A stretch of 64,000 bases of DNA from Planktomarina temperata RCA23 (lineage in GTDB: Bacteria; Pseudomonadota; Alphaproteobacteria; Rhodobacterales; Rhodobacteraceae), in the NCBI RefSeq assembly GCF_000738435.1, contig NZ_CP003984.1:2976001-3040000 (forward strand). Reading direction: 5' to 3'. A model generated the notes under the pieces. That model saw only the letters and a list, made by a program, of their open reading frames with translations. It ran no database searches and had not been told where the DNA came from. This document shows, one piece after another, positions 1-64,000 of this stretch (the first letter of the stretch is position 1; each line of letters begins with the position of its first letter). The position numbers and the translations under genes are program-made.

Positions 1-429
1 TTGCGACCGGGGGTGGCTGGGCTTTCTGAGAATATCCGCGTGAAATCCGTGATTGGGCGGTTCTTAGAGCATTCCCGCATCGTTTGCTTTGCCAATGGCC
101 ATGATCTGAACAGCCCCAAGGCGCGGGTTTATATCTCCTCTGCCGATTGGATGGATCGCAACTTACACCGCCGGGTTGAAACATTGGTTGAAATTCACAA
201 TGAAACCGTCAAGGCGCAGATTGTCAGCCAGATCATGGCGGCCAATCTGGCCGATGTTGCCCAATCCTGGGTGATGCAACCCAATGGCAGCTATGCAAGA
301 GCCACTTGGCCAGATGGCAGCTTCGCCTTCAGTTGCCACCGGTTTTTCATGGAGAACCCCTCGCTCTCGGGACGTGGCAGTGCCGGGGCGCAGGATGTGC
401 CGCAGCTCACCCATACCGATGATTCCTAA
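1..429 (+). CDS. ppk: Polyphosphate kinase 1, C-terminal fragment (cut by window edge)
   Basis: The reading frame is already open at base 1, so only the last ~140 residues are present. PPK1 makes inorganic polyphosphate from ATP reversibly. The text [18 protein letters not shown] followed by an ISSADWM...RNL..RVE block is the conserved C-terminal PLD-like region of the family. The frame stops with TAA, 72 bases before the ATG of the downstream ppx gene, giving the usual ppk-ppx pairing of synthesis and degradation. The catalytic phosphohistidine lies upstream of the window and cannot be checked. Confidence 0.9.
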
Positions 430-501
430 CCACTCTTTGAAGTCTCGGTCGAATCGCCTAGGCTGAGTGAAAGACAATTGCGGAAACCCGCAGGAGCCCA
501 G

Positions 502-2046
502 ATGGACGACTTGGTAAAACCCTCTGAAAAATGGGACCCGTTTGAGCGGCCTTTATTTGATAACCCCAAGGCCCGCGATCTGTCACGCGTCGGGGTGGTT
601 GATATTGGCTCGAACTCCGTACGCTTAGTGGTTTTTGACGGCGCCGCCCGATCTCCGGCCTATTTTTTCAATGAAAAAGTCATGTGCGCACTTGGTGCAG
701 GCTTGGCCGAAAGTGGCAAGCTCAATCCCGATGGGCGCTTGCGCGCCCTCTCTGCCTTACGACGATTTTGCACCATTGCCAAAGGCATCGGCCTGCCCAG
801 CCTGACCGCTGTCGCCACCGCCGCCGTGCGTGAGGCCAGCGATGGCAACGACTTCATCGCGCAGGTCCAAAGCGAAACGGGGTTGAAAATCCACGTCATC
901 GATGGCGAGGAAGAAGCCCGACTGGCGGCGCAGGGTGTCTTGCTTGGCTGGCCCGGCTCTTATGGCCTTGTCTGCGATATTGGCGGTGGTTCGATGGAAT
1001 TGGCAGAGATTGCCAATGGGCAAGTGGGCCAAAGAGTGACCTCTCCACTTGGGCCATTGAAGCTGATCAATGTCCCGGGCGGTAAAAAGGGACGTAAAGC
1101 GGTGATCGCAGAGACATTAGATCATCTGCGCGATCAAATGGGACCACAATCTGATCGGCTCTTTTTGGTTGGGGGATCTTGGCGGGCCTTGGCGCGTATT
1201 GATATGCACAGGCGCGGATACCCGCTGCATGTGATGCACGAATATCAAATGACGGCCCGCGATGTGAAGGCCACTTTGCGCTATATCGAAGACTGTGATC
1301 TCGAAGCGCTGCGCCAGACCATCCGCGTGACACAAAGCCGAATGGCACTTGTGCCAATCGCGGCAGAAATTCTTAAAGGCCTCCTCAAACGGTTCAAGCC
1401 CCATGACATCGCCATCTCAAGCTATGGGATTAGAGAGGGGCTTCTTTATGAACAGATGCCGCAAGCCATGCGCGACCGCGACCCTTTGATCGAAAGCTGC
1501 CATTTCGCCGAGCGCAAGGATGCGCGGCTTCCGGGCTTTGGTATGCGGCTGCACAAGTTCATCTCCCCGCTCTTTTCCAAGATGTCCCCCAGTCGCGCGC
1601 GGCTGGTGCGCGCGGCGTGTTTGCTGCATGATGTAAGCTGGCGCGCCCATCCTGATTTCCGGGCGGAGGTTTGCTTCGAATATGCCACCCGTGCCAATTT
1701 GGGCGGGCTGAGCCATGAGGAGCGAATTTTTCTGGGCTTGGCATTGCTGCATCGCTACCGAAACAGCCGCGCAGGCACCCGGTTTGAAGAGCTTTTGACG
1801 CTTCTGGATGAGCCCAACCAAAAACAGGCTGAGATCTTAGGCAAAGCCATGCGCCTTGGCGCGATGCTCTGGGCCGATCCCGACGATGAGACCGCCCAGC
1901 TCCACTGGTCCGCAAAGACAAAAACACTGTCGCTCACGCTCACGGCAGAGGCCTCGCCTCTGTTTGGGGAGGTGGCCGAAGCCCGGCTCAATTCTTTGGC
2001 CGCATCCCTGGATGCAAAGCTCCGCACCGATATGCGATTGACTTAG
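502..2046 (+). CDS. ppx: Ppx/GppA family exopolyphosphatase
   Basis: Hydrolyses terminal phosphates of polyphosphate (or pppGpp in GppA-type members). From the chosen start the protein is 514 residues, the usual Ppx/GppA size. The ASKHA phosphate-binding loops are visible: DIGSNS at about residues 34-39 and DIGGGS at about 159-164. The C-terminal half carries an HD-type helical domain (LLHDVSW). I chose ATG 502 because AGGAG lies five bases before it; a TTG at 478 would add eight residues but has no ribosome site. It follows ppk on the same strand, so the two are probably co-transcribed. Whether it acts on polyphosphate or pppGpp cannot be decided from sequence. Confidence 0.9.
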   Translation: MDDLVKPSEKWDPFERPLFDNPKARDLSRVGVVDIGSNSVRLVVFDGAARSPAYFFNEKVMCALGAGLAESGKLNPDGRLRALSALRRFCTIAKGIGLPSLTAVATAAVREASDGNDFIAQVQSETGLKIHVIDGEEEARLAAQGVLLGWPGSYGLVCDIGGGSMELAEIANGQVGQRVTSPLGPLKLINVPGGKKGRKAVIAETLDHLRDQMGPQSDRLFLVGGSWRALARIDMHRRGYPLHVMHEYQMTARDVKATLRYIEDCDLEALRQTIRVTQSRMALVPIAAEILKGLLKRFKPHDIAISSYGIREGLLYEQMPQAMRDRDPLIESCHFAERKDARLPGFGMRLHKFISPLFSKMSPSRARLVRAACLLHDVSWRAHPDFRAEVCFEYATRANLGGLSHEERIFLGLALLHRYRNSRAGTRFEELLTLLDEPNQKQAEILGKAMRLGAMLWADPDDETAQLHWSAKTKTLSLTLTAEASPLFGEVAEARLNSLAASLDAKLRTDMRLT

Positions 2047-2077
2047 AACCTGTCTCACGCCCAGGGCTGCGCGATGG

Positions 2078-2758
2078 CTAGGCCTGGACCTTTGCCAATT
2101 CTTCCCACGCCTTATTGATCGCCACCAGACGTGCTTCGGCCAATTTTACAGCCTCGCGCGGAACGCCGCGCGCCACCAGCTGATCGGGGTGATTCTTTTT
2201 CACGAGTGCCCGCCATGCCAAACGTATTTCTTCAAAGCTTGCGCCCGGCGAGACGCCCAAAACATCGAAAGGATCGGCGGTTGCGCCCTTGACGTAACGG
2301 GCTTTGATCACGCAAAAGCCCCGTGCAGACAGGCCGAAAATATCGGAAACTCGGCTCAAGAACGCATCCTCTTGCGCATGATAAGATCCATCTGCGGTGG
2401 CTATGTGAAACAATCCCTCAAGCAAGTCTTCCAGGATATCCATCCTTGCACCGAACATAGATTTGATTTGCCGAGCATAGGTTTCAAATCCGGCCACATC
2501 CTGACGCGCGAGGTTAAACACTTTGGCCGCACTGCTCTCTTCTGAGGTGGGAATATAAAAAACTTCCCGAAACGCCAGCACCTCCGCACGGGTGACGCTG
2601 CCATCGGCTTTGGCCATCTTTGCGCTCAATGCGATCACAGCGATGGTAAACCCGACGGATTTCTCCGGCGGGCTGCGCAGCTTCTCGAAAACTGCTGAAA
2701 GCCCTTCGCCCTTGGCAAGGGCGGAAAGCGCAGCGGTGATGCGGGTCCAAATAGACAT
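2078..2758 (-). CDS. TerB-like/DnaJ-domain protein (DjlA-type co-chaperone)
   Basis: A protein of about 226 residues with two parts. The first ~150 residues look like a TerB/DjlA-type helical domain (acidic KADGSVTRAEV and ATADGSYHAQEDAFL motifs). The last ~65 are a J domain with the HPD tripeptide in KKNHPDQL, needed to stimulate DnaK ATPase. There is no obvious membrane anchor, unlike classical DjlA. The start is uncertain: ATG 2758 (MSIWTRI) is preferred to ATG 2767 or a TTG at 2800, none with a clear ribosome site. It lies just downstream of the VOC gene on the same strand. Confidence 0.8.
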   Translation of the reverse strand: MSIWTRITAALSALAKGEGLSAVFEKLRSPPEKSVGFTIAVIALSAKMAKADGSVTRAEVLAFREVFYIPTSEESSAAKVFNLARQDVAGFETYARQIKSMFGARMDILEDLLEGLFHIATADGSYHAQEDAFLSRVSDIFGLSARGFCVIKARYVKGATADPFDVLGVSPGASFEEIRLAWRALVKKNHPDQLVARGVPREAVKLAEARLVAINKAWEELAKVQA

Positions 2759-2805
2759 GGGTGGCATCTTAGGCCCTGTGCGCACAAGACGAAAGGGCAA
2801 AGCCT

Positions 2806-3420
2806 CTACTTGAGCGTCACCAAACCGTGATCCGTTTGAATTTCAGCGGAAATCTGCGCAGGGCCGGTTGAAAAGCAAATGCGTTCATCACCGATAAGCT
2901 CTGCCAAAAGCGCCTGCATTTGGTCGGCTTGCGGGTGTTGAACTTGCAAAGAGATCAGACGACAGCCGCTGTCGGGCAAATTCTGGCAAGGATGGGCAGG
3001 CGGTTGCCACTCAATCAACGCCGGCCCGTAACCACCAAATGGCAAGTCTCCCGTATCTGAGACGGAAATATCCCAAGTATAGGCGCCACGCTCAAGCCGC
3101 ACCGGCGTTCCAAACTCGGGGCTAAGCCGGGCAAGGCTCTCTTGGATATTGTCGGTTGCCAAAATCCAACTGGCAATGCGCGGCGGACCAGAAAAGCGGT
3201 CCAAACCGAACCACCGCGGATAGGGCAAAGAGGGTGCCTCCGGATCAATCGCGATGGATTCCAGATAGCAGGCCTCACCCATGCCCCAAAGATGGTTATG
3301 CGTTGAGAAATGTGGATGCTGGCCGGCCGCAAGTGGCGCAGCCTGCAAGCAATTTTGAACAAAATCCGTTGCGGCTTGCCGGGTTTCCCCCGCCACTGCA
3401 ATGTGATCCAATCTTAACAT
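2806..3420 (-). CDS. VOC superfamily, glyoxalase-like domain protein
   Basis: A 204-residue protein beginning LDHIAVAG, the typical first strand and metal-ligand histidine of vicinal-oxygen-chelate proteins. Overall it resembles the longer Glyoxalase_3-like domain family rather than methylmalonyl-CoA epimerase, which is about 135-150 residues. Its location beside the mutase gene invites an epimerase label, but length and sequence do not support that. GAGGGGG precedes the ATG. Enzyme activity is unknown. Confidence 0.7.
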   Translation of the reverse strand: MLRLDHIAVAGETRQAATDFVQNCLQAAPLAAGQHPHFSTHNHLWGMGEACYLESIAIDPEAPSLPYPRWFGLDRFSGPPRIASWILATDNIQESLARLSPEFGTPVRLERGAYTWDISVSDTGDLPFGGYGPALIEWQPPAHPCQNLPDSGCRLISLQVQHPQADQMQALLAELIGDERICFSTGPAQISAEIQTDHGLVTLK

Positions 3421-3441
3421 ACCATCCCCCTCTGCCGCGCT

Positions 3442-5568
3442 TTAGCTGCGCGCCTTTCGGATCAAATCCAAAACATTCTGTGCCGCATCGGGGATATTTG
3501 TGCCCGGACCAAAGATCGCCGCTACGCCAGCGGCTTTGAGGAAATCATAGTCTTGCTGAGGAATAACCCCGCCACAGACCACGATAATCTCCTGCGCATC
3601 TGCGGCCTTCAATGCCTCCACCAATTTGGGCGCCAAGGTTTTGTGACCTGCCGCTTGGCTGGAAATACCAACCACATGCACGTCATTGTCCACCGCGTCC
3701 TGCGCCGCCTCCTCAGGGGTTTGAAACAGGGGGCCGACGTCCACATCAAAACCAATGTCGGCAAAGGCCGTGGCAATCACTTTGGCGCCCCGATCATGGC
3801 CATCTTGCCCCATTTTCACCACAAGCATCCTGGGCCTGCGTCCCTCTTCTTTGGCGAATTCTTCCACAGATCTCTGAATTGCTTCAAAGTTTTCGTCGCC
3901 CTCATAGGCAGATCCATACACGCCAGCCAATGTCTTCACCTCCGCGCGATGTCGGCCAAATGTGCCCTCCATCGCCAATGAAATTTCCCCCACCGTCGCC
4001 CGATGACGCGCCGCTTCAACAGCCGCTTCTAATAGATTGCCCCCTTCAACGCAGCGCCGTCCAAGCTCAAGAAGGGCCGCATCACAGGCCGTTTGATCAC
4101 GGCTCGCGCGGATGGATTGGAGTTTCGCGACCTGGGCCTCGCGCACCTGATTGTTATCAATATCGCGCACCTCAATGTCGGGTTGTTTGTCCGAGGTATA
4201 TTTGTTGACCCCAACAATCACCTCTTCCCCGCGATCAATCATCGCCTGACGCCGCGCCGCACTTTCTTCAATTTTAAGCTTGGGCAGGCCGCTGGCCACG
4301 GCTTTGGTCATGCCGCCCATCTCCTCAACCTCTTCGATCAGCGCCCAGGCCTCATCAATAAGATCAGCAGTGAGTTTTTCCACATAGTAAGAGCCCGCCA
4401 GCGGATCAACCACATTGGTCACCCCAGTTTCTTCTTGCAAAATGAGCTGTGTGTTGCGCGCAATGCGTGCCGAGGTTTCCGTTGGCAGGGCAATGGCCTC
4501 ATCAAAACTATTGGTATGCAGCGATTGTGTGCCGCCCAAAACCGCGGACATCGCTTCAAAAGCCGTGCGCACGATGTTGTTATAGGGATCTTGCTCTTGC
4601 AGACTCACACCGGAGGTTTGGCAATGGGTCCGCAGCATGCTGGATTTGGGATTTTTCGGATCAAATTCTGCCATAACCCGGTGCCACAAAACCCTTGCAG
4701 CCCGCAATTTCGCCGCTTCCATAAAGAAATTCATACCAATGGCAAAGAAAAACGACAGACGCCCGGCAAAGGCATCCACATCCATCCCCCGCGCAATCGC
4801 CGTGCGCACATATTCGCGCCCATCTGCAATGGTATAGGCCAACTCCTGCACCAAATTCGCACCGGCCTCTTGCATGTGATAACCGCTGATCGAAATGGAG
4901 TTGAACTTCGGCATATCACGGGCGGTAAATTCGATAATATCGGCCACAATACGCATGGAGGCCTCAGGTGGGTAAATATAAGTATTGCGCACCATGAATT
5001 CTTTGAGAATGTCATTTTGGATTGTGCCCGAGAGGGCCGCGCGGCTGACGCCTTGCTCTTCACCGGCCACGATGAAGGAGGCCAAAACAGGGATCACCGC
5101 GCCATTCATCGTCATGGAGACAGAAATCTTATCCAGCGGGATGCCATCAAAGAGGATTTTCATATCCTCTACACTGTCAATCGCCACCCCAGCTTTGCCA
5201 ACATCGCCGACAACGCGCGGATGATCGCTGTCATAGCCCCGATGCGTGGCCAAATCGAAGGCCACTGATACCCCCTGTTGCCCGGCTGCGAGCCCTTGGC
5301 GGTAAAAGGCATTGGACTCTTCGGCTGTGGAAAATCCAGCGTATTGCCGAATGGTCCAGGGCCGGCCGGAATACATGGTGGCTTTGACACCGCGCGTATA
5401 GGGTTCTTGCCCCGGCACGCTGCCCATATGCGCCAATCCTGTCGCATCTTCAGCCGTATACATCGGCTGCACCTTGATGCCTTCGAGCGTATCCCAAGTT
5501 AAAGACTCCAATGGCTTGCCGCGCAGCTCTTTGCCAGCAATTTCGCTCCAAGATGTCTTATCTGTCAT
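3442..5568 (-). CDS. scpA: Methylmalonyl-CoA mutase
   Basis: Adenosylcobalamin-dependent isomerase converting (R)-methylmalonyl-CoA to succinyl-CoA, the last step of propionate assimilation. The 708-residue length suits single-chain mutases. The substrate barrel has the [15 protein letters not shown] segment with the active-site Tyr. The C-terminal cobalamin domain has DGHDRG (residues 589-594), whose His is the lower cobalt ligand. I chose ATG 5568 because GGAG stands eight bases upstream; the open frame extends 41 residues further without support. The pathway partners pccA and pccB lie 0.6 and 3.2 kb away on the same strand, separated by a plus-strand gene, so it has its own promoter. A TTGCAATTGCAAA element lies about 60 bases upstream. 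Confidence 0.95.
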
Positions 5569-5627
5569 TATCCGCGCTCCTTGTCCCACGGGCCGATGCC
5601 CGGGTATTTTTCGTTCAACCCCTTCGC

Positions 5628-5640
5628 TTGCAATTGCAAA
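5628..5640. promoter_or_regulatory. TTGCAA-type palindrome, candidate PccR-related site
   Basis: TTGCAATTGCAAA lies between the divergent starts of the mutase gene (5568) and the DUF4174 gene (5671). It contains half-site text like the TTTGCAAA boxes before pccB and pccR. The assignment to PccR is inference. Confidence 0.35.
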
Positions 5641-5670
5641 GGCCCTATATAGAACCATGAAGGAGATATT

Positions 5671-6117
5671 ATGTTTAAAAGAGTGTTCCACTTGTGGCTC
5701 GGGCTTCTGGCCATCGCGCCACCGGTCTTGGCCGGGGAGACCTTAGACATTTGGCGCTCCGATCCGACCCATATTTTCGACGCCAAAGAGGTTGAGCTGT
5801 CAGATGTCATCTGGGCGGCGCGGCCCTGGGTTGTGTTCGCCGATAGCCCGCTGGACCCTACTTTCACCCAGCAAATGGCGCTTTTGCAGGCTGAAATTGC
5901 TGTGTTGCAGGAACGAGACGTCATGATTGTGGTCGATACCGATCCCAAAGCCCAGTCCAACCTGCGCAAAACATTGCACCCCAAAGGCTTCAATTGGGTT
6001 TTGATCGGCAAGGATGGTAAAATCAAACTGCGCAAACCCTTTGCTTGGGACATGCGTGAATTGAGCCGGGTGATCGACAAAATGCCCATCCGACAGCGCG
6101 AGATGAGCAAGCCCTGA
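5671..6117 (+). CDS. DUF4174 family exported protein
   Basis: A 148-residue protein with an N-terminal signal peptide (residues 1-21, ending VLAGE), so it is expected in the periplasm. The remainder has the DUF4174 pattern: a RPWVVFA strand, a long helix, VMIVVDTDP and [15 protein letters not shown], which suggests a thioredoxin-like fold without CxxC cysteines. AAGGAG precedes the ATG. It is divergent from the mutase and convergent with pccA. Function unknown. Confidence 0.75.
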
Positions 6118-6135
6118 AGGCCGCCGCGAAGAATG

Positions 6136-6177
6136 GAACGGCCCAAGGGTCGCCCCACCTTCGGGTCTGAGCCGTTC
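6136..6177. other. Inverted repeat between convergent DUF4174 and pccA genes
   Basis: GAACGGC (6136-6142) and GCCGTTC (6171-6177) can form a stem with a structured interior, just after the DUF4174 stop and just before the pccA stop. No T-run follows on either strand, so it may be a weak bidirectional terminator or an mRNA-end hairpin. Confidence 0.35.
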
Positions 6178-6181
6178 AGGC

Positions 6182-8179
6182 TCACTCAAACTCCATGATG
6201 ATCGCATCCACGGCCAGACTGTCGCCCGGCGCCGCATGGATCTTGCTGACAATAGCTTTCTTCTCGGCCCGCAGGATATTTTCCATTTTCATCGCCTCAA
6301 CTGTGCAAAGCGTCTGGCCCTCTTGCACTTCATCGCCCACAGCCACATCGACTTTGACGATCAAGCCCGGCATGGGGCAGAGCAAGAGTTTCGAAGTATC
6401 CGGCGCGACTTTCTCGATCATCAATTTGGCCAGCTCAGCCTGACGCGGGCTGCGCACAGTCACGCGCATATCAGCCCCGCGGAAGCGGATACGGAAGCCG
6501 CTTGTGCATTTCTCAACCTTTAACGCGATATCGATACCATCCACATTCATCAAAGCCAGTGGCTTGCCCGGTGTCCAATCACTGGCCACCCTATGGCTGC
6601 CGCTTTCAAAATGTACGGTGGATCCATTGGGATCGGCTGCAATTGTCACGGGGAACTCGTGGCCCTGAATGCCAACAACCCAATCGTCGCGCACGCGGCG
6701 CTCGTGATTGTCCATGCGCCCAGAAACTTTTGTGCGACGAATTTCGCCCAAACGATACATTGCCGCCGCGCAGGCGCCGACAATTTTCAGCGTCTCTTGT
6801 GGCAGATCAACCCCATGAAACCCGTCTGGATATTCCTCCTCGATAAAGGCAGTGGTGATATTGCCGGCGCAAAATTTCGGGTGATCCATGACCGCAGAGA
6901 GGAATGGAATGTTGTGACCAATACCCTCGACCTCAAAGGCATCCAGCGCATTGCGCATCTGCGCAATGGCCGCGGGACGATCTGGCGCCCAGGTGCAAAG
7001 CTTGGCAATCATCGGATCATAGAACATGGAAATTTCTCCACCTTCATAAACACCGGTATCATTGCGTACGGCCGCGGTCGCGCTGCGGCTTTCAGCGGGC
7101 GGACGATACCGTGTCAAACGGCCAATTGAGGGCAAAAACCCCCGATAAGGGTCTTCCGCATAGAGGCGGCTTTCCATGGCCCAGCCATTAATTTTCACGT
7201 CCTCTTGGGTAATGGACAGCGCCTCGCCATTGGCAACGCGGATCATCTGCTCCACCAGATCCACCCCAGTGATCAACTCCGTCACCGGATGTTCGACCTG
7301 CAAGCGCGTGTTCATTTCAAGAAAGTAGAAATTCTGTGCGCTGTCGACGATAAATTCCACCGTACCGGCGCTGGTGTAGCCCACCGCTTGGGCCAATGCA
7401 CAAGATTGCGCGCCCATGGCCTTGCGCACTTCGGGCGTCAAGAAGGGGCTCGGGGCCTCCTCAATCACTTTTTGGTTGCGCCGCTGGATGGAACATTCGC
7501 GCTCATTGAGATAAATGCAATTGCCATGGCCATCCGCCAGAACTTGGATTTCGATATGCCGGGGTTGCGTGACGAATTTTTCGATGAAAATCCGATCATC
7601 TCCAAAGCTGCTCGCCGCTTCATTCTTGGACGATTGGAACCCCTCGCGCGCCTCTGCATCGTTCCATGCGATGCGCATACCCTTGCCACCCCCACCAGCG
7701 CTGGCCTTGAGCATCACCGGATATCCAACCTCTTGTGCGATTTTCACCGCTTCATCTGCATCAGCAATCAGACCCATATAGCCCGGAACCGTGCTCACAC
7801 CGGCCTCTTTGGCCAGTTTTTTCGAGGTGATCTTGTCTCCCATGCTTTCAATCGCAGAGGCCGGCGGGCCGATAAAAGCCACACCTTCAGCCTCCAAGGC
7901 CTCAGCAAACAGGCGATTTTCTGACAAGAACCCATAACCGGGATGCACAGCTTGCGCCCCGGTTTGCCGGATCGCATCCATGACTTTTTCAATCACGATG
8001 TAAGACTGATTCGCCGGCGAAGGACCGATATGCACCGCCTCATCCGCCATTTTCACATGCAACGCCTGGGCATCCGCATCGGAATAAATCGCCACGGTTT
8101 TGATCCCCATCGCCTTGGCTGTTTTTATCACACGACAGGCAATCTCGCCCCGGTTGGCAATTAAAATCTTATCAAACAT
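6182..8179 (-). CDS. pccA: Propionyl-CoA carboxylase alpha subunit (biotin carboxylase + BCCP)
   Basis: Carries out the ATP-dependent carboxylation of biotin for propionyl-CoA to methylmalonyl-CoA. The 665-residue protein has an N-terminal biotin carboxylase domain (FDKILIANRGEIACR, ATP-grasp motif GGGGKGMR, EMNTRLQVEH), a middle linker domain and a C-terminal biotinyl domain with EAMKMEN, Lys631 being the biotinylated residue. ATG 8179 is chosen because AAGGA lies seven bases before it and the family starts here; 24 further open codons upstream are not family-like. It works with PccB, encoded 0.6 kb upstream on the same strand. A terminator-like hairpin stands in the leader, so expression may be separately set. 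Confidence 0.95.
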   Translation of the reverse strand: MFDKILIANRGEIACRVIKTAKAMGIKTVAIYSDADAQALHVKMADEAVHIGPSPANQSYIVIEKVMDAIRQTGAQAVHPGYGFLSENRLFAEALEAEGVAFIGPPASAIESMGDKITSKKLAKEAGVSTVPGYMGLIADADEAVKIAQEVGYPVMLKASAGGGGKGMRIAWNDAEAREGFQSSKNEAASSFGDDRIFIEKFVTQPRHIEIQVLADGHGNCIYLNERECSIQRRNQKVIEEAPSPFLTPEVRKAMGAQSCALAQAVGYTSAGTVEFIVDSAQNFYFLEMNTRLQVEHPVTELITGVDLVEQMIRVANGEALSITQEDVKINGWAMESRLYAEDPYRGFLPSIGRLTRYRPPAESRSATAAVRNDTGVYEGGEISMFYDPMIAKLCTWAPDRPAAIAQMRNALDAFEVEGIGHNIPFLSAVMDHPKFCAGNITTAFIEEEYPDGFHGVDLPQETLKIVGACAAAMYRLGEIRRTKVSGRMDNHERRVRDDWVVGIQGHEFPVTIAADPNGSTVHFESGSHRVASDWTPGKPLALMNVDGIDIALKVEKCTSGFRIRFRGADMRVTVRSPRQAELAKLMIEKVAPDTSKLLLCPMPGLIVKVDVAVGDEVQEGQTLCTVEAMKMENILRAEKKAIVSKIHAAPGDSLAVDAIIMEFE

Positions 8180-8227
8180 TGAGGAATCCTTCTCGGCGCG
8201 CGCAGCTCGAGGCAAAGGAGCTGTGCG

Positions 8228-8265
8228 AAAAAAAGAACCGGCACTGGCCAAAGCCAGAACCGGTT
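8228..8265 (-). terminator. Rho-independent terminator-like hairpin upstream of pccA
   Basis: Read on the minus strand, AACCGG..CTGGC pairs with its complement around a four-base loop (arms 8236-8248 and 8253-8265, two mismatches), followed at once by a run of seven T (8234-8228). It ends the pccB-hypothetical unit, or attenuates a transcript heading into pccA, whose ATG is only 48 bases further on. Confidence 0.75.
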
Positions 8266-8287
8266 AAGGAAAGAAAGGGTCGATATG

Positions 8288-8318
8288 TTTTCAAAACCAA
8301 TGCAAAGAATTTTGAAAC
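8288..8318 (-). promoter_or_regulatory. Degenerate TTTGCAAA-N4-TTTGCAAA site upstream of pccA
   Basis: On the minus strand the text reads GTTTCAAA-ATTC-TTTGCATT, 12 of 16 positions of the published PccR motif from Rhodobacter sphaeroides with exactly four bases between the boxes. A third weak copy (TTTGAAAA) follows. Position before the hairpin and pccA fits a control site. Binding is inferred. Confidence 0.4.
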
Positions 8319-8428
8319 TCCAACACCTAGATTATGACAAGCGCAGCAGGATAGGCCAAGGGAAGACCCGGCTGCTCCCAAGCACTGGGCACAAAGCCGC
8401 GCAAAACACCCTATGAGACCCGGCAAAT

Positions 8429-8788
8429 TCACGCCGACCACCCTTCGACAAAGATTTGTGGAAAGCTCGCTTGCGCTTTTTTCAGATCCACACGCAGCAA
8501 AGCCACATAGGATTCGGGATCGAAATCATCCTGTGCGGGGACGACTTCGCGTTCAAACAACCAAGACAGGCGGCCCCCATCAAGGTTGCCGCGCTCAAAT
8601 GGCTCTTCACCAAAATATTCAATCAAAGCGTGCAGAAACGCCTCATCCGCCCGGCGATCTGGGGGACGACGATCTGCATAGCGCTCGCGCCTGATAATTT
8701 TTGTCGCCCCATTCTTACTCGCGCGCCGAATGGTAAATTGCGCATCCGTACCGGGAAGACGGCCGGGGAACCCACGGTGTTTTTCCAT
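8429..8788 (-). CDS. Conserved hypothetical protein between pccB and pccA
   Basis: A 119-residue soluble, charged protein with no signal or membrane segment and no domain that I recognise. Basic N-terminal half (RRASKNGATKIIRRERYADRRPP), acidic C-terminal half ending FVEGWSA. It starts with ATG 18 bases after the pccB stop, so it is co-transcribed with pccB, and a terminator follows 160 bases later, before pccA. From memory, similar small proteins sit at this place in other Roseobacter pcc loci, which suggests a role in carboxylase assembly or control, but the sequence gives no direct evidence. Confidence 0.65.
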   Translation of the reverse strand: MEKHRGFPGRLPGTDAQFTIRRASKNGATKIIRRERYADRRPPDRRADEAFLHALIEYFGEEPFERGNLDGGRLSWLFEREVVPAQDDFDPESYVALLRVDLKKAQASFPQIFVEGWSA

Positions 8789-8806
8789 TATTGGCTCTCT
8801 TCGACC

Positions 8807-10339
8807 TTAGAGTGGAATGTTGTCATGTTTTTTCCATGGGTTTTTCAGGGATTTTCCCCGCAAACTGGCAAATGCCCGGCACACCCGGCGACGCGTGGAA
8901 GCTGGCATGATCACCTCGTCGATGAACCCTTTTTCAGCCGCAACGAAAGGATTGGCGAAACGTTCTTCATAGTCTTTCGTATGCTGGGCAATCTTCTCAG
9001 CATCCCCCAGATCAGCACGATGGATGATCTCGGTTGCCCCTTTGGCGCCCATCACCGCAATCTCGGCTGTGGGCCAAGCGTAGTTGAAATCACCGCGCAG
9101 ATGTTTGGAGGCCATCACATCATAGGCGCCGCCATAGGCTTTGCGCGTAATGACCGTCACCTTGGGCACCGTGGCCTCACCATAGGCAAACAAGAGTTTG
9201 GCTCCGTGCTTGATCACGCCACCATATTCCTGCCCTGTTCCGGGAAGAAAACCGGGCACGTCCACGAGCGTGAGGATTGGGATTTCGAAGGCATCACAGA
9301 ACCGGACAAAACGCGCGGCCTTGCGGCTGGCGTCAATATCCAAACAGCCGGCCAAAACTGTCGGCTGATTGGCCACAACCCCAACGGTGGAGCCTTCCAT
9401 GCGAATAAAGCCGGTGAGGATATTTTTGGCAAATTCCTCTTGGATCTCATAAAAATCGCTTTCATCAGCGATTTTATGGATCAGCTCTTTCATGTCATAA
9501 GGCTGGTTCGGGTTCGCAGGGATCAGCGTGTCCAAACTGTTATCCACGCGAAGCGGATCGTCAAAGAATGGCCGGACAGGCGGTTTCTCGCGATTGTTGA
9601 GCGGCAAAAAATCCACCAGACGCCGGACTTCTGTCAGGGCCTCAACGTCATTCTCAAAGGCCCCATCGGCCACGGATGATTTCTTCGAATGGGTGACCGC
9701 GCCACCGAGCTCTTCGGCCGTTACCACCTCATTGGTCACAGTCTTGACCACATCAGGGCCTGTCACAAACATATAGCTGCTGTCTTTGACCATGAAGATG
9801 AAATCAGTCATCGCCGGCGAATAGACCGCGCCGCCAGCACAGGGGCCCATGATCACGCTGATCTGCGGCACGACGCCGGAGGCCATAACATTGCGTTGAA
9901 ACACCTCTGCGTAACCGGCCAAAGAGGCGACGCCCTCTTGAATCCGTGCGCCACCAGAATCGTTTAATCCGATCACAGGTGCACCGTTTTGCATCGCCAT
10001 ATCCATGATTTTACAGATTTTCTCCGCATGGGTTTCTGACAATGAGCCCCCAAAAACCGTGAAATCTTGACTATAAACATAGACCATGCGTCCATTGACC
10101 GTACCCCAGCCTGTGACCACGCCATCGCCAGGGTAGGTTTGCTCTTGCATGCCGAAATCCACGCAGCGGTGAGCTTTGAACATATCAAATTCTTCAAAAC
10201 TGCCCTCATCAAGCAGCAAATCAATCCGCTCGGGCGCGGTGAGTTTCCCCTTCGCATGCTGCGCATCAATCCGGCGCTGACCGCCGCCCATCCGCGCAAT
10301 GTCACGCCGGCTTTGTAATTCATTCAAAATATTCGTCAT
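8807..10339 (-). CDS. pccB: Propionyl-CoA carboxylase beta subunit (carboxyltransferase)
   Basis: Transfers the carboxyl group from biotin to propionyl-CoA. The 510-residue length and the crotonase-like double domain are typical: [19 protein letters not shown], then the oxyanion-hole segments [10 protein letters not shown] and [12 protein letters not shown] in the N half and [15 protein letters not shown] with [11 protein letters not shown] in the C half. ATG 10339 has AGAGGA upstream; 43 additional open codons before it are not family-like. First gene of the pccB-hypothetical unit and divergent from the exporter gene. A perfect TTTGCAAA box lies 64-71 bases upstream of the start, consistent with PccR control. 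Confidence 0.95.
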
Positions 10340-10393
10340 GGCAGATCCTCTTTGCGCGACCATAGCCTCCCCGGCCGACAAAGCGAAGGCGAA

Positions 10394-10450
10394 TTTGGAA
10401 TATTTGCAAATATTTTGCGGCAACAATCTGCATAACTGAATAATTGCAAA
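10394..10450 (-). promoter_or_regulatory. Candidate PccR operator region upstream of pccB
   Basis: Contains a perfect TTTGCAAA (10403-10410), a degenerate flanking copy (TTTGCGGC, 10414-10421), a weaker one (TTTGGAAT, 10394-10401) and ATTGCAAA (10443-10450). In R. sphaeroides TTTGCAAA-N4-TTTGCAAA before pccB is required for PccR-dependent control. Here spacing to the nearest degenerate copy is three bases, not four. Confidence 0.6.
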
Positions 10451-10490
10451 GAGTCTGGACAAGCCCAACAGGCGGCGATAGCGATTTACA

Positions 10491-11720
10491 ATGAGTAGTC
10501 ATTCCCGCTCCAAGTTCTTGGACAATTCCACACCGCCCAGCATCTTCACACTGATTTGCCTCTCGGCAGTCGGCGCTCTCGGTCTCAGCATCTTTCTACC
10601 TTCGCTGCCCTCAATGGCACAGACGTTCAATGTCAGCTACGCCAGCGCCACGCTCTCCGTAAGTCTGTATTTGGCAATGAATGCGGTCTTCCAACTCTTT
10701 GTCGGCCCGCTGTCGGATCGCTACGGACGCCGGCCCGTGGTCATGGTCGCCTTGGCCATTTTTTGCAGCGCCTCATTGGGCTGCATTATTGCCCCCTCTT
10801 TTGAGGTTTTTCTGGTCTGCCGCTTGCTGCAGGCGGTTGTGGTCACCGGCCTGGTTCTGTCTCGCGCGGCGATTCGCGACACCTGCAGCCAAGATCAAGC
10901 AGCTTCCGTGCTGGGATACGTCACAATGGGCATGGCCATCTTGCCCCTCATCGGACCCGCAATGGGCGGTGGCTTAGAGGCACAATTTGGCTGGGTGGCG
11001 AGTTTTTGGCTCCTGCTCGGCGTTGGCATTTTCGTCTTTGCCCTGACCTATTTGGACATGGGTGAGACCAATCTGCATCAAACCAGCTCAATGGCAGAGC
11101 AGTTTCGCGCTTATCCTGAGCTTCTGAAGTCTCGTCGCTTTTGGGGCTATTGCCTGACCGCCAGCTTCAGCGCCGGTGCCTATTTCGCCTATCTGGGCGG
11201 CGGCGCCTATGTTGGCCGTGAAATATTTGGCCTATCGCCGGCAGCTTTGGGATTTTACCTCGGCGCGCCTTCATTGGGCTATATCGTTGGGAATGGCATA
11301 TCAGGGCGTTTCTCCAACACGCTAGGGGTCAACCGAATGGTGCTGATCGGCACGATTTTGACCTGCCTGGGATTGGTCCTGAGCATCAGCTTGTTCCTCT
11401 TCACTGACGCGCAACCGATATCCTTCTTTGGCTGTGTCTGCTTTATGGGCCTTGGCAATGGTATGGTTCTGCCGAACGCCACGGCGGGCATGATGTCCGT
11501 CCGGCCGCATTTGGCCGGCTCCGCCTCTGGCATTGGCGGCACAATCAACACCGGCGGCGGCGCATTGATCGCAATTGGCACCGGGGCCATATTGGTCCCC
11601 GGGACCGGCGCTTTGCCCCTGCTGCTGATCATGCTCGCCACTACCAGCCTGTCCATTTTGACCATCACCTATGTGATCAAACGCACCAGTGATCTTGAAA
11701 TCGCAAACCCGCAAAGTTGA
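10491..11720 (+). CDS. MFS drug-resistance transporter, Bcr/CflA-like
   Basis: A 409-residue inner-membrane protein with about 12 hydrophobic segments, starting [22 protein letters not shown] and carrying the MFS loop motif [12 protein letters not shown] between helices 2 and 3, then RAAIRDTCS as in Bcr/CflA exporters. Proton-driven export of small molecules is expected; substrate unknown. Divergent from pccB and 31 bases upstream of pccR on the same strand, so it may share regulation with the propionyl-CoA genes or simply read into pccR. Confidence 0.85.
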
Positions 11721-11731
11721 GTTTGCAAACT
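11720..11731. promoter_or_regulatory. TTTGCAAA palindrome upstream of pccR (candidate autoregulation site)
   Basis: AGTTTGCAAACT is a perfect 12-base palindrome containing TTTGCAAA, in the short gap between the exporter stop and the pccR ATG. GCAAA half copies lie just before it. Its presence upstream of the regulator gene itself suggests autoregulation (inference). Confidence 0.5.
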
Positions 11732-11751
11732 TGCCGTGCTAGCAGGTTCCC

Positions 11752-13146
11752 ATGGCCAAACAAAAACTCTATGCCGGCACGAAACTGCGCGAATTACGGC
11801 GCAAGGTTGATCTCACCCAGCGGGAATTTTCCGAGCGGCTCGAGGTCTCGCTGCCCTATCTCAATCAAATGGAAAACAACAACCGCCCAGTGTCTGCGGC
11901 GGTGATTCTCGCTTTGGCTGATGTTTTTGGTTTTGACGTCACCGAACTTGTGTCAGGCGACAACGCGCGATTGGTCAGCGATATGCGCGAAGCGGCCACT
12001 GATCCGATCTTTGGCGCCGATGCACCGCATCTGGCCGATATCCGCATGGCCGCCAACAACGCTCCCGGATTGGCGCGCGCATTTTTGCAGCTGCATCGGG
12101 CCTATCGGGAAACCCATGAGCGGCTCGCGTCTCTGGATGAAGCCCTCGGCCGCGCCGACAGCCGCTTACAATCCAGCCCTTGGGAAGAGGTTCGAGATTT
12201 TTTCCACTATTGTGACAACTATATTGATGCCGTGGACCGCGCGGCGGAGCGCTTCGCCGCCGACGCCAAAGGCAGCATCCAGGCCCATGCGATTGCCAGG
12301 CTTGAAGCCCATGGCGTGAAATTGCGGCGCAGCGGAGGTCCGGCCCTCCGCCGCTATGAGCCCGAGAGTAAAATCCTAACGCTTTCGGCACATCTGCCCG
12401 AGGCAACCGCTACCTTTCAACTCCTGATCCAACTTGCCCTGTTGACACAAAACGATCTTCTGGATGCCACATTGGACTTTGCCAAATTCCATTCACCCGC
12501 AGCCCGCGACATCGCCAAATTGGGCTTGGCCAATTACTACGCCGGGGCCAGCCTCATGCCCTATGGCAGCTTTTTGACCGCCGCACAGGAACTGCGACAT
12601 GATCTGGAGCAATTGGCCGGGAAGTTTGGCGCCAGCATTGAGCAGGTCGCCCATCGCCTCTCCACCTTGCAGCGCAGTGGGCAAAAGGGCTTGCCCTTCT
12701 TTTTTGTCCGTGTCGATCAAGCCGGCACCATTACCAAACGCCATTCGGCCACCTCATTGCAATTCGCCCGTTTTGGCGGCGCATGCCCGCTTTGGAATGT
12801 GCATCGCGCCTTTGAAACCCCAGGACAGTTTTTACGGCAAATGGCTGAGACGCCCGACGGGAAACGCTATTTCTGCCTGGCGCGGGATGTGAGCAAATCC
12901 GGCGGCGCATGGGGCGCGCCCGTACGGCGCTATGCCATTGGCTTGGGATGCGAAATGCGGCATGCAGGGTCTTTGGTCTATGCCGACGGGCTGGACACCA
13001 GCGCCAATGCTCAGGTGGAACCCATTGGCATCTCCTGCCGAATCTGTGAGCGCCGCAATTGCCACCAACGCTCCGTGCCACCGCTGGAGCGCAATTTACA
13101 GGTGGATCCGGATCTGCGCGGTATCCTGCCCTATCAAGTGCGATGA
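11752..13146 (+). CDS. pccR: Short-chain fatty acyl-CoA regulator (ScfR family), PccR-like
   Basis: Transcription factor of 464 residues. Residues ~8-65 form an XRE-type helix-turn-helix (LRELRRKVDLTQREFSERL, then SLPYLNQMENNNRPVS). The rest is the long ScfR/DUF2083 acyl-CoA-sensing region, ending in the cysteine motif CRICERRNC and PPLERNLQVDPDLRGILPYQ. In R. sphaeroides the homologue PccR controls pccB in response to propionyl-CoA metabolism through TTTGCAAA boxes. Location 1.4 kb from pccB and the matching boxes before both genes make this assignment strong. Confidence 0.9.
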   Translation: MAKQKLYAGTKLRELRRKVDLTQREFSERLEVSLPYLNQMENNNRPVSAAVILALADVFGFDVTELVSGDNARLVSDMREAATDPIFGADAPHLADIRMAANNAPGLARAFLQLHRAYRETHERLASLDEALGRADSRLQSSPWEEVRDFFHYCDNYIDAVDRAAERFAADAKGSIQAHAIARLEAHGVKLRRSGGPALRRYEPESKILTLSAHLPEATATFQLLIQLALLTQNDLLDATLDFAKFHSPAARDIAKLGLANYYAGASLMPYGSFLTAAQELRHDLEQLAGKFGASIEQVAHRLSTLQRSGQKGLPFFFVRVDQAGTITKRHSATSLQFARFGGACPLWNVHRAFETPGQFLRQMAETPDGKRYFCLARDVSKSGGAWGAPVRRYAIGLGCEMRHAGSLVYADGLDTSANAQVEPIGISCRICERRNCHQRSVPPLERNLQVDPDLRGILPYQVR

Positions 13147-13174
13147 GGCGACCGCCTCCTGCACGCACCGATCT

Positions 13175-14629
13175 CTAATAGGGCGCTTCCAATTGGCTCA
13201 GGCGGACATAGACAGATTTAAGCTGTGAGTAATGATTGATCGCGGCCTTCGAGTTTTCACGGCCCACGCCAGAGAGCTTTACACCGCCAAACGGTGCTTC
13301 GACCGGGGCGTCGTTATAGGTGTTGATATAGCAGGTCCCGGCCTCCAGAGCCTTCACCATCCGATGGGCCCTGGGCAGGTTTTGGGTAAAGACACCAGCC
13401 GCCAGCCCATAGTCCGTATCATTGGCACGGGCCAAAACCTCCGCCTCATCGTCAAATTCTAGAACTGATAAGACGGGCCCAAAAATCTCTTCCTTTGCGA
13501 TGGTCATTTGATCCGTCACATCAGTAAACACCGCTGGCGTCAGCCAAAAGCCTGGACGATCCAGCCGTGTGCCGCCACAGACGAGCCGCGCCCCTTCCGC
13601 CTTGCCCTTAGCAATGAACCCTTCCACGATATCGCGCTGTCGCTCTGAAACCATCGGTCCGAAATTGCTGGCCTCATCCATGGGATCCCCCAAGACCGCT
13701 GTCGCCAGGCGCTCGGAGAGGCGCTTGAGAAAGGCGGGCTTGATGCCTTTTTGGACGAAAACGCGTGTTCCATTCGAGCAAATCTGCCCTGAGGAATAAA
13801 AATTGGCCAAGATAGCGCCGCTGACCGCAGCCTCCAGTTCGGCATCATCAAAAATGATCAGCGGTGATTTCCCGCCCAGTTCCATGGTCACATGGCGCAT
13901 ACCCTCTGCCGCGGCGGCATAGACTTTGCGGCCTGTTGGCAGCGAGCCTGTCAGTGAGACCTTATCCACCAAAGGATCGCTCACCAAGGCCGCCCCCACA
14001 TCGCCCAATCCCTGCACCACATTATACAGCCCGGCGGGCAAACCCGCCTCGTGCAAAATTTCCGCCACTTTCAAAGCGCAAAGCGGGGTTGTTTCAGAAG
14101 GTTTAAAGACCATCGCATTGCCGCAGGCCAAAGCGGGCGCGCCTTTCCATGCGGCAATTTGCGTGGGGTAATTCCAAGCGCCAATCCCAACGCAAAGCCC
14201 AAGCGGCTCGCGTATCGTATAGACAAAATCCTCACCAAACTGCACATGCTCCCCGGTGAGACTCCCGGCCAGACCCCCAAAATACTCCAAAGCATCCGCC
14301 GCCGAGGTGGCATCGGCCACCAAAGTTTCCTGCAAGGGCTTGCCGGTGTCATAGGTTTCCAATTCGGACAACGAACGGTTCTGCGCACGCATCATATCCG
14401 CCGCCCGGCGCAATATCCGGCCGCGCTCCGTGCCGGTCATCGCGGCCCAAGCTGGCTGGGCCGCCTTGGCCGCCGCAAGAGCCGCCTGCACGATCTGCGG
14501 CGTTGCACTATGCACCCGGCCGATCACCTCTCCCGTTGCGGGGTAGATCACATCAATCGCGGCGCCCTCTGTGTCTTCAACATAGGCGCCGTTGATAAAA
14601 TGGCTGGCGGTGGGTTTTGGATCGATCAT
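13175..14629 (-). CDS. betB: Betaine-aldehyde dehydrogenase
   Basis: NAD(P)-dependent oxidation of betaine aldehyde to glycine betaine or a close amino-aldehyde reaction. The 484 residues match BetB length. Visible are [22 protein letters not shown], the MELGGKSP motif with catalytic Glu, catalytic Cys in [11 protein letters not shown], and the BetB-like end [22 protein letters not shown] 14629 overlaps the stop of the upstream transporter gene by four bases (ATGA), implying translational coupling. No betA, betI or choline transporter gene is near, so the physiological aldehyde could differ from betaine aldehyde. Confidence 0.88.
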
Positions 14630-15519
14630 AGGGGGGTCTTTCTTTCTCGTTTTCGTTTCAACTGCGCTTCGCGCAGCGTGAGGTACAACACGGAACCAAC
14701 AATAATCGTCCCGCCCAGAATAACCAAAGCATCTATATGCTCGCCAAAAAGGAAATATCCCGTGGCAACAGACCAAATCAGCTGCAAAAACCCAACCGGT
14801 TGCGTGACGGTCAGCGGCGCAGATCGGAAGGCAAATGTCATTGAGTAATGCCCCGCGACGGCGAAAGTGGCGACGGCCATGAGCATTCCAACTTCAAAGC
14901 TCGTGGGCGCAATCCAGACGGGGATTGTGAGCGGGATAAGCCCGATGGTCACACCAACCGACAATAGCGCCACGACCATGTCCGCACTGGCCAAATCGGT
15001 CAGGCGCTTGGCAATGAGGTAGCTCACCCCAAAACATAGGGTTGTGCCCAGCATGGCGATATGGCCCGGTGTGATCTCACGAATACCCGGCCGCAAGATA
15101 ACCAAAACTCCCAAAATCGCCACGACAATCGCCAGCCCCCGGCGCAGCGCCAAACGCTCGCCCAGAATAACAACCGCTCCCAATGTCACGAATATTGGCG
15201 TCAAATATCCCATAGCAGAGACCTCCGCCACGGGAATACGGGCCATGGCATAGAACCAAAGTGTCACGGCAAAAGTATGCAAAAACGCGCGCCCTGCGCC
15301 GAGTTTGGTCACTTGCCACGTGAGCCCCTCACGCAGTAAGCCACGCAGAACCGGCAGCAAGAACACCAGGCCTAACGCATAGCGCAGAAAGGCACTTTCA
15401 GCGGCCGGCAGGCGCGTGCCCACCAATTTTACGCCGACATAAACGCCGATGAAACAAAGCCCTGACAGCCCCATCCACAATGCGCCAACAATCGGCCTAT
15501 CCGCAGCTTTCTCGCTCAT
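14626..15519 (-). CDS. DMT-superfamily (EamA) transporter
   Basis: A 297-residue inner-membrane protein with ten hydrophobic segments arranged as two EamA repeats (first from about [18 protein letters not shown], second from [20 protein letters not shown]). Members usually export metabolites, and substrate cannot be read from sequence. An ATG two codons upstream (15525) is the alternative start. It overlaps betB by four bases, so the two form one unit. Confidence 0.85.
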
Positions 15520-15570
15520 AAGCAATGGCTTTCATGCTGCATCAAAAGAGGCAAGAGAAATTTCGCCGCC

Positions 15571-16971
15571 CTAACCCACCAAGGACGGCAGCCACAGAAC
15601 AATTCCCGGAAAGGCGACCAAAAGCGCGATTGTGACACCATCCGCAAGGAAGAAGGGGGTGACGCCTTTGAAGACATCCTGCACCGTCAAATCATCGCGC
15701 ACGCCTGCGACCACAAAGCAATTGAGGCCGATGGGCGGGGTGATCAGACAGAACTCCGCCATTTTCACCACCAATATCCCAAACCAAATCGCACACATCG
15801 TGCCATTCATGCCAAAGGCGCTGTCAGCCGCAGTCACAAATTCACCACCATTGAGTGCCATGACGGCCGGGTAGACCACTGGCAACGTCAAAAGCAACAT
15901 GCCAATCGCATCCATGAACATGCCCAAAACCGCATAGGCCAAAAGGATGCAGATCAGAATAAGCAAAGGCGCCATGTCCAGGCTGGTAATCCAATCAGAA
16001 AACACCCCCGGAAGATCGGCAAATCCCAAGAACCGCACATAAATCAGCACGCCCCAAATGATTGAGAAGATCATCACGGTCAATTTGGCCGTTTCAAGCA
16101 GAGCATCTTTCAGCTGAGCCCAGCGCATACCACGGTAGAGCGCCATCAGAAACACGATGAACGCGCCGACGGCGCCACCTTCTGTGGGTGTGCCCCAGGC
16201 ATCCCCAAAGGGATTGTAAACAAAGAAGATGATAATCACGACCACAGCGACAATCGGCAAAGCCGGTGGCAGGGCTGCAAAACGTTCGCGCCAAGTGAAG
16301 CCTGTCACCGGTGGGCCAACGTTTTTGAAGATCACTGCAATACCAATGATGAGCCCGGCATAGACCAAAGCCGAAAAAGCACCGGGAATAAAGCCCGCCA
16401 ACAGCAGCTTTCCCACATCCTGCTCAACGATAATCGCGTAGATGACCAAAATAGCAGAGGGCGGAATGAGCGACGCCAAAGTCCCGCCAGCCGCCACAAC
16501 GCCAGCGGCAAATTGCTTATTATAGCCGATTTTCAGCATCTCAGGGATCGCAATCCGCGCAAAAACCGCCGCCGTGGCCACCGATGCACCAGAAACCGCC
16601 GCAAAGCCTGCTGTCGCGAAAACCGTAGAGACCGCAAGACCGCCAGGCACCCAAGCGATCCACCGTTTCGCGGCCTCAAAAAGGGCCGTGGTCAACTTGG
16701 CATAATAGGCCAAATAGCCGATCAAAATAAACGTCGGAATAAGGCTCAAGGCCTGCGCAGCTATTTTTGAATGCGGCACTTGGCCGGCAATTTTTACGCT
16801 AATGGTCAGGGCTTTGCCAAATTTTGCCGGGTCATAGTCAAAGCCGTTCCAGCGCAACCAAAACAAGCCAACAAAGCCCGCAAGACCCGCGGCAAAAGCC
16901 ACCCGCATACCGATGAAAACCAAAACCAGCATGCCGCCGGTGGTCCATAGACCTATTGAAATAGGATCCAT
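15571..16971 (-). CDS. dctM: TRAP transporter large permease DctM
   Basis: The main membrane subunit of a sodium-coupled tripartite ATP-independent periplasmic importer: 466 residues with about 12-13 membrane segments and the DctM-type stretches VSGASVATAAVFARIAIPEM, GGTLASLIPPSAILVIYAII and ITPPIGLNCFVVAGV. The small-permease stop and this ATG share one base (TGATG), or four bases if GTG 16974 is used, so translation is coupled. Operon dctP-dctQ-dctM. Somewhat longer than the common ~430 residues. Confidence 0.92.
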   Translation of the reverse strand: MDPISIGLWTTGGMLVLVFIGMRVAFAAGLAGFVGLFWLRWNGFDYDPAKFGKALTISVKIAGQVPHSKIAAQALSLIPTFILIGYLAYYAKLTTALFEAAKRWIAWVPGGLAVSTVFATAGFAAVSGASVATAAVFARIAIPEMLKIGYNKQFAAGVVAAGGTLASLIPPSAILVIYAIIVEQDVGKLLLAGFIPGAFSALVYAGLIIGIAVIFKNVGPPVTGFTWRERFAALPPALPIVAVVVIIIFFVYNPFGDAWGTPTEGGAVGAFIVFLMALYRGMRWAQLKDALLETAKLTVMIFSIIWGVLIYVRFLGFADLPGVFSDWITSLDMAPLLILICILLAYAVLGMFMDAIGMLLLTLPVVYPAVMALNGGEFVTAADSAFGMNGTMCAIWFGILVVKMAEFCLITPPIGLNCFVVAGVRDDLTVQDVFKGVTPFFLADGVTIALLVAFPGIVLWLPSLVG

Positions 16972-17600
16972 CACTCTTGCTCCGCCAAATGGGCCGCTTC
17001 TGCCATGGCCTGTTCTTCAATTGTTAAGATCAAGGGCACAGCCACCGGGCGCTCCAATCCGAGGACCAATGCACGGCCATAGCCAATAATCTGCAAGACG
17101 AGCCGCACCGCCAAGAGCGAGAAGGCGACGGGAACCAGAAGTTTGGCCGGCCACATCGGAATGCCGATATCAATCGAGCTGTCACGGCTCCAAAGAGGTT
17201 TGGCGAAATCAAAACTGCGGTCAAAATGCGCCCAAGAGCCCCAGATTAGCGCCAAAATAACGACCAAAATCAGCGTCACAGTCAGCAGCTCCAACGCCCA
17301 GAGCACCCGGCCTCGCATCTTGCCGATGATCATATCCATACGAATATGACCCCCGAAACGTTGCACATAGGACACTCCCATAAAGGCAATCACCGGCATG
17401 GCCGCCTCGATATAGTCGACATAACCATTCAAGGGCTGGTTGAAAAATTTGCGGCCTGAAACAGAGTAAGCCGCGAGAAACATGAGTGAAAATACGGCCA
17501 ATCCGCTGAATAATGCAAAGATGCGCTCAACTGGCAAAAGTGCGCGATCAGCGCGGCTGAGCCAAGACTCGTCTTGCAGAACAGATGAGGAGGAAGCCAT
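16971..17600 (-). CDS. dctQ: TRAP transporter small permease DctQ
   Basis: A 209-residue membrane protein with four hydrophobic segments and the family pattern VIAFMGVSYVQRFGGHIRMDMIIGKM. It forms the complex with DctM. AAGGGACG precedes ATG 17600. It lies 81 bases after dctP with a strong hairpin between, and overlaps dctM. Confidence 0.9.
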   Translation of the reverse strand: MASSSSVLQDESWLSRADRALLPVERIFALFSGLAVFSLMFLAAYSVSGRKFFNQPLNGYVDYIEAAMPVIAFMGVSYVQRFGGHIRMDMIIGKMRGRVLWALELLTVTLILVVILALIWGSWAHFDRSFDFAKPLWSRDSSIDIGIPMWPAKLLVPVAFSLLAVRLVLQIIGYGRALVLGLERPVAVPLILTIEEQAMAEAAHLAEQE

Positions 17601-17640
17601 AGCGTCCCTTTCGGGTTAAATTGACAGCGCGTAAAATATC

Positions 17641-17673
17641 AAAACACCTGCCCCTCTCGAAAAGGGGCAGGTG
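17641..17673 (-). terminator. Hairpin after dctP (terminator or attenuator)
   Basis: An 11-base perfect stem (CACCTGCCCCT 17645-17655 with 17663-17673), seven-base loop, followed on the minus strand by TTTT. It lies nine bases after the dctP stop and before dctQ, so it probably reduces transcription into the permease genes and protects dctP mRNA. Confidence 0.75.
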
Positions 17674-17681
17674 CGATTGGA

Positions 17682-18698
17682 TTAATTGCCCTTACGGGTG
17701 TTTTCCAAAGTGGTCATGACAAGGTCAAACAATTCTTGACCAGGAATGCCCTGCGCTTCCATATCGGCGATCCAAGCCGCACGGATTGGATCGGCGGCTT
17801 GTGCGCGGAACGCTGACAATTCGGCATCGCTGATGGTGACTTTTTCAACACCTTTTTCGGCAAGAACGTCATCCCAGCGCTGCAGCAATTTGGCGTAGTT
17901 TTCGAGATAATATTCAATCGACTCGTCAACGGATTCATCCAACACAGCGCGGTGCGCATCAGACAGGCTTTCATAGGCATCGATGTTGACGACAACCGGA
18001 CAGTTCACAGTGCCTGGGTTCAGATTCTCCGTCCACCAATCCGCACGATTGATTGTGCCATAGGACAAATGCGCATGCTGCGCAAAGGCCACGGTGTCCA
18101 CAACACCCGATTCCATCGCTTGATAGGCTTCGGTTGCTGTCACGGATGTGGGCACACTGCCAACCGATGCGAAAGCTTTGCCCAGACCACCTGTGGCCCG
18201 CACGCGCATACCTTCGAAATCCGCTAGGGTCGAACGCGGATCACCAGTGCCAACGATGTTATATTGAGGCATCGGTGAGGTCATAAGCAAACGCGCATTC
18301 CATTGTGCCATTTCTTCGGTCGCTGCCGGATGGGCATAGACTGCATGACTAACCGCAACTTCTTCTGCCAAATTTGCAACGCCTAAGAACGGCAGTTCCA
18401 AAACAGTCACCACGCGGTTTTTGTCTGGATGATAGCCGGCACAGAATTGCGCCATTTCAAAGGCCCCAATGGAAATCCCATCGAGGTTTTCGCGGTTCTT
18501 TGACAGACCGCCGTAGCTAACATTCATCGTGAATTCGCCATTGGTTTTCGCCGAGACCAATTCTGCCAATTTCTCAACATGCTCGGTAAACGCCCGACGC
18601 TTGCCCCATACAGAAACATTCCACTCTGTAGCGATGGCCTCGCCAGCAAAGGCAACTGTCAATGCAGCAATGGCCGTCTTCATTCCTAGATTTTTCAT
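17682..18698 (-). CDS. dctP: TRAP transporter periplasmic substrate-binding protein DctP
   Basis: A 338-residue periplasmic binding protein; signal peptide at residues ~1-23 (ending AIATE). The mature part has the DctP fold markers VSYGGLSKNRENLDGISIGAFEM and FEGMRVRATGG, including the Arg that usually holds a substrate carboxylate. GGGAGG lies eight bases before the ATG. First gene of the dctPQM operon. The substrate is unknown. The stump of a LacI-family regulator upstream suggests the ancestral system was controlled by a local repressor now lost. Confidence 0.9.
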   Translation of the reverse strand: MKNLGMKTAIAALTVAFAGEAIATEWNVSVWGKRRAFTEHVEKLAELVSAKTNGEFTMNVSYGGLSKNRENLDGISIGAFEMAQFCAGYHPDKNRVVTVLELPFLGVANLAEEVAVSHAVYAHPAATEEMAQWNARLLMTSPMPQYNIVGTGDPRSTLADFEGMRVRATGGLGKAFASVGSVPTSVTATEAYQAMESGVVDTVAFAQHAHLSYGTINRADWWTENLNPGTVNCPVVVNIDAYESLSDAHRAVLDESVDESIEYYLENYAKLLQRWDDVLAEKGVEKVTISDAELSAFRAQAADPIRAAWIADMEAQGIPGQELFDLVMTTLENTRKGN

Positions 18699-18822
18699 AG
18701 TATCCTCCCAGATATTAAGCCAAACTTAATTTGGCTTCCGAGAAACGATAGCGCAATAGGCACCCATTGGAAGGGTAGAGTAAGGCTTTTTTGCAAAATT
18801 CCATTTTATTTCGCAGAATCTT

Positions 18823-19110
18823 TCAAGGATCAGAGGGGCGCAAGTCCCGGGCCGGCAAGCAGGTCGCGCGCTCAGCCAAGCTGATCTGACATTTCCGGCG
18901 CACCAGCTGCCCCGTGGCTTTCACCCCTTCGGACTGCGCGATCAAACCACACATTTCGCGCCCCGCCAAACTGCCAATTTCTTCGGCAGGAAAATGGATC
19001 GTGGTCAGCGCCGGCTCCATCTCCTTACTGCCCTTGAAATCCCCTATCCCCAAAACGGATAAATCTTCTAGCACCCGCAACCCGCGCTGAAATGTGGCAT
19101 AAATTGCCCC
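18823..19110 (-). pseudogene. LacI-family regulator, 3' remnant
   Basis: Only the C-terminal ~95 residues are recognisable: RGLRVLEDLSVLGIGDF, EMEPALTTIHFPAEEIGSLAGREM and GQLVRRKCQISLAERATC, matching the end of GntR/LacI-type regulators (usually ~340 residues). The helix-turn-helix and most of the sensor domain are missing. Upstream, at about 19110-19135, the text changes to a transposase-like remnant, so an insertion-linked deletion probably removed the 5' part. It lies 124 bases upstream of dctP on the same strand, the place of its former regulator. It cannot bind DNA as it stands. Confidence 0.75.
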
Positions 19111-19137
19111 CCTTCCAGCCCGCAAATTATGTGCCTT

Positions 19138-19270
19138 TTTTCAATAGAGCTTCTGGAACTGGGGTCTCATGTTTGGAGCTTGGTGATGGCGGAGGTGATT
19201 GTACTGCTTAACCACACATTGATAGACGCTTGGGCTTGTTTTGAAGTAGCGGAATGTAGACTTTTTTATT
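19138..19270 (-). pseudogene. Transposase C-terminal remnant (IS3/IS481-like integrase core), frameshifted
   Basis: Minus-strand translation gives QYNHLRHHQAPNMRP, clearly the QYNHxRPHQALxMRP end of an rve-type transposase. The following codons read QFQKLY then a stop, but one extra C in the CCCC run would restore PPVPEALLKK, so a one-base deletion broke the frame. No complete element or terminal repeats are seen. It sits between the LacI stump and the accessory cluster. Confidence 0.65.
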
Positions 19271-19340
19271 ATTCAAGGACGAGATAAATTAAACCTGACA
19301 CTTTCATGCACGTTTAATTTTACCGTGCTGACAAGACAAA

Positions 19341-20093
19341 TTATGACATTAGTAAACCAATACTAATTGTTGCTAGGATCGATAAAATCATTTTTTGAAA
19401 AATTTTTTCAGACAATCTTTCACGGATTGCCGCCCCAGCTTTTACGCCGATGAATACGCATAAAACACCCAAGGTAGAAATCACAACATCCGACCCTGTG
19501 AACAGCCCCAAATATCCCAACCCAACCATCATGATCAGACTTGAAATTGTAAACGAACAATTCGCGGCCTGAATAAACGCATTCCGGCCTAGGTGCAACG
19601 ACATCAAAAATGGAACTACTGGCATAACCTGTGAACCAGTTAGCCCGTTTAAAAAACCAGTGCAGATGCCAGAGATAGGAGCAAGCCTGTCTTCTAGTCC
19701 ACTTGGCAATCGAAGGTCTGGTTTAAGAAATGAAAAACAACACCACATGAGCAAAACAAGACCTAAGATAATCTTGGCCGTGGCCCCATCAGTTCCTGAA
19801 AGAACCCACAGACCCAATAACAGACTGGGAATGGTTGCAAGTAGCATTGGCCAAAACCGCAGGATCGTGGATTTAAACTGACCCACTTGGCGCATTACCA
19901 CAAGATTTGAACAGATCGATGGGATCAACACCAACGAAAGCGCGTCCTTTAAGCCAATCGCGAACACCAAAATTGGTAGGCAGGTCGTTGAAAAACCCAA
20001 ACCCGTGATGCCCTTTGCCGTGGCGGCAAAAAGGTATGCTGCAAAAATCGTAATGATTTCGACTGTTGTTAAATCAAATGCGGTGATCGGCAA
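19341..20093 (-). CDS. TauE/SafE family exporter (first copy)
   Basis: A 250-residue inner-membrane protein with about eight hydrophobic segments in two repeats; the first repeat opens AAYLFAATAKGITGLGFST, the second GICTGFLNGLTGSQVMP, the glycine-rich pattern of the TauE/SafE (DUF81) family. Members export sulfite, sulfoacetate or related anions, though others serve different ions. The start codon is TTG 20093, 20 bases inside the end of the aminotransferase gene, so the two are translationally coupled. Its partner copy stands at 24108-24872 in a mirrored arrangement. Confidence 0.85.
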   Translation of the reverse strand: MPITAFDLTTVEIITIFAAYLFAATAKGITGLGFSTTCLPILVFAIGLKDALSLVLIPSICSNLVVMRQVGQFKSTILRFWPMLLATIPSLLLGLWVLSGTDGATAKIILGLVLLMWCCFSFLKPDLRLPSGLEDRLAPISGICTGFLNGLTGSQVMPVVPFLMSLHLGRNAFIQAANCSFTISSLIMMVGLGYLGLFTGSDVVISTLGVLCVFIGVKAGAAIRERLSEKIFQKMILSILATISIGLLMS

Positions 20094-21240
20094 GATATTT
20101 CAACGCACTTTGTGCACCACCTGACTGATGAGGCACGCCTGCCCGTATCATGCCCATTTCCACACCACTTAGCGTTCCCATAAGCATCAAATCATTGAAG
20201 TCGCCCAAATGACCAATGCGGAAAATTTTATCAGCGACTTTATTTAACCCCGTTCCAAGGGACATATCAAACCCGTCCAATATTTCAGCGCGCAACGCAT
20301 CGCCCCCCTGTCCATCAGGCATTAATACAGCGGTCAGGCTGTTTGATCGTTCGTCTGGATTTAACGCCAAAATCTCGAACCCCCATGACTCAACTGCTGC
20401 GCGGGTCGCTGATGCGTGGCGCTCATGGCGTGCAAATACCTGCTCCAATCCTTCTCCCGCCAACATATCCAAAGCCTCACGCAATCCATAAAGAAGTGTC
20501 GTGGCGGGTGTGTATGGGAAATAGCCCGCATCATTCGGCGTCATCATATCGCGCCAATCCCAATAGGAACGGCGATCCCCGCCCGCCTGACAAGCGGCCC
20601 AAGCTTTTTCCGAAATGGCATTGAATGACAATCCAGGGGGCAACATCAATCCCTTTTGTGATCCTGCAACGACCACATCGACACCCCACGCGTCTGTTTT
20701 GAAATCAATAGAGCCAAGAGATGAAATGGTATCCACCATCATAAGCGCGGGATGCGCTGCACCATCAATCGCAGCGCGTACGGCACCGATATCGGATGTA
20801 ATACCCGTTGCGGTATCATTGTGAACAACGCAGACAGCCTTAATCTTGTGATCCGTGTCTTTGGCTAATGCATCTGCAATCAAATTCGCGTCTACGCCGC
20901 GCCGCCAGTCACCCGCGATAAAGATGGGATCATACCCCAACTTGGTCGCCATGTTTTTCCACAATGTCGAAAACTGACCCGTTTCATACATCAACACCTG
21001 ATCACCCGGTTGCAACACATTGACCAATGCGGCCTCCCATGCGCCGGAACCAGAGGCGGGATAGATAACAACACGACCTTCTGTTTGGAAAACCGGCTTT
21101 AAATCACGCAGCAAACCCAATCCTAATTCTGCGAACTCTGGCCCACGGTGATCAATAACCGATCGATGCATCGCACGCAAAATACGTTCGGGTGTATTGG
21201 TGGGTCCGGGAATTTGAAGAAAGTGACGTCCTGATCTCAT
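20074..21240 (-). CDS. Class V aminotransferase (serine/alanine-glyoxylate type)
   Basis: PLP enzyme of 388 residues with the PGPTNTPERILRAM start of the alanine/serine-glyoxylate aminotransferase group, the VDTISSLGSIDF segment with PLP-ring Asp, and the Schiff-base Lys196 in AGSQKGLMLPPG. Such enzymes exchange an amino group between a small amino acid and glyoxylate, pyruvate or an aldehyde. ATG 21240 is chosen; GTG 21264 is an alternative; neither has a clear ribosome site. It is divergent from the FAD/Fe-S dehydrogenase gene (71-base gap) and overlaps the first TauE gene. Its acceptor in this cluster is unknown. Confidence 0.85.
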   Translation of the reverse strand: MRSGRHFLQIPGPTNTPERILRAMHRSVIDHRGPEFAELGLGLLRDLKPVFQTEGRVVIYPASGSGAWEAALVNVLQPGDQVLMYETGQFSTLWKNMATKLGYDPIFIAGDWRRGVDANLIADALAKDTDHKIKAVCVVHNDTATGITSDIGAVRAAIDGAAHPALMMVDTISSLGSIDFKTDAWGVDVVVAGSQKGLMLPPGLSFNAISEKAWAACQAGGDRRSYWDWRDMMTPNDAGYFPYTPATTLLYGLREALDMLAGEGLEQVFARHERHASATRAAVESWGFEILALNPDERSNSLTAVLMPDGQGGDALRAEILDGFDMSLGTGLNKVADKIFRIGHLGDFNDLMLMGTLSGVEMGMIRAGVPHQSGGAQSALKYLADHRI

Positions 21241-21310
21241 ACTGTTAACCGAAAAAAGTTGCACTACACCGCTACAAAAGTGAATGTGATGACAGGAAAG
21301 GTCAAGTGAA
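21241..21310. promoter_or_regulatory. Divergent intergenic region of the two TauE-linked arms
   Basis: Only about 70 bases separate the aminotransferase start from the dehydrogenase start, so both promoters must be here or overlap. AGGAAAGG (21294-21301) is the ribosome site of the plus-strand gene. No convincing operator palindrome was seen beyond a GTTAAC. Confidence 0.45.
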
Positions 21311-24124
21311 ATGGCAGACTATGATCGTTTGAAAAAACAAATCGAAGGCGATATTCTGAATTCCTCTTTTGATCGCGGACGCTATGCGACCGATGCCTCG
21401 ATCTATCAGATCATGCCGAAGGCGGTCATGGTCCCAAAAACATGGCAGGACGTAGAAGCCGCGCTGGATTTTGCCAAGGATGAGGGCATTTCACTGTTGC
21501 CACGAGGTGGGGGAACCTCACAATCAGGGCAAACCGTGAATGATGCCTTGGTCATTGATTTCACAAAACATTTAAACAACATACTAGATTATGATGCTGA
21601 TGCGGGAACAGCCACGGTACAACCTGGGTTGGTTCTAGATAACCTAAATCGTCAATTAAAATCAGATGGATGGTGGTACCCTGTTGATGTGTCGACGGCG
21701 TCGCGCGCAACCCTTGGAGGGATGGCGGCCAACAATTCCTGTGGATCGCGTTCGATCCGATATGGCAAGATGCAGGATAATGTGCGCGCTCTGACCGCGA
21801 TGACCGTTGATGGCACAACACGGCGGTTTGAATATGCGGATACAACACAGTCATTAGATGCGGATATGCGCACGCTTGCCTTACAGGAACAGGATGAAAT
21901 CACCACACGCTTTCCCAAGGTTCAGCGGCGCGTGGGCGGGTACAACATTGATGCCCTTTTGGGCGATACGCCACATATCGGCCGCCTTTTGGTTGGATCC
22001 GAAGGGACACTGGCCCTGACGAAAAGCATTGATTTGAAATTGTCCCCTGTGTTGGGAACAAAAACATTGGGCGTGTGCCATTTCCCCACATTTTACGCGG
22101 CAATGGACGCCGCACAGCACATCGTTAAATTGGGCCCCATTGCTGTGGAATTGGTTGATCACAATATGATCCAGTTGGGGCGTGATATCCCACAGTTTCG
22201 ACCCATCGTTGAAAGTTTCGTCCAAGGAAATCCAGCCGCCCTTCTCTTGGTTGAATTTGCCGAAACACCCGAGGAAAACAAAAGACGCCTCAATGCGCTG
22301 GTCGAATTGATGGGCGATCTGGGTTTTTCATGGACGGACAAAAATAAAGCCACAGGTGGTGTGTTGAAGGTTGAGGACCCCACATTCCAAGCACGCATTT
22401 GGGGTGTGCGCACGCAAGGATTAAACATCATGATGTCTATGCGCAGCGAAGGAAAGCCCGTGTCCTTTGTCGAGGATTGCGCCGTTCCTCTGGAACATCT
22501 GGCCGATTTCACCAGCCAGCTGACAGACGTCTTTCACAATCACGGCACGGACGGCACGTGGTATGCCCATGCCTCGGTCGGGTTGTTGCATGTGCGTCCT
22601 GTTTTGAACCTGCGACAGGATTTGGGACTACGTCAGATGCGGGCCATCGCGGAAGAGGCCTTTGATCTTGTCTCAAAATTCAAAGGCTCGCATTCAGGCG
22701 AACACGGGGACGGCATCGTACGTTCGGAGTTCCACGAACGGATGTATGGGTCAAAAATGATCCGTATCTTTGAAACAGTGAAAGACCGCTTTGATCCAAA
22801 CGCGGTATTGAACCCTGGTAAAATAACCCGATCCCCGAAAATGGACGAACGGGCGATTACCCGCTGGCCCAAAAATTATTCCCCACAAACGCCAGATACA
22901 GTATTCGACTGGAATGCTTGGCCCGGTGGTTTGGCAGGTGCGGTAGAAATGTGTAACAACAACGGTGCCTGCCGCAAAAGCGTTGGGGGTGTGATGTGTC
23001 CATCCTTCCGCGTCACTGGTGCGGAAAAGGACCTGACGCGTGGACGGGCCAATGTGTTGCGTTTGGCATTAACGGGCCAATTGGGGGATGATGCCTTTGC
23101 ATCCAATGACATGGCAGATGCCATGGCACTTTGTGTGGGATGCAAGGCATGCAAATCAGAATGTCCCATGTCTATCGACATGGCCAAAATGAAAACTGAG
23201 GTGCAAAGTGCACGCGCCGCAAAATATGGCGTGCCAATGCGCGAAAAACTGATCGCGGCCCTGCCCCGCATGGCGCCAATTGCGTCCACCTTTTCACCTC
23301 TCTCGAACTTTGCGCTCAAATTTGGCTATCTCTTCGGATTTGACAAAACCCGCCGCCTACCAGATTTTCAAAAACCGTATTCAGGGCCTGAAGGCGGTGA
23401 TGTTTTGTTATTCGCAGATACGTTCAACCGCCATTTCGATCCTGAAACATTACGCGCCGCGGAACGGGTTATTGGCGCCACAGGTAAAACCGTAGGCGTT
23501 ATATCGGCGCCTGGTCGTCCCCTTTGTTGTGGTCGCACACACCTAAGCACCGGTCAGACCGATCGCGCAAAACAGGAATTGCAGCGCACAACAGATGCAT
23601 TTCGTGCGGCACTAGATGCTGGCAAAACAATTGTCGGTTTGGAACCATCTTGCACATTGATGTTTCGTGATGAGGCCGTAAACCTGATCCCCGAGTGGAC
23701 AGAGGCACATGGCGCACAAATCCTGACCTTTGCCGAATATATTATGCAAAACCCACCCGCGGGCTTGGATATGTCGGTACTGGATGTTTTGGTACATGGA
23801 CACTGCCACCAGAAGGCGATGGGTGTCGCCCAATACACTGTTGATGCGGTGAAAAGTGTACTGGGTGCCAATGCGCAGATGATCGACAGTTCCTGTTGCG
23901 GAATGGCCGGGTCCTTCGGCTATCAGGTCGAAACCGCCGAGGTGTCGCGCCAAATGGCTGAATTATCGCTGGCCCCAACAGTGCGCGCGGCCCCCACGGA
24001 TACAATTGTTTTAGCAGACGGGTTTTCCTGTCGCTGTCAGATCAAAGATGTAACAGAACGTAAGGCGATGAACCTTGCCCTTCTAATGGATAAGGCACTA
24101 CAAGATAATGTCACAAATTATTGA
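21311..24124 (+). CDS. FAD-linked 2-hydroxyacid dehydrogenase fused to 4Fe-4S/CCG domains (GlcD/YdiJ-like)
   Basis: A 937-residue fusion. Residues ~1-510 are the FAD-binding oxidase (PCMH) half: LPRGGGTSQSGQ, TLGGMAANNSCGSRSIRYG, GSEGTLA and SGEHGDG. After it comes a ferredoxin-like region (CNNNGACRKSVGGVMCP, then CVGCKACKSECPM), then cysteine-rich CCG modules (LCCGRTHLS, HGHCHQKAMG, SSCCGMAG). The architecture is that of D-lactate/glycolate/D-2-hydroxyglutarate dehydrogenases passing electrons to quinone or a flavoprotein. Substrate unresolved; glycolate or sulfolactate would fit neighbours. It overlaps the second TauE gene by 17 bases. Confidence 0.88.
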   Translation: MADYDRLKKQIEGDILNSSFDRGRYATDASIYQIMPKAVMVPKTWQDVEAALDFAKDEGISLLPRGGGTSQSGQTVNDALVIDFTKHLNNILDYDADAGTATVQPGLVLDNLNRQLKSDGWWYPVDVSTASRATLGGMAANNSCGSRSIRYGKMQDNVRALTAMTVDGTTRRFEYADTTQSLDADMRTLALQEQDEITTRFPKVQRRVGGYNIDALLGDTPHIGRLLVGSEGTLALTKSIDLKLSPVLGTKTLGVCHFPTFYAAMDAAQHIVKLGPIAVELVDHNMIQLGRDIPQFRPIVESFVQGNPAALLLVEFAETPEENKRRLNALVELMGDLGFSWTDKNKATGGVLKVEDPTFQARIWGVRTQGLNIMMSMRSEGKPVSFVEDCAVPLEHLADFTSQLTDVFHNHGTDGTWYAHASVGLLHVRPVLNLRQDLGLRQMRAIAEEAFDLVSKFKGSHSGEHGDGIVRSEFHERMYGSKMIRIFETVKDRFDPNAVLNPGKITRSPKMDERAITRWPKNYSPQTPDTVFDWNAWPGGLAGAVEMCNNNGACRKSVGGVMCPSFRVTGAEKDLTRGRANVLRLALTGQLGDDAFASNDMADAMALCVGCKACKSECPMSIDMAKMKTEVQSARAAKYGVPMREKLIAALPRMAPIASTFSPLSNFALKFGYLFGFDKTRRLPDFQKPYSGPEGGDVLLFADTFNRHFDPETLRAAERVIGATGKTVGVISAPGRPLCCGRTHLSTGQTDRAKQELQRTTDAFRAALDAGKTIVGLEPSCTLMFRDEAVNLIPEWTEAHGAQILTFAEYIMQNPPAGLDMSVLDVLVHGHCHQKAMGVAQYTVDAVKSVLGANAQMIDSSCCGMAGSFGYQVETAEVSRQMAELSLAPTVRAAPTDTIVLADGFSCRCQIKDVTERKAMNLALLMDKALQDNVTNY

Positions 24125-24872
24125 TTTAACATATAATTTTGACCCACTACAAACATTGATCCTAATCGGGATATTTTTGTTTGCAGCCATCGTAAAAGGC
24201 TTTTTAGGCATCGGTTTACCTGCCGCTTCAATGGCGTTCTTAACGCTTGTGATGTCCCCAACAGAAGCAATACCGCTATTATGGTTGTCCATTCTAGCTA
24301 CCAACTCACTGCAGTTTGCCCAAGCACCAAACAAATTGGACATCGCGCGGGAATATTGGCTGTTCGCTTTGGCGATTATGGTGTCGATTTTCGTCACATC
24401 TATGTTCATTACGGCCTATCCGACAGCTCTGCTTACAGTGGCGATCGGCATTGCGATGATGCTGTTTTCTTTAAACCTGCTGTTGGGTGTTAAATTGAAC
24501 ATTGGCCCAGGGCGTGGATGGCATTTAGGATTTGGGGTGCTGTCAGGAGTATTGGGCGGGATCAGTTCAATCTGGTCACCCACTGTCGCAATGTATTTGG
24601 TGGCACGTGATGTCAGTAAGGAACGATTTATCGGGGCAACAGGATTCTTGTTCTTAGCAGGTGTCTTGCCTTTGGGTGCAGGTCAATTGGTTGCCGGAAT
24701 CCTAACAGGCCCTGCATTGATCAAATCAAGCCTTGCGTTGATCGTCGTCCTAATTGGATTTCGCATTGGTGAACTACTGCGCCAACGTGTCAGCCAAAAA
24801 TTATTTCGCAAAGCCGTTTTGATTGCGTTTTTCTTCATGGGTCTGCGCCTGATCATCAACGGCATTACCTAG
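24108..24872 (+). CDS. TauE/SafE family exporter (second copy)
   Basis: A 254-residue inner-membrane protein, about eight hydrophobic segments, first repeat FLFAAIVKGFLGIGLPAASMAF and second GFGVLSGVLGGISSIWSP, typical of the TauE/SafE family. Its ATG lies inside the last codons of the FAD/Fe-S dehydrogenase gene, giving coupling. It ends with TAG in a CTAG shared with the stop of the opposing ligase gene. It is only distantly similar to the first copy, so probably not a recent duplicate. Confidence 0.85.
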   Translation: MSQIIDLTYNFDPLQTLILIGIFLFAAIVKGFLGIGLPAASMAFLTLVMSPTEAIPLLWLSILATNSLQFAQAPNKLDIAREYWLFALAIMVSIFVTSMFITAYPTALLTVAIGIAMMLFSLNLLLGVKLNIGPGRGWHLGFGVLSGVLGGISSIWSPTVAMYLVARDVSKERFIGATGFLFLAGVLPLGAGQLVAGILTGPALIKSSLALIVVLIGFRIGELLRQRVSQKLFRKAVLIAFFFMGLRLIINGIT

Positions 24873-26359
24873 GAACCATATAACATTTTGTTCAAATATA
24901 GGCGCTGGATTTTACCGGATGCTCCTTTGGGCAACTCTGGCAGAATATGTACCTTTTCTGGCGATTTAAATATTCCCAACTTTGCCTCACACAATGCACG
25001 TAACTGCTCGGGAGTGGCGTTCGATGTCTCGTTTAAACGCACTGCCGCCTCTACGCGTTCCCCATATTGCGCACAGGGCCGGGCGAATGCGGCGGCCTCA
25101 ACCACATCGGGATGTTCGTATAGAACCTCGTCGATTTCTCGCGGCGCGATGTTTTCACCGCCCTTGATAATCAACTCTTTCAAACGCCCCGTTACAAAGA
25201 CATAGCCATCTTCATCCATACGTCCCAAATCCCCCGTGCGCAGCCAATCATCATGAAAGGTGGCCGCAGTGGCATCGGGATTGCGTAAGTATTCTTTCAT
25301 CACATTGGGACCTTGGATTTGAATTTCACCCTCAACCCCACAGGCACATTCAATACCATTCCCATCAGCAATACGCGCCTGATTGCTGATTGCTTTGCCC
25401 GCAGACCCAATTTTATGCAGGCGGGGATCCAATGGGTTAACCAAACATTGTGCTGCCGTTTCCGTCAGGCCCAAAGATTCCACAATACCCAAGCCAAAGC
25501 GGTCCTGAAAGGCACGCTGTGTTTCAACCGCGAGCGCCGAGGATGCAGAGCGCACAAAACGCAGGCGGGATTTCAAATCGGCACTTGGCTCTGCCGCTCC
25601 ATGCAGCAGGTGACTGATGATCGTGGGGACAGCAGAAAACCACGTAATTCCGCCATCTGCGGCCTGTTGCCAAAATTTGCTGGCGGAAAAACGTGATACC
25701 ATCGCCAAGGATCCACCTGATACCAAACTGCCCATGACGGACACGCACAGACCATTGATATGATAAAAGGGTAAAACCCCCATTCCACGGTCTTGTTCAG
25801 TCAATTCATGGGCCACACTGACAGTCCAACCACCTGCCAATAGGCTAGATTGCGTGTGAACGACGCCCTTGGGTCGCCCAGTGGTGCCAGAGGTATACAT
25901 TAACAATGCATCGTCATCTGAGGAAAGGGGATGCAGGTTTTTCCGCTGATCCGTTGGCGTATATAGTTTCAACCGTTCTGGTTTCACCTGATGGAACACG
26001 TCCAATTGTGTTTCATGCACGAAAGCCACCCACGCCGCGGAATGATCCATGGCATAGCCAAGCGCATCCGGCCCTGCGGCTAAATTTAACATCGTAACAC
26101 GAAACCCACCATAGAGCGCGGCAAACAACGCCTTAACCCCATCATATCCGTTGGGATGCATCACTACGATACTTTCACCTTTGACAATGCCTTGTGCCGT
26201 TAGATCAGCCGCCACCATCGCGCAGTGATCGCGTAAATCAGCCCAATTTAGGGTCTGTTCCGTTTCGGGAAAAACAAATGCCGTACCTCCGCGTTCAGCA
26301 CGGGCGTCAATCCAATCCCTCAGCGTTCCTTGAGGAGGCGTAGTTGTATCAAATCTCAT
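24869..26359 (-). CDS. AMP-forming acyl-CoA ligase, SauT-like (candidate sulfoacetate-CoA ligase)
   Basis: ANL-family ligase of 496 residues with the AMP-binding motif YTSGTTGRPKGVVHT, the adenine motif LGLTETAAQ, TGDLGRMDEDGYVFVTGR and the C-terminal GASGKIQR Lys. It activates a carboxylic acid with ATP and CoA. ATG 26359 overlaps the stop of the upstream acylating aldehyde dehydrogenase by four bases (ATGA). The ligase + acylating dehydrogenase pair is the SauT/SauS arrangement of sulfoacetate catabolism in Cupriavidus necator. Alternatives are ligases for oxalate, malonate or other short acids. Confidence 0.8.
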   Translation of the reverse strand: MRFDTTTPPQGTLRDWIDARAERGGTAFVFPETEQTLNWADLRDHCAMVAADLTAQGIVKGESIVVMHPNGYDGVKALFAALYGGFRVTMLNLAAGPDALGYAMDHSAAWVAFVHETQLDVFHQVKPERLKLYTPTDQRKNLHPLSSDDDALLMYTSGTTGRPKGVVHTQSSLLAGGWTVSVAHELTEQDRGMGVLPFYHINGLCVSVMGSLVSGGSLAMVSRFSASKFWQQAADGGITWFSAVPTIISHLLHGAAEPSADLKSRLRFVRSASSALAVETQRAFQDRFGLGIVESLGLTETAAQCLVNPLDPRLHKIGSAGKAISNQARIADGNGIECACGVEGEIQIQGPNVMKEYLRNPDATAATFHDDWLRTGDLGRMDEDGYVFVTGRLKELIIKGGENIAPREIDEVLYEHPDVVEAAAFARPCAQYGERVEAAVRLNETSNATPEQLRALCEAKLGIFKSPEKVHILPELPKGASGKIQRLYLNKMLYGS

Positions 26360-27741
26360 TTCCCAGCAAGGCTCCAATACCCATCAAAGATGTCTTCTAA
26401 TTTGGGTTCACGCGATGAAATTTCGCGAATAATTTTTGTTGATTGTAGAAAGTGGCGATAGTTCACATTTTCATTCACAGAATTGCCCCCCCATGTGCCA
26501 CACCCCATCGACAGGGAAAAGGGCATGCCATTAGTGAACGATCCACCCGTCGCAAATGTATGCGCCTGATTAACAATGATCCGACTGGTGGGGATTGCCG
26601 TTGCCAAGGTATACGCGCGCTCATCCAATGCAGAATGTAATCCCACCGAATGCCCTGCCCCCTGATAAGCCTGAATTTTATGCGTCATATCCAAAGCAGC
26701 GTCAAAATCAGACGCGCAATACAGAGCCAAAACACGGCTAAGTTTTTCGCCAGACAGCGGATGATCCGGACCTATACCTGATGTCGGCACAACCAAAAAT
26801 TCAGTCCCCTCTGGCACGTCCACATCAAGGGCAGCAATCATTTTATCCGCATCTTGTGCAATGACCGAACGGTTCAAATGCCCATCCGGCCATAGTTTGG
26901 ATACCAACGCTGCCTCATCCGCATAAAACGCACCACCTGCGCGCGCGAGTGCAGCAATGAAATCATCGTAAACTGCATCCACCACAACAACCGAATTTTC
27001 CGAGCTGCAAGAAGTGGCATTATCAAAGCATTTAGACGCCCGAATTTTTGCTGCAGCCCCATCCAAATCTGCGGTTTCATCTACGATCACTGTCACATTT
27101 CCAGCGCCTACAGCAACTGCTGGGGTCCCTGCGGTTTGTGCGCGATGCACGTTGTTTTGGCTGCCCGTGCAGACGATCATATCACACTGATCCATCAATG
27201 TTTGTGTCTTTTCTTTGGACCCAGGTGTGGGGATCATTTGCACCAGTGCGGGATCCTCGCCAATTTTCGCAAACTCGGCATGGATATATTCAAGCAACAG
27301 TTCACAACAGGCTACCCCCTTAGGCGATGGCGCGACCACAATTGAATTGCCGCATTTCAACGCATTGATTATGTTATTAGCAGGTGTAGCCGCAGGGTTT
27401 GTTGAGGGCACAATCGCACCCACAACCCCTTTGGGGCGGGCAATTTCCGTAATCCCTGTTTTAGGATCATCCGACATAACACCAAAGGTCACCACATTTT
27501 GAATATCCTGCATTAGACCTAATGTTTTACGATGATTTTTAATGATCTTATCAGGAACATTTCCCAGCCCTGTAGTTTCCACGGCCAATTCTGCCAAACG
27601 CCGATTGCGGGCGGGTTCCATAATCACCCATGCCACAGCTTGCGCAGCGTGGTCATAGCGCTGCTGCGATCCATTTTTTTCGTACTCTGCCTGTGCGATG
27701 CGCGAATGCGCAACAATCGCCTGAACGCCAGTATCCGTCAT
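26356..27741 (-). CDS. CoA-acylating aldehyde dehydrogenase, SauS-like (candidate sulfoacetaldehyde dehydrogenase)
   Basis: 461 residues, the size of SauS and of other CoA-acylating aldehyde dehydrogenases. Seen are VGAIVPSTNPAATPANNIINALKCGN, CTGSQNNV, VGAGNVTV and catalytic Cys245 in FDNATSCSSENS, with the glycine-rich end SLSMGCGTWGGNS. It interconverts an acyl-CoA and an aldehyde with NAD(P)H. GGAG lies eight bases before ATG 27741. It follows tctA by 31 bases and overlaps the ligase gene. The direction expected with a ligase beside it is acid to acyl-CoA to aldehyde. Substrate identity is inferred from context only. Confidence 0.82.
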   Translation of the reverse strand: MTDTGVQAIVAHSRIAQAEYEKNGSQQRYDHAAQAVAWVIMEPARNRRLAELAVETTGLGNVPDKIIKNHRKTLGLMQDIQNVVTFGVMSDDPKTGITEIARPKGVVGAIVPSTNPAATPANNIINALKCGNSIVVAPSPKGVACCELLLEYIHAEFAKIGEDPALVQMIPTPGSKEKTQTLMDQCDMIVCTGSQNNVHRAQTAGTPAVAVGAGNVTVIVDETADLDGAAAKIRASKCFDNATSCSSENSVVVVDAVYDDFIAALARAGGAFYADEAALVSKLWPDGHLNRSVIAQDADKMIAALDVDVPEGTEFLVVPTSGIGPDHPLSGEKLSRVLALYCASDFDAALDMTHKIQAYQGAGHSVGLHSALDERAYTLATAIPTSRIIVNQAHTFATGGSFTNGMPFSLSMGCGTWGGNSVNENVNYRHFLQSTKIIREISSREPKLEDIFDGYWSLAGK

Positions 27742-27772
27742 TCCATAAACTCCGTTTCAGGTTACCCCAGCC

Positions 27773-29263
27773 TTATGCCTTTGTCTTAATTGAGGTAAAC
27801 GCGCGGTAGATGTTTGATGCAAGAGTGATTACACCTGCAGCGATCAAAATTGCACAAATTGGACGAGAAAAATACGTGCCCAAATCGTAATGCACCATCT
27901 GCATGCCTTGCGCGAAATTTTGTTCGCCAATTTTACCAAGAATCAAACCTAGTACAATTGCAGGGATCGAAAACCCAGAACGGCGCAGCAGATACCCAAT
28001 AATGCCTGCTAGGAACATTACCATCACATCCAAAACCAAACCACGTCCGATATAAGCCCCTGTTGTGGCCAACATCAAAATAAGCGGTGCCAAGAACTGG
28101 AATGGGATTTTCAATAGGTTCAAAATAGTTTTGGTTTCTAAAACACCAATGATCAGGATGGACAAATTGGCGTAGAACATCGCCGCAAACACAATCCAAA
28201 TCAGATCAGGTGACAGCATAAAAACCAATGGACCAGGTTGCAGATCATGCATTTGGAACACCGCAACCATCATCGCGGTTAATGCGCCTCCCGGCAGACC
28301 CAATGCCAACAGCGGGATCATCGCCGCACCCGTTGCCGCGTTGTTTGCGGTTTCTGCGGAAATAACCCCTTCTAGTTTACCCTTGCCAAACTCCTCTGGG
28401 TTTTTGGACCACCGCACAGCTTCGCCATAACTCATGAAAGCGGCGAGCGTGGCGCCAATGCCCGGCAGGATGCCACAGAAAAACCCAACTAGGATAGATC
28501 GCAGCACAGCGATTTTATGCATCCATAGTTCAATAAAAGATGGAAACGTCATGCTGACTTTGGGTGCCTGGTATTTACCGCTGGCCTTCTTCTCAGCCTG
28601 AACAAAGATTTCTGAAACCGCAAAGAACCCCAAGATCGCAGGGATAAACGCAATACCAGCGGCTAAATCAGTCATGCCAAAATTATAACGGTTGATGCCT
28701 CCCACCGGATCTTGACCAATGGTTGCGATCAACAATCCGATTAGGACCGACATCCAGCCTTTCCAAATGGTGCGCGCCCCAACGGATGAGGCGACGATTA
28801 GACCAAAGAAAACAAGAGCAAAGATTTCAGGCGGGCCAATGTTGCGGATCGCCCAATTTGCTAATGGTTCGGTTGCGGCCATCATAACGAGGGCCGATGC
28901 AATGCCCCCAATGGCCGAACACAACACGGCTGCGCCAACAGCCTTTCCCGATTGGCCTTTTTGCGTCATGGGGTAGCCATCAAACGCGGTTGGAGCATTT
29001 TCGGCGGATCCAGGAATGTTGAACAAAATTGCAGTAATCGCACCGCCATAGGTCCCAGTACAGTAAATGACCGCAAACAACATAACGCCCTGTGCAGGTT
29101 CCAGGCTTGCGGTAAAGGGCAACAAAATCGCCGCAAGTGTCAGCATACTAACCCCGGGGATTGCCCCAAACAACATGCCGCCCACGACGCCAAAGACGAA
29201 GATGCCTATCGTGAAGGGATCACCAAAAAGAGCTGCGGAACCCGCTAAAAAATTCTCGATCAT
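27773..29263 (-). CDS. tctA: Tripartite tricarboxylate transporter permease TctA
   Basis: A 496-residue membrane protein with about 11-12 segments and the family hallmarks GGMLFGAIPGVSMLT and YGGAITAILFNIPGSAENAPTAFDG near the N terminus and FCGILPGIGATLAAFMSYGEA in the middle. It is the large permease of the TTT importer for carboxylates or sulfonates. It starts six bases after the tctB stop. Confidence 0.93.
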   Translation of the reverse strand: MIENFLAGSAALFGDPFTIGIFVFGVVGGMLFGAIPGVSMLTLAAILLPFTASLEPAQGVMLFAVIYCTGTYGGAITAILFNIPGSAENAPTAFDGYPMTQKGQSGKAVGAAVLCSAIGGIASALVMMAATEPLANWAIRNIGPPEIFALVFFGLIVASSVGARTIWKGWMSVLIGLLIATIGQDPVGGINRYNFGMTDLAAGIAFIPAILGFFAVSEIFVQAEKKASGKYQAPKVSMTFPSFIELWMHKIAVLRSILVGFFCGILPGIGATLAAFMSYGEAVRWSKNPEEFGKGKLEGVISAETANNAATGAAMIPLLALGLPGGALTAMMVAVFQMHDLQPGPLVFMLSPDLIWIVFAAMFYANLSILIIGVLETKTILNLLKIPFQFLAPLILMLATTGAYIGRGLVLDVMVMFLAGIIGYLLRRSGFSIPAIVLGLILGKIGEQNFAQGMQMVHYDLGTYFSRPICAILIAAGVITLASNIYRAFTSIKTKA

Positions 29264-29269
29264 TGCGCT

Positions 29270-29815
29270 TTAAATCCCTTGCAACTTAGCATTCAGTTTC
29301 AGCACCCACGCGCTGAAATCATAAAAGGGTGACACATTGCCTTGGGGCAATGGAGCGTTCAAAATCATTAGGAATAGCCCAATGAAAACACAATAAATAA
29401 ACAGAGTCATGATCAAGATCACCTTCCATCTACGTTCGCCAAAAAACCAGATAATTGCGGCAATGAAAAACGGTGCACTAAAGTAAATGCCAATTGGTTT
29501 GAGCAGATAGGCAAATATTAACGGCGTCAGCAGCACGGCTATCATGCGGCGTACAGTTCCGGCCTCACTAAAGTCTGCCTTATCCTCCGATTGGCCCAAA
29601 GTTGCCTGTGTCGCGTTGCCATAGCGATAATGGAACCAAAGATTTCCAAGTGTCGCCAATAGTAAAAATCCAACCACAACTCGTGGCCATGCGGTGGCCC
29701 CAAAGATATAGATTTCGATAGGTTGATTGAATTCGAATGAAAAGGCGTAAAAAATGCCAGCGATCAACAAAAAAATCGCGGCTTCGATCAGATTACTGAG
29801 TGTTAGTCGTCCCAC
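29270..29815 (-). CDS. tctB: Tripartite tricarboxylate transporter small permease TctB
   Basis: A 181-residue membrane protein with four hydrophobic segments (LIEAAIFLLIAGIFYAFSF, then ATAWPRVVVGFLLLATLG, two C-terminal) as in TctB. I prefer GTG 29815 because the longer frame start near 29854 falls inside the terminator-like hairpin after tctC; GGGA lies eight bases before the GTG. Confidence 0.85.
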   Translation of the reverse strand: MGRLTLSNLIEAAIFLLIAGIFYAFSFEFNQPIEIYIFGATAWPRVVVGFLLLATLGNLWFHYRYGNATQATLGQSEDKADFSEAGTVRRMIAVLLTPLIFAYLLKPIGIYFSAPFFIAAIIWFFGERRWKVILIMTLFIYCVFIGLFLMILNAPLPQGNVSPFYDFSAWVLKLNAKLQGI

Positions 29816-29841
29816 AGTATATTCCCATGCTCGCAGCAGAA

Positions 29842-29867
29842 AACATGGCGCCAAACGGCGCCATGTT
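29842..29867 (-). terminator. Hairpin after tctC (terminator or attenuator)
   Basis: A perfect 11-base stem (AACATGGCGCC 29842-29852 with 29857-29867) and four-base loop, 19 bases after the tctC stop, followed on the minus strand by a short T-rich run. Probably lowers transcription from the abundant binding-protein gene into the membrane and enzyme genes. Confidence 0.75.
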
Positions 29868-29885
29868 ATATTTATTATCTTTTGT

Positions 29886-30899
29886 TTATTTCACGTCTAG
29901 GCCCATGGCTTTGTACACTTCGCGATACTGCTCGATCGAACGGGCAATCAAATCTTTTGCACCGTTAGTATCACGATAGCTGTCAATCACAGTCATGAAT
30001 TTTGATTCATTGAATGCCTGGTAGCTGTCTTCACAATATCCACGCTGAAAAGCCCACTTTAGCCATTCGACGCGATCTACTGGTGCATCTGCATGTACAT
30101 AGAATCCCCGAAAACGTAGCAATGGATCAAAATCCATACCCACTTCTCGGTGCGTTGGCGTATCTGCAAACGCGGCTGGGCGTTCATCAAAGATTGTTAG
30201 GATTGGTTTAAATTGACCCGCATCAAGGAAGTTGCGCACATCACCAGGCTGCTCAAAAAGGGCGTCCACTTGTCCACCCAACAAGGCGCCGTAACGTGGG
30301 GCACCCTTGTCGAATGAGATCTGCTGAATTTTCATGCCACTTGCATCGGTGATAAAGCCCATTGTGACACGCTCCATCGAACCCTCTTTGGATACGTTCG
30401 CAATGGTTGCTTTGCCGTTTTGCGCCTTGACCCATTCTACAAAAGATGGCCAATCGCTAAAACGTGTTTCATTTGTGCGGATATACACCTGACTGAATGT
30501 CACCTGGCTAACCACCAGTGGGATCAAATCATCTGCTGGGTTTGGCATTGATGAATCCAACGCATGCGCAGAGGACGCGTCATCAATGTGTTCCAAAACG
30601 TTATATCCATCTGCTGGCGCCGCCATATAGGCCGTCATACCAACAGTCCCAGAACCGCCTGGTTTGTGATCGCGGTTGATTGGAATGCCAGTCAGTTCAG
30701 TCACCGCTTCGGCCATCGCAGCAGCTACCTGCCCTGATCCACCTGCAGGACCATATGGTACGATCATTGTCAAAGCACGCTCTGGAAACCCACCAGGTTT
30801 GTCAAAAGATGCTTCACCACGTTTACACTCAAATGCATACGCCGATCCAGCTGCCATCATCGCAGCACAAAGTGCCGCTGTTCCAATAATATTTCTCAT
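29886..30899 (-). CDS. tctC: Tripartite tricarboxylate transporter substrate-binding protein TctC
   Basis: A 337-residue periplasmic protein; signal peptide residues ~1-22 (ending SAYAF). The mature part has the TctC pattern ERALTMIVPYGPAGGSG, PINRDHKPGGSGTVGM and VDALFEQPGDVRNFLDAGQ. GGGAGG precedes the ATG. First gene of tctC-tctB-tctA-dehydrogenase-ligase; the catabolic genes being in the same unit suggest its ligand is the substrate of the ligase. A cysteine pair (mature Cys near the N terminus and one in GYCEDS) may form a disulfide. Confidence 0.92.
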   Translation of the reverse strand: MRNIIGTAALCAAMMAAGSAYAFECKRGEASFDKPGGFPERALTMIVPYGPAGGSGQVAAAMAEAVTELTGIPINRDHKPGGSGTVGMTAYMAAPADGYNVLEHIDDASSAHALDSSMPNPADDLIPLVVSQVTFSQVYIRTNETRFSDWPSFVEWVKAQNGKATIANVSKEGSMERVTMGFITDASGMKIQQISFDKGAPRYGALLGGQVDALFEQPGDVRNFLDAGQFKPILTIFDERPAAFADTPTHREVGMDFDPLLRFRGFYVHADAPVDRVEWLKWAFQRGYCEDSYQAFNESKFMTVIDSYRDTNGAKDLIARSIEQYREVYKAMGLDVK

Positions 30900-30956
30900 T
30901 TTTTACCTCCCTTATGGGTGCCGCAACGTAAAATCTTACCCCTAGCTTGCCGAACC

Positions 30957-30970
30957 GAACCATATGGTTC
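30957..30970. promoter_or_regulatory. 14-base palindrome upstream of tctC, candidate operator
   Basis: GAACCATATGGTTC is a perfect 14-base palindrome, 58-71 bases before the tctC ATG, the right place for a regulator site of the tct operon. No regulator gene is found in the cluster, so the cognate factor must be elsewhere. Confidence 0.45.
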
Positions 30971-31811
30971 ACATATCAGACAACATCCTCAAAAAGCCCT
31001 TTACATCCATGGCACTTAGTCCAGCTTAACTTTTAATTTTTTTCTGTCTATGTTTATTGTATCGCACCAAAATAAGTTTTTTCTAACAGTCTGTTATCAG
31101 ATTTCTAGCGCGGCAGGTTTGCAGTACCCGCGCAACAATATGTAATCTTGTTCCGCGCCAGGCTCACTGGAACCCGCAGAGGCATTTCTCCAAATTCGCA
31201 AAGCACCATAACTAGATGAGAACAACCCACCTGTCCTGGATCGATAAATTGGGGAGGAAACTCTACGCTGATTGCAGTCGTAAGCTACGCCATAAAACAA
31301 AACTTATACCTTCCAGTGTTCCAGAAGATAACATGAATGGGGCCCAAACAAAATGAACAAGGCGATGCGCGTAGAGCATCAACACCTTCCCTCGACTAGC
31401 AGCCATGATTCTGGGCCAAGCCAATCGCGCAATCTAGCCGTGGATCAAGGATATCGCATCAACTTCATAAAAAGAAAAATCTTTTGCAAAGTCCTGGTGG
31501 GGCAGGTCAGAAACTCAAAGCATACTTGAGCTTGACGCTGCTACAACCGACTGTGACGATGTGTGAGAAATGGTACGGTCAGGCCGAATATGAGATTACT
31601 CTGAACAACCAAAGTATACGTGAATGGGCGAATCCATAGTGAATTCCTAATCTCGACTGCCCACCTAACGAGAATTACTAAAACCAAACGAAATCTCACC
31701 TGTAAAAGTCGAGATAAATAAAATTTTAATATATATTTTATTTAGTTCTACGTTTTTAAGTCCGGCACCAAGGCGCCGGAGGCAGCTTCCTTAACATGGT
31801 AAGATGGCAGC
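30971..31811. other. Gene-poor AT-rich interval between accessory cluster and complex I gene
   Basis: No convincing gene in about 840 bases. Short frames exist on both strands (for example a 58-codon frame 31353-31529 on plus and one at 31097-31300 on minus) but none has a family I recognise. The text looks like degraded coding DNA in places. A perfect AT-only inverted repeat (31715-31724 with 31735-31744) lies near its end. Confidence 0.6.
31715..31744. repeat. AT-only inverted repeat
   Basis: TAAATAAAAT and its exact complement are separated by ten A/T bases. It is in non-coding DNA after the complex I accessory gene. Possibly a DNA-bending or nucleoid-protein site, or chance in AT-rich text. 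Confidence 0.5.
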
Positions 31812-32123
31812 CTAATGGGTCCAGACACCACGACGATTTGTTGCGAAATTTTCCCCATAACCGCCAGGACGTATATTTGTTGCCCGCTTTTGCGGTTCCA
31901 CAATCGTGGCTTGAATACCGTGACGTTCCGCATAGTCCACAGCCGCATCCTTAGTGTCAAACTGCAGACGAACCTGGGTTTGTGTATCGTCGCTGGAAGT
32001 CCAACCCATCAAAGGATCAATACGGCGGGCTTCCGAATGTGCAAATTCCAACACCCAAAGTTTGGTTTTGGCCGTCCCTGATGACATAGCTGTCTTGGCG
32101 GGCTGGTAGATTCGTGCAAACAT
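31812..32123 (-). CDS. ETC complex I subunit family protein (NDUFS4-like)
   Basis: A 103-residue protein typical of alphaproteobacterial homologues of mitochondrial NDUFS4, an accessory subunit of NADH:quinone oxidoreductase. Visible: [56 protein letters not shown] and the end [18 protein letters not shown] 32123 has GGAGG five bases upstream. It lies directly downstream of the 5S rRNA gene on the same strand, away from any nuo operon. Confidence 0.92.
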
Positions 32124-32248
32124 GATGTCCTCCATAGCCGCTGTTTTAATGTCTTTCAGCTCCAAGGCAAGCACTTGCTCGCGCCTGGGTATGGGTACTT
32201 TAAGCTTATATCTATTGTTATCGTATGAGAGATATTAATCTATCTAGG

Positions 32249-32363
<115 letters not shown>

Positions 32364-32479
32364 CAAGATAGATTATAGATTGCGTTTTGCAATCAAACTG
32401 GTTGTTCCAAGTTAAGTTTATTACGCGGCAATAGTGTATGGCTTTTGGATCTGTATTGGCGTGTCTGCCTTCTACTGGA

Positions 32480-35397
<2,918 letters not shown>

Positions 35398-35400
35398 TCC

Positions 35401-35834
35401 AGAAGAAGACAGGCCTTTTGCGTGTCCTGCCAACATCATCCGAAGATGACTAAATTCTGAACCAAAAGTCATACAAAATTATTCCCATGGGCCCCCGCTG
35501 GTTCAAAGAGGGGGCAACATGCGTGCCGCCACTGCCCGGATAGAGCAGCGACGATGAGCAAAACCTTGCGGCTTTACTCAGGTATAATTGTACTTAACTT
35601 GGAACAAAATTACTTTGTGAACTGTTGCTATATATGACACCCCAATCAAAAGATAAGATTGCTCCTACCCCTCTCACACGATGCCAAACAACATCACGAT
35701 ACACCTTACGCGGTGCATCAGTAATTCTGATGTTTGTATCTCTCTTTACGATGTCAAGTCAGTCCGAAGACTGAACAATGTCCAAGTTGGACAGCAAAAC
35801 AACAAAAGTTGCTTAACTTTCAAACTTAAATCCT
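35401..35834 (-). other. 16S-23S spacer, part between tRNA-Ala and 23S
   Basis: About 430 bases of transcribed spacer with no coding frame. It carries AT-rich stretches and the rRNA processing-stem arm next to 23S. Nothing further recognisable. Confidence 0.7.
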
Positions 35835-35910
35835 TGGTGGAGCGTATCGGGATCGAACCGATGACCCCCTGCTTGCAAAGCAGGTGCTCTCCCAGCTGAG
35901 CTAACGCCCC
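35835..35910 (-). tRNA. tRNA-Ala (anticodon TGC)
   Basis: A 76-base cloverleaf including encoded CCA. The minus strand starts GGGGCGTTAGCTCAGCTGGG, anticodon arm CTGCTTTGCAAGCAG with TGC in the loop, T-arm GGTTCGATCC. Located in the rRNA spacer. Confidence 0.97.
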
Positions 35911-35930
35911 ATTTAAGGGTGTGTAATCTA

Positions 35931-36007
<77 letters not shown>

Positions 36008-36246
36008 AGTGGATCTTGAATAACAAGATCGACAACGCCCGACAGGTGACTTGCAAAGCAAGTCTGCCGAAAGGGCCGGTGGTGGTCCAATCAGGCGGTT
36101 TATACAAGCCTAAGGCTCGCAATTCTGAAGAGATATGAGGACGGCTCGGCCCAAGTCCATCAAAAGATGAACTGATGTTTTGATATGCAAAGGACATATC
36201 ATGCTAAGTGATCTACGAGTAAGACCGAAGTCTTGCTGCTAAGATC

Positions 36247-37720
<1,474 letters not shown>

Positions 37721-38310
37721 AATACAGTTACCTGTATAACCTTGACGTTCGAACCTCTGCACATCGTCCCGCTGTTCAGGCGGGACATCATTTCTGTTCA
37801 TTGTGCTTCAGTTTCAAAAGAAACAAAAACCTAACAAACAGTGAAGCTGACCTTACATCATCGGACACCCTCAAAAGAGGTAGCCCTAGTAAGTCGATAT
37901 GCAGTTGTTTGTTCATCGAATGAACCAAACCGCCCACATATCTCTTCAGATACCAAAATTTCAAATAACGTGACACAAAAAAAGCCAAATTACGCAATAA
38001 CAATATGCGCAAAATGATCGTTTTATCTTTCTGTGTCTGACCAGCGCGGCGTCTCTGCGTTGCTGATAGAGGGCTTCTAAGGTTACTGATCAAAAGCCGC
38101 AAGAGCTTTTTTGCAGAAATGTCTAATTTTTTGAATTAAGTTTTTAAACGATTAAAAACAGTGCCATAATTTGACTTTCAATGACTGCTGCCTGCCGGTG
38201 AGGCATTCAAAACACATGCGGACAGGCCAAAAAACAAGAATTCGTGGGAATCTTGGCAGCGCAAACATGCCAGCCGCCAAAGACTCACCTGCAAACCGGC
38301 CGAGGTGCCC
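37721..38310 (-). promoter_or_regulatory. rRNA operon leader and promoter region
   Basis: No gene here. Reading on the minus strand, TTGCGG (38102-38097) and TTAGAA (38080-38075) are 16 bases apart and could be the -35/-10 of the rrn promoter, preceded by an A/T-rich UP-like stretch. A hairpin GTCCCGC/GCGGGAC (37766-37786) stands in the transcribed leader 45 bases before 16S. The -35/-10 call is tentative. Confidence 0.45.
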
Positions 38311-38946
38311 TCATCCGATGAGCTTTTTCCGCAGCCCCTGAAGGCCTGACTGCAATCCACGACGCCATTTGCTCACACGGAGGGCCAAAAACGCCAGGAT
38401 CACGACCATATGGGCCAGCGCTTCCACATCAAAGCCTTTAGACAGCATGATGAAATGCAGCCCAGCCAAAATAGCCACCAGATAGATCAGGCGATGCAGA
38501 ATACGCCAGAAGCGTCCCAGGCGCCGGACCGAAAGATCATTGGACGTGATCGCCAAGGGGATCATCGCGACAAAGCCTGCGAACCCTACGGTCACATAGG
38601 GGCGTTTGACAATCTCAGTCCAGATTTGGTTGAGGCCTTGCAGATCAAGTACGAACCAGACCAAGAAATGCGCCGTGACATAGGCAAAAGCCATCACCCC
38701 GATGGCTCTGCGGAATCGCACCAGATTGATCCGAGTGAAATGCAACAGCGGTGAAATGGCGAGACCCAGAATTAAGAGCTTGAGGGCAAATTCGCCCAGC
38801 TCCTCTTCCAGTTCATTAATAGGTTCTGGTCCAAGGTTATCGGTCAAGCCCGCCGCAATGACCAAGAGGCCCGGAATAGGGAGAATGAGGTACAGAACCC
38901 AGGTCGGAATTTTGCGCAGACCCGTGTTGATCCATTGTATAAGCAT
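38311..38946 (-). CDS. msrQ: Protein-methionine-sulfoxide reductase heme-binding subunit MsrQ
   Basis: A 211-residue integral membrane cytochrome b-type protein with about six segments. The heme-ligand histidines are seen in LLHFTRIN, AYVTAHFLVWF, RILHRLIYL and GLHFIML. It passes quinol electrons to periplasmic MsrP, which repairs oxidised methionines. It follows msrP with an 85-base gap on the same strand. A ribosome site before ATG 38946 is not obvious. Confidence 0.93.
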   Translation of the reverse strand: MLIQWINTGLRKIPTWVLYLILPIPGLLVIAAGLTDNLGPEPINELEEELGEFALKLLILGLAISPLLHFTRINLVRFRRAIGVMAFAYVTAHFLVWFVLDLQGLNQIWTEIVKRPYVTVGFAGFVAMIPLAITSNDLSVRRLGRFWRILHRLIYLVAILAGLHFIMLSKGFDVEALAHMVVILAFLALRVSKWRRGLQSGLQGLRKKLIG

Positions 38947-39031
38947 TATGGCAATCCATTTTCATTTAATAGATGCCACAATAGCCGAATGGCTGCCCCA
39001 TGCAAACACCCTGCGCCGCGCTGGCGAGACG

Positions 39032-39934
39032 CTAAAAATACGTCGTGAGATCCATACCCTTGTAGAGATCTGCAACTTCAGCCTCATACCCGTTGAACAT
39101 CAATGTTGGTTGCCGACGATTAAACAGGCCACCGCCAATCTTGCGCTCTGAGGCTTGCGACCAGCGTGGATGGCTCACCGTTGGATTCACATTGCTGTAA
39201 AAGCCGTATTCGCGGGCATTGGCCATATTCCAGCTCGTGGCAGGCTCTTGGTCCGTCAACGTGATCCGCACGATGGATTTGATCGATTTAAATCCGTATT
39301 TCCAAGGCACCACCAATCGGATCGGCGCGCCATTCTGATTTGGGATGGGCTTGCCGTAAATTCCCGTCGCCATCAGGGTCAAAGGATGCAGCGCCTCATC
39401 AAGCCGCAACCCCTCGCGATAGGGCCAATCCAGGACAGGATAGCGCAGACCTGGCATTTCATCGGGACGGTTGGCAGTCTCAAAGGCAACATATTTGGCC
39501 CCCGACTGTACGCCGACCTTATCGAGAATGTCTTTCAGCTCCACCCCATTCCAAGGCACGACCATCGACCAGGCTTCAACGCATCGGAACCGATAGATAC
39601 GCTCCTCTTCACTTAACCCCTCAAGCAGCGAGGTCAGCGAATAGCGCCCAGGCGCATCGACCAAACCATCTACTTCAATCTCCCAACCAGAGGTGTTCAA
39701 CCGGTGGGCGTTGGCGGCAGGATCTTCCTTATCGGTGCCAAATTCATAGAAATTGTTATAGCTGGTGATATGCTCCCAAGTGTTGGGCTCTAAGGTTTCC
39801 GCCAGAGCCGGGCTGGCGATCGAAGCCATAGCCCCTGCCCCCAAGGCGCCTGCGATAACTTGCCTGCGATTGAGCCAAAGCGGCTCCGGAGTGACATCCG
39901 CGCGTGTCAGCGTATTGGTCCAGCGATGTGCCAT
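39032..39934 (-). CDS. msrP: Protein-methionine-sulfoxide reductase catalytic subunit MsrP
   Basis: Periplasmic molybdopterin enzyme, 300 residues. Tat signal NRRQVIAG (Arg23-Arg24) with cleavage after SPALA; the molybdenum-ligating Cys118 lies in RFRCVEAWSMVVPW. AAGGA lies before ATG 39934; 21 further open codons upstream are not family-like. Reduces methionine sulfoxide in exported proteins, with electrons from MsrQ encoded next. Confidence 0.95.
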   Translation of the reverse strand: MAHRWTNTLTRADVTPEPLWLNRRQVIAGALGAGAMASIASPALAETLEPNTWEHITSYNNFYEFGTDKEDPAANAHRLNTSGWEIEVDGLVDAPGRYSLTSLLEGLSEEERIYRFRCVEAWSMVVPWNGVELKDILDKVGVQSGAKYVAFETANRPDEMPGLRYPVLDWPYREGLRLDEALHPLTLMATGIYGKPIPNQNGAPIRLVVPWKYGFKSIKSIVRITLTDQEPATSWNMANAREYGFYSNVNPTVSHPRWSQASERKIGGGLFNRRQPTLMFNGYEAEVADLYKGMDLTTYF

Positions 39935-40083
39935 GGTGAGATCCTTTCTCTTGAGGAAAACATAGCCCAAAAGCCGCTTCTGTCCACTACAAGTCACATC
40001 ACAGCTTCGCTAGGTGCCTGAAACATTTTGAGCACTTGCCTCTGCTGCGACCCAGCGGCACAGTCAGGCAAAAGGAGAATGAT

Positions 40084-40839
40084 ATGAAAACTGCACTCAT
40101 TACCGGCGCGGCGCGCGGCATTGGACTTGCCACAACGGATATACTCTGCGCGCAGGGATGGCATGTGGTCATGGTGGACAGAGACGCAGAAGAGTTGACG
40201 GCGAGAGCATTTGAGCGCCAAGCGGTGACCGCGGCGGTGCATGATATTTCAGATCCAGACCAAGTGGACAGTATGATCGCAGCGACGCTGGCCGCGCGTG
40301 GGCAGATTGACGCTTTGGTCAATAACGCTGGGGTTGCCGATTTTGGCCCGATTGAGCAAACCACCTTCGCGCGCTGGCGGCGGGTCATGGAAACCAATCT
40401 GGACGGGGCGTTTCTGTGCACCCAAGCGGCCACTCCAGCCCTCAAGGCCAGTCGCGGCGCAGTGGTCAATATCGCCTCAATCTCTGGTCTGCGCGCCTCG
40501 ACCCTGCGGGTGGCCTATGGAACGTCAAAAGCTGCAATCATTCATATGACACAGCAATATGCGGCAGAGCTTGGCGAATATGGCATTCGGGTCAATTCTG
40601 TGGCGCCCGGCCCGGTGCGCACCAAACTGGCCATGGCCGTCCATACCCAAGACATCATCGATGCCTATCACGACGCCATTCCACTGGGTCGCTATGGTAG
40701 CGAAGCGGAAATCGGGCAGGTCATCGCCTTTCTATGCTCAGATGAGGCCAGCTTTGTGACCGGGCAAAATATCTCGGTCGATGGGGGATTTGAAAGCACG
40801 GGTATTGGTCTGCCGTCACTCCGCGGGCAAACCAAGTAG
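40084..40839 (+). CDS. Short-chain dehydrogenase/reductase (SDR)
   Basis: 251 residues, classical SDR. Cofactor motif TGAARGIG (7-14), NNAG at 80-83, catalytic Ser in NIASISG and Tyr145/Lys149 in YGTSK; the end has FVTGQNISVDGG. AAGGAG lies before ATG 40084. The substrate is not readable. The last 24 bases overlap the opposing HAD gene. Confidence 0.9.
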   Translation: MKTALITGAARGIGLATTDILCAQGWHVVMVDRDAEELTARAFERQAVTAAVHDISDPDQVDSMIAATLAARGQIDALVNNAGVADFGPIEQTTFARWRRVMETNLDGAFLCTQAATPALKASRGAVVNIASISGLRASTLRVAYGTSKAAIIHMTQQYAAELGEYGIRVNSVAPGPVRTKLAMAVHTQDIIDAYHDAIPLGRYGSEAEIGQVIAFLCSDEASFVTGQNISVDGGFESTGIGLPSLRGQTK

Positions 40840-41484
40840 CGCAGGCAGCTGCGCCATATCGTCAAACACGAGATCCGTAAGACCTTCAAATTTGGCGCGC
40901 GGAGTGTCGCGCGTAAATCCCAAAACGGCCATGCCCGCAGCCACGGCGGCCTGTGCTCCGGTGGCGCTGTCTTCAACCACCACACAGTCTTGCCGCGCCA
41001 CACCCGCTTGGCTGGCAGCCAATAGATAAACATCCGGAGCAGGTTTGGGCGCGGCGACATCTTCGCGCGAATAGATCCGCCCCGCAAAGCGCGCCGCCAA
41101 GCCGCAGCGCGCCAAGGTAATTTCCATCTTGCGATGCGGCCCGTTTGAGCCAATCGCATAGGGAATGTCCTGATGATCCAAACGATCCAACACCGCTGCA
41201 ATGCCCGGGATAGGCGCGACACTGCGGGCCAAAACAGCAAACACTTTGTCATAGATTTGATCGACCCAATCTGCTGGAATATCCGCGCCCATGGCCCGCG
41301 CTTGGGCACCGGCCCCGGCAATGGTTCCACCCACGAACAGATCGGTGACTTTCGGCAACTCAAGCGGCAAGCCTCTTGCGGCCAGATCTTTACGGATCAG
41401 TTGCAGTGTCAGAGGTTCACTATCTACCACGACGCCGTCACAATCAAAAATTACCATCTTAGGCAGGCGTTCAAGCTGTCGCAT
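40816..41484 (-). CDS. HAD-superfamily phosphatase (beta-phosphoglucomutase/GPH-like)
   Basis: 222 residues. Nucleophile motif FDCDGVVVDSEPLT with Asp14 and Asp16, cap domain, GSNG phosphate motif, SREDVAAPKPAPDVYLLAA with Lys, and VVEDSATGAQAAVAAG. AAGGAA lies before ATG 41484. Hydrolyses or isomerises a small sugar phosphate or related ester; the exact substrate is unknown. Convergent with the SDR gene. Confidence 0.88.
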   Translation of the reverse strand: MRQLERLPKMVIFDCDGVVVDSEPLTLQLIRKDLAARGLPLELPKVTDLFVGGTIAGAGAQARAMGADIPADWVDQIYDKVFAVLARSVAPIPGIAAVLDRLDHQDIPYAIGSNGPHRKMEITLARCGLAARFAGRIYSREDVAAPKPAPDVYLLAASQAGVARQDCVVVEDSATGAQAAVAAGMAVLGFTRDTPRAKFEGLTDLVFDDMAQLPALLGLPAE

Positions 41485-41548
41485 ATAGTGTTCCTTGTGA
41501 AATAAAGCGCCCCCACGCGATTGCACGGGGGCGCTGGTGTTCGAGAGC

Positions 41549-44158
41549 TTAATGCACGACCGCGTCTTTGGGTGGCAATCGGTTGGAACCGCTCACCCTA
41601 TCTCCAACGATCAAGCCCTCACTGCCCGCCGTGACGGGCACAATGTCACCATCTGAGACTTCACCGGCCAAAAGCATCTCGGCCAATTGGTTTTGCAACG
41701 CCGATTGGATCACCCGCTTCAACGGACGCGCACCAAAGACCGGATCATACCCTTCATCGGCCAACCAAGTTTTGGCGGAGGCATCAAGTTCCAAGCTGAT
41801 CTCCCGCGGTGCCAGACGGCTCTGCAAAAGTCCCAATTGGATATCCACAATACCGTCCATGTCCTGCCGGTTCAGACGATCAAAGATGATGGTCTCGTCC
41901 AAACGGTTGAGGAATTCCGGGCGGAAATGCCCCCGCACAGCCTCCATAACTTCGCTCCGCGCCTCAGAAGATTCCATCCCTTCGGGTAGCTCGCTGAGCA
42001 CCTGCGCCCCAAGATTTGAGGTGAGTACGATTAAAGTTTGCTTAAAGTCCACGGTTCGGCCCTGGCTGTCGGTGAGCACACCATCGTCCAAAACCTGCAA
42101 CAGAATATTGAACACATCCGGATGGGCCTTCTCCACCTCATCAAACAAAACCACTTGATAGGGCCGGCGGCGCACAGCTTCGGTCAAAACGCCCCCCTCA
42201 TCATAGCCAACATAGCCTGGAGGCGCGCCGATCAACCGCGACACACTATGTTTTTCCATGAATTCTGACATATCAATCCGAACCATCGCAGCGTCGTCAT
42301 CGAACAAGAAATTCGCCACCGCCTTGGTCAATTCGGTCTTACCCACGCCGGTTGGGCCCAAAAAGAGAAAGCTCCCCAGAGGTCGGCTTTCATCATTGAG
42401 CCCAGCCCGCGCCCGGCGCACCGCATTGGACACGGCTTTGACCGCGGCCGATTGACCAATCACCCGCGCATGCAGCTCCTCCTCCATGCGCAGCAATTTA
42501 TCCCGCTCGCCTTCCAGCATCCGCGAGGTCGGAATCCCGGTCCAGCGCTCGACCACACCGGCGATTTGATCTGGGCGCACGGCCTCCTCAACCATATGAC
42601 CTTCGGCCGCTTCCGCCTCTGCTAGGCTTTTTTCCAACCCCGGAATCACCCCGTAGGACAGCTCACCGGCTTTGCCGAGATTGCCCTCACGTTTGGCGAT
42701 GTCCAGATCGGCCCGGGCCCGGTCCAGCTGCTCTTTGATCTCGCGCGCTGAGGCGAGCTTATCCCGCTCCGCCTGCCATTGGGCGTTCAGCTCGCTGGAG
42801 CGCTCTTGTAGATCGGCCAAAGATTTCTCCAAAGCCACAAGCCGAGTTTTCGACGCCGCATCATCCTCCAGCTTGAGCGCCTCAACCTCGATTTGTTTTT
42901 GCAAGATATCACGGTCCAGCGCGTCCAGCTCTTCGGGCTTGCTATCGACCTGCATCCGCAAGCGACTGGCCGCCTCATCCACGAGGTCAATGGCCTTGTC
43001 GGGCAGAAAGCGATCCGTGATATAGCGGCTTGACAGGGTTGCCGCCGCCACAAGCGCCGCATCAGCGATGCGCACGCCATGGTGCAACTCGTATTTCTCC
43101 TTGATCCCACGCAGGATCGAGATGGTATCGGTGACGCTTGGCTCTTCGACCTGGACCGGTTGAAAGCGCCGAGCAAGGGCGGCGTCTTTTTCGACATATT
43201 TGCGATACTCATCCAGCGTGGTCGCTCCGATGCAGTGCAATTCGCCGCGGGCCAGAGCCGGTTTGATCAAATTGGCCGCGTCCATCGCACCATCGCCTTT
43301 GCCCGCGCCGACAAGCGTGTGCATCTCATCGATGAACAATAGGATTTCGCCCGCCGCAGATGTCACCTCATTCAACACCGCCTTGAGACGCTCTTCAAAT
43401 TCGCCGCGATACTTCGCCCCGGCAATCAAGGCGCCCATATCCAAAGCCAAGAGCCGCTTATTGCGCAGGCTTTCGGGCACATCACCGTTGATAATGCGCA
43501 GCGCCATACCCTCGGCAATCGCCGTTTTCCCAACGCCCGGCTCACCGATCAACACCGGGTTATTCTTGGTGCGCCGCGATAGGACCTGCATGGCGCGGCG
43601 GATTTCTTCTTCTCGGCCAATGATCGGGTCAATCTTCCCTTCCCGCGCCCGCGCGGTCAAATCTTGGGCATATTTCTTTAACGCCTCATAGCTGTCTTCG
43701 GCGCTGGCCGAATCCGCGGTGCGACCCTGACGAATGTCTTCAATCGCGCCATTGAGCTTTTGCGCCGTTACGGCGCCGGCGTCGAGTGCCTCCTTCGCTT
43801 TGGATTTCACCATGCAAAGCGCCATCAAAATGCGCTCCACGGGCACAAAACTGTCGCCCGCCTTTTGCGCCAGTTTTTCCGCCTCAGCTAAAACCTTGCC
43901 AGTTGTGCCGTCGACATAGACCTGCGCATCACCCGTAACCTTGGCAATTTTGGACAGGGTAAGGTTCAAATGTTCGAGCACGCGCTGCGGCACGCCACCG
44001 GATCGCGCGATCAAATTGCTCGCCAACCCCTCTTTGTCGTCCAACAGTGCTTTGAGCAAATGCTCCGGCCCAAGGCGCGCGTGATCTTCTCTTTGTGCAA
44101 TGGTTTGGGCCGCCTGAATGAAACCGCGCGACCGTTCGGTGAATTTGTCTAAATTCAT
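41549..44158 (-). CDS. clpB: ATP-dependent chaperone ClpB
   Basis: Hexameric Hsp104/ClpB disaggregase of 869 residues. N domain ([14 protein letters not shown]), first AAA+ module with Walker [10 protein letters not shown] near residue 205, a middle coiled-coil domain (~400-525), second Walker [10 protein letters not shown] near 605, and the second-module [21 protein letters not shown]. Works with DnaK to rescue aggregates after heat stress. AGGAGAGAG precedes ATG 44158. A possible heat-shock promoter lies 77-105 bases upstream. Confidence 0.97.
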
Positions 44159-44234
44159 CGTCTCTCTCCTTAGTAAGCGTCGCGGATCTTACGCTGCCCG
44201 ACTTCGGCACAGCCATTATGCGACCTTAACCGTT

Positions 44235-44263
44235 ATTTGGGCATCGTCCACTGGCTCGACAAG
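44235..44263 (-). promoter_or_regulatory. Possible RpoH (heat-shock) promoter of clpB
   Basis: On the minus strand CTTG (44263-44260) is followed after 18 bases by CCCAAAT (44241-44235), similar to the alphaproteobacterial RpoH pattern CTTG-N17-19-CCNATNT. Only a partial match; position upstream of clpB supports it. Confidence 0.35.
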
Positions 44264-44381
44264 TGATCGGCCCACATAAACAGGGATTTTTGGCAATAAA
44301 TCGCAATTTATGACCCTTGGCATGGACAGGCGCGGTTACAATGGATAATTCACCCCCAACGCGCAAACTCTGGAGATCCCC

Positions 44382-45098
44382 ATGGCTGATGACAAATTAA
44401 TTGTGGCGATGGATATGCCAAATGCCATTGAAGCCTTGAAGATGGCCGAGCAACTCGGGGATGCGGTCAACTTCTACAAAATCGGCCTCGGTATGCTGAC
44501 CGGCGGTGGTTTGGCGCTGGCCAATGAGTTAAAGGCGGAATTGGGCAAGCGTATTTTTCTCGACATGAAATTGTTCGACATCGGTGCCACCGTTGAACAT
44601 GCGGTGCGCGGTATCGCGCAATTTGATCTCGATTTCCTAACCGTCCACGGCGACCCCTATGTGGTGCGCGCGGCCAAAGAGGGCGCGGCAGGGAAGGATT
44701 TGAAAATCCTGGCCGTGACTATTTTAACGTCACTGGATCGTGCCGATCTCAATGATGCCTTAATCAAGCCCGGAGATATTGCCGATTTGGTGGCAGAGCG
44801 CGCGGGCAAGGCCTTTGACGCCGGAGCGGACGGGGTGATTGCCAGCCCGCAAGAGGCCGCTGTCATCCGCGCACTTCCCGAGGCCAAAGGCAAATTGATC
44901 GTCACCCCAGGTGTGCGCCCCACGGGCGCCGACTTGGGCGACCAAAAACGCATCGCCACACCGGCGCAGGCCATTGCCAATGGCGCAGATCATGTGGTCG
45001 TGGGTCGGCCAATTTGGACCGCCCCCTCCCCACGCGATGCAGCGCTTTCTATTTTGGCGGAACTGGCCAGCCCACAAGCCGAACGCCCAAATGCTTAA
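44382..45098 (+). CDS. pyrF: Orotidine 5'-phosphate decarboxylase
   Basis: Last step of UMP synthesis, OMP to UMP. 238 residues, TIM barrel. Catalytic D61-x-K63-x-x-D66 in LDMKLFDIG, phosphate-binding VTPGVRP and the end VVVGRPI. TGGAGA lies before ATG 44382. Divergent from clpB and touching the opposing nfeD stop. Confidence 0.96.
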   Translation: MADDKLIVAMDMPNAIEALKMAEQLGDAVNFYKIGLGMLTGGGLALANELKAELGKRIFLDMKLFDIGATVEHAVRGIAQFDLDFLTVHGDPYVVRAAKEGAAGKDLKILAVTILTSLDRADLNDALIKPGDIADLVAERAGKAFDAGADGVIASPQEAAVIRALPEAKGKLIVTPGVRPTGADLGDQKRIATPAQAIANGADHVVVGRPIWTAPSPRDAALSILAELASPQAERPNA

Positions 45099-45379
45099 TC
45101 GTTGATATCACCCTCAAAGGTTTTGACCTGTCCTTTGGGCAGCGAGAAAATCCGGCGCAGGATCAAAGTGGCGACAAGCGAGGTCACGGCGAATATCAGC
45201 ACCGAGACCGGCGCGCCGATAGAGCCAGCGCCTCCCAAAAGCATCACCAGCGCGACGCAGGCAGCCCCGATGGTCATGCCCAAAAACACAAAGGCCGGCA
45301 CGATGATTTCAAGAAAGGCCAAGGCCAAGGCCAAAATCGCCCAAGCCCACCAAGTGGCATGAAGTGTCTGAAGCATCAC
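45095..45379 (-). CDS. NfeD-like membrane protein
   Basis: 94 residues, two to three membrane segments (WAWAILALALAFLEIIVPAFVFLGM, then ACVALVMLL, VSVLIFAVTSLVATLIL) followed by a short basic tail, lacking the usual OB-fold C-terminal domain of longer NfeD proteins. It overlaps the SPFH gene by four bases, the standard NfeD/SPFH operon, where it is thought to assist the membrane-scaffold protein. Confidence 0.85.
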   Translation of the reverse strand: MMLQTLHATWWAWAILALALAFLEIIVPAFVFLGMTIGAACVALVMLLGGAGSIGAPVSVLIFAVTSLVATLILRRIFSLPKGQVKTFEGDIND

Positions 45380-46266
45380 TTCGACCCTTTCAGCATTTTG
45401 AACGCATCTGCAAAAGCATCCATCGCGTTGGAGGGCACCAGGATGGTTTGCTTGCCCTCACCACCACCTAAGGCGGTTAGCGCTTCAACCTGCTTGAGCG
45501 CCACCTGGTATTGCGCCGCTTCAATGCCATTCTTGGCAATGGCGCGTGCAACAACACCCGTGGCATAGGCTTCAGCATCCGCTTGCAGACGGCGCGCTTT
45601 GGCCGCTTGCTCGGCAGAATAGAGTTCTGCATCGGCGTTGAGCTCCACAGCGCGCTTATATCCTTCTGCCTCAGTCACCTGCGCCCGGCGGGCCCGCTCG
45701 GCGTTGAGCTGTTGCAGCATAGCATCTTGAGTGGCCCGATCGAGGTTCACATCCAGCAATTCTGCCCGTGTCACCTCAACGCCCCAGTCATCAACCGCGA
45801 CCTCAATCGCCGACTTGATCGCATTGATCAGCTCAGAGCGGTTCGATTGCACCTCGTCCAACTCCATCTGACCGATTTCCGCCCGCACGATCCCGGCTAC
45901 AGTGGTTGAGATCGCCGCGTCCACATCGCGGATTCGGTAAACTGTTTTTGCCGGTTCGGTAATGCGATAGAAAACCGAGGTATCGACTTTCACCAGAACG
46001 TTATCGCTGGTGATTGCGTCTTGGCTGTTGGTTGGCAACTGCCGCTCAAGAACCGAAACCCGATGCCGCACCCGGTCCAGGAAGGGCACAATGAAGTTTA
46101 ACCCTGGGCCCAGAACAGATTTGAGGCGGCCGAACCGTTCGACCACAAATTTCTCAGATTGCGGCACGATGCGCACACCTTTGAAGAGGACGACCAAAAT
46201 AATAATCGCCAAGGCGATGAGAAAGCCATTTTGCCCCAATTGGCTTAAAGTCGCTTCAAAATCCAT
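45376..46266 (-). CDS. SPFH/Band 7 (stomatin-like, QmcA-type) membrane scaffold protein
   Basis: 296 residues; one N-terminal membrane anchor (FLIALAIIILVVLF), then the SPFH domain (VPQSEKFVVERFGRLKSVLGPGLNFIVPFLD, DVFYR-like strand, GVEVTRAELLDVNL) and a helical coiled-coil C terminus (ARRAQVTEAEGYKRA, EQAAKARRLQADAEAYATG). Organises membrane microdomains and protease complexes. ATG 46266 has GGGGAG upstream; ATG 46281 lacks one. Confidence 0.92.
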   Translation of the reverse strand: MDFEATLSQLGQNGFLIALAIIILVVLFKGVRIVPQSEKFVVERFGRLKSVLGPGLNFIVPFLDRVRHRVSVLERQLPTNSQDAITSDNVLVKVDTSVFYRITEPAKTVYRIRDVDAAISTTVAGIVRAEIGQMELDEVQSNRSELINAIKSAIEVAVDDWGVEVTRAELLDVNLDRATQDAMLQQLNAERARRAQVTEAEGYKRAVELNADAELYSAEQAAKARRLQADAEAYATGVVARAIAKNGIEAAQYQVALKQVEALTALGGGEGKQTILVPSNAMDAFADAFKMLKGSK

Positions 46267-46290
46267 AAATTTTCTCCCCATGAGTCTGTT

Positions 46291-46311
46291 CTATATAGGG
46301 ACTATATAGGG
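46291..46311. repeat. Tandem CTATATAGGG repeat between SPFH and dinB genes
   Basis: CTATATAGGG occurs twice with one base between, 25 bases upstream of the SPFH start. Each unit contains the palindrome CTATATAG. Could be overlapping -10 elements or a double operator. No perfect alphaproteobacterial LexA box was seen. Confidence 0.55.
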
Positions 46312-46398
46312 CGTGTTATGCAAAAATGAAATCTTCGATGCGGGCCGACAGTCGGCTTGCGCGTGGACGCAGCCGCGCTTCCGCGTTAGCTTACAGAC

Positions 46399-47655
46399 AT
46401 GCCTGCATTTTGCCGCGATTGTTTGACCACCTTTGAGACTGCCCCGCGCCGGTGCACGGCTTGTGGGCGGCCACGCATAGCCGCCCATCCAGAGCTCTTC
46501 TCCCTCTCCATCGCCCATATGGATTGCGACGCCTTCTATGCCTCGGTTGAAAAGCGCGACAATCCAGAGCTGGCCAGCAAACCCGTTATCATTGGCGGCG
46601 GTCGACGCGGGGTGGTGAGCACGGCTTGCTATGTGGCCCGCGTGCGGGGTGTGAAATCTGCGATGCCGATGTTTCAGGCGCTAAAACTTTGCCCAGAAGC
46701 CGTGGTGGTGAGGCCGCGCATGGAGGAATATGTAAAAGCCAGCGCCGCCATCCGCAAAATGATGCAAGAGCTCACCCCAGCCATTGAGCCCTTGTCTCTG
46801 GATGAAGCCTTCCTCGATATGACCGGCACCACAGCGCTGCATGGGGCGCCGCCTGCGGTGATGTTGGCCCGTTTGGTGAAACGCATGAGGGAGGAATTGG
46901 GCCTCACCGGCTCGATCGGTCTGTCACATAATAAATTTCTCGCAAAAGTGGCCAGTGATCTCGACAAACCAAGGGGATTCTCGGTGATCGGAAAAGCGGA
47001 GACAAATCAGTTCCTCAAAGATAAACCCATCGGCCTGATCTGGGGCGTGGGAGCTGTGGCACAGGGCGCATTGGACAAGGCGGGCATCCGCACATTTGCC
47101 GATCTTTTGCGTTGGGAACGGCAGGACCTGACCGCACGCTTCGGATCCATGGGGGATCGGTTGTGGCATCTGGCCCGCGGCGAGGACCGGCGGCAGGTCT
47201 CGGCCCATGCGCCTGTGAAAAGCATCTCAAATGAAACGACATTCTTTGAAGATACCTCAGATTCAGATATGCTCGACGGACATATCTGGCGCCTTGCGGA
47301 AAAGGTCAGTGACCGCGCAAAGGCTCGGGATCTCGCCGGGCGTGTCGTGACGCTGAAGCTCAAACGCAAAGATCACAGCCTTTTGTCACGCCGTGTATCT
47401 TTGCGCGAGGCCACGCAGATCGCCGATCGGATCTACCGCACGGCGCGAGATTTGTTTGACCAGTCCGGCCCGCAGGGTCCCTATCGCTTGATTGGCGTTG
47501 GCCTGTCCGATTTGGTGCGTGCGGAGGAAAGTGATTTGACCGGCGATCTTCTGGACCCCAAGGCAAGCACCCGCGCCAAGGCCGAACGGGCGACAGATAC
47601 TATTCGGGCAAAATTCGGCAAAGATGCGATCGTGAAGGGACGGTCTTTGCGCTAG
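46399..47655 (+). CDS. dinB: DNA polymerase IV (Y-family translesion polymerase)
   Basis: 418 residues. Palm motif HMDCDAFYASVE with Asp42 and the SLDEAFLD motif, thumb/HhH region (IWGVGAVAQGALDKAGIRTFADL) and the little-finger domain. Bypasses damaged bases. An N-terminal addition of about 35 residues carries CxxC...CxxC (Cys5, 8, 19, 22), a zinc-ribbon-like module absent from E. coli DinB. There is no canonical C-terminal clamp-binding QLSLF that I can see; the end is KDAIVKGRSLR. Divergent from SPFH/NfeD. Confidence 0.94.
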   Translation: MPAFCRDCLTTFETAPRRCTACGRPRIAAHPELFSLSIAHMDCDAFYASVEKRDNPELASKPVIIGGGRRGVVSTACYVARVRGVKSAMPMFQALKLCPEAVVVRPRMEEYVKASAAIRKMMQELTPAIEPLSLDEAFLDMTGTTALHGAPPAVMLARLVKRMREELGLTGSIGLSHNKFLAKVASDLDKPRGFSVIGKAETNQFLKDKPIGLIWGVGAVAQGALDKAGIRTFADLLRWERQDLTARFGSMGDRLWHLARGEDRRQVSAHAPVKSISNETTFFEDTSDSDMLDGHIWRLAEKVSDRAKARDLAGRVVTLKLKRKDHSLLSRRVSLREATQIADRIYRTARDLFDQSGPQGPYRLIGVGLSDLVRAEESDLTGDLLDPKASTRAKAERATDTIRAKFGKDAIVKGRSLR

Positions 47656-47659
47656 GGCT

Positions 47660-48517
47660 TCACTGCGCCGCGAGCTCTTGCCCCGATTGTCCCAGTCTTG
47701 CAATATCCGCAATGACGCCAACCAGACGGCGACGGACGGCATCGAACTCAGCGCTTGGCCGGATACGCGCTTCATCCATATAGAGGCTGCGATCAATTTC
47801 GATCTGCACCGCATGTTGCCCCATCTGCGGCTTGCCATAACGCCGACTGATAAACGCGCCGGCAAAGGGCGTGTTGCGCGCCACCCGAAATCCAGCCTCC
47901 ACAAAAGCGCCATGAATATGCGCCATCAGCGTCTCATCGGCAGCCGCCCCAAAACGGTCGCCCAAAACGATCTGCGGCGCCGTGCCCTCAAGCGGGCCGC
48001 GACTGACGGCGGAATGGGGCATGGAATGACAGTCAATTAAGATGGCTTGACCAAACTGCACGCGAGTCTGGTCCAAAAGCGCAGTCAGCTTATGATGATA
48101 TGGCCACCAAATGCGGTAGATGCGCTCTTGCGCCTCTTTTAGGCTGATCTTTCCGCGGTAAATCGGTGTCCCAATCGCCACGACCCGCGGCACAACACCA
48201 AGACCCGAGGCAATCCTTGCATTGACGCCCAGGCTTTTAACACCCTCAATCACCGCAGGATCCAGCTCATCGCAGGCACGGTTGAGGTCCACATAAGCCC
48301 GCGGGGCATTGGCAACCAAGAGCGGCGCGCCGAACTGAACGGCAGGCTCAAACAAGTGATCGACAAAAGCATCTTCAGAGGCGCGAATCGCATGCGAATC
48401 AAGCACAGACTGCGCCAGAAACTCCGGCGCATAGTGGCGCCCCGAATGCGGCGTGGCAAAGACAACGCAACTGCTACGGTGGACAGGCTCAAAAAGGGTG
48501 AAAGGAGCATCTTGCAT
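47660..48517 (-). CDS. N-formylglutamate amidohydrolase family protein
   Basis: 285 residues. The family pattern FATPHSGRHYAPEF near the start, then YVDLNRACDELDP, ILIDCHSMPHSA and GRHYGKPQ-type text (ISRRYGKPQMGQHAVQIEIDRSLYMDE) give the metal-binding His/Asp residues. Releases formate and glutamate in histidine breakdown or acts on similar amides. No hut genes are nearby. ATG 48517 chosen from family length. Confidence 0.88.
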   Translation of the reverse strand: MQDAPFTLFEPVHRSSCVVFATPHSGRHYAPEFLAQSVLDSHAIRASEDAFVDHLFEPAVQFGAPLLVANAPRAYVDLNRACDELDPAVIEGVKSLGVNARIASGLGVVPRVVAIGTPIYRGKISLKEAQERIYRIWWPYHHKLTALLDQTRVQFGQAILIDCHSMPHSAVSRGPLEGTAPQIVLGDRFGAAADETLMAHIHGAFVEAGFRVARNTPFAGAFISRRYGKPQMGQHAVQIEIDRSLYMDEARIRPSAEFDAVRRRLVGVIADIARLGQSGQELAAQ

Positions 48518-48711
48518 GGGGCAACCATAGCATAGAGCCCAGATTGAGGAAACAATTCCTATGAAATCCGCCAAAATTGCCATTGTCCCAGCAATTTCTC
48601 GGCTCAATTGCGATTTCAGCTTGAAGACTCGCGACCTGCTGCATATACGGCCGCTACCGGCGCGATTTTTGCGTCCTTTTTTGTGGGGCGTGGGGAAAAC
48701 ATCGGTTCAAC

Positions 48712-48786
48712 GGGCGCGTAGCTCAGCGGTAGAGCACTTCGTTGACATCGAAGGGGTCACTGGTTCGATCCCAGTCGTGCCCACCA
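48712..48786 (+). tRNA. tRNA-Val (anticodon GAC)
   Basis: A 75-base cloverleaf with encoded CCA: GGGCGCGTAGCTCAGCGG start, anticodon arm CTTCGTTGACATCGAAG with GAC in the loop, T-arm CTGGTTCGATCCCAG. 48 bases before rpmJ. Confidence 0.97.
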
Positions 48787-48834
48787 TTTTGTTTACTTGG
48801 GCTACTCCGCGGCCCGGTTTTGAAGGAGAAGGCC

Positions 48835-48960
48835 ATGAAGGTCAAAAACTCGCTTCGCTCGCTTAAGAGCCGCCACCGCGATTGTCGTGTGGTACGCCGT
48901 AAGGGCCGTGTTTATGTGATCAACAAAACACAGCCTCGCTTTAAAGCACGTCAGGGTTAA
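48835..48960 (+). CDS. rpmJ: 50S ribosomal protein L36
   Basis: A 41-residue protein [17 protein letters not shown]..., basic, with the L36 pattern [21 protein letters not shown]. Only one of the zinc-ribbon cysteines is kept, so this is the C-minus (YkgO-like) form that does not need zinc. AAGGAGAAGG precedes the ATG. A strong terminator follows 18 bases after the stop. Confidence 0.96.
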
Positions 48961-48978
48961 TCTCTGATACAGCGTTTT

Positions 48979-49012
48979 TAAAAAGGCCGTCCCTCCGGGG
49001 GCGGCTTTTTTT
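48979..49012. terminator. Bidirectional rho-independent terminator
   Basis: A-run, GCCGTCCC stem, TCCG loop, GGGGCGGC, then seven T. It ends rpmJ on plus; its A-run on the other side serves as T-run for the ABC/ligase operon ending at 49031 on minus. Confidence 0.9.
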
Positions 49013-49030
49013 ATAGCCGAAGTCCAAGGC

Positions 49031-50236
49031 TCACTCGTAGCTGCGTTGATCTTCAATCACGACGCCATCACGCGGCAAGCTGCCGGAGGCGACCACTTCC
49101 ACTTGACCGCGCAATTTCAACGTCTCTGTCAAGGAGGCTGCGTAGTCAGCGGCTTTCTCAGCCACACCTTCGATTTTCACAGCCATTGCATCCGCCTCAC
49201 CATCCCGGCTGGCAATGACACGGGCGCGGGTGACTTCGGGGTGTTTGGCCACAAAGGCCGCCACTTGCTCGGGGCGGATGAACATCCCTTTGATCTTGGT
49301 GGTTTGATCGGCGCGGCCCATCCATCCCTTGATTCGCAGGTTGCTCCGTCCGCAGGCGCTTTCACCCGGCATAAAGGCAGAAAGATCTCCGGTGGCAAAT
49401 CGCACCAATGGGTAGTCATTGTTCAGCGTGGTGACCAAGACCTCGCCCACCTCACCAAAGGGGACAGGATCGCCCGTGCCGGGCGTGACGATCTCGACCA
49501 CGACACCCTCATCCAGGATCAATCCGTCCATTGCCTCGCTTTCATAGGCGACATTGCCAAGATCCGCGGTCGCATAGCATTGGCGGCAAATGATGCCCCG
49601 GTCTGCATACCATTGCCGCAACGAGGGAAACAGCGCTCCGCCCCCAACTGCGGCTTTGCCAATACCGAGCGTCAGGCCCATCTCATCGGCCTTTTCCAAA
49701 ATCACTTTCAAGTAATCTGGCGTGCCGGCATAGCCGGTGACCCCCACATCGTGCGCCGCTTGAGCTTGTAGTTCGGTTTGCCCGGTCCCGGCCGGCAAAA
49801 CGGCAGCGCCCACGGCCCGTGCGCCGTTCTCAAACATCGTTCCAGCGGGCGTCAGATGATAGGAAAAGCAATTTTGCACAATATCGTCTGGCCCGAACCC
49901 GGTGGCATGCAAAAATCGCGCAAAACGCCACCAATCATGACTGTTTCGGCCAGGCTCATAAAGCGGCCCTGGCGATTGGAAGGCATAATCGAATTCTCCA
50001 CCACTATAGCCACCAAAGGGTGGCAAGCGTTTTTGCGCAGCGCCAAGCTCTGACTTTCGCAGAACTGGCAAGCGGGCGAGATCGTCAGCAGAGGCAATGC
50101 TGGACAGATCAAACTGTGCCAAATGCTCATAACCCGCAAGGCCCTGCGCATGGGTCAAAAGCGCCGGCAAACATTCGGCCAAAGAGGCCGCACGGGCATC
50201 CGCAGAGCGGGTTTCTAAGGCGTCGTAAAATGTCAT
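49031..50236 (-). CDS. Phenylacetate-CoA ligase-like AMP-forming ligase
   Basis: 401 residues, PaaK-type branch of the ANL family: TARSADARAA-like start, GYSGGEFDYAF loop in place of the usual SSGTTG, CRQCYATADLGNVAYE, GEVLVTTLNNDYPLVRFATGDLS and GRADQTTKIKGMFIRPEQV. Activates an aromatic or other carboxylic acid. ATG 50236 chosen because the frame upstream runs into the ABC ATPase gene. Last gene of the transport operon, so its acid is probably the imported solute. Confidence 0.82.
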   Translation of the reverse strand: MTFYDALETRSADARAASLAECLPALLTHAQGLAGYEHLAQFDLSSIASADDLARLPVLRKSELGAAQKRLPPFGGYSGGEFDYAFQSPGPLYEPGRNSHDWWRFARFLHATGFGPDDIVQNCFSYHLTPAGTMFENGARAVGAAVLPAGTGQTELQAQAAHDVGVTGYAGTPDYLKVILEKADEMGLTLGIGKAAVGGGALFPSLRQWYADRGIICRQCYATADLGNVAYESEAMDGLILDEGVVVEIVTPGTGDPVPFGEVGEVLVTTLNNDYPLVRFATGDLSAFMPGESACGRSNLRIKGWMGRADQTTKIKGMFIRPEQVAAFVAKHPEVTRARVIASRDGEADAMAVKIEGVAEKAADYAASLTETLKLRGQVEVVASGSLPRDGVVIEDQRSYE

Positions 50237-50261
50237 TGCTTGGCTTCCATCTATGAACAGG

Positions 50262-51086
50262 TCAGCTGAGCCATCTTTTGCGGCGGCGATAGCTGCGTGT
50301 GTCGCGAAAAGACTTGCGCCCCTCATCGGACATACCGAGATAAAATTCCTTCACATCCGGATTTTCGCGCAATTCCGCGGCCGGACCATCCATCACCACA
50401 CGACCAGATTCCAAAATATAGCCATAATGGGCGAATCTTAGCGCAACATTGGTATTTTGCTCCGCCAAGAGGAAAGACACGCCCTCTTTCTCATTGAGAT
50501 CTTTCACAATGCCAAAAATTTCTTCAACCAATTGCGGCGCCAAACCCATAGAGGGTTCATCCAGCAAAATCGTTTCGGGACGAGACATCAAAGCGCGCCC
50601 AATGGCACACATCTGTTGCTCACCACCAGAGGTATAACCCGCTTGGCTTTTGCGTCTTTCGGCCAGCCTTGGGAAATAGGCGTAAACTTTCTCCAAATCC
50701 GCCGCGACCGCGGCCGAGCCATCCGTGCGGGTATAGCTGCCGGTCAGCAGATTTTCTTCGATTGTTAAATGTTCGAAACAATGGCGTCCTTCCATCACTT
50801 GGATTACGCCGCGTTTCACCAAATCCGAAGGGTTCAAACCAGAAACCGATTGGCCGCGATAGGCAATCGTTCCTTTTGTAACTTCGCCGCGTTCGGAATG
50901 AAGCAATTGAGAAATCGCTTTCAATGTCGTGGTTTTACCCGCGCCATTACCGCCTAAAAGCGCGGTGATCCCGCCTTTTGGCACACTTAAAGACACGCCC
51001 TTCAATACCAAAATCACGTGATTATAAATCACTTCGATATTATTGACTTCGAGCAGTGTTTCGTTCGTTGAGCTGTCATCAAGCAT
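50262..51086 (-). CDS. Branched-chain-amino-acid-type ABC transporter ATPase (LivF-like)
   Basis: 274 residues. Walker A GGNGAGKTT, signature TSGGEQQMCAIGRAL, Walker B ILLDEPSMGLAPQLVEEIF, H-loop replaced by LLAEQNTN as in LivF. About 35 residues longer at the C terminus than typical LivF, ending with a basic tail RRRKRW. AGGA lies eight bases before ATG 51086; ATG 51095 is the alternative. Follows the binding-protein gene after a strong hairpin. Confidence 0.9.
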   Translation of the reverse strand: MLDDSSTNETLLEVNNIEVIYNHVILVLKGVSLSVPKGGITALLGGNGAGKTTTLKAISQLLHSERGEVTKGTIAYRGQSVSGLNPSDLVKRGVIQVMEGRHCFEHLTIEENLLTGSYTRTDGSAAVAADLEKVYAYFPRLAERRKSQAGYTSGGEQQMCAIGRALMSRPETILLDEPSMGLAPQLVEEIFGIVKDLNEKEGVSFLLAEQNTNVALRFAHYGYILESGRVVMDGPAAELRENPDVKEFYLGMSDEGRKSFRDTRSYRRRKRWLS

Positions 51087-51107
51087 GGCATTCATCCTAT
51101 TGGAAAT

Positions 51108-51132
51108 GCTCTGGCCCAGAGGGGGCCAGAGC
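51108..51132 (-). terminator. Hairpin after the Liv-type binding-protein gene
   Basis: GCTCTGGCCC (51108-51117) pairs perfectly with 51123-51132 around a five-base loop, 14 bases after the binding-protein stop. No T-run follows on the minus strand, so it is more likely an mRNA-stabilising or attenuating hairpin than a full terminator. Confidence 0.65.
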
Positions 51133-51145
51133 GCTCTTATTCGTC

Positions 51146-52426
51146 TTAGCTACAACCGGCTGTGATGTTGTTTTCCGCAGCAAAGGCCGCAGAATCTGCA
51201 TCAATCAAAGGTTGGATCACGGACATATCCGTTGCCATGAAGTCGGAAATTAGTGACCACTGCTTGGAAGTGGCATCCCACTGCGCAATAGCTCCAGTTC
51301 CCGGACCACCATGGTTTTCACAGGATACTTTAAAGGATGGGCCAAAATTTGGCATGCCTAGCTCAACCATGCGCGCCTCGGTAATTTCCAAGGCCTCCAT
51401 ACCATCACGCATCATTGCAGGTGTAATGTCGGAAACACCATGAATTTTTTGAGCTGCGCGTACTGCTTCGCTTGCCAACATTGCAGCATAAAGACCACGA
51501 TTATAAACTACTGTTCCCAATTGATCCCCGGCTCCAGCAGCCTTTCCACGATCAACAACATAAGTTTTTAAATCGTCAAATAATGGGAAATCATCTCCAA
51601 CATTGTGAAAAGTAATGGCTTTGTAGCCGTCAGCAGCATCTCCCGCCGGCAAAACATCAATTTCAGCACCGGACCACCAAACGCCAATGAAGTTTTCCAT
51701 TGGGAACCTGATATTAGCTGCCTCTTGTATCGCAACTTGGTTCATAACTCCCCAGCCCCACATAGTCACATAGTCTGGGCGCTCACGGCGGATTTGCAAC
51801 CACTGTGATTTTTGCTCCTGGCCCGGATGATCGACGGCCAAAGTTGTAAGCTCAAAACCATGTTTTTTCGACAATTCTTCCAAAGTACGGATTGGTTCTT
51901 TGCCAAATGCCGAATTGTGATACACCAACGTAAGCTTTTTACCTTTAATGTCACCACCGTTCAATTCCAGCAGATGGTTCACAACAAGAGATGCGCCATT
52001 CCAGTAATTTGCAGGGTAGTTAAATATATTACTAAAAACTTTGCCGTTTGCAGCAGACGTACGACCGTAACCCATAGAGTGTAAAGGAATCCCATCCGCA
52101 GTTACCTTTGGTATCAATTGATAAGTGATGCCTGTAGATAGTGGTTGGTAAACAAGAGCCCCTTCACCTTTGGTCGCTTCGTAGCATTCCACACCTTTTT
52201 CTGTGTTAAAGCCAGTCTCACATTCCAATATGCGAGTCATGACGCCGCCAATACCACCGTCGCGCTCATTTAAAAGTGTCATATAATCAGCGTATCCATC
52301 CGCGAACGGAATGCCTCCAGAAGCATAGGCGCCTGTGCGATAGGACAGAGATGGGAACACCAGGTCTGCCATAACTGGGGCCGCGGCCATGACGGCCGCC
52401 ACTGTTGCTGTTGCTAGTCTTTTCAT
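51146..52426 (-). CDS. ABC transporter substrate-binding protein (LivK/amide-urea family)
   Basis: A 426-residue periplasmic protein with signal peptide residues ~1-20 (ending PVMA). The mature chain begins with a Leu/Ile/Val-binding type I fold (LSYRTGAYASGGIPFADGYADYMTLLNERDGGIGG) and holds GKKLTLVYHNSAFGKEP. Two-lobed binding protein; ligand unknown, but two acyl-CoA ligase genes in the operon suggest a carboxylic acid rather than an amino acid. This gene is more AT-rich than its neighbours. Confidence 0.88.
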   Translation of the reverse strand: MKRLATATVAAVMAAAPVMADLVFPSLSYRTGAYASGGIPFADGYADYMTLLNERDGGIGGVMTRILECETGFNTEKGVECYEATKGEGALVYQPLSTGITYQLIPKVTADGIPLHSMGYGRTSAANGKVFSNIFNYPANYWNGASLVVNHLLELNGGDIKGKKLTLVYHNSAFGKEPIRTLEELSKKHGFELTTLAVDHPGQEQKSQWLQIRRERPDYVTMWGWGVMNQVAIQEAANIRFPMENFIGVWWSGAEIDVLPAGDAADGYKAITFHNVGDDFPLFDDLKTYVVDRGKAAGAGDQLGTVVYNRGLYAAMLASEAVRAAQKIHGVSDITPAMMRDGMEALEITEARMVELGMPNFGPSFKVSCENHGGPGTGAIAQWDATSKQWSLISDFMATDMSVIQPLIDADSAAFAAENNITAGCS

Positions 52427-52490
52427 CGGATTAATCCTCCCTTGGTTTGTCCGAAATACCGGTTGTTCCGGTCATGTAGTTAACCTGTCA

Positions 52491-53567
52491 CTAATGTGGG
52501 AAAGGCCACAATCGTAACTTTTCCTTGGCCACCCGCCACAGCTGAGCCAATCCATGGGGCTCAGCAATCAAAAACACAATGATCAAGGCGCCCACTATAA
52601 TGAACTCTAAATGTGCCGCCAGTGCAGTATCCCAACCAAGGGCTCCCACTAAGATATTTTTTAGCAAAACCGGTAATAAAACCAGCATAGCTGCACCAGC
52701 GAAACTGCCAAAAATTGATCCAAGCCCACCAATGATTACCATAAAAAGAACTAAGAACGACTTCTGAATTCCAAACGATTCACCTACGTCCACAGCTCCA
52801 AGATAGACTGCAAAAAATAATGCGCCAGAAATACCGATGAAAAAACCCGATACCGCGAAGGCTGATAACTTTGCAGTCAACGGATTAACACCAATGATTT
52901 CTGCGGCGATGTCCATGTCACGAATAGCAGACCAGCGACGCCCCATCGAGCCGCGCGTTAAGTTTCGGGCAATAATCCCAGAAATTGTTAAAAAAACAAG
53001 GCAAATCAGGTATTTAGACCAAGCCTCTGTATTCGGACCTGTTACTAAATAACCTAATACAGTTCTATCAGGCGCTGTTATCTGACCGGTAGACGAATAA
53101 TTGTAGAACCAGGCCACCCGGTTGAACAACCAGACCAAAAAGAACTGCGCCGCCAATGTGGCCACCGCCAGATAAAAACCCTTGATCCGCAGGCTTGGCA
53201 GGCCGAAAACCGTGACCACCGCCGCGGTTATTCCACCAGAGATCACCACATGGATCATGATGCTCACCTCTGGAAAGGCTGTCATGAGCTTATAACACGC
53301 ATAGGCGCCCACAGCCATAAATCCACCCGTCCCCAAGGACACCTGGCCACAGTAACCCACAAGGATATTCAGCCCAATCGCGGCAATCGCATAGATCAAA
53401 AAAGGTACCAAAACAGCGTTGGCCCAGTAATCATTAATTACCAAGGGAATGACCAAAAATGCCACGATCAAAACCGCATAATAGCGATAACGATCAAATT
53501 TGATCGGAAAGGTTTGACTGTCCGCTTTATAGGTTTCGCTGAAATCGCCAGACTCACGATATAGCAT
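52491..53567 (-). CDS. Branched-chain-amino-acid-type ABC permease (LivM-like)
   Basis: 358 residues, about ten membrane segments, with LNILVGYCGQVSLGTGGFMAVGAYAC near the start and RDMDIAAEIIGVNPLTAKLSAFAVSGFFIGISGALF, the LivM signature. N-terminal extension of about 30 hydrophilic residues. Pairs with the LivH-like permease encoded upstream. Confidence 0.92.
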   Translation of the reverse strand: MLYRESGDFSETYKADSQTFPIKFDRYRYYAVLIVAFLVIPLVINDYWANAVLVPFLIYAIAAIGLNILVGYCGQVSLGTGGFMAVGAYACYKLMTAFPEVSIMIHVVISGGITAAVVTVFGLPSLRIKGFYLAVATLAAQFFLVWLFNRVAWFYNYSSTGQITAPDRTVLGYLVTGPNTEAWSKYLICLVFLTISGIIARNLTRGSMGRRWSAIRDMDIAAEIIGVNPLTAKLSAFAVSGFFIGISGALFFAVYLGAVDVGESFGIQKSFLVLFMVIIGGLGSIFGSFAGAAMLVLLPVLLKNILVGALGWDTALAAHLEFIIVGALIIVFLIAEPHGLAQLWRVAKEKLRLWPFPH

Positions 53568-53629
53568 GTTCTGCCTCCTTCACATTGAGATCATTCGTCG
53601 CAAAACCCCTTGGGGCGCAGGTACATGAG

Positions 53630-54631
53630 TTATACACGCTCAATGATTTTCTCCCCAAACAAGCCTTGCGGACGAAAGACCAAAAACACCAGAGCCAGCA
53701 TATAGGCGAACCAATTCTCCGTCGCGCCACCCAAGAAGGGCGCGCCGATAAGGAATTCAAACAATTTTTCACCAACACCCACAATTAATCCGCCGACAAT
53801 CGCACCAGGGATTGAAGTGAAGCCTCCAAGTATCAACACAGGAAGCGCTTTGAGTGCAATAAGCGATAATGAAAACTGCACGCCCGATTTCGCGCCCCAC
53901 ATGATGCCAGCGACCAAGGCCACAAAACCGGCAAGTGACCAGACTAAGACCCAAATGAAGCTCAAAGATATGCCAACAGACAAAGCAGCTTGGTGATCAT
54001 CTGCCACGGCTCGCATGGCGCGGCCTTGCTTCGTGTATTGAGCAAATGCCACCAACAGGACCACTAAAACAATCGCCACAATGGCCGCAACAATATCCAG
54101 CTGATCTATGAAAAACCCGTAGAAGTTCGAGCCACCTAAAAATGCCGTAGCTTCCTCAATCCAAAAGCTACCACCCTGCGGAATGCCAACATCAAGTTTC
54201 TTGATATCAGAGCCCCACATCAAATCCCCAAAGCCTTCCATCAGATAGGCTAGCCCAATGGTTGCCATAAATAGGATAATTGGCTCTTGCCCCACCAAAT
54301 GGCGGAAAATGAAATGCTGAACCATCCAGGCCAGACCAACCATCACGGCAATCGCCATCAGAATGGCCGCAAACGCTGGGACGTGCCAACCGAAGTGATG
54401 CACATCCGTGCCAAAGATCGCGTTGATCAAATGGGAAAATGGAACCTGACCATCCATAATGCCCACAAGGGTCAGCGCCGCGAACAAGGCCATAACCCCT
54501 TGCGCATAGTTGAAAATGCCCGAAGCTTTGAAAATTAGAACAAACCCCAAAGCTACCAACGCATAAAGCACACCAGCCATCAAACCATTGATTACAACTT
54601 CGACACCGAATAAAAACTGATCTGGGAACAT
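53630..54631 (-). CDS. Branched-chain-amino-acid-type ABC permease (LivH-like)
   Basis: 333 residues, about eight membrane segments. LMAGVLYALVALGFVLIFKASGIFNYAQGVMALFAA is the LivH start, and TKQGRAMRAVADDHQAALSVGI is the ATPase-contact loop. Inner-membrane half of the translocation pore. Confidence 0.92.
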   Translation of the reverse strand: MFPDQFLFGVEVVINGLMAGVLYALVALGFVLIFKASGIFNYAQGVMALFAALTLVGIMDGQVPFSHLINAIFGTDVHHFGWHVPAFAAILMAIAVMVGLAWMVQHFIFRHLVGQEPIILFMATIGLAYLMEGFGDLMWGSDIKKLDVGIPQGGSFWIEEATAFLGGSNFYGFFIDQLDIVAAIVAIVLVVLLVAFAQYTKQGRAMRAVADDHQAALSVGISLSFIWVLVWSLAGFVALVAGIMWGAKSGVQFSLSLIALKALPVLILGGFTSIPGAIVGGLIVGVGEKLFEFLIGAPFLGGATENWFAYMLALVFLVFRPQGLFGEKIIERV

Positions 54632-54698
54632 AGCTTACGCCTCCGTGCCGGTATTGTGAGCAGCCTGCGTGACGCCGCCGCCCATAAATTTCATACGA

Positions 54699-55517
54699 TC
54701 AATCATGCGCGACCCCTAAATAGGCATCAATCACCGCCTGATTGTTGCGCACTTCGTCGGGCGGCCCATCGCCAATTTTCTTACCATAATCCATCACAAC
54801 CACACGGTCAGATAGATCCATCACAACACCCATGTCATGCTCAATCAAAACAATCGTCGTGCCAAATTCATCGTTCACGTCGAGAATAAAGCGGCTCATG
54901 TCCTCTTTTTCTTCCACATTCATCCCCGCCATCGGCTCATCCAGCAACAGCAGCTTGGGATCAGCCGCCAAGGCGCGGGCCAATTCTACGCGTTTTTTCA
55001 AACCATAGGGCAAGCGGCTGACAGGTGTTTTGCGGATATGTTGAATTTCGAGAAAATCAATGACACGCTCCACAACTGCGCGGTTTTCTGTCTCTTCACG
55101 TTCGGCTTTTCCATACCAAATCGCCTGGCTTAAAATACCACTTTTCATATGGTTCAATCGGCCGGTCATGACGTTATCCAAAACGCTCATGCCTTCGAAA
55201 AGCGCAATATTTTGGAAGGTCCGCGCGATGCCTTGGCGGGCGACTTCAAAGGGTTTCATTTCAGGCCGGCGGGCGCCTTTGTACCAGACCTCCCCTTCCT
55301 GGGGATGGTAAAAGCCAGAAATAACATTGAGCATCGAGGATTTCCCAGCGCCATTGGGTCCGATAATCGCGCGAATTTCTCCCTCGCGCACATCAAAGGA
55401 AATATCCTTGATCGCCACCACCCCGCCAAACCGCAGGGTGATATTCTTCATTTCCATCATCACAGAACCAATGGTTCGGCCATCTGCGGTTACAAAACTT
55501 TCAGCTTGGTCAAACAT
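54699..55517 (-). CDS. Branched-chain-amino-acid-type ABC transporter ATPase (LivG-like)
   Basis: 272 residues. Walker A GPNGAGKSS, signature VSRLPYGLKKRVELARAL, Walker B LLLLDEPMAGM, and the H-loop VLIEHDMGVV. The LivG-type insert GIARTFQNIALFEGMSVLDNVMTGR is present. An N-terminal extension of about 20 residues precedes MKNITLRFGG; a shorter start is possible. Confidence 0.9.
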   Translation of the reverse strand: MFDQAESFVTADGRTIGSVMMEMKNITLRFGGVVAIKDISFDVREGEIRAIIGPNGAGKSSMLNVISGFYHPQEGEVWYKGARRPEMKPFEVARQGIARTFQNIALFEGMSVLDNVMTGRLNHMKSGILSQAIWYGKAEREETENRAVVERVIDFLEIQHIRKTPVSRLPYGLKKRVELARALAADPKLLLLDEPMAGMNVEEKEDMSRFILDVNDEFGTTIVLIEHDMGVVMDLSDRVVVMDYGKKIGDGPPDEVRNNQAVIDAYLGVAHD

Positions 55518-55568
55518 GGGGCGGATACTCCAAAGAATATTGAATGATCACTGCGGGCATGGATACAA

Positions 55569-57530
55569 TCATTGGGCAGCCATCTGTTGCTCAGCGGCAA
55601 GCGCTGCATCCCGCAGCTCCAATTTTGCCGAAATCGAGCCCTTGCGCCCATCCTCATATGTCACCTCAGTAGTGGTCTCAACAAACAGCGCGCCGCCGTA
55701 AAGGCCAACGATCAGATCATCAAATTTATCCTCAACCGTGCGACGACGCACCTTGCGCGTGCGGGTCATTTCACCGTCATCGGCGTCCAATTCCTTATGC
55801 AGAACCAAGAAGCGGCGCACTTGGCAGCCCGACAACATCGGATCTTGCGCGATGCTTTGATTGGTTTCTTCAATATGGGCTTGGATCATGTCCAATACCT
55901 GCGGGTGCTGGGACAGCTCTTGATAGCCGCCATAGGCAATATTGTTGCGCTCGGCCCAATTGCCCACTGCATTTAGATCAATATTCACAAAGGCGGTGCA
56001 ATAGTCCCGGTCATTGCCGAAAACGACAGCCTCCAAAATATTTGGATAGAATTTGAGCTTATTCTCAACATATTTTGGCGCAAACAAACGCCCATCAGCC
56101 ATTTTGCCAACATCTTTGGCCCGGTCAATAATGCGCAGATGGCCCGTGTCCTCTTCAAAAAAGCCCGCATCTCCCGTGGCCACCCAGCCTTCGGCATCCT
56201 TGGTTGATGCTGTGCTTTCAGGGTTGTTGTAATATTCCACAAAAACGCCCGGTGACCGGTAATAGATCTCGCCATTGTCTCCAATGCGCACTTCGACGCC
56301 CGGTGCCGGAACGCCAACCGTATCGGCCCGCACCTCGCCATCGGGTTGAATGGTGACATAAACCGTAGCTTCTGTTTGCCCATACAGCTGTTTGAGGTTG
56401 ATCCCAAGCGAGCGGTAAAAATCGAACAGCTCCGGCCCAATCGCCTCACCGGCTGTATAGCCAATGCGCACGCGGCTCAGGCCAAGGGTGTTTTTCAACG
56501 GGCCATAGATAAAAATATCCCCCAGAAAATACTTCACCCGATCCATAAAGCCGACCGAGGCCCCGCTCAATAGCGCGGGCCCGACGCGCTTGGCATGGGC
56601 CATCGCCTTGTCAAACATCCATTTCTTGAGACGGCCCGCATCTTCCATGCGGATCATCACATTGGTCAACTGGTTTTCAAACACGCGCGGCGGGGCGAAA
56701 TAATAGGTCGGACCGATTTCACGCAAATCCGTCATCATCGTCTCTGCGCTCTCAGGGCAATTGACGCAAAAACCCGTCCACAGGGCTTGCCCCATCGAGA
56801 AGGTATAATCACCGACCCAGGCCATCGGCAGATAAGCCAACACTTCTTCGCCCGGGCCCAAGTCATCAAATTGCGATGAGTTTTTTGAGGTTTCAATGAC
56901 GTTTCGATTGGACAAGACCACGCCCTTTGGGCGGCCCGTTGTCCCGGAGGTATAGAGCATCACGCAGGTGTCATCATAGGTCTGCGCCGCTTGGCGTTTG
57001 GCCAGCTCGTCGCCCAAATCTCCCCGCGCCGCCCGGCCTTCCTCTTGCAAGCTTTGATATTGCTTGAGGATGCTGTGGTCATATTTGCGCAGACCGCGTG
57101 GATCCAAATAGATGACAGTCTGAAGATTTTTCAAACTGTCGCGAATGTCGAGGATCTTATCCACCTGCTCCTGATCACCGGCCACGATAAACCGCGCATT
57201 GCAGTGATCCAGAACATAGGCAATCTCATCTCCCACCGCATCTTGATAAATTGGCACGGGTACAGCGCCAATGGATTGCGCCGCCAACATTGCCCAATAA
57301 AGATACGGACGGTTGCGACCCGCAATCGCCACATGATCGCCTTTTTGTGCGCCCAGCGAGAGCAAACCCAAGGCCAAAGCCTCCACTTGCTCCACCGCTT
57401 CAACCCAAGTCCAGCTTTGCCAAATGCCAAATTCTTTCTCGCGATAGGCCGCTTTATCGCCAAACTCACGCGCATTGCGTGCCAATAATGCTGGAATAGA
57501 GACCAGATCCGCCGAATCCGTCGCAGTCAA
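55569..57530 (-). CDS. Long-chain-type acyl-CoA synthetase (AMP-forming)
   Basis: 653 residues, FadD15/long-chain fatty-acid CoA ligase branch of the ANL family. AMP motif MLYTSGTTGRPKGVVLSN, GYTAGEAIGPELFDFYRSLGINLKQLYGQTEA, and TGDAGFFEEDTGHLRIIDRAKD. The start is TTG 57530, with GGGAGG eight bases upstream. First gene of the ligase-LivG-H-M-K-F-ligase operon. The large C-terminal part has an insert typical of bulky-acid activators. Substrate unknown. Confidence 0.9.
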   Translation of the reverse strand: MTATDSADLVSIPALLARNAREFGDKAAYREKEFGIWQSWTWVEAVEQVEALALGLLSLGAQKGDHVAIAGRNRPYLYWAMLAAQSIGAVPVPIYQDAVGDEIAYVLDHCNARFIVAGDQEQVDKILDIRDSLKNLQTVIYLDPRGLRKYDHSILKQYQSLQEEGRAARGDLGDELAKRQAAQTYDDTCVMLYTSGTTGRPKGVVLSNRNVIETSKNSSQFDDLGPGEEVLAYLPMAWVGDYTFSMGQALWTGFCVNCPESAETMMTDLREIGPTYYFAPPRVFENQLTNVMIRMEDAGRLKKWMFDKAMAHAKRVGPALLSGASVGFMDRVKYFLGDIFIYGPLKNTLGLSRVRIGYTAGEAIGPELFDFYRSLGINLKQLYGQTEATVYVTIQPDGEVRADTVGVPAPGVEVRIGDNGEIYYRSPGVFVEYYNNPESTASTKDAEGWVATGDAGFFEEDTGHLRIIDRAKDVGKMADGRLFAPKYVENKLKFYPNILEAVVFGNDRDYCTAFVNIDLNAVGNWAERNNIAYGGYQELSQHPQVLDMIQAHIEETNQSIAQDPMLSGCQVRRFLVLHKELDADDGEMTRTRKVRRRTVEDKFDDLIVGLYGGALFVETTTEVTYEDGRKGSISAKLELRDAALAAEQQMAAQ

Positions 57531-57705
57531 AATACTATCCTCCCAATGCCGGTTCCCGGCGCCTTTTCATAGGCTCTGGTCAGATAATGGAACTGCGGGT
57601 TGCCAAAGGTCAATCAATTTTTTTGAACATCCGTTCAATTCCACCCAAAATCGTCATGCGAAGACCCATCAAAGGATGCAAAAGGCACAGGAACGAGGGC
57701 GGCAC

Positions 57706-58611
57706 TTACTCTTGCAAGATCACCCGCGTCGGATGAATTTCGCCTGATTTATAACGCCCAATCGCCTGGGCTTTGCCCTCATGGCTGACCCAAATTTCAT
57801 CGCCATACTCTGCGGCGGTAAAACAAATCGCCGGATTGCCATTGCGCAATTTTGCCGCGCCTTCGGCATTGGTTGTTCCTTGCAACAGATCCGTCAAACC
57901 TTCTTCTAAAGGACGCAGAAACTGGTCAATCTCGGAGGTTTTTGCAAAGGGTTCGATCTGTTCGAGGCTGACCGCATGTTCCAAATCGAACGGGCCCGAC
58001 CACAGGCGACGCAATTGCGCCACATGGCCATAGCAGCCCAAAACCTCTCCCAAATCCCGCGCAATCGAACGCACATATCCGCCCTTGCCACAGGTCATTT
58101 CCAAGACCGCTTGATCGGCTGAGGGTCGATCACTAAGCAACAGCTCTTCGACCCAAAGCGGCCGGGCGGCAATCTGCATTTCTTCGCCCGCGCGCGCCAA
58201 TTTATAGGCCCGCTGCCCGTCAATTTTCACAGCGGAAAATTGCGGCGGCACCTGCATGATTTCCCCAAGAAACTCCTGTAAGGCTTCAACAATCTGCGCA
58301 TCATCGGGTCGCAGATCAGAGGTTTTGATCACCTCACCCTCCGCATCATCCGTATTCGTGGCCGCACCAAAGTTTACTGTAAATTCATAGGCTTTCGTTG
58401 CATCCGTGATATAGGGGATGGTCTTAGTCGCCTCGCCCAGCGCCACAGCCAAAAGCCCCGTGGCCTCGGGATCCAAAGTCCCCGCATGGCCCGCTTTTTT
58501 AGCATCAAATGCCCAGCGAATTTTATTGACCACAGCCGTGCTGGTCAGGCCTGCAGGCTTATCAACAATGACCCAACCGGAAATGTCCCGGCCCTTGCGT
58601 GTGCGTCCCAT
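57706..58611 (-). CDS. truB: tRNA pseudouridine(55) synthase TruB
   Basis: 301 residues. [14 protein letters not shown], catalytic Asp47 in [11 protein letters not shown] and the [22 protein letters not shown] motifs. Makes the universal T-loop pseudouridine. Stands 51 bases after rbfA on the same strand, the usual rbfA-truB order. Confidence 0.96.
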
Positions 58612-58662
58612 AAGTCCCTCATGCGTTCTAGGCGGCTGCCCTAGCCCGGGCAGCGCAGCAGG

Positions 58663-59103
58663 TCAATCGCTCTGAGAGCCCGTATCTGCTGCATCCTCAA
58701 CCTCTGGATCCGGCCCGAGATCGCGGCGCACCTCTTCGCGCTCAAATAAGGCGCGGGTGCTGTCTATCCGATCAAAAGTCTCATCGATGCGAAACCGCAG
58801 ATCAGGGGCAAATTTCAGCCCTGCTTTGCGACCGACGATGCTGCGAATCTGGCCTTTGTTCCGCGCCAATGCGGCAATCGACTCCTCATAGAGCTTACCC
58901 CCCAGAGGCATGATGTAGACAGTCGCAATCTGCAAATCTGGCGAGGTGGTCACCTCTGAGACAGTGATTGAAATGCGGTTCAGTTCGGGATCGTGAATCT
59001 CGTCACGGGCCAGAATTTCAGACAGCGTTCGGCGAATAACCTCGCCGACTTTCAGTTGCCGTTGCGAAGGTCCGGATTTTTTGTGTGATCTGCTTTGTGC
59101 CAT
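58663..59103 (-). CDS. rbfA: Ribosome-binding factor A
   Basis: 146 residues with the KH-like RbfA domain: RQLKVGEVIRRTLSEILARDEIHDPEL, VSEVTTSPDLQIATVYIMP, and PDLRFRIDETFDR, then an acidic tail. Assists late 16S 5'-end processing in the small subunit. ATG 59103 is chosen from family start (MAQSRSHKKSG); ATG 59115 is also possible. No ribosome site is obvious. Confidence 0.93.
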   Translation of the reverse strand: MAQSRSHKKSGPSQRQLKVGEVIRRTLSEILARDEIHDPELNRISITVSEVTTSPDLQIATVYIMPLGGKLYEESIAALARNKGQIRSIVGRKAGLKFAPDLRFRIDETFDRIDSTRALFEREEVRRDLGPDPEVEDAADTGSQSD

Positions 59104-59182
59104 GGAAGAGGTCATAGGCGCTGTACCAATAGGTTTGCAAGTGGCAAAACTTTGCGCCACATAAGCAAGAAAGGAGAATGTC

Positions 59183-59992
59183 ATGGCTCAAACCCCCGCA
59201 ATCACCATCACCGGCGCCTCTGGGCGCATGGGGCAAATGCTGCTGCAAACTGTTTTGAACAGCGATAAAGCCAGGCTTGTCGGCGCAGTTGAACGCAAGG
59301 GACACCCCTGGGTCGGCCGCGATGTTGGTGAGGCTATGGGCGGCCAAGCTGTGGGCGTGGTTGTCACCGATGAGCCGCTTGAGGCTTTTGCGCTCTCTCA
59401 GGCTGTTATCGATTTCACCGCCCCCGCCGCCACGCTGGAATTTGCCGCCCTCGCCGCGCAAGCCCGCGCCGTGCATGTCATCGGAACCACTGGCATGAGC
59501 GAGGACGATCTAGAAAAGCTCGAACCGGCCAGCCGCCACGCGGTGATTGTGCGTGCTGGGAATATGTCACTTGGCGTAAATCTTCTTACGAAATTGACCG
59601 AAAAAGTCGCCGCCGCCTTGGATGAGGATTTCGACATCGAAATTATCGAAGCGCATCACCACCACAAAGTGGATGCCCCTTCTGGTACGGCCCTCATGCT
59701 GGGGGAAGCGGCCGCCGCAGGCCGCGGTGTCTCATTGAGTGATATGCGCGACAGTGGCCGCGATGGCATCACCGGTGCCCGCAAACGCGGTGATATTGGC
59801 TTTGCCGCGATTCGCGGCGGTGATATCGTTGGCGAACACGACGTGCTCTTCGCCTCAGCCGGCGAACGCATCATTTTGCGCCATGTTGCCACAGATCGCG
59901 CCATTTTCGCCCGCGGCGCGCTGAAAGCCGCGCTTTGGGGGCAGGGGAAAAAACCTGGTCACTATGATATGATGGATGTCTTGGGGCTGTAA
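59183..59992 (+). CDS. dapB: 4-hydroxy-tetrahydrodipicolinate reductase
   Basis: 269 residues. NAD(P)-binding [11 protein letters not shown] at the start, then ATGTTG-like IGTTGMS, catalytic [15 protein letters not shown]. Second-stage reduction in the diaminopimelate/lysine pathway. AAGGAG lies before ATG 59183. Divergent from rbfA. Confidence 0.96.
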
Positions 59993-60038
59993 AAACCCGT
60001 TCTAAAGCCTGGACTGCGCTGATGATATCGGTCCGCTC

Positions 60039-60218
60039 TTAAAAATCCACCGCGATGCCTTTGCGCTCCCAGTCGCCAAATCGTACGGGCTCGGGTCCGT
60101 CACGCCCGCCAAGCTCTGGCGGCAGAGACTGCTCAGGTTGTGCCGCTTTGCGGGCTTCAGCTTCAGCCAGTGCGCGCGCGGCGGCGGCTTTGAGATCGGG
60201 TTTCTTGTTTTCTGTCAT
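60039..60218 (-). CDS. DUF1674 / succinate dehydrogenase assembly factor 4-like protein
   Basis: A 59-residue protein with the DUF1674 end DGPEPVRFGDWERKGIAVDF. The mitochondrial relative SDHAF4 binds flavinated SdhA during complex II assembly. ATG 60218 gives the usual short form; it is divergent from rsmB by 43 bases. Confidence 0.88.
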   Translation of the reverse strand: MTENKKPDLKAAAARALAEAEARKAAQPEQSLPPELGGRDGPEPVRFGDWERKGIAVDF

Positions 60219-60261
60219 AAGGCTGATATACGCCGCTTTCATCAGATCGCAAGGATAGCTT

Positions 60262-61596
60262 ATGCCCCGCCCCCCGCAAAAATCAGGTCGCTCCGGACTT
60301 TCCATGGCCGGTCAAACCAACAAACGTCCCGTTTTGAACCTGCCACGGCAGGCGGCTGTGCGGATATTGAACGGTGTGATGACTGAGCATAAACAGCTTT
60401 CTGAATTAACGCAGTCTGACGACTTCCAAGCCTTAGCGCCCGAAGATCGGGCCCGCAGCCAGCGTTTGGCCACCCATACCCTCCGCCATGTGGGCCGGGC
60501 GGATCGGGCTTTGCGGCCGCATTTGGCCAAGCTGCCAGCTGTCGAAGTGCTGAACATTTTGCGTCTGGGTTTGGTCGAGATCGCAGGGCTCGGCGCTCCA
60601 GCCCATGCTGTGGTCAATGATTTGGTCTCTATTTGCGCCGCCTCCAATCAAACCCGTCCCTATAAGGGCCTTATCAACGCTGTGCTGCGCAAGGCTGTCG
60701 CAGATGTGACTGGAAAATGGGACAAATCCCCCGTGCAAATGCTGCCAAAATGGCTGCGCAATCCTCTGCGCGAAGCCTATGGCAATGGCACAATTATGGC
60801 CATCGAAACCGCGCACATGCGCGGCGCACCGGTGGATTTGACGGTCACTGGCGATCTTGCAACCTGGGCGTCCACTTTGGGCGGCACGCCCTTGGCAAAT
60901 GGATCCCTGCGCCTGGGCGAGATTGGGCAGATTTCTGCGCTTGAGGGTTTTGCAGAGGGCAAATGGTGGGTGCAGGATGCCGCGGCCGCTTGGCCTGCTG
61001 CCGCTTTGGCGGTGACGCCCGGTGAAACCGTGTTGGACGTCTGCGCCGCGCCCGGCGGAAAAACCATGCAAATGGCAGCCCAAGGTGGTGTCCTCACGGC
61101 TTTAGATATCTCCGCCAGTCGGATGGAGCGGGTGGCAGAAAATCTGGCCCGCACCCAATTGGCCGCTGAATTGGTGGTGGCAAATATTCTTGAATGGCAA
61201 GATCCACGGCAGTTTGATGCCGTTTTGCTCGATGCGCCCTGTTCCGCCACCGGGACAATTCGCCGGCACCCGGATCTACCTTTCGCCAAGGATGGCACCG
61301 GCATTTCAGAGCTGATTGAGCTTCAAACACAAATGCTTAATGCAACAGTAGGACGGGTGAAGCCGGGCGGCAAGCTGGTATTTTGCACCTGCTCATTGAT
61401 TCCCGATGAGGGCGAAGTGCAGGCGGAAAATTTCTTGCGCAGACATAAAGATTTCACCGTGGATACGAGCCTGCCTCAGGGCATGGATCCAGCTTGGCGC
61501 ACCGAGGAGGGCGGGTTTCGTTTGCGTCCAGATTATTGGTCCGAGCTCGGCGGAATGGATGGGTTTTATCTTATCCGAATGAACCGGCGCGGGTGA
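60262..61596 (+). CDS. rsmB: 16S rRNA (cytosine-967-C5)-methyltransferase family protein RsmB
   Basis: 444 residues. N-terminal NusB-like RNA-binding domain (AAVRILNGVMTEHKQLSEL, GLVEIAGLGAPAHAVVNDLV), then a SAM methyltransferase: VLDVCAAPGGKTMQMAA, VLLDAPCSATGTIRRHPDL (catalytic Cys) and the second Cys in FCTCSLIPDEGE. AGGA lies six bases before ATG 60262; ATG 60304 is a shorter option. Followed by the heparinase-like gene and purH. Confidence 0.94.
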   Translation: MPRPPQKSGRSGLSMAGQTNKRPVLNLPRQAAVRILNGVMTEHKQLSELTQSDDFQALAPEDRARSQRLATHTLRHVGRADRALRPHLAKLPAVEVLNILRLGLVEIAGLGAPAHAVVNDLVSICAASNQTRPYKGLINAVLRKAVADVTGKWDKSPVQMLPKWLRNPLREAYGNGTIMAIETAHMRGAPVDLTVTGDLATWASTLGGTPLANGSLRLGEIGQISALEGFAEGKWWVQDAAAAWPAAALAVTPGETVLDVCAAPGGKTMQMAAQGGVLTALDISASRMERVAENLARTQLAAELVVANILEWQDPRQFDAVLLDAPCSATGTIRRHPDLPFAKDGTGISELIELQTQMLNATVGRVKPGGKLVFCTCSLIPDEGEVQAENFLRRHKDFTVDTSLPQGMDPAWRTEEGGFRLRPDYWSELGGMDGFYLIRMNRRG

Positions 61597-61674
61597 CATT
61601 TATCAGGGTGACAGGGTAAGGTGTTCGCCGTATAAAAACCACGAAACACTCAATTTTTAGGATCGCGTACGCCT

Positions 61675-63378
61675 GTGGCCCGATATTCTCATCAACTGTC
61701 TTGGATACAGCAACTCCGGTATCGCTGGCTGTTGCGCTTGGCGGCTTGGTCTAAGCCGAAGGTGGGGTTGATCGCGACGCCAGAGCCTTGGACAACGGGC
61801 GATTTTGATCGCGGCCTGCGCATTCTCTCAGGAAAAATTGTCTTCACCGGGCATATGATGGACATTGGTGAAAGCTCGATATGGAACCACAAGCCGCCAT
61901 CCCCGCTGTTTGCAGCTGAATTGCATGGGTTTCGATGGCTCGATGACTTGGCGACCTATGGCGATGCCCGCGCCATGGGTACCGCCCAAGCTTGGATTTT
62001 GGATTGGATAGATGGTTTTGGCATGGGGCTCGGGCCCGGCTGGAGCGCAGATGTCACCGGCCGGCGCTTGATCCGCTGGATCAACCATTCGGCCTTTTTG
62101 CTGCACGGCCTGTCGCAAAGCCGGCGCGATAAGATTTGTCAGTCTATGGCACTCCAAACCCGTTTACTAAGCACATCTTGGCGCCACCTGCCCGCCGGGC
62201 GGGGGCGATTCGAAGCCCTGGCTGGGCTGATCTGTGCGGCACAATCTTTGGCCGGGATGCAAAGCATACTGCCCCCGGCGCTGACGGCCTTGGTTAAGGA
62301 ATGCCAAGCACAAATAGATGTGCATGGCACGATTGCCTCGCGCAATCCCGAAGAGCTTTTGGATATTTTCAGTCTGCTGACGTGGGTCAAACAATCACTC
62401 GAATTGACTCATGCCCCCGTTCCAGAGGCTTTGACGAAGAGCCTTGCAAGCATAGCGCCCGTGCTGCGCAGTCTGCGCCACGGTGACGGCACTTTAGCGC
62501 GCTTTCACGGGGGTAGACAGGGCAGCGAATATGTCTTGGATCAAGCGCTCGCCATCTCAGGAATCCGCGCCAGCGCTCTGCAGGATTCGGCGATGGGATT
62601 TGCCCGCCTCGCAGCCGGTGCGACGTCGTTGATCGCTGATGCCGCCGCCCCGCCCCTCGGCCAGGAGCGCTTTACCAGCCATGCATCCACCTGCGCCTTT
62701 GAGCTCTCAGTCGGACGCTCCCGCGTCATTGTGAACTGTGGATCGGGCCTACGATTTGGTGAGGATTGGCATCAAGCCGGCCGCTCCACCGCCTCCCATG
62801 CGACATTGGCGATCGAAGGGCTATCTTCCTCCCGCTTTGCTGCGCCGAAGCGCAATGGCACCCGCCCTTTTATCGAAACACCCAGCTTGGTGATGGTGGA
62901 AAAAACTCGGGCCGTGGATGGGGTGCGGTTACAGATGAACCACAATGGCTATCAAAAAAGCCATGGGCTCATTCATGCGCGCACGCTTGATCTGCCGGTC
63001 GACAGCAAGGGGCTTGTGGGCGAGGATGAGCTTTATGCTCCCGATGAGAGCGATGTGCGGCTTTTGCAGGCGGCGCAGGCAAAATCGGAGTCGCCGCTGC
63101 ATTTTTCGATCCGCTTTCATCTGCACCCAGAGGTGACCCCAAATCTGGAGCCTGATTCGGCCTCTGTTTCCCTCACTCTGGCCACGGGTGATATTTGGGT
63201 CTTTCGCTGTCAGCCGGGCGTTGAATTGGCCTTGGACGAAAGTGTCTATTTTGAGGATGGTCGCCAATTCCCGCGCCCGTCACAGCAGATTGTTTTGACC
63301 GGTGTGATCAAAGAAATCACCACCCGCGTCCGTTGGTCACTGGCCAAAGCCAGCGAAAACCCTCAAAAGGCCTCCTAA
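61675..63378 (+). CDS. Heparinase II/III family protein
   Basis: 567 residues, no signal peptide. An alpha-toroid N half (WILDWIDGFGMGLGPGWSADVTGRRLIRWINHSAFL) followed by a beta-sandwich heparinase II/III-like domain (GDGTLARFHGG, VIVNCGSGLRFGEDW, SHATLAIEG, NHNGYQKSHGLIHAR). Family members cleave uronic-acid polysaccharides, but this intracellular-looking form next to rsmB and purH is a standing feature of alphaproteobacteria whose substrate is not known. Start GTG 61675, AGGA 12 bases upstream. Confidence 0.88.
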   Translation: MARYSHQLSWIQQLRYRWLLRLAAWSKPKVGLIATPEPWTTGDFDRGLRILSGKIVFTGHMMDIGESSIWNHKPPSPLFAAELHGFRWLDDLATYGDARAMGTAQAWILDWIDGFGMGLGPGWSADVTGRRLIRWINHSAFLLHGLSQSRRDKICQSMALQTRLLSTSWRHLPAGRGRFEALAGLICAAQSLAGMQSILPPALTALVKECQAQIDVHGTIASRNPEELLDIFSLLTWVKQSLELTHAPVPEALTKSLASIAPVLRSLRHGDGTLARFHGGRQGSEYVLDQALAISGIRASALQDSAMGFARLAAGATSLIADAAAPPLGQERFTSHASTCAFELSVGRSRVIVNCGSGLRFGEDWHQAGRSTASHATLAIEGLSSSRFAAPKRNGTRPFIETPSLVMVEKTRAVDGVRLQMNHNGYQKSHGLIHARTLDLPVDSKGLVGEDELYAPDESDVRLLQAAQAKSESPLHFSIRFHLHPEVTPNLEPDSASVSLTLATGDIWVFRCQPGVELALDESVYFEDGRQFPRPSQQIVLTGVIKEITTRVRWSLAKASENPQKAS

Positions 63379-63419
63379 GAAGCCAGGCGGTGGGGCGTGG
63401 CACATTCGTAGGATAACTC

Positions 63420-64000
63420 ATGACACAGCTTGTAGACCTCAAACGCGCATTAATCTCCGTATCAGACAAAACTGGGCTGCTCGAGCTCGGTAAGGCGCTT
63501 GCAGATCGGGGGGTGGAGCTGCTCTCAACCGGCGGCTCGGCGAAAGCACTGCGCGATGCGCGATTGCCTGTGACGGATGTGGCCGATGTGACCGGGTTTC
63601 CTGAGATGATGGATGGGCGCGTAAAGACGCTGCATCCGAAAGTGCATGGCGGGCTGCTGGCCCTGCGCGACAATCCAGAGCATCTGGCTGCAATGCAAGA
63701 GCATGGGATTGCAGGGATCGACCTTCTGGTTGTCAATCTTTACCCCTTTGAAGCCACCGTTGCCAAAGGCGCAGATTATGACACGGCGATTGAGAATATC
63801 GACATCGGCGGACCTGCGATGATCCGAGCTGCTGCAAAAAACCACGGGTTTGTATCCGTGGTCACGGATACCGAAGACTATGACGCGCTCTTGCAAGAAT
63901 TAGATGCGAATGGTGGGGCGACAGGGTATGAGTTTCGCCAAAAACTCGCGCTCAATGCCTATGCCCGCACCGCGGCCTATGATGCCGCTGTTTCAAATTG
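63420..64000 (+). CDS. purH: Bifunctional AICAR formyltransferase / IMP cyclohydrolase PurH, 5' part (cut by window edge)
   Basis: The frame is open to the end of the window; about 193 N-terminal residues are present, the IMP cyclohydrolase domain. Seen are [46 protein letters not shown] and [23 protein letters not shown] lies seven bases before ATG 63420. Catalyses the last two steps of IMP synthesis. It follows the heparinase-like gene by 41 bases. Confidence 0.96.

Follow-up and report, generated by a model that had tools for sequence, protein, structure and literature searches.

Nine adjacent genes of Planktomarina temperata RCA23 probably make up a cassette of two modules, one for sulfoacetate use via a TctCBA importer, SauT and SauS, and a separately evolved enzyme pair that would act on a 2-hydroxyacid and glyoxylate. 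The two halves would then be packaged together rather than metabolically joined. Both are of known kinds, and the literature searched gave no description of the two packaged together or of the exchanged importer that the sulfoacetate half carries.

Layout and recurrence of the cassette

The window is the whole stretch of DNA analysed, 64,000 nucleotides of contig NZ_CP003984.1 (positions 2,976,001 to 3,040,000). ORF and family searches placed all nine reading frames of the earlier note where it had put them, at 19341–30899 of the window, with the following profile families:

19341–20093, minus strand: TauE1, a membrane transporter of the TSUP family (TauE, PF01925, 87.4 bits, cut-off 32.6; 85% in a MAG, L184, and 61% in Ruegeria arenilitoris, L185)
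20074–21264, minus strand: class V aminotransferase of the serine–glyoxylate/BhcA type (Aminotran_5; BhcA model NF045640, 439.6 bits, below the cut-off of 650); a start at 21240 (MRSGRHFL) is likelier than at 21264
21311–24124, plus strand: FAD/Fe-S 2-hydroxyacid dehydrogenase in one chain, divergent from the aminotransferase (FAD_binding_4, FAD-oxidase_C, Fer4 and CCG; alignment; conserved pairing)
24108–24872, plus strand: TauE2, a second TSUP-family transporter (TauE, PF01925, 69.2 bits, same cut-off)
24869–26377, minus strand: predicted AMP-forming sulfoacetate–CoA ligase of the SauT type (AMP-binding, PF00501, 231 bits; SauT clade; TETAA/HING/RSAS signature)
26356–27741, minus strand: SauS, predicted CoA-acylating sulfoacetaldehyde dehydrogenase (Aldedh; NF047625, 651 bits, cut-off 600; tree)
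27773–29263, minus strand: TctA, large membrane subunit of the TTT importer (PF01970, 434.5 bits; separate lineage)
29270–29854, minus strand: TctB, small membrane subunit of the TTT importer (PF07331, 55.4 bits)
29886–30899, minus strand: TctC, periplasmic solute-binding protein of the TTT importer (PF03401, 54.8 bits)

The genes tctC, tctB, tctA, SauS and SauT lie in this order on one strand, the first four separated by 31, 6 and 31 bp and the last two overlapping by 22 bp, an arrangement consistent with the single operon that had been proposed. The presence of two TauE-type genes is likewise borne out; TauE1 overlaps the aminotransferase gene by 20 bp and TauE2 the dehydrogenase gene by 17 bp, while TauE2 and SauT lie tail to tail (4 bp).

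In R. arenilitoris the nine genes recur in identical order and orientation with 60–93% identity, and the MAG retains order and orientation as far as the end of its contig. This recurrence, with flanking genes that differ from those found here, excludes a chance grouping of the nine genes. The 'accessory' character attributed to the cluster finds support in its G+C content (47–53%, compared with 55–58% immediately to the left) and in the rRNA operon that adjoins it. Having stayed intact in two or more genera, the cassette may have a functional link between its halves, for which the reading as separate modules offers no explanation.

The sulfoacetate half and its exchanged importer

SauS passes the NCBI equivalog model NF047625, which alone is not fully specific and also accepts genes in non-sulfonate surroundings (loci L272 and L273). 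In the tree it is nested among the SauS proteins of Rhodobacterales, and inspection of loci showed that the genes of the most divergent members of this clade adjoin xsc; it is 77–80% identical to neighbours that retain the usual TTT importer. SauT, 41% identical to the Caballeronia SauT and 57% to an xsc-linked one, groups with the SauT of the sauRSTU-type locus and apart from oxalate–CoA ligases (SH-aLRT of 88–92 for the deep split). The nearest solved structures are oxalate–CoA ligases (265 bits), but the TEA[TS]H histidine common to all three of these is replaced by alanine in SauT, so that neither this residue nor the grouping expected of an oxalate–CoA ligase is found. Phylogenetic comparison with oxalyl-CoA enzymes had been named beforehand as a test, and both proteins fell in SauS and SauT clades, not in a non-sulfonate clade; their likeness to SauS and SauT in length, order and motifs holds as well.

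A search for xsc and pta elsewhere in the genome found the two side by side (930 bits against a cut-off of 676 and 347.5 bits against 311.2, respectively), followed by soeAB-like genes; neither of the two outcomes that the earlier note had named as refuting thus came about. Among 296 sampled genomes, xsc is present in 48 of the 51 that carry SauS at 65% identity or more (three lack it), compared with 153 of the other 245. Given the equivalog score, the phylogeny, the linkage to xsc and the complete lower pathway, the predicted role of the TTT–SauS–SauT arm in sulfoacetate use, as the earlier note had suggested, is well supported. TctCBA would import sulfoacetate, SauT would convert it to sulfoacetyl-CoA with expenditure of ATP and SauS would reduce this to sulfoacetaldehyde, from which Xsc, encoded elsewhere on the chromosome, would form acetyl phosphate and sulfite with phosphate; Pta would then yield acetyl-CoA. 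Sulfite may be oxidized by the SoeAB-like complex, the genes of which adjoin xsc, and/or exported by TauE2.

The combination of sauST with a TTT importer is not new: it has been described in sponge symbionts (PMC12625764), which we compared by description, and it occurs in many Rhodobacterales (L128–L147). With SauS in 51 of the 296 genomes and a TctA-type gene at all 20 inspected loci of the best SauS matches, the sequences suggest that it is common in this order. The sauRSTU cluster of Cupriavidus necator H16, represented here by the IclR–SauS–SauT–MFS locus on pNK83 of Caballeronia sp. NK8, shares the adjacent, overlapping SauS (54% to Caballeronia) and SauT genes and the route to sulfoacetaldehyde and Xsc; the cassette differs in having a TTT importer rather than the MFS protein SauU, no IclR gene, two TauE genes and the attached enzyme pair. 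The SauXYZ–SauSCD type of Bilophila (PMC12625764), which we also saw in Azospirillum and Indioceanicola, combines TTT and SauS too, but with an ADP-forming SauCD ligase in place of the AMP-forming SauT.

Other roseobacter sauST clusters carry a different TTT lineage, usually with a LacI gene and without TauE2. The cassette TctA is only 33–37% identical to their TctA and falls outside its clade in a tree with weakly supported deep joins, used only to establish a different lineage, and the LacI gene is absent. TauE2 stays beside SauST in genome G170, where the dehydrogenase is absent (76% identity, L128 5756–6523). In a small clade this TTT, along with a TauE, took the place of the usual sau-linked importer and the LacI gene that goes with it, which is unusual. 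Close TctC homologues occur in four of 212 genomes, including this one. The nearest relatives outside (TctC 44–51%) sit in carboxylate operons, and remote ones adjoin SauS, xsc or ssuD.

The aminotransferase and dehydrogenase pair

Independently of sau genes, the aminotransferase–dehydrogenase pair was found in 35 of the 296 genomes and, in all, at over 100 loci. It spans several proteobacterial classes, occurring also in Betaproteobacteria and Gammaproteobacteria, and is present in a MAG of Acidobacteria. It normally carries its own TRAP, TTT or ABC importer and a GntR regulator, is accompanied by an HbpS/GlcG-like gene in 20 loci and twice adjoins genes of the β-hydroxyaspartate cycle: in G171 it precedes bhcABCD, and in Tateyamaria it lies close to bhcDCBA. 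None of 119 loci has xsc, pta or CuyA in the vicinity of the pair, and SauS occurs there only in the cassette's two relatives. The proposal that all arms serve a single C2/C3-sulfonate pathway finds no support, the pair being separate and widespread. CoA-transferase and enoyl-CoA hydratase genes often adjoin it, which suggests that elsewhere it may act on larger acids.

The solved structure nearest to the aminotransferase is a serine–glyoxylate aminotransferase (PDB code 6pk1; 370 bits). It shares the class V family and 46% identity with the BhcA of Tateyamaria, but scores well below the BhcA cut-off and has no bhcBCD alongside in the window; a single-family search gave no BhcA above its cut-off in the genome. 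The dehydrogenase contains the FAD-binding, FAD-oxidase_C and Fe-S/CCG parts of the glycolate and D-2-hydroxyacid dehydrogenases GlcDEF and YdiJ, but lies far under the curated cut-offs (509 against 1350 bits for the YdiJ D-2-hydroxyglutarate dehydrogenase model NF049975; 184.6 against 567.9 bits for the GlcD model TIGR00387). Across the 296 relatives nothing came near the TIGR00387 cut-off; this model is of little use in Rhodobacterales and silent on glycolate use.

Judged from sequence, the pair is probably a module that leads from a 2-hydroxyacid such as glycolate to glyoxylate and glycine, outside sulfonate breakdown; we found no established name for it. The dehydrogenase would act on a small 2-hydroxyacid, for which glycolate is the likeliest candidate, and form the corresponding 2-oxoacid (glyoxylate) by oxidation; the aminotransferase would convert this to the amino acid (glycine), and TauE1 may move one of the acids of the pair, or sulfite. 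A C2-acid route had been offered as an alternative. Its passage through glyoxylate to glycine is the better fit for this half, whereas no support was found for assigning the ligase to oxalyl-CoA formation. TauE is not a general partner of the pair (four of 119 loci, two of them in the cassette's own relatives). In Sulfitobacter alexandrii, too, sauST has a class V aminotransferase next to it; this was considered as a relative, but its similarity to that of the cassette was undetectable.

Alternative readings and biological meaning

An integrated C3-sulfonate pathway, modelled on the bifurcated route by which Roseovarius nubinhibens degrades sulfolactate, seems unlikely. The dehydrogenase would convert sulfolactate to sulfopyruvate and the aminotransferase would form cysteate, to be desulfonated by a CuyA encoded elsewhere, with SauST as a C2 branch and both TauE proteins exporting sulfite. 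The genome does have CuyA (509 bits, cut-off 450) besides Xsc, SlcD and SlcHFG have been described as a membrane-bound sulfolactate dehydrogenase and a TTT sulfolactate importer, and the nine genes, both TauE included, are kept together in Ruegeria and the MAG. However, the aminotransferase is of the glyoxylate type and the 119 pair loci lack desulfonation genes as described. Single-family searches, on which absences in this genome rest, gave no SuyB-like locus (the sole UxaA-type match, of 515 residues, lies in a uronate-like region) and no stand-alone ComE-like ORF among the ThDP matches. A ThDP fragment considered as ComE (G000:C1:1993415) proved from its reading frames to be a remnant inside other ORFs. 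We give an outside chance to one new pathway in which the exchanged TTT imports an acid for both halves. This could be a C3 sulfonate that undergoes oxidation by the dehydrogenase and then transamination; SauST would supply a C2 branch, and two TSUP transporters would clear sulfite or a by-product.

The separate lineage of the importer, whose nearest kin adjoin genes of the CoA-transferase/thiolase kind in G146 or of a mutase/racemase-like kind in G090, would also suit a shift of substrate, SauS and SauT being kept while the new TTT and TauE2 serve an acid close to sulfoacetate, e.g. 3-sulfopropionate or a dicarboxylate; acylating dehydrogenases active on 3-sulfopropionaldehyde exist (PMC11489063). 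We regard this as quite unlikely, as SauS remains so similar to neighbours with the usual TTT and the remote TctC relatives keep sulfonate company. Highly improbable is a purely C2-carboxylate cassette, in which imported oxalate would pass via oxalyl-CoA (ligase) to glyoxylate (aldehyde dehydrogenase), a route to which glycolate oxidation and a transamination yielding glycine would be added. The structures nearest to SauT and the glyoxylate-directed look of the pair favour it, but the SauT grouping and signature, the SauS score, the sister SauST genes adjoining xsc and the co-occurrence of xsc with SauS led us to set the oxalyl-CoA reading aside.

Sulfoacetate and glycolate are small acids in marine carbon and sulfur pools. 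The comparison of sulfoacetate loci shows that an importer exchange can leave the SauS and SauT enzymes in place. The other half of the cassette draws attention to a widespread aminotransferase and FAD/Fe-S dehydrogenase module, and the candidate substrates are directly testable.

A nine-gene cassette and its surroundings

Nine genes occupy positions 19341-30899 of the window (G000:C1:2976001-3040000, in a single-contig genome of 3.29 Mb), where the earlier note had placed them; the named relatives of the window's genes are from Rhodobacterales. The identical arrangement is found in Ruegeria arenilitoris HKCCC1153 (locus L185), and a Rhodobacteraceae MAG (L184) shows it up to the point where its contig stops; part of SauT is masked in this MAG.

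Cassette genes at 19341-30899, in order, with strand and identity of the R. arenilitoris counterpart.
TauE1, minus strand, TSUP-family transporter, 61%
Class V aminotransferase, minus strand, 81%
FAD/Fe-S dehydrogenase, plus strand, 75%
TauE2, plus strand, TSUP-family transporter, 84%
SauT, minus strand, ligase, 80%
SauS, minus strand, acylating aldehyde dehydrogenase, 82%
TctA, minus strand, TTT importer, 93%
TctB, minus strand, TTT importer, 76%
TctC, minus strand, TTT importer, 86%

A 120-aa ORF followed by 5S, 23S, tRNA-Ala and tRNA-Ile genes lies to the right. On the left are genes for a TRAP transporter, a permease of EamA type and a betaine-aldehyde dehydrogenase, together with propionate genes. 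The flanks are unlike one another in the window, L184 and L185, and the G+C content is 47-53% within the cassette versus 55-58% immediately to its left. The nine genes behave as a cassette, within which no regulator gene was found. The TRAP transporter directly to the left (15571-18698) may functionally belong with it, because another genome (G075, L157) has a comparable TRAP set close to its aminotransferase and dehydrogenase genes.

The probable sulfoacetate genes and their importer

Although the solved structures nearest to SauT are oxalate-CoA ligases, the alignment and a quick tree (SH-aLRT 88-92 at the deep split) place it with all other SauT, including that of Caballeronia, in agreement with the earlier match to SauT. 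The SauT sequences, those of the window and Caballeronia included, share TETAA, HING and RSAS, where the three solved oxalate ligases have TEA[TS]H, HVHG and RSCS.

SauS scores 651 bits against an NCBIfam equivalog cut-off of 600. This model is not fully specific, since genes inside a beta-oxidation-like operon (L272, 6619-8076) and a polysaccharide-type locus (L273, 6803-8197) also exceed the cut-off; it probably over-calls, or else SauS has unrecognised roles, and the assignment therefore leans on phylogeny and linkage. The window, L184, L185 and G170 form one SauS clade (support 100/98) nested in a Rhodobacterales clade (100/100), from the remainder of which G276 and Paracoccus sp. TOH split off as a pair. 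Both of these have a SauS-SauT-MFS layout with xsc near, ∼1.7 kb past SauT in G276 and ∼5 kb ahead of SauS in Paracoccus; LacI-SauS-SauT-MFS-xsc forms one run in G276 (L264, 8907-16571), uniting the upper and lower sulfoacetate pathways. The Caballeronia NK8 locus (IclR-SauS-SauT-MFS) has the sauRSTU layout. Remoter SauS genes that accompany an ADP-forming ligase have xsc nearby in Rhodococcus and Indioceanicola and pta in Azospirillum and Indioceanicola. On a plasmid of the haloarchaeon Haloterrigena sp. KLK7 (L271, 3000-8628), a TTT importer and SauS (675.6 bits, over the cut-off) are followed by a CoA-transferase without any ligase, a possible third route of sulfoacetate activation.

The sulfonate reading called for xsc or another desulfonation gene in the genome, and xsc is present at C1:177162-178892 (930 bits, cut-off 676). 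Next to it come pta and, at the place of soeAB, genes for molybdopterin and Fe-S subunits. On the upstream side are genes resembling tauA, tauB and tauC, a class III aminotransferase at the place of tpa, a regulator of MocR type and a TauE-like membrane protein. A taurine-type island with TauE-like, MocR, class III aminotransferase and tauABC-like genes, then xsc-pta-soeAB-like genes, is seen at L183 (3345-10804) and L016 (12109-19403); soeA, pta and tauR are annotated at nearby locus tags in R. pomeroyi (PMC4334477). At a threshold of at least 65% identity, SauS is present in 51 of 296 genomes of the order, and xsc in 48 of these 51 versus 153 of the 245 others (Fisher p 1.4e-6, kinship ignored).

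In most of the roseobacter sauST loci inspected, the gene order is LacI-TctA-TctB-TctC-SauS-SauT. The clade of the window, Ruegeria and G170 has lost the LacI gene and has a TctA of another lineage, 91-93% identical within the clade, 33-37% to roseobacter sau-linked TctA and 41-44% to TctA linked elsewhere to the aminotransferase and dehydrogenase; the importer has been swapped. TauE2 arrived together with the swapped TTT, since it adjoins SauT in G170 (L128), where the dehydrogenase is absent. Close TctC homologues are scarce (4/212 genomes), and the two from outside the clade (44-51%) belong to carboxylate operons that lack sulfonate genes; remoter relatives frequently have sulfonate links (SauST in Sulfitobacter alexandrii, xsc-SauS-SauCD in Indioceanicola, ssuD in Cytobacillus). 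Import of sulfoacetate is for these reasons likely but not certain. In Cytobacillus oceanisediminis (plasmid, L283, 4837-8909) the alkanesulfonate monooxygenase gene ssuD adjoins the TTT importer, and on the S. alexandrii plasmid (L281, 4468-13037) an unrelated class V aminotransferase and an amino-acid ABC importer adjoin sauST-TTT.

The aminotransferase-dehydrogenase pair

The dehydrogenase occurs in 35 of 296 genomes, and each of the 35 also encodes the aminotransferase (at roughly 61% identity or above), almost always immediately next to it and divergent; the two are a conserved pair. The 121 loci fetched span several proteobacterial classes and Acidobacteria, Myxococcales and Desulfobulbaceae MAGs; 102 contain both genes, and in 75 of these the two are divergent and less than 500 bp apart. 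Besides GntR regulators, recurrent neighbours encode importers (TRAP, TTT or amino-acid ABC), an enoyl-CoA hydratase, a CoA-transferase of class III and an HbpS/GlcG-like protein. At L159 (466-6030) and six similar loci the pair is adjoined by an SsuA-like ABC importer, an FAA hydrolase and a malate/lactate-type dehydrogenase, which the models of ureidoglycolate dehydrogenase and sulfolactate dehydrogenase match best, each below its cut-off.

In G171 (L265, 1380-13233), aminotransferase-TctC-TctB-TctA-dehydrogenase-bhcABCD form one run, with 46 bp from dehydrogenase to bhcA, a naturally occurring fusion between the pair and the beta-hydroxyaspartate cycle; in Tateyamaria, bhcDCBA lies a few kb from the pair. 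BhcA is commoner with the dehydrogenase (26/35 genomes versus 135/261 without; p 0.009, uncorrected).

The closest solved structure to the aminotransferase is serine-glyoxylate aminotransferase and its closest model BhcA, an identity ruled out by its score (439.6 versus a cut-off of 650 bits). The dehydrogenase misses the cut-offs of both YdiJ and GlcD and is neither. In the alignment it has Val at the YKYD lysine of D-2-hydroxyglutarate dehydrogenase, a residue that binds the distal carboxylate; the replacement is no more than a lead towards a small substrate. Taken together, these observations favour a route from 2-hydroxyacid through 2-oxoacid to amino acid; we infer that glycolate is most probably oxidised to glyoxylate and this converted to glycine.

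Relation of the two halves

A single pathway joining the halves through sulfolactate, sulfopyruvate and cysteate would draw on the CuyA (509 versus 450 bits) and Xsc that the genome encodes, and the cassette is kept together in at least two genera. SauS and the dehydrogenase co-occur in 14 genomes and are adjacent only in the window's, the remainder having them on separate contigs or at distances above 200 kb; among the fetched pair loci SauS lies near the pair only in L184 and L185, and xsc, pta, CuyA and SoeA near none. We regard the joint pathway as improbable. The gene for CuyA (cysteate sulfo-lyase, over cut-off; L180, 9771-10859) adjoins a LysR gene and an ABC transporter of betaine type, and no TauE-like exporter lies next to it.

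The combination of sauST with a TTT importer has been described previously (PMC12625764); in the open-licence literature searched we found neither this exact combination of nine genes, nor the exchange of the importer, nor a name given to the two enzymes of the pair. We think that the sulfoacetate half and the aminotransferase-dehydrogenase half are co-packaged.
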